From assembly GCA_016281125.1 (NCBI GenBank), contig JAEEIA010000020.1, positions 1 through 38,039 of the forward strand: 38,039 bases of DNA, read 5' to 3'. Shown one piece after another: positions 1 through 38,039 of this stretch. A model generated the notes under the pieces. That model worked only from the letters and a program-made list of their open reading frames with translations. It was not told where the DNA came from and ran no database searches. The stretch is from Oscillospiraceae bacterium (lineage in GTDB: Bacteria > Bacillota > Clostridia > Oscillospirales > Ruminococcaceae). Made by a program: the position numbers and the translations under genes. How positions within the stretch are numbered: position 1 is the stretch's first letter; each line of letters begins with the position of its first letter.

Positions 1-1197
<1,197 letters not shown>

Positions 1198-1223
1198 GAA
1201 ACCCAGTTCACGAACGGTATCAG

Positions 1224-1256
1224 GCAGCGGAGCAGCTGTGTGCTGCATTCCGCTGC
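1224..1256 (+). other. Intercistronic hairpin between rpoB and rpoC
   Basis: An inverted repeat in the 89-base rpoB-rpoC gap. GCAGCGGA plus GCAGC (1224-1236) pairs with GCTGC plus TCCGCTGC (1242-1256), with a 5-base loop and a 2-base bulge. There is no following T-run, so it is not an intrinsic terminator. It could be an RNA processing or stability element, or be incidental. Seen directly; function not known. Confidence 0.5.
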
Positions 1257-1286
1257 GCTCCGACATAGAATTTAGGAGGGAACACA

Positions 1287-5072
<3,786 letters not shown>

Positions 5073-5082
5073 CTGAGATCAA

Positions 5083-5116
5083 ACGGGTGACTCCGCTGCG
5101 GAGTCACCCGTTTTTG
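5083..5116 (+). terminator. Intrinsic terminator of rpoBC
   Basis: A nearly perfect GC-rich inverted repeat, ACGGGTGACTCCGC (5083-5096) pairing with GCGGAGTCACCCGT (5098-5111), followed by TTTTT. It lies 11 bases after the rpoC stop and before the ribosome site of the next gene. Confidence 0.9.
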
Positions 5117-5149
5117 CATCCGGGATGCATCCCGAATAGGAGAAAAGAT

Positions 5150-6694
5150 ATGAGCAAAAAACTTGTGAGCCGCTTTGCAGCCGGACTGTTCAGTGCCGCG
5201 CTGCTCTGTATGACGGCGGCCTTGCCTGTGCTTGCGGATCCGGAGGATTCTGCTGCGGAAACCGCTGCGGCCGGTGAAGAGTCTGCGGCAACAGCTGCGC
5301 CGGAAAGCACCGCGGCACCCGCTGAGGATTCCGCGGAGGAAACGACAACGGAGCCGGAGCCCGATCCGGATGATCCGCTGGCCGGTCTGGAATATGAAGA
5401 AACTGAGGACGGCGGCATCCGCGTTACGAAATACAAATGGACAAGCGCCAAGGCAATCGAGATTCCGGCGGAAATCGACGGCAAGCCCGTCACCGAGATC
5501 GGCAACGAGTGCTTCAAATACTGCTACGGCGAAACCGTGACGCTGCCGGATACGATCCGCGTGGTCGGTGAGCGCGCCTTCATGTTCTGCGACTATGTTG
5601 AGCGCATTGAGGTGCCGGAGGGCTGCGAAACAATTGGTACGCACGCATTCGATTCCTGCTCCCGGTTAAAGGAGATTGTGATTCCGGATACGGTGACGTT
5701 CATCGGCTTTGCGGCATTTGAGGACTGCGCCTTTGACGAAACGCTGACCGATGAATTCACGGTGCTCGGCGACCACATCCTCTACCGTTACAACGGAGAA
5801 GCGGAGGACGTGACGATTCCGGACGGCATTAAATATATCGGCGAGTATGCGTTTGAGGCCAAGCCGCTGAAATCCGTCAAGATTCCTTCCAGCGTTCAGA
5901 TCATCTATGACATGGCGTTTGAGCGCTGCGACGATCTGGCGAAGATTGACGCGCCGGATACACTGGAAAAGGTTGCCCCGAATGCTGTTGCAAATACCAA
6001 ATGGCAGATGAGCAGCAAGGAAGATTTCATTATCCTCGGCAAGATCCTGCTGGCTTACAACGGCAGCGATGCGGATGTAACCGTTCCGGACGGTGTCCGC
6101 GTGATCGCAAAGCAGGCGTTCAATTTCAACGGCGAGCTTGTTTCCGTACACCTGCCGGATTCGGTCATCCGGATTGAGGAGGGTGCATTTGCCCGCTGCG
6201 CACAGCTCCAGATTGTGGAGCTCGGCGAGAACATTGAGGTCATTGAGCGAAAGGCGTTTGAGGCCTGCAAGTTCCTGAATTATGTCCGCTTCGGACATCA
6301 TCTGCGGGAGATCGGGCCGGATGCGTTTCTGGAATGCTGGAAGCTCGAGGCGGTTTATCTGCCGGATACGGTCAGTACCGTTGAGCCGCACGCGTTTGGC
6401 TATCAGTTCGGCGAGGATGCGCATACCTATCTGAAAATGGATAATGCCCTGCGGATTTACGCGAATGCCGAGGCTGTGCGCAAATACGCTGAGGAAGCGG
6501 GAATTGAGCACGAGCCGCTGCCGGATGAAGAAAACACCAAGCCGGAGGAAATCGTGACGACACCCGCAGGCGAGGCCGCGAAGCTCGGCAAGCCGGGCGG
6601 ACGCGCATGGATTCCGGCTGCGCTGCTCGGCGGCGCGCTGGTGCTCGGCGGCGTGGCGGTTGCGGTCATCCGCGGCAAAAAGGAAAACAGCTGA
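5150..6694 (+). CDS. Secreted, membrane-anchored BspA-like leucine-rich repeat protein
   Basis: 514-residue surface protein. The start is ATG 5150, preceded by AGGAG at about 5138; the open frame upstream runs through the rpoC terminator and is not used. It has a Sec signal (MSKKLVSRFAAGLFSAALL..., cleavage near PVLADPE). A low-complexity Ala/Glu/Thr/Pro stretch follows to about residue 80. Then come LRR_5 (BspA/TpLRR-type) repeats of the form IPxxVxxIGxxAFxxCxxLxxIxIPD to about residue 430. Near the end is a single hydrophobic segment (WIPAALLGGALVLGGVAVAVI) with a basic RGKKENS tail. The layout fits a protein held by a C-terminal membrane anchor and exposing the repeats for adhesion or protein binding; that role is inferred from the family. 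No promoter is evident, so it may depend on read-through from rpoC. Confidence 0.85.
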   Translation: MSKKLVSRFAAGLFSAALLCMTAALPVLADPEDSAAETAAAGEESAATAAPESTAAPAEDSAEETTTEPEPDPDDPLAGLEYEETEDGGIRVTKYKWTSAKAIEIPAEIDGKPVTEIGNECFKYCYGETVTLPDTIRVVGERAFMFCDYVERIEVPEGCETIGTHAFDSCSRLKEIVIPDTVTFIGFAAFEDCAFDETLTDEFTVLGDHILYRYNGEAEDVTIPDGIKYIGEYAFEAKPLKSVKIPSSVQIIYDMAFERCDDLAKIDAPDTLEKVAPNAVANTKWQMSSKEDFIILGKILLAYNGSDADVTVPDGVRVIAKQAFNFNGELVSVHLPDSVIRIEEGAFARCAQLQIVELGENIEVIERKAFEACKFLNYVRFGHHLREIGPDAFLECWKLEAVYLPDTVSTVEPHAFGYQFGEDAHTYLKMDNALRIYANAEAVRKYAEEAGIEHEPLPDEENTKPEEIVTTPAGEAAKLGKPGGRAWIPAALLGGALVLGGVAVAVIRGKKENS

Positions 6695-6710
6695 TGCTGT
6701 AATCAAAATG

Positions 6711-6890
6711 TGCCTCCGGCGACTCATAATGGGGCGCTGCCCCATACCCCGCCAAAGGGATAAATCCCTTTGGAATCCCGCAATAAAAAATCAATGAAAA
6801 TACATTGTTTTCACTACAATGGGATTCTTAAGGGACAATGTACCTTAGGCAGTGGCTTGGACGGAGGCCATTATAAATCCATCGGAGATA
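6711..6890. repeat. MITE-like interspersed repeat, copy A
   Basis: About 180 bases with imperfect inverted ends (left CATAATGGGGCGCTGCCCCA, right CCATTATAAATCCATCGG) and internal palindromes (CAAAGGG...CCCTTTGG). It has the same layout as copies at 19.1, 23.0, 23.3, 24.35 and 25.9 kb. No transposase is present. Confidence 0.75.
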
Positions 6891-6911
6891 TCTATATATC
6901 AGAAAACAACA

Positions 6912-6948
6912 GGATCCCCTTTCCGTTTGGAGAGGGGATCCTTCTGTT
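6912..6948. terminator. Bidirectional terminator between convergent genes
   Basis: GGATCCCCT (6912-6920) pairs with AGGGGATCC (6933-6941). It is followed by TTCTGTTT on the plus strand and by TGTTGTTTT on the minus strand. It lies between the converging genes ending at 6694 (+) and 6972 (-). Confidence 0.7.
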
Positions 6949-6971
6949 TGTACAGAAACTGTGAAAGGCAA

Positions 6972-7805
6972 TCAGTAAATGAGGTAGCTGTAATTGCCGG
7001 TCATTCTGCCTTCGCTGTTGTTCATGAAAACGCCGAATGCATCGCGCCAGGTGATCTGCCAGTCGCCGTCGATATCGGCAGCTGCCATCTGGACGTTATA
7101 ATATGCGCCCGGGAAGCTGTATGCGTTGTAATGGTTGCTGAGCCAGGTGACATCCGCGCTGTCAACGACGGAGTCGCCGTTCGCGTCGCCTTCCTTGACC
7201 GGACGGACAACATAATCGACGGTAAAGACAGTGCCGTCAGAGAGGCGTCTGAGCTTGTTGGGGCCGAACTTGACATAACCGGAATTCCAGTTGACGCGGC
7301 CGTTCACCAGCTCGCTGCCGTCGATGGTGTAATCCGTATATACGCAGGTGACGAAAATTGCATGCTTCTGACCGCTGCTGCTGGTCATGACGATCTGGTC
7401 GCCGTTCTTTGCGGTGGTGACGTCATCGACCGTGGAGGCGGGCTGCTCGGTGAAATAGAGGTGCTCATTGCCATAGTTGCTGATTGCGAGGTGTCTTGCC
7501 CATGCGAGCGGAGCCGGGAGCGTCTGACCCTCACTGATGCCGCTGAGGTTGGTGGTGGAATAGCCCGGACCGAATACCTTGCCCTGGCGGACTGTCTGCG
7601 ACCACTGGCTGTTCTGCGGGTAGTTGTAGACAGACCAGTAATAGAGGTTGTGGCCGAAGTTCATGCCGAATTCGGTGGAATCCTGGGTGTTGCCGGAAAC
7701 GGGATGCGCGGGTGTGGTTGCGGATGCTGTGACTGCCTGCATAACGCAGACGGCGGTGATTGCAGCGCAGAATGCAGCTGCGGCTCTTGATGCGATGTGT
7801 TTCAT
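6972..7805 (-). CDS. Secreted dockerin-like protein of unknown activity
   Basis: 277 residues. The start is ATG 7805 with GAGGTG (complement of 7814-7819) upstream. It has a Sec signal (MKHIASRAAAAFCAAITAV..., cleavage near TASA). The mature part has no domain I can name with certainty. A segment GDQIVMTSSSGQKHAIFVTCV resembles the His-bearing strand of CHAP/NlpC-type amidases, but I do not see a convincing catalytic Cys, so no activity is assigned. The C-terminal third has a dockerin-like pair of calcium loops, GDANGDSVVDSADVTWLSNH and ADIDGDWQITWRDAFGVF. This suggests non-covalent attachment to a cohesin-bearing scaffold. It is similar in plan to the upstream gene at 8101-9033 and is transcribed from its own promoter. 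Confidence 0.75.
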   Translation of the reverse strand: MKHIASRAAAAFCAAITAVCVMQAVTASATTPAHPVSGNTQDSTEFGMNFGHNLYYWSVYNYPQNSQWSQTVRQGKVFGPGYSTTNLSGISEGQTLPAPLAWARHLAISNYGNEHLYFTEQPASTVDDVTTAKNGDQIVMTSSSGQKHAIFVTCVYTDYTIDGSELVNGRVNWNSGYVKFGPNKLRRLSDGTVFTVDYVVRPVKEGDANGDSVVDSADVTWLSNHYNAYSFPGAYYNVQMAAADIDGDWQITWRDAFGVFMNNSEGRMTGNYSYLIY

Positions 7806-7855
7806 GATCGTTTCACCTCATGTGCAAAATTTACGCATATTATGCGCATAATCTG

Positions 7856-7884
7856 ATTATAGCATAGAGAAAACCGCTTGTCAA
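7856..7884 (-). promoter_or_regulatory. Promoter of the 6972-7805 gene
   Basis: On the minus strand TTGACA (7884-7879), a 17-base spacer and TATAAT (7861-7856). Both boxes are consensus for the housekeeping sigma factor. Confidence 0.85.
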
Positions 7885-8055
7885 TAAGACATGCGATTTC
7901 TTAATAATTATCTAATTTCAAATTATATTGCGGAATTCGACTATCAAAAATCGCAGAATAGCATGTGATTTGTTATATGTTGTGCGATATTGCGAAACCG
8001 GATGCGGATGCGCTGCGGCAGCGCCTGCTGATGCATAATTGTATGATAAATGCAC

Positions 8056-8090
8056 AAAAAAGCTCCCCGTTCCGTAGAACGGGGAGTTTT
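8056..8090 (-). terminator. Terminator of the 8101-9033 gene
   Basis: CTCCCCGTTC (8063-8072) pairs with GAACGGGGAG (8077-8086), with a CGTA loop. The minus strand then runs into a T-tract (complement of 8056-8061). It lies 10 bases after the stop of the minus-strand gene. Confidence 0.9.
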
Positions 8091-8100
8091 GCATGAAGAA

Positions 8101-9033
8101 TTAAAGATCGTTGACCGTGACAAAGTAGTAGTTGCTGCTGCCGTCCCATGTCATTCTGCCGGTGTCGTTGTAAACACCCTGCTGACCGTTCTTGTGGTTA
8201 AGATCCCAGCCGACGGTGTAGTAGGTAGAATACGGGATCGTCCAGGTCTGCTTGTCACCCATAGCTGCTCTGATGAAGAGCTCTGTTGCTTTGGTGCTCG
8301 GATTCATGAGCGCATTTGCATCCTTCGGATAATTGCTCATATCACCGATGTTATTATTCAGCCATGTCTGATCAGCTCCGGTGAATACACCGTCACCGTT
8401 CACGTCGCCCTCCTTAATCGGACGAATGAGAAAATCGGTGTAGATATTATCTTCTGCGACGGTTCCGTTCGCATTGAGGCGCTGGAATTGGTAGGAATTA
8501 GCCTTCTTTCTGTACTTGCAGCATTCGATCTTGTTGTTGGAATGATTGATCGAATAGGTATCGAAGGTGTTGCCGTTCACATAGGTAATGAAAATGGTCT
8601 TCTGTGCTGCGTTACGCGTGCTGCCGAGTCTGACCTGATCGCCCGGCTTGTACACAGTGTTTGATCCGGTAATATGCTCCATAAAGACAGTGGTGCCGAA
8701 GAAGGACTGTGCCATATGCATGCTGAGACCCTGGGACTTTGTCAGCACGGTGCCGTTGTTGTTGCCGCTGTAAGAGCCTTTTCCGAAGTTTTTCTTGCAG
8801 ATCGGGCCGCAGGTAGCGCTTCCGGTCCACGTGGTGCCAGCGTTGATGTTGCCAAAACGGCTCCAGCCTCTGACGACTTCGCCCATGTACTGTGCATTTT
8901 CAGCCTGATCCTGCGAAATGACAGTGTAAACAAAATGATTCACGTATGCGGATGCAGAAATTGCCTGCATGCCGCAGACTGCGGTGATTGCAGCAAATGC
9001 TGCTGCTGCGATTCTGGTTTTCATGTTCTTCAT
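8101..9033 (-). CDS. Secreted dockerin-like protein, second member of the pair
   Basis: 310 residues. The start is ATG 9033, chosen because GAGGTGG (complement of 9040-9046) sits 6 bases upstream; a longer frame to 9114 overlaps the promoter. It has a Sec signal (MKNMKTRIAAAAFAAITAV..., cleavage near SASA). The plan matches the neighbour at 6972: a mature domain of unknown fold (KPGDQVRLG... segment), then FLIRPIKEGDVNGDGVFTGA, which opens a dockerin-like calcium loop. The second loop is not recognisable; a Thr/Asn-rich stretch and WDLNHKNGQQGVYNDTGRMTWDGSS follow instead. The His of the sister protein's KHAIFV strand is replaced (KTIFI). It is probably a diverged duplicate. Secretion is well supported; function is unknown. 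Confidence 0.75.
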   Translation of the reverse strand: MKNMKTRIAAAAFAAITAVCGMQAISASAYVNHFVYTVISQDQAENAQYMGEVVRGWSRFGNINAGTTWTGSATCGPICKKNFGKGSYSGNNNGTVLTKSQGLSMHMAQSFFGTTVFMEHITGSNTVYKPGDQVRLGSTRNAAQKTIFITYVNGNTFDTYSINHSNNKIECCKYRKKANSYQFQRLNANGTVAEDNIYTDFLIRPIKEGDVNGDGVFTGADQTWLNNNIGDMSNYPKDANALMNPSTKATELFIRAAMGDKQTWTIPYSTYYTVGWDLNHKNGQQGVYNDTGRMTWDGSSNYYFVTVNDL

Positions 9034-9085
9034 ATTCTTCCACCTCATGTATAAAATGTTGCATCGTTCCCGATGCACGATTAGG

Positions 9086-9114
9086 ATTATACCACAAGTT
9101 GAATCTGTTGTCAA
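9086..9114 (-). promoter_or_regulatory. Promoter of the 8101-9033 gene
   Basis: Minus strand TTGACA (9114-9109), 17-base spacer, TATAAT (9091-9086). It lies just upstream of the chosen ATG. Confidence 0.85.
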
Positions 9115-9473
9115 TATTATTTACTGTATTTTAATAATTATTTGATTATAAATAATGTTGCTATGCTGAATTTGCGCCTAAATCCAGTATCATTTTGCTC
9201 TGAATTCGGAATTTGTTGTCGAATGATGTGCAATAATTTACGAAGTGTGCAGTTTTTTGCGCCGGTGGCGGCCTTTTTGATATTTACATAATTCAACAAT
9301 TAAAACTGTTAAAAGCGCGTATTTACGTTTAACTTCTGCCGTCCCGCATTTATTCTTTTGGAAACAACGCAAAAAGCGCCCGCACGCCTCAAAAAACCGG
9401 CTGATATTGCACTCTTTTCGGCTGGATTCTGAAATTGATACCATATTGCTATGACCGGGATCCGTCGGCAGAC
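9115..9473. other. AT-rich intergenic region without a gene
   Basis: About 360 bases between the promoter at 9.1 kb and the terminator at 9.48 kb. I see no ribosome-site-led reading frame, RNA gene or clear repeat here; short frames in it lack family likeness. Confidence 0.5.
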
Positions 9474-9505
9474 AAAAAAGCCTCCGGCAGCGGACTGCCG
9501 GAGGC
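9474..9505 (-). terminator. Terminator of the zinc-ribbon membrane protein pair
   Basis: GCCTCCGGCA (9480-9489) pairs with TGCCGGAGGC (9496-9505). On the minus strand it is followed by six T (complement of 9474-9479). Confidence 0.9.
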
Positions 9506-9525
9506 TTCGGATATCAGAGATTCGT

Positions 9526-9918
9526 TCAGAGCAGGTTCAGGAGCATGTTGTAGTTCATGCCCATTTCCTGTGCCTTCTTGACATAGCCGATCATTGCGGG
9601 AACGAGGATCGCACACAGCAGAATACTGAGGACGATACCGATAATCTGAAGAATGATCATCAGCGTCGCATAGTTCTTCGCAGTCGGATCCTTGGAGTTG
9701 ATCTTCATGATGATCGGTCCGATGATCGGGAGAATGCCGCAGAGGAGCGTCCAGCCGAACCAGCCGCCCATGGATGTCACAACGCGCTGCTCAGAGATCG
9801 GCACATAGCCGGAACTCGCCGGTGCGGAAACGCCCTTTGTAAGACTCGTGCCGCCGCAGTTCGGGCAGCTCGTATAGTAATCCGGCAGGTCAGCGCCGCA
9901 GGAATTGCATCTTGCCAT
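9526..9918 (-). CDS. Zinc-ribbon membrane protein
   Basis: 130 residues. An N-terminal zinc ribbon (CNSCGADLPDYYTSCPNCGG: two CxxC pairs) is followed by a short linker. Two hydrophobic helices then flank a conserved-looking loop: GGWFGWTLLCGILPIIGPII, then NSKDPTAKNYATLMIILQII. It is a tandem paralogue of the gene at 9947-10303, 28 bases apart, so they are cotranscribed. The GGWFGW...LPIIG...KDP(S/T)AKNYA signature is shared by both. The ribbon probably lies in the cytosol; no substrate or partner can be inferred. Confidence 0.8.
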   Translation of the reverse strand: MARCNSCGADLPDYYTSCPNCGGTSLTKGVSAPASSGYVPISEQRVVTSMGGWFGWTLLCGILPIIGPIIMKINSKDPTAKNYATLMIILQIIGIVLSILLCAILVPAMIGYVKKAQEMGMNYNMLLNLL

Positions 9919-9946
9919 AATTATACCTCCTGTTTGTCAAACACAC

Positions 9947-10303
9947 TTAATAGTTCATGCTGCTGAGAGAACCGCTCGCAGCCATGCAGATGAACATAAT
10001 GATGTAAAGCACGATTGCAATAATCTGAAGAATCAGCATCAGCTTTGCGTAGTTCTTCGCAGACGGATCCTTGGTGGAACAGAGCATGATGATCGTGCCG
10101 ATGATCGGCAGCAGGCTCATCAGCATGTACCAGCCGAACCAGCCGCCGGTCGTGGTTACCGGTTCCGCAGGCTGATAGGAAGGCGCCGCGTAGCTGACCG
10201 GTGCTGCTGCCTGCTGCTGTGCAGCGGAAAGCGCAGAACCGCAGTTCGGGCACTGGGTATAATAATCCGGATTCTGGGATCCGCAGTGCGGACATGTGAG
10301 CAT
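9947..10303 (-). CDS. Zinc-ribbon membrane protein, paralogue
   Basis: 118 residues, first gene of the pair. The N-terminal ribbon is CPHCGSQNPDYYTQCPNCGS. A Gln/Ala/Pro-rich linker follows, then the same GGWFGWYMLMSLLPIIG...KDPSAKNYAKL two-helix block as the downstream gene. An AGGAGGT-type ribosome site precedes ATG 10303. The divergent linkers against the conserved membrane block indicate an old tandem duplication. Function unknown. Confidence 0.8.
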   Translation of the reverse strand: MLTCPHCGSQNPDYYTQCPNCGSALSAAQQQAAAPVSYAAPSYQPAEPVTTTGGWFGWYMLMSLLPIIGTIIMLCSTKDPSAKNYAKLMLILQIIAIVLYIIMFICMAASGSLSSMNY

Positions 10304-10388
10304 AAGATGACCTCCTTATAAGTCGTAAAAAACACTCCGAATGGTATGGATTGGAGTCCTTCCTGCCTGCACGGCATGAATTGAACAT

Positions 10389-10417
10389 ATTATACCATAT
10401 TTCGGCAAAAATTGCAA
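10389..10417 (-). promoter_or_regulatory. Promoter of the zinc-ribbon pair
   Basis: Minus strand TTGCAA (10417-10412), 17-base spacer ending in ATGG, TATAAT (10394-10389). The same box pair and spacer end occur before the EF-G-like gene. Confidence 0.8.
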
Positions 10418-10537
10418 GATTTCACTTATCACCGAAATTCACAAAAAAATGTGCCGTTCCTTGTGCAATCCATATAGTCGCCTGCGCCGCGGTTTCATGA
10501 AATTTTCGTGAGAAAACAAAAAAATTGCAAAAGGGTA

Positions 10538-10566
10538 TAGACATTTCCCGCAAAATCATGTATAAT
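10538..10566 (+). promoter_or_regulatory. Promoter of the PrsA/SurA-like lipoprotein gene
   Basis: TAGACA (10538-10543), 17-base spacer, TATAAT (10561-10566). The leader is about 50 bases long, followed by AAGGAGG. Confidence 0.75.
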
Positions 10567-10621
10567 AGCAATGTATCGGGTTTTACAAACTACCCAGAAT
10601 TGAAGGAGGCTTTTTTTACCT

Positions 10622-12088
10622 ATGAATCTGTTTCGGAGAGCCGCAGCAGCAGGACTGGCACTGTGTACCGTTCTGAGCTGTACTGCCTGCGGCGAAAAGA
10701 CAGCCAATGCAATGCAGGTCGGCGGCTCGGATGTGCGCGCCGGCATCTATCTCTATTATGCGACCAGCGCTTACGGCGAAGCGATCGAGGTGCTGCGCAA
10801 GGGCGGCAAGAACTTTGACGATGTTGTGGAATCAAAGGATTACAAGAAGATTCTTGCCGAGTCCGATATTGACGGCGTCAAGGCGGATGAGTGGATCCAG
10901 AACAAGGCCGCAGAGCACTGCGAAACCTTTATTGCCATTGAGAAGGAGTTTGAAGCACTCGGACTGAAGCTGTCCGGCGACGAGCTCGCGTCTGCGGAAA
11001 ACAGCGCCAAGAGCAGCATGTCCTTCTACGGCGAATTCTTCGATAAAACCGGCATCGGTGAGGAATCCGTCAAGGATATTCTCCTCAATTCCTTTAAGCA
11101 GGACAAGGTCTGGGAGGCCTATTACGGCAAGGACGGCAAGGAGAACATCCAGGACCAGACGCTCTACGATCACTTCAAGGAAAACCACATCCGCATCAAG
11201 TATATCGAGATGCCGCTGAAGGACGGCGAGGGTAATCTGCTCAAGGGCGACGGCAAGGCGGAAATCGAGAAGATGGCGAATGATTATCTCAAGCGCCTTG
11301 CAAAGAAAAAGGGCGAAGCCGAAAAGATGGCTGAGTTCGATTACCTGATTGATGAGCATAACAATTATGTGACCTCGCTCTCTGAGGCAGCCGTCACCAC
11401 GACCGATGAAAACGGCAGCACAATCACCACGCCGACCACCGCGAAGGTGACGACCGTGGACGAGGACGAAACCACCACCGCAAAGCCTGTCACCACCGCT
11501 CCGGCTGATGATGACGATGCAGAGGCGGAAACCGATGAGAACGGCGAAACGGTTGCCGCGGCAGAGGTCACCACAACGACCACGACCACCACGGCTGCGA
11601 CCACCGAGGATCCTGCGGAAACCACCACGACCGTGACCTACGGCGGCCCGGGCTACAATACTGCAAACGAGCGCGTGCTCGCAGTCAGCACCTCTGCCAA
11701 GGAAGAGGATGCAGATGAAACCGAAACCGAGCCGACCTATACGCCCTGCGAAAAGGTTTACAACTGGGCAATCAATCCGGATACCAAGTATCTGGAGCCG
11801 GAGCTGATCAAGGACGACGAGTGCTATTATGTTGTCGTCAAGCTCGATATTGAGGACCGCATGACCGACGATGACCAGTGGAACAGCAGCGCGATTGAGA
11901 ATGTCCGCCGTGAAATGTACTACGATACATTCCTCGACAAGCTGGACAGCATCGCAAAGGATCTGCCGGTTACGCGCAATGCAAGCGCATTCCGCCGGTA
12001 CAAGGTTCTGGACATCGACTATAAGGGCTATCAGGATGCCATGATGCAGGCATACTCCAGTATGTACGGCAGCTATTTCGGCGGCTGA
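10622..12088 (+). CDS. PrsA/SurA-like lipoprotein with Thr-rich insertion
   Basis: 488 residues. The start is ATG 10622 with AAGGAGG at 10603-10609. The signal peptide ends in a lipobox-like CTAC (VLSCTACGEK), so it is likely a lipoprotein on the outer face of the membrane. Residues about 35-240 are a helical, Lys/Glu-rich domain of SurA_N/PrsA type (long helices, QNKAAEHCETFIAIEKEFEALG). Peptide-binding foldases use this domain as a chaperone module. At about 255-350 there is a low-complexity stretch of Thr/Val/Glu (runs of consecutive Thr). A short C-terminal region follows (VYNWAINPDTKYLEPELIKDDECYYVVVKLDIEDR). No complete parvulin isomerase core is obvious. The likely role is folding or trafficking of exported proteins; that is inferred. 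Confidence 0.7.
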   Translation: MNLFRRAAAAGLALCTVLSCTACGEKTANAMQVGGSDVRAGIYLYYATSAYGEAIEVLRKGGKNFDDVVESKDYKKILAESDIDGVKADEWIQNKAAEHCETFIAIEKEFEALGLKLSGDELASAENSAKSSMSFYGEFFDKTGIGEESVKDILLNSFKQDKVWEAYYGKDGKENIQDQTLYDHFKENHIRIKYIEMPLKDGEGNLLKGDGKAEIEKMANDYLKRLAKKKGEAEKMAEFDYLIDEHNNYVTSLSEAAVTTTDENGSTITTPTTAKVTTVDEDETTTAKPVTTAPADDDDAEAETDENGETVAAAEVTTTTTTTTAATTEDPAETTTTVTYGGPGYNTANERVLAVSTSAKEEDADETETEPTYTPCEKVYNWAINPDTKYLEPELIKDDECYYVVVKLDIEDRMTDDDQWNSSAIENVRREMYYDTFLDKLDSIAKDLPVTRNASAFRRYKVLDIDYKGYQDAMMQAYSSMYGSYFGG

Positions 12089-12104
12089 TCCCGCAGCGGA
12101 AAAC

Positions 12105-12141
12105 AGGCAGGGGCATCGTAAAAATGTCCCTGCCTTATTTT
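12105..12141 (+). terminator. Terminator after the PrsA/SurA-like gene
   Basis: AGGCAGGGGCAT (12105-12116) pairs with ATGTCCCTGCCT (about 12124-12135) and is followed by TATTTTAT. Confidence 0.8.
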
Positions 12142-12167
12142 ATACTATACAGGAAAGGAAGATTGCA

Positions 12168-12842
12168 ATGTCCGAATATTCCGTTCACGAACCGATGGAT
12201 GAACAGCTGATTATGCGGCTGGAGCGCACCGTCAAGGCACTTGCGGCGAACCGCATGGAGGCCTGTTGGGTGCGCAACAAGGCGGAGGCGCTGGAGCGCG
12301 TGCAGGCGATGATTCCGCAGGGGGCGCTGGTTGCAAGCGGCGGCTCCATGACGCTGGAGGAATGCGGCATCATGGATTTGCTGCGCTCCGGGGACTACGA
12401 ATACCTCGACCGCGCAGCCGTCACAAAGGAGGAGCTCCCGGCGCTGTTCCGCCGCTCGTTCTGCGCAGATGCCTACCTGATGAGCAGCAATGCCGTCACG
12501 GAGCAGGGCGAGCTGTATAATGTGGACGGCAACGGCAACCGCGCCGCGGCGCTGGTTTACGGGCCGGAGAGCGTAATCGTCATTGCGGGCGCAAACAAGC
12601 TGGTGCCGGATATTTCCGCAGCGGTGCAGCGCGTCAAGCGGCTGGCGGCGCCGGTCAATGCCATACGGCTGAAGCAGGATACGCCGTGTGCATCCTGCGG
12701 CACCTGCGCGGGCGTCAGAGGGGATCTTGCCGCGGGATGTAAGGCGGAGCAGCGGATCTGCTGCTCGTATGTCGTGTCCGGCTATCAGCGCTTCCCCGGC
12801 CGCATCAAGGTCATTCTTGTTGCAGAGAATCTCGGCTATTGA
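12168..12842 (+). CDS. LUD domain protein (LutC/YkgG-like)
   Basis: 224 residues, ATG 12168 after GGAAAGGAAG. It matches the LUD (DUF162) family: an N-terminal helix, then GALVASGGSMTLEECGIMDLL, SSNAVTEQGELYNVDGNGNR and VIVIAGANKLVPD. These are the signature blocks of the family that includes lactate-utilisation proteins LutB/LutC. Towards the C-terminus is a Cys set, CASCGTCAGVRGDL...ICCSYV, often seen in this stand-alone subgroup and possibly metal binding. No lutA or lutB lies nearby, so a lactate role cannot be assigned. It precedes the M24 peptidase gene, which has its own promoter. Confidence 0.85.
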   Translation: MSEYSVHEPMDEQLIMRLERTVKALAANRMEACWVRNKAEALERVQAMIPQGALVASGGSMTLEECGIMDLLRSGDYEYLDRAAVTKEELPALFRRSFCADAYLMSSNAVTEQGELYNVDGNGNRAAALVYGPESVIVIAGANKLVPDISAAVQRVKRLAAPVNAIRLKQDTPCASCGTCAGVRGDLAAGCKAEQRICCSYVVSGYQRFPGRIKVILVAENLGY

Positions 12843-12849
12843 GCAGGTC

Positions 12850-12878
12850 TTGCATTTTTGCGGGATTTATGCTATACT
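12850..12878 (+). promoter_or_regulatory. Promoter of the M24 peptidase gene
   Basis: TTGCAT (12850-12855), 17-base spacer ending in ATGC, TATACT (12873-12878), 30 bases before the start codon. Confidence 0.7.
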
Positions 12879-12908
12879 GTATCTAAAATCGAATGACAAG
12901 GAAATGAG

Positions 12909-14000
12909 TTGATCCAGTTGAACAGAATCCCTGCACTTTCCGCGGTTGTGCGCGAGGAGGACGCAGACGCAATGCTCCTGACCGGAGAGGTCAATCTGAT
13001 TTATATCACCGGCCTGACGGCGCTGGAGGGACAGTGCCTGATTTTGCCGGATGACACTGCGGTGTTTGTGACGGACGGGCGGTATACCGAAGTGGCGGAG
13101 CAGCAGCTCCGGCCGCGCGGGTTTGAGGTGCTGACGCGCAGCAATCTGAGCGGCATGTACGATTTTCTGCGCAGCGTGCTGGAGCAGCACGGCGTCCGGC
13201 GGCTGATGTACGAGGACGATGTGCTGACGGTTTCTGACTTTGCACTGATGCGCGAGCAGCTCCAGCTGACGTTCCAGCCGATCGGCGACCGCATCCGGCG
13301 GCTCCGGGCGTGCAAATCGCCGGAGGAGATCGCCTGTATCGTCAAGGCGCAGCGAATTGCGGAGGATGCGCTTTCCCGTCTGCTGCCGGAGCTGCACGCA
13401 GGCATCACGGAGCGCGAGGCCGCTGCAAGGCTGAATTATTATATGGCGCTGGGCGGCAGCGAAAAGCCGTCCTTTGATACAATCCTGCTGTTTGGGGAGA
13501 ACACGAGCAAGCCGCACGGCGTTCCCTCTGACCGCGCACTGCGGGAGGGCGACTTCATCCTCGCGGATTTCGGCGCGGTGTATCACGGCTATCATTCGGA
13601 TATGACGCGCACGGTCGCTTACGGCCATGCGACGGAGGAAATGCGGCAGGTCTATGAAACGGTGCTTGCGGCGCAGGAGGCTGCGGCACAGGCAGCCAGA
13701 GAAGGCATGCTCTGCTGCAATATGCATGAGGCGGCCATGCATGTGATTGAACAGGCGGGCTACGGCCGGTATTTTACGCATGCGCTGGGGCATTCGGTAG
13801 GGCTGGAGATTCATGAAACGCCGGTCGCATCGCCGCGCTGCGAAAAGCCCCTGACGGCGGGCATTGTCATGACGGACGAGCCGGGGATTTATATGCCCGG
13901 AAAATTCGGCGTCCGGATTGAGGATATGCTGCTGATTGAAGGCGACACACCGCGCGATCTGACGGCGTTCCCGAAAGCGCTGGAGATCCTGGCGGTTTGA
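12909..14000 (+). CDS. M24 family aminopeptidase (Xaa-Pro peptidase type)
   Basis: 363 residues. The best start is TTG 12909, 6 bases after AAGGA; a second TTG at 12918 is possible. The N-terminal creatinase-like domain spans about 1-135 and the pita-bread catalytic domain about 140-355. All five metal ligands of the family are visible: Asp220 ([14 protein letters not shown]), Asp231, His295 ([10 protein letters not shown]), Glu324 (DEPGIY) and Glu338 (RIED). It should bind two divalent metals and cleave the N-terminal residue before proline in the cytosol. Rubredoxin follows 34 bases downstream and probably shares the transcript. Confidence 0.93.
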
Positions 14001-14034
14001 TGCATCTGATTTTTACGGAAAGGAGGAACTGCAA

Positions 14035-14190
14035 ATGAAGTATGTCTGCTCTGTCTGCGGCTATGTCTATGACGAAGCCGCCGGTGATCCGGACAACGGC
14101 ATTGCAGCCGGAACGAAGTTTGAGGATCTGCCGGAGGACTTTGTATGTCCGCTCTGCGGCGTCGGCAAGGACATGTTTGAAGCGGAATAA
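14035..14190 (+). CDS. Rubredoxin
   Basis: 51 residues, ATG 14035 with AAAGGAGG upstream. The two iron-binding knuckles CSVCGY (near residue 5) and CPLCGV (near residue 38) have the canonical spacing. The aromatic core [14 protein letters not shown] and the [14 protein letters not shown] block are also present. It is a small one-iron electron carrier, typical of anaerobes, used for superoxide/peroxide reduction and other redox steps; the partner is not visible here. It lies in the same direction as the peptidase gene and ends at a terminator. Confidence 0.97.
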
Positions 14191-14218
14191 AAATGTTCCG
14201 GATGGCATGATAAACAGC

Positions 14219-14254
14219 AAAAGGGCACCTGCGAAAGCCGGTGTCCTTTCTTTT
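14219..14254 (+). terminator. Terminator after rubredoxin
   Basis: AAAGGGCACC (14219-14228) pairs with GGTGTCCTTT (about 14239-14248), followed by CTTTT. Confidence 0.8.
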
Positions 14255-14332
14255 GACGAAAAATGTAAAACATTCACGATTATTATTCAAATTTGTTGCT
14301 GATTTTCTGTGCTTTTGGTTCACATTTGACCA

Positions 14333-14361
14333 TTGTGCATACGATTTGATTATGTTATAAT
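14333..14361 (+). promoter_or_regulatory. Probable promoter of the DUF285 surface protein gene
   Basis: TATAAT at 14356-14361 with TTGTGC 17 bases upstream (14333-14338). The -10 box is consensus and the -35 box is weak. Confidence 0.55.
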
Positions 14362-14430
14362 AAAATCAGCACAGTGCATCTGCGGGTGCGGTGCGACGAA
14401 GTTGATTTGCAGAAGCGAAAAGGAGGTTTT

Positions 14431-16218
14431 ATGATGAAAAAACGATTGAAGGCGGCAGCGGCTGCTGCCATGGCGCTGGCGATGCTGGGCGGGGCTTTGC
14501 CTGTTGTGCCGGGCGGAGCGGAACTGCTGAAAGCACCGCTGACGGCACACGCGGCGGGCTATGCTGTATTGAACAATACAGACAACACGCTGTACCTGAG
14601 CGGCGAGGTAACAAGGGAGCAGATTCTGGGATTCAAGTATAATGACAATGTCAAAAAGATTGTTTGCAATTCCGGATGTATTCTGCCGGAAGATTGTTCA
14701 CGTTTGTTCGAAGTTGAGCAAAAGTTTTGGGATAGCGTAGAGTGTTGGATAGAATACTCCGGGTGGCAAAGCGTAGAAAGTATTGATTTTACACATGCAG
14801 ACACATCACATGTAAAAAATATGAAATATATGTTTGCAAGTCCCACTGATCGTGATTTTGATTCTCATTCCTGGGAGGAATATTACTCCTGTCCTAAATT
14901 ATTGGGACTGGATCACTTTGACACATCCAGTGTCACGGACATGCATGGAATGTTTTGGCAAAACAAAGCGGATACACTGGATCTGAGCAGCTTTGACACT
15001 TCCAATGTGACAGATATGAGTGGCATGTTTGCCTATTGCGGAAATCTGGGTTCGCTGAATCTGAGCAGCTTTGACACTTCCAATGTTACGGATATGGAAG
15101 AAATGTTCTACAAATGCGATCTGTATTCACTGGATCTTAGCAGCTTCGACACATCCAAGGTCACGAATATGGATTCAATGTTTGCGTGGTGCTGGAGGCT
15201 GAAGACAATTTATGTATCCGACCTTTGGAGCACGGATGCCGTTACATCTGCTTACAGAATGTTCTTTAATTGTGATAGCTTAGTTGGCGAATTCGGCACA
15301 AAGAACGAAAGTGGAATGTGGCGCGAGAATGCGTATTATGCCCACATTGACAGCGGTGAATTTAATCCCGGATTTTTCACAGATATAAACGCTATTAGAT
15401 TTGATGCAAATTCAAGTAACTATGTGAAAGGTGTCGGCCTCGGGCTCAGCAGCCGGATTGGCATCACGTTCTATGTCAATTTAAACGATCAGGCGAATAA
15501 AGTCGTGCTGGCAGGTTACCCCGGTGAGGTCACCGTCACGGATCTCACACCGATTGAGAGCGGCGATTACAAAGGCTGTGTCAAGCTGGTGTATCCGGTC
15601 AATGCCACGGAGGCGCGCCGCAGAATCAACCTGTGCGTGTATGACAAGGACGGAAAGAGGATGCCGCTTTACAACAGCGATCACCATCGCGTGATCGACA
15701 ATACAGTTCGATTCTCCGTGCAGGAATATCTCGCAAAGGCATCGACGTATTATCCGGACAACGAAAAGGCGCTCGCATTGGCAGACGCACTGAAAAATTA
15801 CTGCAATGCCGCAAGCAATTATTTCTGTGGTAAGCATTACACGGTCAATGGCATCGGGGACATCACGGCTGACAGCTTCAGCACGTTCAAAGCTCCGCTG
15901 AACGGCCTGAAAATTGCACTGGTCCTGAACTCGCAGACAGAGCTCCGGGTGTACGGCATCGGCACAACCGAGAACTATACCGCAAGGAACGGCCAGCTTC
16001 CGGATCTGATCTATGATGCGGAAGGCGGCTATCACAAGATCACAGGCATCACCCCGAAGAAGCTCGCCAATGGCGAAGAATACCTGATCAACGGCAAATA
16101 TGTTGTAGTTTCGCCGCTGACCTACGGATACTACGTCATGAACAATTCTGACGACAAAGCGCTGAAAACCGTCGTCAGGGCGCTGTTCGTTTATGCAAAG
16201 ACTGCCTTAGCATACTGA
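14431..16218 (+). CDS. Secreted BspA-family (DUF285) repeat protein
   Basis: 595 residues. The start is ATG 14431, directly after AAAAGGAGG; an upstream frame to 14374 lacks a ribosome site. A signal peptide is present (MMKKRLKAAAAAAMALAML..., cleavage near THAAG). Residues about 35-310 contain DUF285 surface repeats, seen as DLSSFDTSNVTDMSGMF with variants repeated at about 24-residue spacing, as in bacterial surface adhesins. The C-terminal about 250 residues (IRFDANSSNYVKGVGLGLSSRIGITFYV onward) form a second, non-repeat domain I cannot name. There is no sortase motif, membrane anchor or dockerin. The repeat part is more AT-rich than the rest, which may reflect repeat turnover or transfer. 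A 36-codon gene follows 17 bases downstream. Confidence 0.85.
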   Translation: MMKKRLKAAAAAAMALAMLGGALPVVPGGAELLKAPLTAHAAGYAVLNNTDNTLYLSGEVTREQILGFKYNDNVKKIVCNSGCILPEDCSRLFEVEQKFWDSVECWIEYSGWQSVESIDFTHADTSHVKNMKYMFASPTDRDFDSHSWEEYYSCPKLLGLDHFDTSSVTDMHGMFWQNKADTLDLSSFDTSNVTDMSGMFAYCGNLGSLNLSSFDTSNVTDMEEMFYKCDLYSLDLSSFDTSKVTNMDSMFAWCWRLKTIYVSDLWSTDAVTSAYRMFFNCDSLVGEFGTKNESGMWRENAYYAHIDSGEFNPGFFTDINAIRFDANSSNYVKGVGLGLSSRIGITFYVNLNDQANKVVLAGYPGEVTVTDLTPIESGDYKGCVKLVYPVNATEARRRINLCVYDKDGKRMPLYNSDHHRVIDNTVRFSVQEYLAKASTYYPDNEKALALADALKNYCNAASNYFCGKHYTVNGIGDITADSFSTFKAPLNGLKIALVLNSQTELRVYGIGTTENYTARNGQLPDLIYDAEGGYHKITGITPKKLANGEEYLINGKYVVVSPLTYGYYVMNNSDDKALKTVVRALFVYAKTALAY

Positions 16219-16235
16219 TAAAGGAGGAAAAAACC

Positions 16236-16346
16236 ATGAAATACATCACACCGGAAATCGAAATCTTCGCCTTTGAAGCGGAGGACGTCATCACCGCAAG
16301 CTCCGTGAAGGATCCGACACTTCCCGCCATCGGCGAGGAGGAATAA
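16236..16346 (+). CDS. 36-residue peptide with PEIEIF...EDVITASS motif
   Basis: A short gene, ATG 16236 with AAGGAGG at 16221-16227, 17 bases after the surface protein stop and before a terminator. The encoded peptide begins MKYITPEIEIFAFEAEDVI and continues TASSVKDPTLPAIGEEE. The strong ribosome site, close spacing and a terminator right after make a real gene likely. It has no signal peptide or Cys. The K-Y-x-x-PE-I-E pattern followed by EDV(I/L)T recalls small peptides I have seen in gut Firmicutes, which have no established role. It could be a precursor peptide or a regulator of the upstream gene; neither can be shown here. Confidence 0.7.
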   Translation: MKYITPEIEIFAFEAEDVITASSVKDPTLPAIGEEE

Positions 16347-16352
16347 TACGAA

Positions 16353-16388
16353 AACAGGCAGCCCGGAAAACGGACTGCCTGTTCTTTA
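16353..16388 (+). terminator. Terminator after the 36-residue peptide gene
   Basis: ACAGGCAG(CC) from 16353 pairs with ACTGCCTGT ending near 16383, followed by TCTTTATT. Confidence 0.8.
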
Positions 16389-16488
16389 TTCTGTTCATGC
16401 CGACTGAGCGCGGTATCTTTTATGCCGCAGGTGAACTACCGGCGAACTTTAGATCATTGGAGGCGGGCACTGCCCGCGCGCTGACCGC

Positions 16489-18579
16489 TTATTCTTCCTC
16501 GTCGTCGCTCTTGACGCTTGCAACGACCTCGTCCAGCAGATTGGACGGCAGCGGCTCGTAGCGCAGGAACTCGAACGTATACTCGCCCATGCCCTTTGCC
16601 ACCTGGCGCAGATACATCGTGAAGTCATGCATCTCACGCATCGGCGCTTCCGCCTGAATGACGGTGATGCCGTCGCCTGCCGGTTCCATGCCGAGCACTC
16701 TGCCGCGGCGCTTGTTCAGGTCGCCCATGATTTCACCGGTGTTTGCATCCGGAATGGTGACCGTCAGCGAGCCGATCGGTTCCAGCATAATCGGATCGGC
16801 CTTCTTCATGCCCTCCTTGAATGCGAGGGAAGCCGCGATCTTGAATGCCATTTCAGAAGAATCAACCGGGTGATAGGAACCGTCGAGCAGCGTCGCCTTG
16901 ATGCCGACGACCGGGCAGCCTGCCAGCACGCCCTTCTTGACGCTGTCCTGGAGGCCCTTTTCGATTGCCGGGAAGAAGTTCTTCGGAACGGAACCGCCGA
17001 AAATCTTTTCCTCAAAGACGAGGCTTTCGCTGTCGGTCGGCTCAAACTCGATCCAGACGTCACCAAACTGGCCGTGACCGCCGGACTGCTTCTTATGGCG
17101 GCCCTGTACCTTGTCGGTCTTCTTGCGGATGGTTTCGCGGTATGCGATCTTCGGCTCTTCAAGCACGATGTCAACGCCGAACTTGCTCTTCATCTTCGCC
17201 TTGACGACGTCGAGGTGCTGGTCGCCAAGACCTGCGAGGATCTGCTCCTTGGTCGTGGTATCCAGACCGAAGGACAGTGCCTTATCCTCTTCAAGCAGCC
17301 GCTGAAGGCCGCCGGAAATCTTTGCTTCGTCGCCCTGCTTGCTTGCCTTGACGGCCATGCGGTAGGTCGGGTTCGGATAGGTGACCTGTGCATAGGAAAC
17401 GACTTTGGAAGCATCGCAGAGGGTATCGCCGGTGTTTGCGGAAATCTTCGTTGCAACAACGATATCGCCCGCGACGGCAGAGGTGACCTCGGTCTGCTTC
17501 TTGCCGAGCATCGTGTACAGCTTGCCGACGCGCTCTGTTGCGCCGGTTGCAGCATTGACCAGATCCTTATCCGGCGTCAGCGTGCCGGTGATGACCTTGA
17601 TGAAGCTCATCTTGCCGACGAACGGGTCAGCAACGGTGCGGAACACGAATGCGGAAAGCGGTGCGGATGCATCGACCTTGACGTCGATATCCTTGCCGTC
17701 CTTATCGGTCGCCTTGAGCGCCGCAGCGGTGGACGGATCCGGCATATACTTGAGGAATTCAAGCAGCAGGTCGCAGCCTGCGGGGTTCGTGCAGGAAACG
17801 GTGAACACCGGCATTGCGCGGCCGGTACGCATTGCCTCGTGGATGCCGTGGCTGATTTCCTCCTGGGTGAATGCTTCGCCCTCGAAGAACTTTTCCATGA
17901 GCTCGTCGCTGGTTTCCGCGACAGCCTCAGAAAGGCCGTCCATAAGGGAATCCGCCGTGATGCCTTCCTTATCGTTCAGAACGATGCCGGAAGCGTCAGC
18001 CGCAACGGAAACGCCCTTCTTGTCGTAGGTATAGGACTTCATTCTGCCGAGGTGGACAAGAGATTTGAACTGATTGTTTGAAATCTCCGGCACGATGACC
18101 GGGCAGACGGATGCGCCGAAGTGCTCCTTCAGGGAGTTGAGCACGGAATAGAAATCCTGGTTCGGGTCGTCGATCTTGGTCACGACGAACAGGATGTGCT
18201 TGTTGAGCTTCTTGGCAGCCTGATAGGCCTTGATGGTGCCGACATGGACGCCGGACTTTGCGGAAACGCAGATGATGACGGTATCGCCTGCATAAAGACC
18301 TTCGTTGGTGGCTGCTGCGAAGTCGAGCAGACCCGGAACGTCCAGCAGGTTGATCTTGTAGTCGCTGTATTCAAAACTCGCAAGCGAGAGGTTGATTGAA
18401 TATTTGCGCTTGATCTCCTCGGGGTCGAAGTCACAGACGGTATTGCCGTCCGCGGACTTGCCGATGCGGTCGATCACGCCGGCGCGGTAGAGCAGTGCTT
18501 CAGCGAGAGCGGTCTTACCACAGCCGCTGTGTCCGGTGAGAACGATATTTTTGATTTTTGCGGTGTCCAAATTTTTCAT
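16489..18579 (-). CDS. Elongation factor G-like translational GTPase (EF-G2 type)
   Basis: 696 residues, the full EF-G length. The start is ATG 18579 with AAGGAGAG upstream. The P-loop GHSGCGKT lies at 16-23. The switch II motif reads DVPGLLDF (80-87) instead of DTPGHVDF, so the usual catalytic His is missing, and the base-recognition motif is TKID (134-137) instead of NKxD. Domains II to V follow in order, with EF-G-like YRETIRKK (domain IV start), GGHGQFGDVWIEFEP and the C-terminal LRQVAKGMGEYTFEFLRYEP. It belongs to the divergent EF-G paralogue group that accompanies a canonical fusA, acting at the ribosome; its exact task is not established. It is monocistronic with its own promoter. Confidence 0.9.
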   Translation of the reverse strand: MKNLDTAKIKNIVLTGHSGCGKTALAEALLYRAGVIDRIGKSADGNTVCDFDPEEIKRKYSINLSLASFEYSDYKINLLDVPGLLDFAAATNEGLYAGDTVIICVSAKSGVHVGTIKAYQAAKKLNKHILFVVTKIDDPNQDFYSVLNSLKEHFGASVCPVIVPEISNNQFKSLVHLGRMKSYTYDKKGVSVAADASGIVLNDKEGITADSLMDGLSEAVAETSDELMEKFFEGEAFTQEEISHGIHEAMRTGRAMPVFTVSCTNPAGCDLLLEFLKYMPDPSTAAALKATDKDGKDIDVKVDASAPLSAFVFRTVADPFVGKMSFIKVITGTLTPDKDLVNAATGATERVGKLYTMLGKKQTEVTSAVAGDIVVATKISANTGDTLCDASKVVSYAQVTYPNPTYRMAVKASKQGDEAKISGGLQRLLEEDKALSFGLDTTTKEQILAGLGDQHLDVVKAKMKSKFGVDIVLEEPKIAYRETIRKKTDKVQGRHKKQSGGHGQFGDVWIEFEPTDSESLVFEEKIFGGSVPKNFFPAIEKGLQDSVKKGVLAGCPVVGIKATLLDGSYHPVDSSEMAFKIAASLAFKEGMKKADPIMLEPIGSLTVTIPDANTGEIMGDLNKRRGRVLGMEPAGDGITVIQAEAPMREMHDFTMYLRQVAKGMGEYTFEFLRYEPLPSNLLDEVVASVKSDDEEE

Positions 18580-18691
18580 GTGTGAGACTCTCCTTACTGC
18601 CGTTTACACGGTGCATATCCGATCAAAAATTTCGGAAACGCGTATATTTTGTATATTGGCGGCACCTCATGCAAACGGAAATTGCATATTT

Positions 18692-18720
18692 ATTATACCA
18701 TGTGTCAAAAATCCTTGCAA
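18692..18720 (-). promoter_or_regulatory. Promoter of the EF-G-like gene
   Basis: Minus strand TTGCAA (18720-18715), 17-base spacer ending in ATGG, TATAAT (18697-18692). Confidence 0.8.
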
Positions 18721-19100
18721 GTGTGAAATGCATTTTCTGCGTTTTGCCGAAAATCAACCCTCTGATTTGTGCATTTTAACGGGATGTTTCTCACAATTTG
18801 TTTACGATTCGTGATAGCTCAACTATCAGCTAATAAAGCTAATTATCGGAGTGGGAAATAACAGAGGAAATGCGTGGTATTTGATTTAAGAAAGGCGCGG
18901 CTGCATACATCTTTCAGTTTCCACGCTTGATCGTTTCGTCCGCTGTATATTTTTGTTGGGCGCGGGGCGCGAATCCTGAGAGGAAACCACAAGAGAGGAG
19001 AGAGATGCGCCGCAAGCGGCTTATTCTCTCCCCTCCCTTAAGGTTTCCTCTCAGACTCTCTTTCCTTATTCCGCCCCTCTCTTGCTCCGCGTTCAAACAC
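18721..19100. other. Gene-free region with a large hairpin
   Basis: No credible gene. The main structure is an inverted repeat: CTGAGAGGAAACC (18976-18988) pairs perfectly with GGTTTCCTCTCAG (19042-19054). Further purine-rich (GAGAGGAGAGAGA) and pyrimidine-rich (TTCTCTCCCCTCCC) arms face each other inside, giving a long imperfect stem. A smaller hairpin, TGATAG/CTATCA, lies at 18812-18828. There is no T-run directly after the large stem. Confidence 0.55.
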
Positions 19101-19233
19101 CTGCCGGGGATGTATCCTCATCCCTTGCTTTATATAAAAATCCTGAATTATCATAAAATGGGATTCTTAAGGGCCAGTGGTCCTTAAGCGGGGGGGTGGG
19201 GGCAGCGCCCCCATTATAAATTCGCCGGAGGCA
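19101..19233. repeat. MITE-like interspersed repeat, copy B (partial)
   Basis: Its right half matches copy A (GGGATTCTTAAGGG..., CCCCCATTATAAATTCGCCGG) and its left part matches the inner segment of copies C and D (CTGCCGGGGATGTATCC). The left inverted end is missing. Confidence 0.65.
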
Positions 19234-19249
19234 CTTTTTTACAGCATGA

Positions 19250-19285
19250 AACAGGCGCCGGCTGTTCTTTCCGCCGACGCCTGTT
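19250..19285 (-). terminator. Probable terminator of htpG
   Basis: AACAGGCG (19250-19257) pairs with CGCCTGTT (19278-19285), with an inner GGC/GCC stem. It lies about 40 bases past the htpG stop on the minus strand; the T-tract is short. Confidence 0.6.
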
Positions 19286-19326
19286 CTGATATCAATATCG
19301 GGATTCCAAAGAGCCCAAGAGCATCT

Positions 19327-21216
19327 TTATACCATCAGGTCGCAGATCATTTTGCTGAGCGCGACCGGATCCTCGACCGGCATGCCCTCGATCAGCAGCG
19401 CCTGCTGATACAGCAGATCAGCGTACTTGCCGAGCTTTTCCTTGTCCTCGCTGAGCAGACGCTCCAGCGTCGCAAAGACCGGGTGCTCCGGATTCAGCTC
19501 CAGCACGCGCTCGGCCTGCACCTTCTGGCCGGTCGGCATCGTGTTGAGCACCTTTTCCATTTCCAGAGAAAGCTGTCCGTCGCTCGACAGGCAGACCGCA
19601 TGGTTTTTCAGCCGGTTCGAGAGCCGCACCGCCTTGACCTTGCCTTCCAGTGCCTTCTGCATCTCCTCAAACAGATCCTTTGCGGCGGCATTCTTCTCCT
19701 CCAGCGCGGTCTTGTCCTCCTCGGATTCCAGACCGAGATCACCGGCGGAAACATTCTTGAATTCCTTATCCTGATACTTCATCAGCATCTGGATCGCAAA
19801 TTCATCGACGTTTTCGGTGAGGTACAGCACCTCATAGCCCTTGTCGCGCACGAGCTCCGCTGCCGGCAGACCTGCGCAGCGCGTCACGGTTTCGCCTGCC
19901 GCGTAGTAGATATACTTCTGATCCTCGCGCATTCTGGTGACATATTCCGCCAGCGTCGTGAAGCCCTCTGCATCGTCGCAGCCGGAGCTGTGGAACATCA
20001 GCAGATCCTGTAAGAGCTCCTTGTTTGCGCCGAAGTTGTTGTAGACGCCGAATTTCAGCTGAATGCCGAACGCCTTCCAGAATTCGGTATACTTCTCGCG
20101 GTCGGTCTTGAGCAGCTTTGCAAGCTCGTTCTTGATCGACTTTTCCAGCGATTTTGCAATCAGCTTGAGCTGACGGTCATGCTGGAGCATCTCACGGGAA
20201 ATATTCAGCGACAGATCCTCGGAATCGACCAGACCGCGCACGAAGCTGAAATGATCCGGCAGCAGATCCGCACACTTGTCCATGATCATGACGCCGCTTG
20301 CAAAGAGCTGCAGGCCCTTTTCGTAATCCTTCGTATAGAAGTCATACGGTGCCTTGGCCGGGATATACAGCAGGGAATTATACGTGACGGTACCCTCGCT
20401 GCGGTTGTGGATATGCAGCAGCGGCTCGGTATAGTCAAAGAACTTTTCGCGGTAGAAATTATTATAGTCCTCGTCGGTCAGTTCGTTCCGGTTCTTTTTC
20501 CACATCGGCGTCATGCTGTTGAGCGTTTCGACGTCGATGCTGGTTTCGTATTCGGTTTCGCTGCCCTCCTTCAGCTTCTCGCGGGTGATTTCCATGCGGA
20601 TCGGGAAGCGGATGTAATCGGAATACTTCTTGATCAGCTGGCGGATGCGGAATTCTTCCAGGAACTCGGAATACTTTTCGTCATCGGTATCGTCCAGCAG
20701 CTCCAGCACGATTTCCGTGCCGACGTCGGATTTCTCGCAGGTATCGACCGTGTATCCCTCGACGCCCTCGGACTGCCACTCGTAGGCCGTATCGCTGCCG
20801 TAGGCCTTTGTGCGGACGGTCACGCGCTTTGCGACCATGAACGCCGAATAAAAGCCGACACCGAACTGACCGATGATGTCCGTGTTTTCGTCCAGGGTGT
20901 TTTCCGATTTGAACGCGCGGGAGCCGGAATGTGCAATGACGCCGAGGTTCTGCTCCAGCTCCTCTGCGGTCATGCCGATGCCGTTATCGGTGATGGTGAG
21001 GGTGCGCTTTTCCTTGTCCGGTGTGATTTCGATGTAAAAATCATCGCGGCTCTTGCCGACCTGATCGTCGGTCAGGGAGCGGAAATAGAGCTTGTCAATC
21101 GCGTCGGAGGCGTTGGAAATCAGCTCCCGGAGGAAAATCTCCTTGTGTGTATAAATCGAATGAATCATCAGATCCAGCATACGCTTGGATTCTGCCTGAA
21201 ACTGTTTTTGTTCCAT
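19327..21216 (-). CDS. htpG: Hsp90 family chaperone HtpG
   Basis: 629 residues, full length. The start is ATG 21216 with AAAGGTGA upstream. The N-terminal ATPase carries the GHKL motifs [16 protein letters not shown] (catalytic Glu and the Mg-binding Asn), DNGIGMT and [13 protein letters not shown]. The middle domain has the conserved [19 protein letters not shown] block with its catalytic Arg. The C-terminal dimer domain is present. It is an ATP-dependent cytosolic chaperone. Regulation is visible: a perfect CIRCE operator overlaps the transcript start region, so repression by HrcA and heat induction are expected. That differs from the Bacillus subtilis gene, which is not CIRCE-controlled. 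Confidence 0.98.
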
Positions 21217-21242
21217 AAACGGTCACCTTTCTATCCAAAGAA

Positions 21243-21269
21243 TTAGCACTCAACTATCCGGAGTGCTAA
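21243..21269 (-). promoter_or_regulatory. CIRCE operator (HrcA binding site)
   Basis: TTAGCACTC, 9 bases, GAGTGCTAA: an exact match to both arms of the CIRCE consensus. It lies between the htpG -10 box and its ribosome site. Confidence 0.97.
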
Positions 21270-21273
21270 TTCA

Positions 21274-21301
21274 AGTATACCACAAAAAATGGAAAATGCA
21301 A
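21274..21301 (-). promoter_or_regulatory. htpG promoter
   Basis: Minus strand TTGCAT (21301-21296), 16-base spacer, TATACT (21279-21274), immediately upstream of the CIRCE box. Confidence 0.75.
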
Positions 21302-21460
21302 GTCACTTCACCGGATATTCACAGGACTTTCACAGGGCCATCACGCACGAACGGCTGCATATGCAGGGCGCAAACGTTCGTTCTGAACAACTTTTTTGCA
21401 TGGCATTCTGTCATACAGACAACTTACGCAAGAAACGGGTAGCCATTCGCAAGAAATAAC

Positions 21461-21488
21461 TTGTATATTTCCGGATTTATGATACAAT
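21461..21488 (+). promoter_or_regulatory. Probable promoter of the xylanase gene
   Basis: TTGTAT (21461-21466), 16-base spacer, TACAAT (21483-21488), about 57 bases before the start codon. Confidence 0.6.
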
Positions 21489-21545
21489 CAAATTGCAGCC
21501 CGCAACAAACCACGAAACGGGCAATACTTTTACGAAAGCGAGGCA

Positions 21546-22868
21546 ATGACCCGAATGACCAGAACCACCCTACAAAAGCTCGCGGCCGCTGCGGCAGCAC
21601 TCTGTATGATGAGCGTCTGCACCGGATGCGGCAACACCGGCAGCAGCACGCCCTCTGCCGATACCCCCGAGCAGTCCTCCGAACCGCCGGCAGAGCCGCA
21701 GGTGTTCACCGAGAACATCACCGGCACGCAGGACGGCTATGACTATGAGCTGTGGAAGGATGAGGGCACGACGTCCTTCACGGTCGATCCGACCGGCGGC
21801 ACCTTCTCCTGCGAGTGGAGCGACATCAACAATGCGCTGTTCCGCCGCGGCAAGAAGTATGACTGCACGATGACCTATCCGGAGCTCGGCAATATCACCG
21901 TTGATTACGGCGTGGACTATCAGCCGGTCGGCAACTCCTATATGTGCGTTTACGGCTGGACGAGAGAACCGCTGATCGAATACTATATCGTCGAATCCTG
22001 GGGCTCCTGGCGTCCGCCCGGGGCACCGTTTGCAATCGGCACCGTGACCGTGGACGGCGCGGTATACGATATTTATAAGACAACCCGTTACGAGCAGCCG
22101 TCCATCGACGACACCCAGACCTTTGACCAGTACTGGAGCGTCCGGCGCACAAAGCCGCAGGGCGACGGCACCAAGCTGGAGGGCACAATCTCCGTTTCCA
22201 AGCACTTTGACGCATGGAAGAAGTGCGGTCTGGAGCTCGGCAAAATGTACGAGGTTGCGCTGACGATTGAGGGCTATCAGTCGCAGGGCAAGGCCACGGT
22301 CTATAAGAATGATCTCAACGTCGGCGGCACCTATGCGGAAGCAACCGATATTGAGGTGACGGTTGATGAGGAAGCAATCGCAAAGCTGGCGAGCACCGAA
22401 ACCGGTACGCCGGAGGATGTGGGCTTCTTTGAAACCAGCTTCGAGAACGGCACCGAGGGCTGGATCCCGCGCGGCGGCTCGATTGTCATGACGGACAGCG
22501 ACAATGCTTCTGACGGTTCGCAGTCTTTGTTTGTCAGCGGCAGAACCGATTACTGGAACGGCGCGACGGTCATGCTCAGCAGCGATACGTATAAGGCGGG
22601 TGAGTCGTACCATTTCAAGGCGAAGGTCATGCAGAAGAGCGGTGAGGACATCACCATGAAGATGACGCTGCAATATGATCTGGACGGCGAAAAGTACGAT
22701 CAGATTGCACTGGAGCCTGCACCGAACGGCGAGTGGATTACGCTGGAGAATCTGGCGTATATGATTCCGGAGGGTGCGGAGAATCTTCAGCTGTATGTGG
22801 AGTCTCCGGACAGCCTGACCGATTTCTACGTAGACGAGGTTTCCGGCGGCGAGCGCGCCGACGGGTAA
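21546..22868 (+). CDS. GH11 endo-1,4-beta-xylanase lipoprotein with C-terminal CBM22-like domain
   Basis: 440 residues. ATG 21546 is used; ATG 21555, three codons on, fits the spacing from GAGG better and is equally possible. The signal peptide ends in a lipobox-like CTGC (Cys28), followed by a Ser/Pro/Glu linker to about residue 52. A GH11 catalytic domain spans about 55-255. The nucleophile is Glu145 in [15 protein letters not shown] and the acid/base is Glu242 in [11 protein letters not shown], both in family-defining contexts. After a short linker, about 300-436 is a CBM22/CBM4_9-type jelly roll ([31 protein letters not shown]). It should cut xylan while tethered to the cell membrane rather than to a cellulosome, since it lacks a dockerin. 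Confidence 0.92.
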
Positions 22869-22941
22869 GCGGGCGGTATCGGCTTCCGTTTCCTGCCTGT
22901 TCCGTATCTTTCAGGACGGAGCATCAATAGCCGGATAAAAA

Positions 22942-22980
22942 AGCGGCATCAGCTTACATTCAGCTGATGCCGCTTTGTTC
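22942..22980 (+). terminator. Terminator of the xylanase gene, copy 1
   Basis: AGCGGCATCAGCT (22942-22954) pairs with AGCTGATGCCGCT (22962-22974), followed by TTGTTCT. It is duplicated at 23196-23234. Confidence 0.9.
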
Positions 22981-22990
22981 TGTTGAATAA

Positions 22991-23180
22991 GGTATCGCTG
23001 CGCGATGATTCATAATGAGGGCTCTGCCCTCAAGCTCCTGCTGGGGATGTATCCCCAGACCCCATTTTGTATATAAATGACGCAGATACGAACTTATCAT
23101 CAAAGTGGGATTCCAAAGGGTTACGACCCTTTGGCGGGGTTTGGGGCAGAGCCCCATTATAAATCCATCGGAGATACCTC
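22991..23180. repeat. MITE-like interspersed repeat, copy C
   Basis: About 190 bases. The left end GGTATCGCTGCGCGATGATT and right end AATCCATCGGAGATACC are imperfect inverted repeats continuing into CATAATG/CATTATA. Inside is CCAAAGGG...CCCTTTGG. Confidence 0.8.
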
Positions 23181-23195
23181 TTTATCAACAAACTG

Positions 23196-23234
23196 AGCGG
23201 CATCAGCTTACATTTAGCTGATGCCGCTTTGTTC
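23196..23234 (+). terminator. Terminator copy 2
   Basis: The same stem as at 22942 with one loop/arm change (TACATTTAGCT). It is part of the tandem duplication. Confidence 0.8.
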
Positions 23235-23244
23235 TGTTGAATAA

Positions 23245-23434
23245 GGTATCGCTGCGCGATGATTCATAATGAGGGCTCTGCCCTCAAGCTCCTGCTGGGG
23301 ATGTATCCCCAGACCCTATTTTGTATATAAATGACGCAGATACGAACTTATCATCAAAGTGGGATTCCAAAGGGTTACGACCCTTTGGCAGGGTTTGGGG
23401 CAGAGCCCCATTATAAATCCATCGGAGATACCTC
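23245..23434. repeat. MITE-like interspersed repeat, copy D
   Basis: Nearly identical to copy C, carried by the 254-base duplication. Its right end lies 14 bases from the stop of the PAP2 gene. Confidence 0.8.
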
Positions 23435-23448
23435 TTTCCCTCCGCATA

Positions 23449-24105
23449 TCAACGGCGGTGCGCCTTTGCTGCTGCACCGCGGCAGCCGTCCCACGGCTTG
23501 TTGACGAACAGCTTGTTGCAGATCGCCAGCGCAAGACATGCATACACAACGCCGCTGATGAGTCCGCCCAGAATATCGGTCGGATAATGCACATACAGAT
23601 ACATGCGGGAGAACGCAATCAGCGCAGCCAGACACAGCGCCGGAATGCCCCACTTCCGGCTCCACATGCAAATGGAGGTCGCAGCGGCAAAGGATGCCTG
23701 CGTGTGTCCGGAGGGGAATGCGTAATCCGTCGGGGGCTTGACGAGCAGCTGCATGACCGTTCTGCCCTCCGGAATCACCGTTGCGCCGTCGCGGACGGAG
23801 ATGCGGGAGGTCAGGTCTGTGACGGCGAGCCTTGCCAGCGGATTTCCGTTTTCCAGCCAGAACGGGCGCGGTCTTGCAATCACGTTTTTGAGAATCAGGT
23901 TGCCGCCGATGACACCGAACAGCAGTGCAAATGCACCCACATGCGCATATTTCCGTGTGCGCTTCGGAATGAACATCAGCAGGATGACGGCAATCCAGAA
24001 GATACCGCCGTCACCGAATTTTGTAATAATCGGCATGATGCGGTCCATGAGCGGAACACGGAACATATCCTGTATTCCGTTGAGAAATTCAAATTCCCAG
24101 TTCAT
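23449..24105 (-). CDS. PAP2-family membrane phosphatase
   Basis: 218 residues. ATG 24105 is preferred because AAAGGA lies 8 bases upstream; a TTG two codons earlier is too close to it. It is an integral membrane protein with about five to six hydrophobic helices. The three phosphatase motifs are complete: KNVIARPRP (K-x6-RP type), PSGHT with its catalytic His, and SRMYLYVHYPTD (SR-x5-H-x3-D). The family removes phosphate from undecaprenyl pyrophosphate, phosphatidate or similar lipids at the outer membrane face; which one cannot be told. A long extracytoplasmic loop of about 45 residues separates motifs 1 and 2. Two copies of its promoter lie upstream. Confidence 0.92.
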   Translation of the reverse strand: MNWEFEFLNGIQDMFRVPLMDRIMPIITKFGDGGIFWIAVILLMFIPKRTRKYAHVGAFALLFGVIGGNLILKNVIARPRPFWLENGNPLARLAVTDLTSRISVRDGATVIPEGRTVMQLLVKPPTDYAFPSGHTQASFAAATSICMWSRKWGIPALCLAALIAFSRMYLYVHYPTDILGGLISGVVYACLALAICNKLFVNKPWDGCRGAAAKAHRR

Positions 24106-24139
24106 TTTCAACGTCCTTTCAAAAGCAGAGTATGCATCT

Positions 24140-24168
24140 ATTATAGCATATTATCCGGTAAATTTCAA
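24140..24168 (-). promoter_or_regulatory. Promoter of the PAP2 gene (proximal copy)
   Basis: Minus strand TTGAAA (24168-24163), 17-base spacer, TATAAT (24145-24140). Confidence 0.8.
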
Positions 24169-24234
24169 TGGGAGGAGTGCAAAAAAGCGATTGCTGTGTA
24201 AAATAGGGGCAAAAATGGAGCCGGGCACTGCCCG

Positions 24235-24263
24235 GTTATAGCATATTATCCGGTAAATTTCAA
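24235..24263 (-). promoter_or_regulatory. Second, duplicated copy of the PAP2 promoter
   Basis: A 32-base direct repeat (24141-24172 and 24236-24267) carries TTGAAA, the same 17-base spacer and TATAAC here. The last base of the -10 box differs because the repeat ends inside it. Confidence 0.65.
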
Positions 24264-24346
24264 TGGGCGATGTATGAATTATTTCTGAAGGCGGCCTGTC
24301 CCCGGAAATACGTAGGACAGCAGCGGCCCCGGTTTGTCGAAAAAGT

Positions 24347-24415
24347 GCTTCCGGCGGAGTTATAATGGGGGCGCTGCTCCCCCAACCCTCATTATCAATC
24401 CATCGGAGATACCTC
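24347..24415. repeat. MITE-like interspersed repeat, copy E (internally deleted)
   Basis: About 70 bases keeping both ends (TTCCGGCGGAGTTATAATGG and ATTATCAATCCATCGGAGAT) with the middle missing. Its right end abuts the stop codon of the 24415-24627 gene. Confidence 0.65.
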
Positions 24416-24627
24416 TACATCACGATATATGCCAGCGCCAGCAGCAGCTTGCGGTCGGCCTTTTCCTCCCACAGCAGCCAGAGCAGTGCCAGCAGGAGCA
24501 GCGTTTCGCCGTCCGGGTGCCGCAGATGCTCCGCCAGACCGGAAAGCGCCTGCGGAATCTGCGGCGGGCGCTCTGCGGGCGCATGACTGTTTCCGCACAT
24601 CCACCACATCGGTACGCCGTTTGCCAT
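24415..24627 (-). CDS. Small protein with hydrophobic C-terminus, unknown
   Basis: 70 residues, ATG 24627 after GAGGGGAGG. The polar, Pro-rich N-terminal part (MANGVPMWWMCGNSHAPAER) is followed by a Leu-rich hydrophobic tail (LLLLALLWLLW, then KLLLALAYIVM) broken by a charged EEKADR turn. This could be two short membrane-seeking helices. It is the last of three closely spaced minus-strand genes (gaps of 19 and 30 bases), so it is probably cotranscribed with them. I do not recognise it. The stop codon overlaps the end of a repeat element, so the C-terminus may have been reshaped by that insertion. Confidence 0.55.
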   Translation of the reverse strand: MANGVPMWWMCGNSHAPAERPPQIPQALSGLAEHLRHPDGETLLLLALLWLLWEEKADRKLLLALAYIVM

Positions 24628-24646
24628 GCGCGCCTCCCCTCTCCCG

Positions 24647-25006
24647 TCAGGTTCCGCCGAACAGATCGTTCAGCATTCCGTTTTCCCGCAAAACGCCCGC
24701 CGCCGACCAGAGCCGGAGCATCCGCGCAGCCTGCTCCGCCCGTCTGGCACGTTCCGGCGACAGATGCGGTTTCAGCGCCAGTACCAGCGCGGCGGTTTCG
24801 TCCTGCTGCACCTGCGTGAGCGCCTGCCCGACCGCCAGCAGTCTGGTCAGATCCGGCAGCGGGCTCTCCCCGGAATCGGGCTCCGGCGCTGCCTGCGGAT
24901 TCTCCGGCGGCGGATCGTCGTGCAGCATTTCTGCAAGCTCCCTCAGATCGCGCATGCTCTCCGGATCGGAAAGCAGCGACTGGAGCTTCTTTGTCAGATC
25001 GTCCAC
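24647..25006 (-). CDS. Small acidic helical protein, unknown
   Basis: 119 residues starting at GTG 25006 with GGAGGGGAGG upstream. It is mostly predicted helix, with a central Pro/Glu-rich spacer (PPPENPQAAPEPDSGESP). The N-terminal MDDLTKKLQSLLSDPESMRDLRELAEML resembles the DPKKLDQIMSS helix of the next gene upstream in style. There is no signal peptide or Cys. It is the middle gene of a three-gene unit. I cannot assign a function. Confidence 0.6.
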   Translation of the reverse strand: MDDLTKKLQSLLSDPESMRDLRELAEMLHDDPPPENPQAAPEPDSGESPLPDLTRLLAVGQALTQVQQDETAALVLALKPHLSPERARRAEQAARMLRLWSAAGVLRENGMLNDLFGGT

Positions 25007-25036
25007 GGGCTGCGCCTCCCCTCCCGACTGCGGCCG

Positions 25037-25279
25037 TCAGCCGGTCAGCTTTTCGTAGAGCGCTTTTGCCTGGCGGCTGCTCATAATCTGATCCAGCTTT
25101 TTCGGATCTGCGAGCACCTGCCTGAATTTTGCAGCGCTCTTTTCGTCCATGCCCGCAAGCGCGCGGTCAAATTTCCCGGCTTCGAGTTCCTGCCGGAGCT
25201 GCTCGGGGGACATCCCCAGCTTGCTCCCGACGGTTTGCAGCAGCGCTGTCAGCTGCGCACTGTTCTTCGGTTTTTCCAT
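25037..25279 (-). CDS. Small helical protein, unknown
   Basis: 80 residues, ATG 25279 with GAAAGGAG 9 bases upstream. It is entirely helical and charged, with a repeated look: SPEQLRQELEAGKFDRALAG and SAAKFRQVLADPKKLDQIMS. There are no Cys, signal or membrane helix. It is the first gene of the three-gene minus-strand unit and diverges from the phosphodiesterase gene at 25364. Function unknown. Confidence 0.65.
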   Translation of the reverse strand: MEKPKNSAQLTALLQTVGSKLGMSPEQLRQELEAGKFDRALAGMDEKSAAKFRQVLADPKKLDQIMSSRQAKALYEKLTG

Positions 25280-25303
25280 CGGCGGCTCCTTTCAGTGATA
25301 CGG

Positions 25304-25332
25304 TTGACACTGTTTTATTTCTATGCTATAAT
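25304..25332 (+). promoter_or_regulatory. Promoter of the phosphodiesterase gene
   Basis: TTGACA (25304-25309), 17-base spacer ending in ATGC, TATAAT (25327-25332): consensus boxes 31 bases before the ATG. Confidence 0.9.
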
Positions 25333-25363
25333 AGAACAAAACAGAACAAAGGGGCGTTTTTTC

Positions 25364-25888
25364 ATGCAGATACTGGTGATTTCCGATACGCACGGGCGGT
25401 ATGACGTTCTGCGGCATGTGCTGCTGACGCATCCGCATGCGGATCTGATTGTCCACTGCGGCGACGGTGAATACGAAACTGAGCGCTTCCTCGCGGAGCA
25501 TCCGGAGTATGCGCCGAAATTATTGCAGGTGCGCGGAAACTGTGACCATGATCCGATGATCCCGCTTGCCCGGACGATTCCGCTGCCCTACGGGCACAAG
25601 GCGCTTGCTGTTCACGGACACCGGTATGTATCCGGCGATTTCCCGCAGAACCTGATTGATACCGCAAAGCAGGACGGCGCAGATCTGGTGCTGTTCGGGC
25701 ATCTGCATGTGCGCATGGACCGGTATACGGACGGGATTCACCTGTTTAATCCCGGCAGTGCCGCGCAGCCCCGCGACCAGTTTTCGCCGTCGTACGGGCT
25801 GGTGGATATCATGGAATCGGGGATTCTCACCTCGCACGGGGAACTGAAACGCACCCCCGCCCCCTTTGATGATATGTTTTCGTTCTGA
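25364..25888 (+). CDS. YfcE/MJ0936-type metallophosphoesterase
   Basis: 174 residues, ATG 25364 after AAAGGGG. The calcineurin-like metal-binding blocks are present in order: ISDTHG (near residue 7), HCGDGE (near 32), RGNCD (near 57), VHGHRY (near 79) and FGHLHV (near 107), with the FNPGS ending typical of the YfcE/MJ0936 family. It is a soluble phosphodiesterase with two metal ions; the physiological substrate is unknown. It is divergent from the three small genes and followed by repeat copy F. Confidence 0.93.
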   Translation: MQILVISDTHGRYDVLRHVLLTHPHADLIVHCGDGEYETERFLAEHPEYAPKLLQVRGNCDHDPMIPLARTIPLPYGHKALAVHGHRYVSGDFPQNLIDTAKQDGADLVLFGHLHVRMDRYTDGIHLFNPGSAAQPRDQFSPSYGLVDIMESGILTSHGELKRTPAPFDDMFSF

Positions 25889-25902
25889 ATAATGTGCAAA
25901 GA

Positions 25903-26092
25903 GGTATCGCTGCGCGATGATTTATAATGGGCTCCACCCAAACCCGCCAAAGGGTCAGTGACCCTTTGGAATCCCGCGATATAGAAAAAACGCAGCAAAT
26001 GCATTGCTTTCACTATAATTGGATTTTTACGGGCTAGCAGCCCTTAAGCGGGGTATGGGGCGGAGCCCCATTTCCGCTCCATCGGAGATACC
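25903..26092. repeat. MITE-like interspersed repeat, copy F
   Basis: The best-preserved ends: GGTATCGCTGCGCGATGATT at the left and ATCGGAGATACC at the right, with internal GCCAAAGGG...CCCTTTGGAATCCC and GGGCTAGCAGCCC. Confidence 0.8.
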
Positions 26093-26101
26093 GCAAAAAC
26101 A

Positions 26102-26130
26102 AAGGCACCGGCTGAATCGGCCGGTGCCTT
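26102..26130 (-). terminator. Terminator of the radical SAM operon
   Basis: AAGGCACCGGC (26102-26112) pairs with GCCGGTGCCTT (26120-26130). On the minus strand it is followed by TTGTTTTTG. Confidence 0.88.
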
Positions 26131-26165
26131 TTGCATCCCTGTATTTAACGCTGCCTGTTCCGTGA

Positions 26166-27239
26166 TCAGAACAGAATATCCTTGAAGCAGACCTGCGGGC
26201 AGTTGTTGTCGAAATCCCAGGTGTGGTATGCATCGCCGTGACAGAACTTCTGCTCGCTGCAATTCCGGCATTTTTCGCAGTCCTGGCTGAGGTCGCGCCG
26301 GAAAATTTTGAATCCGTTTTCCCAGACGTCCTTGAAATTATCCTTCAGGATATTGCCCTGAATGAACTCGGGACGGCGCTCGATGTCCAGACATGCGGTG
26401 ATGTCGCCGTTGACCATGATGCTTGCGGTATACAGTCCTGCGGTGCAGAGAAAATACCAATCTCTGACCTCGCGCTCGTACTCCATGCCGAGGTAGTGGC
26501 TGCATCCGTAGCAGACCGGCTCACCGGCAATGCGCTTGTTCCGGATGAACTCGAACAGATACTGATAGTCCTCCTTGGTCAGCAGCAGCTCGGGGTGCAG
26601 CTTGGCTCTGCCGATCGGATCCATATTGACCACGCGCCACGAATCAATCTCCACATTCTTGAGAATATCGTAGAGCGCGTCCAGCTCCCTGATGCTCTTG
26701 TGCGAGCAGACCGTCGTGACCTGCACTGCCTGAAATCCGCCGACACGCAGCAGATTCATGACGCCGTCCATGGCCTTTTTCCAGCCGCCCGGCGTTCTGC
26801 GGAACGCATCATGCGTTTCCGGCAGGCCGTCCAGACTGATCGAGATCGTGCCCATGCCGACCTCTTTCAGCTTTTTGGCGACCTCCTCGGTGATGAGCGT
26901 GCCGTTGCTCGTCATACCCCATTTGAAGCCGAGTTCATGCGCAAAGCCCATGATTTCAAAGAACTCCTTGCGCAGCAGCGGCTCGCCGCCGGTGATGCAG
27001 AGCATATAGCCGTCGGTACCCATGTCCTTTTTGAGCTGCGTCAGAAATTCCTTGTACTGCTCCAGCGAAAGCTCGTCGGAGGGGACGTCGCCCGCGCTGC
27101 TGCCGCAGTGCAGACATCGTTCGTTGCAGCGGAGCGTCAGCTCAAGAAACAGATTCTTGAGCTGCGGCATCGCTTTCAGACCTTCGCGGTAGACCGCAAG
27201 GCGCTTCATACTGTCTTCTTTCATTGCCGGATTGAGCAT
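26166..27239 (-). CDS. Radical SAM/SPASM enzyme, putative maturase of the adjacent YGPP proteins
   Basis: 357 residues, ATG 27239 with AGGAGA 7 bases upstream. The radical SAM cluster motif C38-x3-C42-x2-C45 lies in LTLRCNERCLHCGSS, followed by the GGEPLL glycine motif and ISLDGLPETHD. The C-terminal part is SPASM-like: CTAG...ITACLDIERRPEFIQGN, then the dense set CEKCRNCSEQKFC and a final NNCPQVC, enough for auxiliary iron-sulphur clusters. Such enzymes modify peptides or proteins through a 5'-deoxyadenosyl radical in the cytosol. It is the last gene of a six-gene operon, 24 bases after the stop of an exported YGPP protein. Those five proteins are its natural candidate substrates. The chemistry is unknown; substrates almost free of Cys argue against thioether formation at the motif. 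A role as sulfatase maturase is less likely because no sulfatase is nearby. Confidence 0.88.
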   Translation of the reverse strand: MLNPAMKEDSMKRLAVYREGLKAMPQLKNLFLELTLRCNERCLHCGSSAGDVPSDELSLEQYKEFLTQLKKDMGTDGYMLCITGGEPLLRKEFFEIMGFAHELGFKWGMTSNGTLITEEVAKKLKEVGMGTISISLDGLPETHDAFRRTPGGWKKAMDGVMNLLRVGGFQAVQVTTVCSHKSIRELDALYDILKNVEIDSWRVVNMDPIGRAKLHPELLLTKEDYQYLFEFIRNKRIAGEPVCYGCSHYLGMEYEREVRDWYFLCTAGLYTASIMVNGDITACLDIERRPEFIQGNILKDNFKDVWENGFKIFRRDLSQDCEKCRNCSEQKFCHGDAYHTWDFDNNCPQVCFKDILF

Positions 27240-27263
27240 AATTTTTCTCCTGTGATATGAATT

Positions 27264-28055
27264 TTAGGATACGGAGTTTCCGTCCGCTTCACCGACGGTT
27301 TCCGTTTTGGTTGTTTTCTCGTTCTGTCTTTTATTCTCACTGAGAGCGGAAAAGACAGACTCCATCTCCGCCGTGTCCCGGATCAGATCCCAGTCGCCGG
27401 TACGGGGCGGGCCGTACAGTGCGACGGCGCCGGTATCGGTAAACGGGAGCAGACCGGTGATCAGCCCCTCTGTTTCGCGCGTGCTGCGCGTATGCATGGT
27501 GCGGCGCGTTGCGATTGTGGTGCCGTCCGGAACGGTTGTGCCCGGCACGGTCGTGGTTACGGCGGGTTCCTGCTTCGGGATGCCGAGCCGTTCCTCTATG
27601 AAGATGCGCACATCCTCTTTGTCCAGGACGCCGTCCAAATTGACGTCTGCCAGGTGCGCAGCGTACGAATTCTGCGGATCCATGCCCTCAAGGACAGCGT
27701 TCTTGATGTACGAAAGGTCACGGGCATCCGCTCTTCCGTCCCAGTTTGTATCACCCGCGAATGCGACGGGCGGCGGGCCGTACACCGGCACCGGAACGGT
27801 ATTCGTTGTTTCGGTATAGGTTGTGCCTTTGGCCGTTTGCGTCCTTCCGGTTCTTCTGGTTCGCACGGTCGTTTCTTCCGGCGGTTCCGTCGTAAACATG
27901 GACGGCGGGCCGTAGACCACGGCCATGCCGGTTTCAATTTCTGCAATCGGATCGTCAAGTGCCCGCACGGGCTGCTGCATCCGGGACTGCGCCGAGCTGC
28001 CGAGTGCGGTCGCAAAGATCGCAGCCGTCAGGAGCGTCTGCGCTGTTTTCTTCAT
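27264..28055 (-). CDS. Exported YGPP/dockerin-like protein 5 (three YGPP motifs)
   Basis: 263 residues. ATG 28055 follows AAAAGGAG; an in-frame ATG at 28088 lacks a ribosome site. The signal is MKKTAQTLLTAAIFATALG, cleavage near SSAQS. YGPP motifs lie at residues 48-51 (VVYGPPSMF), 92-95 (PVYGPPPVAF) and 214-217 (ALYGPPRTG). A dockerin-like domain at about 101-160 begins GDTNWDGRADARDLSYIK, with a second loop ADVNLDGVLDKEDVRIF. Thr/Arg-rich linkers separate the parts, and a charged tail of about 45 residues follows the last motif. There is no Cys. It is the fifth gene of the operon, directly before the radical SAM gene. I infer that it is a modified, exported protein, perhaps docked on the cell surface. 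Confidence 0.85.
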   Translation of the reverse strand: MKKTAQTLLTAAIFATALGSSAQSRMQQPVRALDDPIAEIETGMAVVYGPPSMFTTEPPEETTVRTRRTGRTQTAKGTTYTETTNTVPVPVYGPPPVAFAGDTNWDGRADARDLSYIKNAVLEGMDPQNSYAAHLADVNLDGVLDKEDVRIFIEERLGIPKQEPAVTTTVPGTTVPDGTTIATRRTMHTRSTRETEGLITGLLPFTDTGAVALYGPPRTGDWDLIRDTAEMESVFSALSENKRQNEKTTKTETVGEADGNSVS

Positions 28056-28134
28056 AAGAGCATCTCCTTTTCTGCCGTGAAACCGCACCGTTGCGGTGCT
28101 CAGAAATCAGACGGTTTCTGCCGGAGCCTCCTGC

Positions 28135-28833
28135 TTATTGCAGCATGGAGGGCGGGCCGTAAAGCACAACCGGAATATCCGTATCCCGCGTGGTTTCAGG
28201 CGGCGCTGTCATTTCGCTGATCGTGGTGACAGGCGGCGGGCCGTAGATCGGAAATGTGACCACCGTTGTTGTGGTGAGGAGCGTGGTCATATCTGCGGAA
28301 GTCGTGACGGCAGGCGTTGTTGTGACTGCCTCCTCCTTCTTCGGAATGCCGAGCGTTTCCTCCATGAAGACGCGGACATCCTCTTTGTCCACATCGCCGT
28401 CATGATTGACGTCTGCCATGTCATACCAGCCGTCGAACTGATCTCTGCCTGCCATTGCAGCGCGCTTGATGAGCGTCAGATCGCGGGCATCTGCGATTGC
28501 GTCCCAGTTCATATCGCCCGAAAAAGCGGTGCGCGGCGGGCCGTAGGCCGGCTCCGGAATGAGATCCGTGGTAACCGGAACCTCCGGCCAGTCAGGATAT
28601 GCCGGAATACTTGCAACAAACTGGTTTGTTGTGGTATAGGTTGTTGTGTCTGTGGTTTCCTCTGATGTCGGCTGCGTCGGCGGCGGGCCGTAAACCCCCG
28701 CGTAATTTGTCTGAAGATCAACGATCGGATCGTTTGCTGCCTGAACGGGCTGCCGCATCTGCGACTGCGCCGAGCTTCCGAGCGCCGTTGCAAAGATCGC
28801 AGCTGTCAGGATGGTTTGCGCTGTTCTTTTCAT
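28135..28833 (-). CDS. Exported YGPP/dockerin-like protein 4 (four YGPP motifs)
   Basis: 232 residues, ATG 28833 with AAAGGA 10 bases upstream. The signal MKRTAQTILTAAIFATALG is nearly identical to proteins 3 and 5. YGPP motifs lie at residues 48-51, 97-100, 197-200 and 225-228; the last is four residues from the C-terminus (VLYGPPSMLQ). The dockerin-like domain at about 106-165 has GDMNWDAIADARDLTLIK and ADVNHDGDVDKEDVRVF, then LGIPKKEE. Linkers are Thr-rich. There is no Cys in the protein. It carries the most motif copies of the five and the shortest non-motif sequence, so it looks most like a multi-site precursor. Confidence 0.85.
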   Translation of the reverse strand: MKRTAQTILTAAIFATALGSSAQSQMRQPVQAANDPIVDLQTNYAGVYGPPPTQPTSEETTDTTTYTTTNQFVASIPAYPDWPEVPVTTDLIPEPAYGPPRTAFSGDMNWDAIADARDLTLIKRAAMAGRDQFDGWYDMADVNHDGDVDKEDVRVFMEETLGIPKKEEAVTTTPAVTTSADMTTLLTTTTVVTFPIYGPPPVTTISEMTAPPETTRDTDIPVVLYGPPSMLQ

Positions 28834-28881
28834 CAAATGTTCGTCCTTTCCCTCAGAATCTCCGTGCTGCGGCAGGTTCCG

Positions 28882-29946
28882 TTAATCCATCATCGGAGGC
28901 GGGCCGTAAAGGAGCATGACCGTTGTTTCCGTTGTGGTTTCCAGGCTGCTGACAATGTCGGGATCCTCATCCGGGCTTGTGGTGACGGTCGTGGTCGTGA
29001 CGGGTTCTTCTTTCTTCGGGATGCCGAGCGTTTCCTCCATGAAGATGCGGACATCCTCCTTGTCCACTTCGCCGTCATGGTTGACGTCAGCGATGTTCCG
29101 CTCCATGTAACCGGTGTTTCTCGCGGGGTTCAGTGCCAGCTGCTTGATGAGCGAAAGGTCGCGTGCGTCGGTGACATTGTCCATGTTGACGTCACCCGTC
29201 GGATAGAAGACCCACGGCGGGCCGTAAAGTACCACGGGCGTTGTCTGATACGGATCGTCATCCGGCCGCATGGTCGTTGTCTGATACGGCTCGTCATCCG
29301 GTCTGGTGCCGGTCGCAATTCTGTTGCTGTCCGTCAGATAAACAGCCGTTCTGAGGACTGAGCCGTTTGCAAAATCCGAGAGCGAATCGCCCGAAACGGG
29401 TGCTTCGCTGCGGCCGCCGTAAAGCGCGAAGGTGTAGTTTTCCGGCATATTTTTGATCCGGATGCCGTAGGTGATACTGCCGAATGCATCCCACCGTTCA
29501 AATTCGTATTTCAGCTTTGAGATTGCGACCTTCGTTTTTTCGGAGGTGTTCCATGTCAAAATAACCTCGCCGGTCTGCTTGTTGAAGAATTCGCATTCCA
29601 GACCCGGCACATTCTCATTGGTGTCGATGTCCAGCACGGAAAGCTGAAGACTGTATGTGCCGGTCAGCGGGAGCTCCGAAAGATCGAGTGCGGTGGTCGT
29701 CGTTCCTGCTTCCTCATCGACGGTGGTCGTTTGGGTGGTCGCGGTTTTCTGCCGCTCCTCCTCAAGGCTGGAGAGTACCCACGGCGGGCCGTAAAGCGGC
29801 GGTACGGTCGTGGTGGTCAGGGAAGTGGTCGTGTCCGCATTCCTGGCTGCCGCATAGGCCACTCCTGTGCTTGCATTGGCTGCCGAATTGCCGAGTGCCG
29901 TTGCGAACATCGCGGCGGTCAGCAGCGTCTGCGCTGTCTTTTTCAT
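28882..29946 (-). CDS. Exported YGPP/dockerin-like protein 3 with a beta-sandwich insert
   Basis: 354 residues, ATG 29946 after AAAGGATGA. It has the signal MKKTAQTLLTAAMFATALG. YGPP motifs lie at 52-55 (PLYGPPWVL), 241-244 (VLYGPPWVF) and 347-350 (LLYGPPPMMD, at the very end). A degenerate YGGR at 176-179 sits inside the insert. Residues about 90-215 look like a Cna-B/prealbumin-type beta-sandwich (SLQLSVLDIDTNENVPGLE, YGIRIKNMPENYTF). The dockerin-like domain at about 251-312 has GDVNMDNVTDARDLSLIK and ADVNHDGEVDKEDVRIF. A 136-base gap with three hairpins separates it from gene 2. It has a single Cys, in the insert. Confidence 0.85.
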   Translation of the reverse strand: MKKTAQTLLTAAMFATALGNSAANASTGVAYAAARNADTTTSLTTTTVPPLYGPPWVLSSLEEERQKTATTQTTTVDEEAGTTTTALDLSELPLTGTYSLQLSVLDIDTNENVPGLECEFFNKQTGEVILTWNTSEKTKVAISKLKYEFERWDAFGSITYGIRIKNMPENYTFALYGGRSEAPVSGDSLSDFANGSVLRTAVYLTDSNRIATGTRPDDEPYQTTTMRPDDDPYQTTPVVLYGPPWVFYPTGDVNMDNVTDARDLSLIKQLALNPARNTGYMERNIADVNHDGEVDKEDVRIFMEETLGIPKKEEPVTTTTVTTSPDEDPDIVSSLETTTETTVMLLYGPPPMMD

Positions 29947-29972
29947 GTTCAGATCATCCTTTCCGTCTTTTT

Positions 29973-30065
29973 GCTCCCGCGCCTGAAAGCGGGAGCGTAT
30001 GTGATTCTGCGCCCTGGCCGCGGGCGCGCGGATTTACCCGTTTGCCTGAATTTTCAGCGTCAGGC
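29973..30065 (-). other. Three hairpins in the gap between YGPP genes 2 and 3
   Basis: On the transcribed strand three stems follow one another: GCCTGA/TCAGGC (30044-30065), GCGCCC/GGGCGC (30009-30027) and GCTCCCGC/GCGGGAGC (29973-29996). None is followed by T on the minus strand, so they are not terminators; they may be processing or stability elements that set different expression of the two operon halves. Confidence 0.5.
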
Positions 30066-30082
30066 GGCGCTTTCTGTGTCGG

Positions 30083-31021
30083 TTACGGTTCTTCCTCCGG
30101 TTCGGTCGGATCGTTTTCCTGATATTCCCGGTCGAATGCCTCGGCGAGTAAGTCGATCTGCTCGACGGTGTACTCCGGGTCTTCGATATCCTGCCGCGGT
30201 TCAAACTGTGCGCCGGATATACAGGTTCCGGTCGTCATATTGTATTCAACGATGCCTTTGTCAAAAAACGTAATATTCCCCTGCTCGTCAGCGGAGCATG
30301 TCTGATAGGAATACTCGAATGCAAAGCGGTCGGGCAGCGCCGATTCTTCATCGGCGGCCGTATCCTCCCAGATCCGTTCAAATGTGATCAGCGCTTTTCT
30401 GACAACGCCGGTATTGTTTGGCAGTTCTGCGAAATGATCCAGCCGGATCTGCACGGGGTCGCCCGGCATCAGGGATACATAGTCTTTTTCCGTCCATTCC
30501 GAGGAATCCGTTTTGACCGTGACACTGTAAGGAACAGTAAGCTGCTTGTTCAGCTCGTATACCCGTTTCATTTTTTCATCCCGGCTCAGTTTTTCTGCTT
30601 CTGCGGGATCATACGCAACCGGATACACAAACAAGTTGAAAGTAGTCGGGAGCTCTGCGCCGGTCATGCGGTTCAGCATTGCACGGACATCCGCCTTTGA
30701 GAACTTCTGGTCGTTATTGAAATCCTTCACGCCGCTGTAATCGGCTTGGCCGAAGGCGAGATGCCGGAGCTGCATGACGTCCGCATCATCACGGGAAAAC
30801 ATCAGTTCCCGCTTCATCAGTGTCACGTCACGCGCATCCAGAATGTTGTTCTTGTCCAGATCGCCGACCTTGTCCATGACCGGCGGCGGGCCGTAAAGCA
30901 CCATGGCGACCTGCTGATCCGCCGGGGAGAATGCCGCTTCAGCGGAATTTCCGCCGACGGCCGTGCTGATTGCCGCCGCAAACAGTGCAGCGGTCAGGCG
31001 TGTCTGTTTTGAATGCTTCAT
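30083..31021 (-). CDS. Exported YGPP/dockerin-like protein 2 (one YGPP motif)
   Basis: 312 residues, ATG 31021 after AAAGGGTGA. The signal MKHSKQTRLTAALFAAAIS is cleaved near SAEA. One motif lies at 43-46 (MVLYGPPPVMDKV), leading directly into a dockerin-like first loop GDLDKNNILDARDVTLMK. The second loop is weaker (VKDFNNDQKFSKADVRAML). From about residue 120 there is a domain of about 190 residues without a known family name, including FNLFVYPVAYDPAEAEKL and NITFFDKGIVEYNMTTGT. It is related to the C-terminal domain of protein 1. It has two Cys, both far from the motif. It is the second gene of the operon, 28 bases after gene 1. Confidence 0.82.
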   Translation of the reverse strand: MKHSKQTRLTAALFAAAISTAVGGNSAEAAFSPADQQVAMVLYGPPPVMDKVGDLDKNNILDARDVTLMKRELMFSRDDADVMQLRHLAFGQADYSGVKDFNNDQKFSKADVRAMLNRMTGAELPTTFNLFVYPVAYDPAEAEKLSRDEKMKRVYELNKQLTVPYSVTVKTDSSEWTEKDYVSLMPGDPVQIRLDHFAELPNNTGVVRKALITFERIWEDTAADEESALPDRFAFEYSYQTCSADEQGNITFFDKGIVEYNMTTGTCISGAQFEPRQDIEDPEYTVEQIDLLAEAFDREYQENDPTEPEEEP

Positions 31022-31049
31022 AATATGTCACCCTTTCGTTCGGGATATG

Positions 31050-32009
31050 TCATTCCGGGAGATTCTGTTCCGGTGTCAGGCATTCATGCATCCGGAATTC
31101 TCCGGTGTTGACGTCCCATTCAATCAGGAGCTTGTCAAAATACTCTTCTTGCCCGTCCGCATAGCGGGTATAGGTCGGGAAGCTGCTGTGGTATTCGCAG
31201 AGCGACATCATCGGTGCAGGCAGTCCGTCATCCGAATCCTCGCTGTCCCCGCTGATGACCGCCGTCAGAGGCTGATCCTCAAAGGGCATGGACAGCGTGA
31301 TTTCCGTCCGGTGCTGACACACCGCGCCGGTTTCATCCGCGCCGTCATCAAAGAATGTATTGGGCGCAAAGCCGTCCGGCACCTTCATCCGATAGATCCT
31401 TTCCAGCGCGGAGCCCCAGAACGGTTGCTCTCCGCTTTCCAGGTCATAGGGCAGGAGCTTCTTATTCTGCTGTTCCGGCGTGAGAGAATAAACAAATTCA
31501 GGCGCAGGGGCATCGTTCCGGTCAAGATAGTTTTCGATCCGCCTGAGCCGGAGATTTGCCTCCTCTGTCAGTCTGAACCGTTCTTCCATGACCTCCGGCA
31601 CTGCATCTGAGAAATACGGAACCGGTCTGAAATACAGTGTGAAGCTGACGGGACGTTTGTTTTCTGCATCGGCCTCGCCGGTCAGATGCTGCATCAGAGC
31701 GCGGGCGTCCGCGCCGTCGTCGTCCGTGTCAAAGAGGAAATCGGCTGTATAGGAGTAGTTTTCCGCGCCTTTCAGAAGCCGCTGCTTGATCAGCGACAGA
31801 TCGCGGGCATCGAGCACCTTGTCACCGTTGAGATCGCCGCTGACGGGCTTTTCAAAATCCGGGCCCGGGCCGTAAAGAATCTGCATGGTTCTCTGATCGG
31901 TCGCGGCCAGATAGACGGATGCATCCACAGGGACGGTTCCGCCCGCGGAAATGCCGAGTGCCGCCGCGAATACCGCAGCGGTCATGGCTGTCTTTGCGTC
32001 CTTTTTCAT
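31050..32009 (-). CDS. Exported YGPG/dockerin-like protein 1, first gene of the operon
   Basis: 319 residues. The start is ATG 32009 with GGGGAGGA 8 bases upstream; a longer frame to 32114 begins inside the promoter and is excluded. The signal is MKKDAKTAMTAAVFAAALG, cleavage near VDASV. The motif is variant, YGPG at 46-49 (QILYGPGPDFEKP), at the same distance from the N-terminus as in the others. A dockerin-like loop GDLNGDKVLDARDLSLIK follows; the second loop is shortened (FDTDDDGADARALMQHL). A large C-terminal domain (FTLYFRPVPYFSDAVPE, EYFDKLLIEWDVNTGEF) is related to that of protein 2. A promoter and a 5' leader of about 70 bases precede it. Confidence 0.82.
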   Translation of the reverse strand: MKKDAKTAMTAAVFAAALGISAGGTVPVDASVYLAATDQRTMQILYGPGPDFEKPVSGDLNGDKVLDARDLSLIKQRLLKGAENYSYTADFLFDTDDDGADARALMQHLTGEADAENKRPVSFTLYFRPVPYFSDAVPEVMEERFRLTEEANLRLRRIENYLDRNDAPAPEFVYSLTPEQQNKKLLPYDLESGEQPFWGSALERIYRMKVPDGFAPNTFFDDGADETGAVCQHRTEITLSMPFEDQPLTAVISGDSEDSDDGLPAPMMSLCEYHSSFPTYTRYADGQEEYFDKLLIEWDVNTGEFRMHECLTPEQNLPE

Positions 32010-32085
32010 CTGATTGTCCTCCCCTGATTCTGTCGGAGTGAAGCCGCTGCCGAATGCATCGGGCTTCACATAGCTATACACTTTA

Positions 32086-32114
32086 ATTATAACAGATTCC
32101 AAGCGGAATGTCAA
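32086..32114 (-). promoter_or_regulatory. Promoter of the YGPP/radical SAM operon
   Basis: Minus strand TTGACA (32114-32109), 17-base spacer, TATAAT (32091-32086): a perfect consensus pair. It is the only such promoter I see for the six genes, whose gaps are otherwise 24-136 bases. Confidence 0.92.
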
Positions 32115-32168
32115 GCCGGTTTCAAGAACGAACGTGATTTTTATGCAACATTATCAATGCGTCGGCTC

Positions 32169-32197
32169 TTGACGAACCACTCTGAATTGTGTATAAT
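32169..32197 (+). promoter_or_regulatory. Promoter facing away from the YGPP operon
   Basis: TTGACG (32169-32174), 17-base spacer, TATAAT (32192-32197). It drives a stretch of nearly 800 bases with no credible coding sequence. Confidence 0.8.
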
Positions 32198-32203
32198 GAA
32201 AAC

Positions 32204-32629
32204 AACTCCGGTTCTGTGCGGGAAACAGGGCGCCTCCGGCATCCGTTCTGCCGTGAAGGGGTACGGCATGCGGCGCCTGCAAGCGGAATGCTCCGCACAG
32301 AAAAGCGGAATCCCGCAGGGAAGCCTGACAGCGGATGCTGTACACGGGAAAGACCGGTGACGCACGGCTGCTGCTCCGCACACCGGATTGACAGGATACT
32401 GCCGTCTGCCGGGGACAGGAGTCAGTTTTACGGGAGCGCCGGTGTGTGACCGGGGCTGCATTGACTCCGAACAGGCGGCGGCCTGATGGATCCGGATGCT
32501 GCGGGAGTGGCTGCACATGATCGCAGCGGTCTTGCTGGCTCCTGCGGGAGATGCTTTTTTCGCGGCGGATTTGCCGCATCATTCAGTTCCGTCAGCCCTT
32601 TATCGGCAGACGGTCAGCCGTGTCTGCCG
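32204..32629 (+). ncRNA. Candidate structured non-coding RNA
   Basis: A gene-free transcript predicted from the promoter at 32169. Successive helices can be read off. TTCTGTGCGG (32212-32221) pairs with CCGCACAGAA (32293-32302), enclosing CAGGGCGCC/GGCGCCTG and TGCCGT/ACGGCA. A three-way junction closes with TCCCG/CGGGA (32311-32349) and holds CAGG/CCTG and ACAGC/GCTGT hairpins. CCGGTG/CACCGG follows (32354-32386). GGAGTCA (32418-32424) pairs with TGACTCC (32462-32468) around CCGGT/ACCGG. CAGGC/GCCTG follows (32472-32485), and CGGCAGACGG pairs with CCG-tg-TCTGCCG (32604-32629). The segment 32345-32425 (CGGGAAAGACCGGTGACG..., ACAGGAGTC) faintly recalls cobalamin riboswitch motifs, but the fit is poor. 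The 3' end is not defined; a T6 run at 32555-32560 may terminate some transcripts. Confidence 0.45.
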
Positions 32630-32981
32630 CTTCGGATGTGTACGGGCATCCGGTCTTTGGCAGACGGCGTTTTCTATGCATGTGGGATCAGCCGGGGGGA
32701 CTTTTCCGCAATGCACAGGCTGTTCGGATTCGGTGCGGTCATCATGCCGGGAGCACAAACCGGTGTCCGGCCGCGTCTGATCTGAACATTCCCAGGTTCA
32801 TCTTATCACAGGATTACGTAAAAATCAAGCAGTTCCGCACATCTTTGGAAACAGTCACAATCTGCACCGGAAAAGTTTGGACGAAATTCCATGTAACCTT
32901 TTTCGCGTTTTCGAGTATCAGAGCAAGATCGGCGCGTTTTGCGGCAGATGACCGGCGGAACAGAGAAACGGAGGGCGGCGC
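32630..32981. other. Region without a recognisable gene
   Basis: About 350 bases between the candidate RNA and the DUF5131 gene. It holds one further hairpin (GGATG/CATCC near 32634-32651). Short frames here lack ribosome sites and family likeness. Confidence 0.45.
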
Positions 32982-33707
32982 ATGACAGTCTGGAATCCGT
33001 GGCACGGATGCAAAAAGCTGAGCGCAGGCTGCGCAAACTGTTATATGTACCGCCGGGATGCTTCGGTCGGTCGGGACAGCACGATTGTTGCAAAAACGGC
33101 GGGCTTCCGTCTGCCGGTGCAGCGAAAGCGGGACGGCTCCTATAAGCTGAACGATCCGGAAACCGTTTTTGCCTGCATGACCTCCGATTTCTTTCTGGAG
33201 GACGCCGATGCATGGCGCCCGGAGGCATGGGCGATGATCCGCGAGCGCAGCGATCTGCATTTCACAATCATCACCAAGCGGATTTCCCGCTTCACGGTCG
33301 GACTGCCGGAGGACTGGGGCAGCGGCTGGCCGCATGTGACGGTCTGTGTGACCTGCGAAAACCAGCAGGCGGCGGACAGCCGGATACCGTTGCTGCTCTC
33401 TCTGCCGATTGTACACCGGCATATTATTCATGAGCCGATGCTGGAGGCGGTTGACATTGCGCAATATCTGCAAAGCGGCCTGATCGGGCATGTCAGCTGC
33501 GGCGGCGAATCCGGAGAGAACGCCCGCCTCTGCCGCTACGAATGGATCTTATCGGCGCGCGAGCAGTGTATGCGCTGCGGCGTACCGTTCACCTTCCGGC
33601 AGACCGGCGCGCGCTTTGAAAAGGACGGAAAAATCTACCGGATTCCGCGTGCGCTGCAATTATCGCAGGCGAAGAAGGCCGGAATTAACACGGGAGGTGC
33701 CGTTTGA
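32982..33707 (+). CDS. DUF5131 family protein (phage Gp37/Gp68-like)
   Basis: 241 residues, ATG 32982 with GGAGGG upstream. The N-terminus WNPWHGCKKLSAGCANCYMYR carries the family's C-x7-C-x2-C-Y signature, which resembles an iron-sulphur cluster site. Later blocks are also typical: FTIITKRISRF, VTVCVTCENQQAADSRIP, HIIHEPML, VSCGGESGENARLCRYEWI and FTFRQTGARF. The family is found in phages and bacteria, and its biochemical role is not established. It is translationally coupled to the MFS gene (stop and start overlap). Confidence 0.88.
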   Translation: MTVWNPWHGCKKLSAGCANCYMYRRDASVGRDSTIVAKTAGFRLPVQRKRDGSYKLNDPETVFACMTSDFFLEDADAWRPEAWAMIRERSDLHFTIITKRISRFTVGLPEDWGSGWPHVTVCVTCENQQAADSRIPLLLSLPIVHRHIIHEPMLEAVDIAQYLQSGLIGHVSCGGESGENARLCRYEWILSAREQCMRCGVPFTFRQTGARFEKDGKIYRIPRALQLSQAKKAGINTGGAV

Positions 33708-34873
33708 ATTACGGAAAAACGATCCGAGCCTGCTTTGTCGGGTATATTGTGCAGGCTATCGTCAACAATTTTCTGCCGCTGCTCTTTCTGACGCTTCAGC
33801 GGCAGTACGGCATTCCGCTCGGGCAGATCACGGCGCTGATTACGGTGAATTTCGCGGTGCAGCTGACGGTCGATCTGCTGTCTGCATTCTGGCTCGACCG
33901 CATCGGATACCGCCGCGGGATTGCTGCGGCGCATGTGTTCTCTGCGGCGGGACTGCTTCTGCTGCCGGTGCTGCCGGAGCTTCTGCCGCCGTTTCCGGGT
34001 ATTCTTGCCGCGGTGGTGCTGTATGCCGTCGGCGGCGGTCTGCTGGAGGTGCTGGTCAGCCCGATCATGGAGAGATGCCCGACGGAGAACAAGGAAACCG
34101 CAATGAGCCTGCTGCATTCGTTCTATTGCTGGGGGCAGGTCGGCGTGGTGCTGGGCTCGACGCTGTTTTTCCGGTTCGCAGGGATCGGAAGCTGGAAGCT
34201 GCTCGCCGTGCTCTGGGCGGTGATTCCGGTCTGCAACGGCTTTTTCTTCCGCAGCGTGCCGATCGCGCCGCCGGTCGCACCGGATGAGGCACAGATCCGT
34301 CCGCGGGCGCTTTTGAAAAATAAGCTGTTTCTGCTGTTCCTGCTGATGATGGTCTGTGCGGGCGCGGCAGAGCTTTCGGTCAGTCAGTGGGCGTCCTTTC
34401 TGGCAGAGCAGGCGCTGCATATCAGCAAGACGGCCGGTGATCTGGCCGGGCCGATGATGTTCGGCGTGCTGATGGGTTCCGCAAGGATGTTTTACGGGAA
34501 ATACGGCGCAAAAATCCCGCTGGAGCGCTTCATGACCGGCAGCGCGGTGCTCTGCATCATATCTTATCTGATGATTGCGCTGTCGCCGGTGCCTGCGGTC
34601 AGTCTGGCGGGCTGCGCGCTCTGCGGGCTGTCCGTCGGGATTATGTGGCCGGGGACATTCAGCATGGCTTCTGCCTCGCTGCGGCGCGGCGGCACGCTGA
34701 TGTTCTCGCTGCTGGCGCTCGGCGGCGACGTCGGATGCGGCGGCGGCCCGACGCTGGCCGGTGCGGCTGCGGGAACCGGCAGTATCCGGACGGGGATTCT
34801 GGCCGCTGCGGTTTTCCCCGCCGGGCTGATTCTGTGTATGTTTCTGTTGAAACGTGAAAGGAGCAGATTATGA
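33704..34873 (+). CDS. Major facilitator superfamily transporter
   Basis: 389 residues starting at TTG 33704, which overlaps the TGA stop of the preceding gene (TTGA); GGGAGG lies upstream. There are about 12 hydrophobic helices in two halves split by a basic loop (RPRALLKNK). Helix-rich blocks include LDRIGYRRGIAAAHVFSAAG (motif A-like, after helix 2) and MGSARMFYGKYGAKIP (the equivalent in the second half). It is a cytoplasmic-membrane carrier, probably proton-coupled; the substrate cannot be inferred. It lies between DUF5131 and a small unknown gene in a tightly coupled operon. Confidence 0.9.
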   Translation: MNYGKTIRACFVGYIVQAIVNNFLPLLFLTLQRQYGIPLGQITALITVNFAVQLTVDLLSAFWLDRIGYRRGIAAAHVFSAAGLLLLPVLPELLPPFPGILAAVVLYAVGGGLLEVLVSPIMERCPTENKETAMSLLHSFYCWGQVGVVLGSTLFFRFAGIGSWKLLAVLWAVIPVCNGFFFRSVPIAPPVAPDEAQIRPRALLKNKLFLLFLLMMVCAGAAELSVSQWASFLAEQALHISKTAGDLAGPMMFGVLMGSARMFYGKYGAKIPLERFMTGSAVLCIISYLMIALSPVPAVSLAGCALCGLSVGIMWPGTFSMASASLRRGGTLMFSLLALGGDVGCGGGPTLAGAAAGTGSIRTGILAAAVFPAGLILCMFLLKRERSRL

Positions 34874-35211
34874 ACGATATCAATGTGTATCAGCAGTATT
34901 TTGCGGCAAAATGCGTATATAACGGTGTGGAACGCAGGGGCGCGGCGGTGTCGCTGACTGCGGCCTCGGGTGAGGGGCAGATCCGCTATACGGTGCAGGT
35001 GTCGTTTTTCCCGCACCGGGATGCAGAGGATTTCGGCATCAGCTATGACGCGGCCGCGGAAAAGGTGCTCTATGAAGCAAAGGGCAGACGCTCCAAAAAG
35101 CGCGAGCAGGCGCTCATGGAAACGCTGCGGGCAGAAGCGGATGCCCTTGCCGGAACGCTGGACGGCAGCATCTTCTGGGAGCAGCCGCTGATCGAAGCGC
35201 GGCTGGGATAA
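34870..35211 (+). CDS. Small conserved-looking protein, unknown
   Basis: 113 residues. ATG 34870 overlaps the MFS stop (ATGA), so the two are translationally coupled. It is a soluble alpha/beta protein: YTVQVSFFPHRDAEDFGISYD, followed by a basic helix EAKGRRSKKREQALMETLRAEAD and a C-terminal GSIFWEQPLIEARLG. There is no signal, membrane helix or Cys cluster. I do not recognise the family. The coupling suggests a task shared with the transporter. Confidence 0.7.
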   Translation: MNDINVYQQYFAAKCVYNGVERRGAAVSLTAASGEGQIRYTVQVSFFPHRDAEDFGISYDAAAEKVLYEAKGRRSKKREQALMETLRAEADALAGTLDGSIFWEQPLIEARLG

Positions 35212-35282
35212 GCGGATTCTGAAACGAATATTTATAATTGCGGCGAAATCCGCAGAAGCCCGCTTTTTTCGCTGAAATCCGA

Positions 35283-35312
35283 TTGACAAGCACGCGGCCG
35301 CTGTGGTATAAT
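35283..35312 (+). promoter_or_regulatory. Promoter of the 35391-37540 gene group
   Basis: TTGACA (35283-35288), 18-base spacer, TATAAT (35307-35312). Confidence 0.8.
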
Positions 35313-35390
35313 CAAAATATATATTGTATACTGCCGCCGCCGGGAGATGCGTCATGCGGAACGGCGGCGGTGAAACGGGAGGAAACTGCC

Positions 35391-35726
35391 ATGAAACAGG
35401 TTCCGTCGCGGCTGCGTGTGCCGCTGTATCTCGCGGGCGCCGCAGTCATTGCGCTGCTCGGCGGCCTGCTGCTGCTCTGGGCAGTCGGCCATGCGGATTT
35501 CTCATTCAATCACGGCAGGAACGAGAGCTCGGTCTATGCGGATATATACTTTATCATGGTGCCGGTGCTCTGCATCGTCTGCGCATTTGCAGACCGTTCC
35601 CTCTATCCGGAATGGTATAAGAGCCGAGCCGTACACTGGCGGCTGCTACGTGGATTTGCCGTCATGCTGACGGTGCTGATCTGCTATTTTGCAGGCGGCT
35701 ATATCGCGGTGATGCTGAAAGGATAA
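35391..35726 (+). CDS. Small membrane protein, unknown
   Basis: 111 residues, ATG 35391 after GGGAGG. There are three hydrophobic helices (LYLAGAAVIALLGGLLLLWAV; FIMVPVLCIVCAF; GFAVMLTVLICYFAGGYIAV), with a polar loop between the first two and a basic loop between the last two. No family recognised. It is followed after 23 bases by the sensor-only protein and may be cotranscribed with it and the histidine kinase. Confidence 0.7.
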   Translation: MKQVPSRLRVPLYLAGAAVIALLGGLLLLWAVGHADFSFNHGRNESSVYADIYFIMVPVLCIVCAFADRSLYPEWYKSRAVHWRLLRGFAVMLTVLICYFAGGYIAVMLKG

Positions 35727-35749
35727 TCATAAAGGAAGGCGTCTGGAAA

Positions 35750-36304
35750 ATGAAAAAAACGTTTTCTCTGTGCCTGAGGCTGGTGTGCTGGCTGCTGACA
35801 GCCGCTCTGCTGATTGGCGGATATGTTTTCGTTTGTTCCAATCTGTACCGCAACAACGTAATAAATACAATGGAACTGCTCCGGAAAAGCGTGGAAACAA
35901 CGGCCTTCCCGGATGAAACGCGCGGCATGCTCGGCATTGTATTGGATACGAGCGGCTTGATTCGTTCGTGGTCACAGTCGCATCTGGAACTGTCATCCGC
36001 GGATTCCAGGGAACTGATGACGATGGTTGCAGAACAGGCGAAGGATGGCCTTCCGGACAGTGATGTATTCGATTACATATATTATAAGGATGTCAAATAC
36101 CGCTTGCTGAGAAGGCCGCTTGCATCCGGCTGCGAGATTGCAGTTGCGGAATGCAGTGCGGAGCAGGCAATGGGCGGGAAGATACAGTATGGCGGATATG
36201 CGCTGATCGCGGCAAATCTGCTGTTGCTGCCGGTGTTTCTGCTCCTGCGGAGGCGGAAGCCGCCGGCTGCGGAACCGGACAACGATACAAATAAAGAGGG
36301 GTGA
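35750..36304 (+). CDS. Sensor-only paralogue of the adjacent histidine kinase
   Basis: 184 residues, ATG 35750 after AAAGGAAGG. Two membrane helices (LRLVCWLLTAALLIGGYVF and YALIAANLLLLPVFLLL) bracket an extracytoplasmic domain of about 120 residues. That domain matches the sensor of the next gene: SVETTAFPDETRGMLG against SVETLNFPDPTRGMVG, YYKDVKYRLL against YYEDVKYRYL, IAVAECSAEQ against TGIAECSGEQ. After the second helix it stops (RRRKPPAAEPDNDTNKEG) with no kinase domain. It may be a decoy or co-sensor that pairs with the kinase, or a truncated duplicate kept in frame. It is followed 6 bases later by the kinase gene. Confidence 0.82.
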   Translation: MKKTFSLCLRLVCWLLTAALLIGGYVFVCSNLYRNNVINTMELLRKSVETTAFPDETRGMLGIVLDTSGLIRSWSQSHLELSSADSRELMTMVAEQAKDGLPDSDVFDYIYYKDVKYRLLRRPLASGCEIAVAECSAEQAMGGKIQYGGYALIAANLLLLPVFLLLRRRKPPAAEPDNDTNKEG

Positions 36305-36310
36305 GCACAT

Positions 36311-37540
36311 ATGCAGCGGAGATTCCGCCTGCGCTTTATGGTCATCAGTTGGCTTCTGCTGATGCTTCTGCTGATTGCAGCCTGTGTGGGAATCAGTGCG
36401 TACATGTACCAGTCCTCGGTCAATGATACGGAAAAGGCACTTCAGGCTTCCGTGGAAACTTTGAATTTCCCGGATCCGACGCGCGGCATGGTCGGCGTCA
36501 TGACGGATGACCACGGGATCCCGCGCATGTGGGCAAGCTCGCATATGAATGTGACAGAGCACACGCTGACGATGATGGTCAAGCAGATTGAACCGAAGGG
36601 CAAAAAGAAAACCGGCACTTTTTATTATGAGGATGTCAAATACCGCTATCTGTCCGTGCCGGATACGCTCGGCGCCCGTACGGGCATTGCGGAGTGCTCC
36701 GGAGAGCAGGAGCTGATGAAAACGCTGAAGCGAAACTGCATGATTATCTCGCTGCTCGGCATGCTGCTGCTGGTGCCGGTCTGCGCGATGCTGACAAAGT
36801 GGGTCAGCAAGCCGATGGAGGCCGCATGGGATAAACAGAAAAGCTTTGTGTCTGACGCGACGCATGAGCTGAAAACGCCGCTGACTGTCATTGCGACGAA
36901 TACAGAGGCGGTGCTTGCGAATCCGGATGCAACAATCGGCAGCCAGGAGCGCTGGCTGGACAGCATTCACGGCGAAACCTCGCGCATGTCAGGGCTGGTC
37001 ACGAACCTGCTGTTTCTGGCGAAGATTGACGCCGGGGAGATCCATCTGGCGGCGGAGCAGATTCCGATCACGGAGCGGCTGGAAGAAATGTGCATGGAGC
37101 GCGAGAGCGAATTCTTTGAGGCCGGGCGCGTGTTTGAATACGACATGACGCCGGATCTGCAATATTACGGCGACTGGAAGCTGATCCGGAAGATGACGGA
37201 GGAACTGCTTTCCAACGCGCGGATGTATACGCCGGAGGGCGGAACGATCCGCATGATCGTCAACCGCGACCGGAAGCAGCGGCTGCGTATGGTGATGTCA
37301 AACAGCGGCGGCGAGCTGAAGCCGGAGGAGCTGGAGAAGCTCTTTGACAGGTTCTACCGCGCCGATCCGTCCCGTGCGCGGGAAACCGGCGGGTACGGCC
37401 TCGGACTCTGCGTGGCCAAGAGCATCGCAGAGCTGCATAACGGCACGATTACAGCGGAGAGCCAGAACGGAATTAACGTGTTTACGGTGATTTTAGGCGA
37501 AACGGAACGGAAAGACAGCAAAAGCGACAAAAAAGAGTGA
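36311..37540 (+). CDS. Membrane sensor histidine kinase
   Basis: 409 residues, ATG 36311 after AGAGGGGTGAG. N-terminal helix, an extracytoplasmic sensor (about 30-140), a second helix (MIISLLGMLLLVPVCAML), then the cytoplasmic kinase. His185 in SDATHELKTPL is the phosphorylation site. The ATP domain shows the N box (ELLSNARMYTPEGG), the F box (FDRFYRAD) and the G box (GGYGLGL). It autophosphorylates and should pass phosphate to a response regulator, but none is encoded in the window; the next feature is an rRNA operon. The partner must lie elsewhere. The sensor is shared with the upstream gene. Confidence 0.95.
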   Translation: MQRRFRLRFMVISWLLLMLLLIAACVGISAYMYQSSVNDTEKALQASVETLNFPDPTRGMVGVMTDDHGIPRMWASSHMNVTEHTLTMMVKQIEPKGKKKTGTFYYEDVKYRYLSVPDTLGARTGIAECSGEQELMKTLKRNCMIISLLGMLLLVPVCAMLTKWVSKPMEAAWDKQKSFVSDATHELKTPLTVIATNTEAVLANPDATIGSQERWLDSIHGETSRMSGLVTNLLFLAKIDAGEIHLAAEQIPITERLEEMCMERESEFFEAGRVFEYDMTPDLQYYGDWKLIRKMTEELLSNARMYTPEGGTIRMIVNRDRKQRLRMVMSNSGGELKPEELEKLFDRFYRADPSRARETGGYGLGLCVAKSIAELHNGTITAESQNGINVFTVILGETERKDSKSDKKE

Positions 37541-37547
37541 AAATATG

Positions 37548-37580
37548 CCCCTCGGTTTTACGCTCCGAGGGGTTGACTTT
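37548..37580 (+). terminator. Terminator of the kinase gene, abutting the rRNA promoter
   Basis: CCCCTCGG (37548-37555) pairs with CCGAGGGG (37565-37572). The T-rich tail TTGACTTTT doubles as the -35 box of rRNA promoter P1. Confidence 0.75.
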
Positions 37581-37601
37581 TCTGCCGATATGTGGTATTA
37601 T
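37573..37601 (+). promoter_or_regulatory. rRNA operon promoter P1
   Basis: TTGACT (37573-37578), 17-base spacer, TATTAT (37596-37601), ahead of the 16S gene. Confidence 0.8.
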
Positions 37602-37656
37602 ATACAAGTCGCCGCAAGACAGCGACAAAATCTCCGAAAAAAGTCGCCCGAAGGGG

Positions 37657-37685
37657 TTGACAAAATGCCGGAGATGTGATATAAT
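37657..37685 (+). promoter_or_regulatory. rRNA operon promoter P2
   Basis: TTGACA (37657-37662), 17-base spacer, TATAAT (37680-37685): a consensus pair 84 bases after P1, as is typical of tandem rRNA promoters. About 235 bases of leader without a gene lie between it and the 16S gene. Confidence 0.88.
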
Positions 37686-37920
37686 AAGGAGGTCGCCTCA
37701 GAAAGATCTGAGCACGGCAACCTGATTCACGGCACCTTGAAAATTGAACAATGCAACCAAAGAGGAACCCTTGAAGATTCCGTATTTACTGAGGAAACGA
37801 GGTAGATACAACGTCGAGGCGCGACGGTAAAGAGCGCAAAGAAGTAATTGCGAGTGATCGTAATGACTAGGATTTAATGATCTTACTTTTGAAAAAAGAG
37901 TGAGATGATTATATACAAAC

Positions 37921-38039
37921 TTTTTTAAGAGTTTGATCCTGGCTCAGGACGAACGCTGGCGGCACGCTTAACACATGCAAGTCGAACGGAGTTAGATTGG
38001 AGCTTGCTTTGATCTAACTTAGTGGCGGACGGGTGAGTA
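37921..38039 (+). rRNA. rrs: 16S ribosomal RNA (5' end, truncated by the window edge)
   Basis: AGAGTTTGATCCTGGCTCAG at 37928-37947 is the universal 16S 5' sequence, followed by GACGAACGCTGGCGGC and ACATGCAAGTCGAACGGAG. The mature 5' end is placed about 7 bases before the AGAGTTTG by analogy with Escherichia coli. Only the first about 119 bases are present. Confidence 0.98.

Follow-up and report, generated by a model that had tools for sequence, protein, structure and literature searches.

The operon and its products

The window analysed is a 38,039-nucleotide stretch of DNA from a rumen Oscillospiraceae bacterium of Ruminococcus type (contig JAEEIA010000020.1). On its minus strand, at 26166–32114, lies an operon in which a promoter is followed by genes for five exported paralogues, a radical SAM/SPASM enzyme gene and a terminator (Table 1). 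A first-pass annotation had described one promoter, five Sec-exported paralogous proteins, the enzyme as last gene and a terminator after it, and all of these were found where it had placed them. The scan for such signals is expected to yield about three promoter-like and about eight terminator-like sites by chance; the two that bracket the genes are the strongest of its sites. Intergenic gaps range from 24 to 136 bases, each gene is preceded by a Shine-Dalgarno-like sequence, and no additional gene is present between promoter and terminator. Gene 1 most likely begins at the ATG at 32009, which has the Shine-Dalgarno-like GGGGAGGA upstream; the TTG at 32114 belongs to the −35 box.

Table 1. 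Genes and signals of the operon, in order of transcription
Feature	Position	Strand	Properties
Promoter	32086..32114	-	Sigma-70 TTGACA-17-TATAAT, 12/12 consensus, TG ahead of -10; single strong operon promoter
Gene 1, 319 aa	31050..32009	-	Signal peptide; degenerate LYGPG at residue 46, shortly ahead of dockerin 31683-31838; C-terminal domain without assignment
Gene 2, 312 aa	30083..31021	-	Signal peptide; LYGPPPVM ahead of weak dockerin; C-terminal domain without assignment
Gene 3, 354 aa	28882..29946	-	Signal peptide; three YGPP, one shortly ahead of dockerin 29044-29196, one C-terminal
Gene 4, 232 aa	28135..28833	-	Signal peptide; four YGPP; dockerin 28375-28518; no Cys; C-terminal YGPPSMLQ
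Gene 5, 263 aa	27264..28055	-	Signal peptide; three YGPP; dockerin 27600-27758; no Cys
Radical SAM/SPASM enzyme, 357 aa	26166..27239	-	Clade signature CxHCGS and SPASM cysteines; TIGR04133-like; putative X-Tyr-Gly splicease
Intrinsic terminator	26101..26131	-	12-pair stem, then T-run

All five exported proteins contain a type I dockerin by Pfam, four of them over the cut-off and that of gene 2 below it (16.5 vs 22.9 bits). The dockerins do not appear in the first-pass annotation. The host genome has 16 cohesin matches and at least 150 dockerin matches. No catalytic domain is recognised by Pfam in the five proteins, and a comparison with NCBIfam at E values up to 10 gave nothing meaningful. Cellulosomal dockerin proteins of Ruminococcus flavefaciens likewise combine a type I dockerin with cohesins of the same genome; the window proteins differ from them in their YGPP modules, in what appears to be a dedicated radical SAM maturase, and in having no recognised catalytic domain. 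The literature, covered in part, yielded no paper that joins radical SAM, dockerin and SPASM; an earlier description of YGPP in Ruminococcus is possible.

Exact YGPP occurs 11 times, distributed 3+4+3+1+0 when counted from the enzyme-proximal gene outward, and gene 1 has one YGPG; both counts agree with those made earlier. A YGGR had also been listed as a motif copy. Its single occurrence, ALYGGRSEAP in gene 3, falls inside an ordinary domain; it is probably no copy of the motif, and on this context it was rejected as a real site.

Association of the enzyme with the YGPP motif

The enzyme and the YGPP motif are linked. YGPP is found nearby on the same strand in 93 of 95 non-redundant enzyme loci (99 minus 4 with identical enzyme genes), as read from all same-strand frames of at least 40 aa, which may admit a wrong frame or a frameshift; the substrate at locus L110 looks like one. 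The 95 loci do not represent 95 independent events because many are from close relatives. One further locus, L204, was left out of every count, as its contig ends just upstream. The two loci with no YGPP nearby belong to genomes that encode exported YGPP-dockerin proteins elsewhere, so that the co-occurrence the first-pass annotation suggested looking for is direct in 93 loci and in trans in the two exceptions. A cruder gene picker, which drops genes under longer opposite-strand frames, detects YGPP in 77 of the 99 loci. With this picker, YGPP occurs 295 times near the enzyme, vs 9 times in total for the other 11 orders of the same letters; beyond 4 kb from the enzyme the numbers are 2 and 11.

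The first-pass annotation held that YGPP proteins commonly found without the enzyme would speak against a maturation system. In 16 enzyme-free genomes, 18 sites were found when V-Y-G-P-P only was sought, and none is in an exported YGPP-dockerin protein; the objection is not borne out in this set. It might be argued that an unrelated radical SAM gene simply neighbours a family of dockerin proteins or lipoproteins whose linkers carry a motif, given how common dockerins are in the genome. This is very improbable, and already contradicted by the 93 of 95 loci, by the near and far counts, by the two exceptions in trans and by the enzyme-free genomes.

Within 171 substrate open reading frames, one of which contains masked letters, Tyr and Gly of the motif are nearly invariant and both prolines vary. 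Near-copies of the motif have Tyr or Gly replaced in 1 case, vs about 25 expected from shuffles, and a proline replaced in 74, vs about 13 expected. The target therefore appears to be X-Tyr-Gly. The residue at −1 is Val (0.62) or Leu (0.22), with Ala, Ile and Thr also occurring, and outside YGPP there is a conserved Q at −3 and F/Y at +6. The resulting module, Q-x-[Val/Leu]-Tyr-Gly-Pro-Pro-x-x-[Phe/Tyr], is found in linkers, directly ahead of the dockerin and, in many cases, at the C-terminus. The enzyme very likely alters the Tyr-Gly of the repeated YGPP in the five exported proteins, as judged from these patterns. The earlier proposal was that the SPASM enzyme modifies Tyr or Pro of YGPP: co-occurrence bears out the motif as the target, and the proposal is narrowed here to Tyr-Gly plus the preceding residue. 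Proline modification was rejected, the prolines being the variable positions.

Perhaps YGPP is instead an unmodified recognition or binding motif, such as a docking tag for the enzyme or a ligand of a surface receptor, with the modified residue elsewhere in the substrate. The substrates are otherwise diverse, and the conserved Q and F/Y resemble a binding site. However, substrates carry up to six copies each and some are short and hold little else, which points to a target, and invariant Tyr-Gly with tolerant prolines suits a reaction centre. We regard a pure binding role as unlikely.

Relatives of the enzyme and of its substrates

The enzyme passes the Pfam cut-offs for PF04055 and PF13186, and Pfam finds no RRE domain in it. 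Its AlphaFold model (pLDDT 89.7) has SPASM proteins among its PDB matches, with SkfB (6efn, TM 0.67) as the top fold match. TIGR04133 is the best of 76 families at 261.1 bits, below its curated cut-off of 425; scores are also below the cut-off for the mycofactocin family TIGR03962 (135 bits, cut-off 265) and TIGR04103 (117.8 bits, curated cut-off 725). One collection yielded 528 relatives with E values no higher than 1e-3; the 80 that were retained share 66–97% identity with the window enzyme, and the others need not all belong to the YGPP system. Ruminococcus flavefaciens strains carry the system, with MC2020, XPD3002 and YAD2003 among the loci from this collection.

The window enzyme shares ancestry with TIGR04133 and TIGR04103 enzymes. 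Its clade is sister to TIGR04133 (support 100/99), and the two join a TIGR04103 enzyme, the enzymes of GDL peptides and those next to NHLP-type precursors in a group that excludes MftC and PqqE (99/97; 97/95 in a second tree), with outgroups on long branches in both trees. A topology that unites MftC with both the window clade and the TIGR04133 clade, an alternative named after the first tree had been seen, is rejected (AU p 0.009). Three residues, G46, T176 and W201, are shared by all 24 clade members compared, and none of the five other enzymes has them. TIGR04103 we take to be IPR026482, the family of the splicease PlpX. PlpX itself is absent from the tree, and the link to it runs via a Nostoc enzyme that is over the TIGR04103 cut-off (853 vs 725 bits) and 29% identical to the window enzyme.

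The partners of related enzymes mostly carry X-Y-G, as in CEYGSP, CYGMP, CEYGTP, LYGCP and MYGTG. The partner of the Nostoc enzyme has LYGLPPELF, and NHLP-type precursors beside related enzymes have AYGVP and AYGIA. Gly is not universal in the clade because the DUF1843/GDL branch has X-Y-[G/A/M]. In Tropicibacter, only FYGLPP was seen, within the adjacent phosphotransferase and perhaps by chance.

The closest known family of the enzyme belongs to the TIGR04133/TIGR04134 rSAM/lipoprotein system of Bacteroidota and Treponema. Its members adjoin exported proteins that have Y-G-x-P close to their N-terminus, and the window enzyme and its relatives likewise stand beside exported Y-G-x-P partners. 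The window substrates differ, however, in that they have multiple strict YGPP and dockerins and not one EYGxP or CYGxP with carboxypeptidase-regulatory-like domains. None of the five proteins matches TIGR04134 with an E value of 10 or less, in a search where HMMER filters remove most matches above 0.1. In a set of 21 relatives, of which some do not carry the enzyme, it has no match over the cut-off and two weak ones below it, both in one genome. The part of the literature covered has no mention of TIGR04133 and none of YGPP together with radical SAM.

Candidate chemistry and role

PlpX acts with a small RRE partner, PlpY. The PlpXY spliceotide splicease is, like the enzyme described here, of the radical SAM/SPASM type, with the Nostoc TIGR04103 exemplar in the same supported clade, and its X-Tyr-Gly site is also present in the window substrates and in those of relatives. 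The substrates of the system described here differ from those of PlpXY. They are dockerin proteins and lipoproteins that leave the cell through Sec and bear several sites each, with Sec signals or lipoboxes in place of an NHLP/Nif11 leader. No PlpY-type RRE gene lies beside the enzyme within the operon, where there is no room between the genes. Splicing by PlpXY is the excision of tyramine (−135.0757 Da). Published accounts of spliceases give the site as X-Tyr-Gly, with MYG and LYG as natural sites and loss of C8H9NO (PMC10533398; PMC11002830).

We favour, with a probability of roughly 0.55, a splicease-type system whose substrates are dockerin proteins and lipoproteins destined for export. 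The operon would supply surface proteins together with their own cytoplasmic maturase, and the enzyme would bind the ten-residue module ahead of Sec export and excise part of the Tyr by tyramine splicing, leaving a reactive ketone in the chain. After export, the dockerins encoded in this window may dock on the cohesins of the genome. The proteins would then present electrophilic ketoamides in arrays, on the cell surface or within the cellulosome, where a protease-inhibiting role is plausible.

Two other types of SPASM chemistry were weighed. The sactipeptide and ranthipeptide enzymes SkfB and CteB have the SPASM fold in common with the window enzyme, but two of the five window substrates (genes 4 and 5) contain no Cys. 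Cys-thioether chemistry was rejected for this reason, and the separation from such systems drawn in the first-pass annotation holds. Mycofactocin MftC, also a SPASM enzyme, decarboxylates Tyr and couples it with Val, according to a review; it acts on a C-terminal VY and is in a separate clade. Mycofactocin-type chemistry as the closest relative was rejected by the AU result.

A broader alternative is that X-Tyr-Gly undergoes some other Tyr-centred radical reaction: a C-C or ether cross-link between Val and Tyr or between Tyr and Pro, a Val-Tyr bond as in mycofactocin, epimerisation or desaturation, with a mass change of −2 Da or none. SPASM relatives such as MftC treat tyrosine in varied ways, and the GVY at the end of two MftA precursors resembles the VY of YGPP substrates. 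XYG splicing does not call for the conservation seen at Pro-Pro and at the Phe of position +6, and the strict Pro-Pro of the YGPP subfamily, unneeded by known spliceases, could mean a different chemistry. On the other side, the trees place the enzyme apart from MftC and PqqE, Val is dispensable at −1, and clade partners mostly share X-Y-G and not a terminal VY. Such a reaction seems to us possible, though rather unlikely.

If the splicease reading is right, backbone rewriting, originally described for peptides of cyanobacteria, serves surface and cellulosome-docking proteins of many rumen and gut bacteria, and the module, about 10 residues long and repeated several times per protein with no sign of a separate leader, is a compact natural tag for reactive ketones in proteins. 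It would also hint at what the TIGR04133 family does and raise the question of why a cellulosome should bear electrophiles. A bolder and more tentative extension, which we consider somewhat doubtful, is that cellulosome-forming rumen bacteria place encoded alpha-keto-beta-amino acid arrays on their cellulosomes and surface. The enzyme would be an iterative splicease acting at each VYGPP, the dockerin-positioned ketoamides with Val or Leu at P1 would trap proteases or cross-link amines, and the whole TIGR04133 group would consist of gut-bacterial protein spliceases.

In many relatives of the window system the YGPP substrates are small lipoproteins. A phage collection gave one distant match.

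Operon architecture and dockerins

Six minus-strand genes lie between a consensus promoter and a terminator. The first-pass annotation rightly read them as a single operon with a radical SAM/SPASM enzyme as last gene (PF04055, 82 bits; PF13186, 34 bits; both above cut-off) and five exported paralogues ahead of it, their signal peptides assigned by eye. Gaps between the genes, taken from coordinates, are 24 to 136 bases, and all six genes have a Shine-Dalgarno-like sequence at their start. Gene 1, the promoter-proximal gene, was listed with a TTG start that is in fact the −35 box; ATG 32009 should replace it. Counting reproduced 11 exact YGPP copies and one YGPG in the five proteins; the single YGGR described earlier is present, but as a motif copy it is probably irrelevant. 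YGPP is absent from other window ORFs of at least 60 aa.

All five proteins contain a type I dockerin, a feature missing from the first-pass annotation; four are above the Pfam cut-off and one is below it (16.5 vs 22.9 bits). Genome-wide there are 16 matches to cohesin, each above cut-off. Dockerin matches number at least 150, from 150 scored out of 308 candidates.

Features of the window and of loci from other genomes
Sequence	Coordinates	Strand	Feature
Window	32114–32086	−	Promoter, 12/12 sigma-70 consensus
Window	26166–27239	−	Radical SAM/SPASM enzyme
Window	26131–26101	−	Terminator, 12-pair stem
Window	6972–7805	−	Further exported protein (277 aa) with dockerin but neither YGPP nor a Pfam enzyme domain
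Window	21546–22868	+	GH11 xylanase with CBM4/9 domain, lipoprotein-like N-terminus
Window	37921–38039	+	Contig end inside 16S rRNA gene, 119 bases of 5′ part
L130	1124–1510	+	Nitrile-hydratase-like leader peptide (Pfam below cut-off), X-Y-G core
L131	1145–1480	+	Nitrile-hydratase-like leader peptide (Pfam below cut-off), X-Y-G core
L135	3704–3916	+	Unannotated small ORF 5′ of Agathobacter rectalis plasmid radical SAM gene; end FGPVMYGTGVRM
L142	2153–2866	+	DUF1843 protein beside GDL-type maturase, X-Y-[G/A/M] near N-terminus
L144	2028–2743	+	DUF1843 protein beside GDL-type maturase, X-Y-[G/A/M] near N-terminus
L203	993–1505, 1453–3171	+	Same-clade radical SAM/SPASM enzyme beside FHA-domain protein

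Linkage of enzyme and motif

In samples of 297 members of the family and 295 of the order, the enzyme is present in 20 and 5, respectively, the window's own genome included in both counts. With an E-value limit of 1e-3, a GTDB-based contig collection yields at least 528 relatives. The best 80 of these were kept (66–97% identical; titles include Ruminococcus flavefaciens YAD2003, MC2020, MA2007 and XPD3002) and with 19 enlarged loci gave 99 loci, or 95 once identical enzyme genes were removed, the window excluded. The proposed co-occurrence holds: same-strand YGPP lies within −6 to +4 kb of the enzyme at 93 of the 95. By a cruder count over all 99 loci, 295 YGPP are within 4 kb and 2 beyond, vs totals of 9 and 11 for 11 other arrangements of the same letters. 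The two loci lacking nearby YGPP belong to genomes G096 and G292, where VYGPP occurs elsewhere in exported dockerin proteins (L181, L195, L196; L183, L198); one further VYGPP stretch in each (L197, L199) has no YGPP ORF over 40 aa. Unlinked copies are also found in the window's own genome (a lipoprotein, L182) and in its congener G295 (three proteins, L180).

The converse, that YGPP proteins are common without the enzyme, was not borne out in a DNA search for the V-Y-G-P-P form. The 20 enzyme-bearing genomes gave 68 sites vs 33 for the backward control, and 16 enzyme-free genomes gave 18 vs 53. The latter, genomes without a match at an E-value of 1e-40 or better, were two of the same genus and 14 others from the family sample in listing order, those under about 90% complete being passed over. 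None of the 18 sites is in an exported multi-site protein of this kind; some fall in ORFs that are short or look out of frame, others are lone sites in unrelated proteins such as an ABC-transporter-like protein (L184) and one with a YG-rich N-terminus (L194).

The 171 distinct substrate ORFs contain 438 YGPP. Among one-letter departures, Tyr is replaced 0 times and Gly once (13.4 and 11.3 expected from shuffled sequences), vs 19 and 55 times for the first and second Pro (6.7 and 6.4 expected); kinship of paralogues inflates these counts, and choosing ORFs by YGPP cannot alone create the asymmetry. In the flanks, position −3 is Q at a frequency of 0.39, position −1 is Val at 0.62 or Leu at 0.22, and position +6 is Phe at 0.38. 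A second flavour in this set, PQP[E/D/K/A]YG[P/A]x, has an acidic, basic or alanine residue ahead of Tyr and is similar to Bacteroidota CEYGxP sites. Of 78 substrates that fit a crude dockerin pattern, 58 have a YGP site 2–12 residues ahead of the first calcium loop, and the last YGPP is at most 10 residues from the protein end in 95 of 170 substrates (about 33 under uniform placement). By a crude test, 60 N-termini are lipoprotein-like, 98 otherwise hydrophobic and 13 neither, some of these last being cut or mis-started.

Enzyme family and partners

The top NCBIfam match is TIGR04133 (261 bits, under the cut-off of 425). Two maximum-likelihood trees, to be read with caution for the long branches of their outgroups, both join the window clade to true TIGR04133 enzymes (100/99) and group these with Nostoc TIGR04103, GDL-peptide and Agathobacter enzymes and two beside NHLP-type precursors (99/97 and 97/95); MftC, PqqE and others lie outside. 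A post hoc alternative, chosen with the first tree already known, that places window, TIGR04133 and MftC together vs the rest was rejected (p-AU 0.009). G46 (in CxHCGS), T176 and W201 are invariant in 24/24 clade members and 0/5 others. The Nostoc enzyme scores 853 bits against TIGR04103 (cut-off 725), which we take to be IPR026482. The predicted structure (pLDDT 89.7) resembles SPASM peptide maturases, the best being SkfB (6efn, TM 0.67).

Partners of clade enzymes often contain X-Y-G, a residue followed by Tyr-Gly. Lipoproteins have PCEYGSPHAN (Parabacteroides), SCYGMPEN (Treponema) or YGPP (L201, L202), the Phocaeicola partner has CEYGTPSAD, another Clostridia family has VVYGPPEFF, and a Nostoc Nif11 precursor ends in LYGLPPELF. 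NHLP-type precursors at L131 and L130 have AYGVP and AYGIA; these peptides come from other families of Bacillota, adjoin radical SAM enzymes with open frames of 528–533 aa and are probably spliceotide precursors. The small Agathobacter ORF, with VMYGTG, is possibly a spliceotide-like precursor. At L203 the FHA protein has VLYGCP and the enzyme a C-terminal JAB/MPN-like domain (20.5 bits, slightly under the cut-off of 22.5); this is possibly an intracellular signalling variant of the X-Y-G system.

Against a uniform X-Y-G, DUF1843 partners have it near the N-terminus in only 2/3 (Azospirillum oryzae) and 1/3 (Aureibacter), the one read from Azospirillum B510 has only a mid-sequence AYGD, and in Tropicibacter only FYGLPP in an adjacent phosphotransferase was seen, perhaps by chance. 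The DUF1843 X-Y-[G/A/M] sites may be substrates of this chemistry with a relaxed sequence requirement.

Proposed reaction and role

The splicease PlpX, with PlpY, excises tyramine and leaves a ketoamide. It belongs to IPR026482 and has an RRE partner, according to one source, which describes the modification as widespread and used for protease inhibition (PMC11002830). Another gives MYG and LYG as natural sites, with a mass loss of 135.0757 Da, and reports that short tags work at some places in foreign proteins, with splicing in only two of the FtsZ constructs tested (PMC10533398). Because of homology, motif and partner logic, we infer the same excision at Tyr-Gly by the window enzyme, with a probability of roughly 0.55. 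The first rival is another Tyr-centred radical reaction at X-Tyr-Gly (cross-link, epimerisation or desaturation); splicing and this rival together make some modification of Tyr-Gly highly probable.

Spliceases, TIGR04133 lipoproteins and dockerins are already known. Their combination, in which cellulosome-docking proteins and lipoproteins carry numerous strict VYGPP modules alongside a single dedicated enzyme, was not found in the partial set of literature searched. A 2022 title by Scott et al. reportedly already mentions proteins.

The enzyme has no signal peptide visible by eye and therefore should act in the cell, before its substrates leave. If tyramine is excised, the surface would display ketoamides that have Val/Leu at P1 and are attached through a dockerin or a lipid anchor. 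Spliceotide products are described as protease inhibitors in PMC11117315, and by that precedent surface ketoamides might act likewise.
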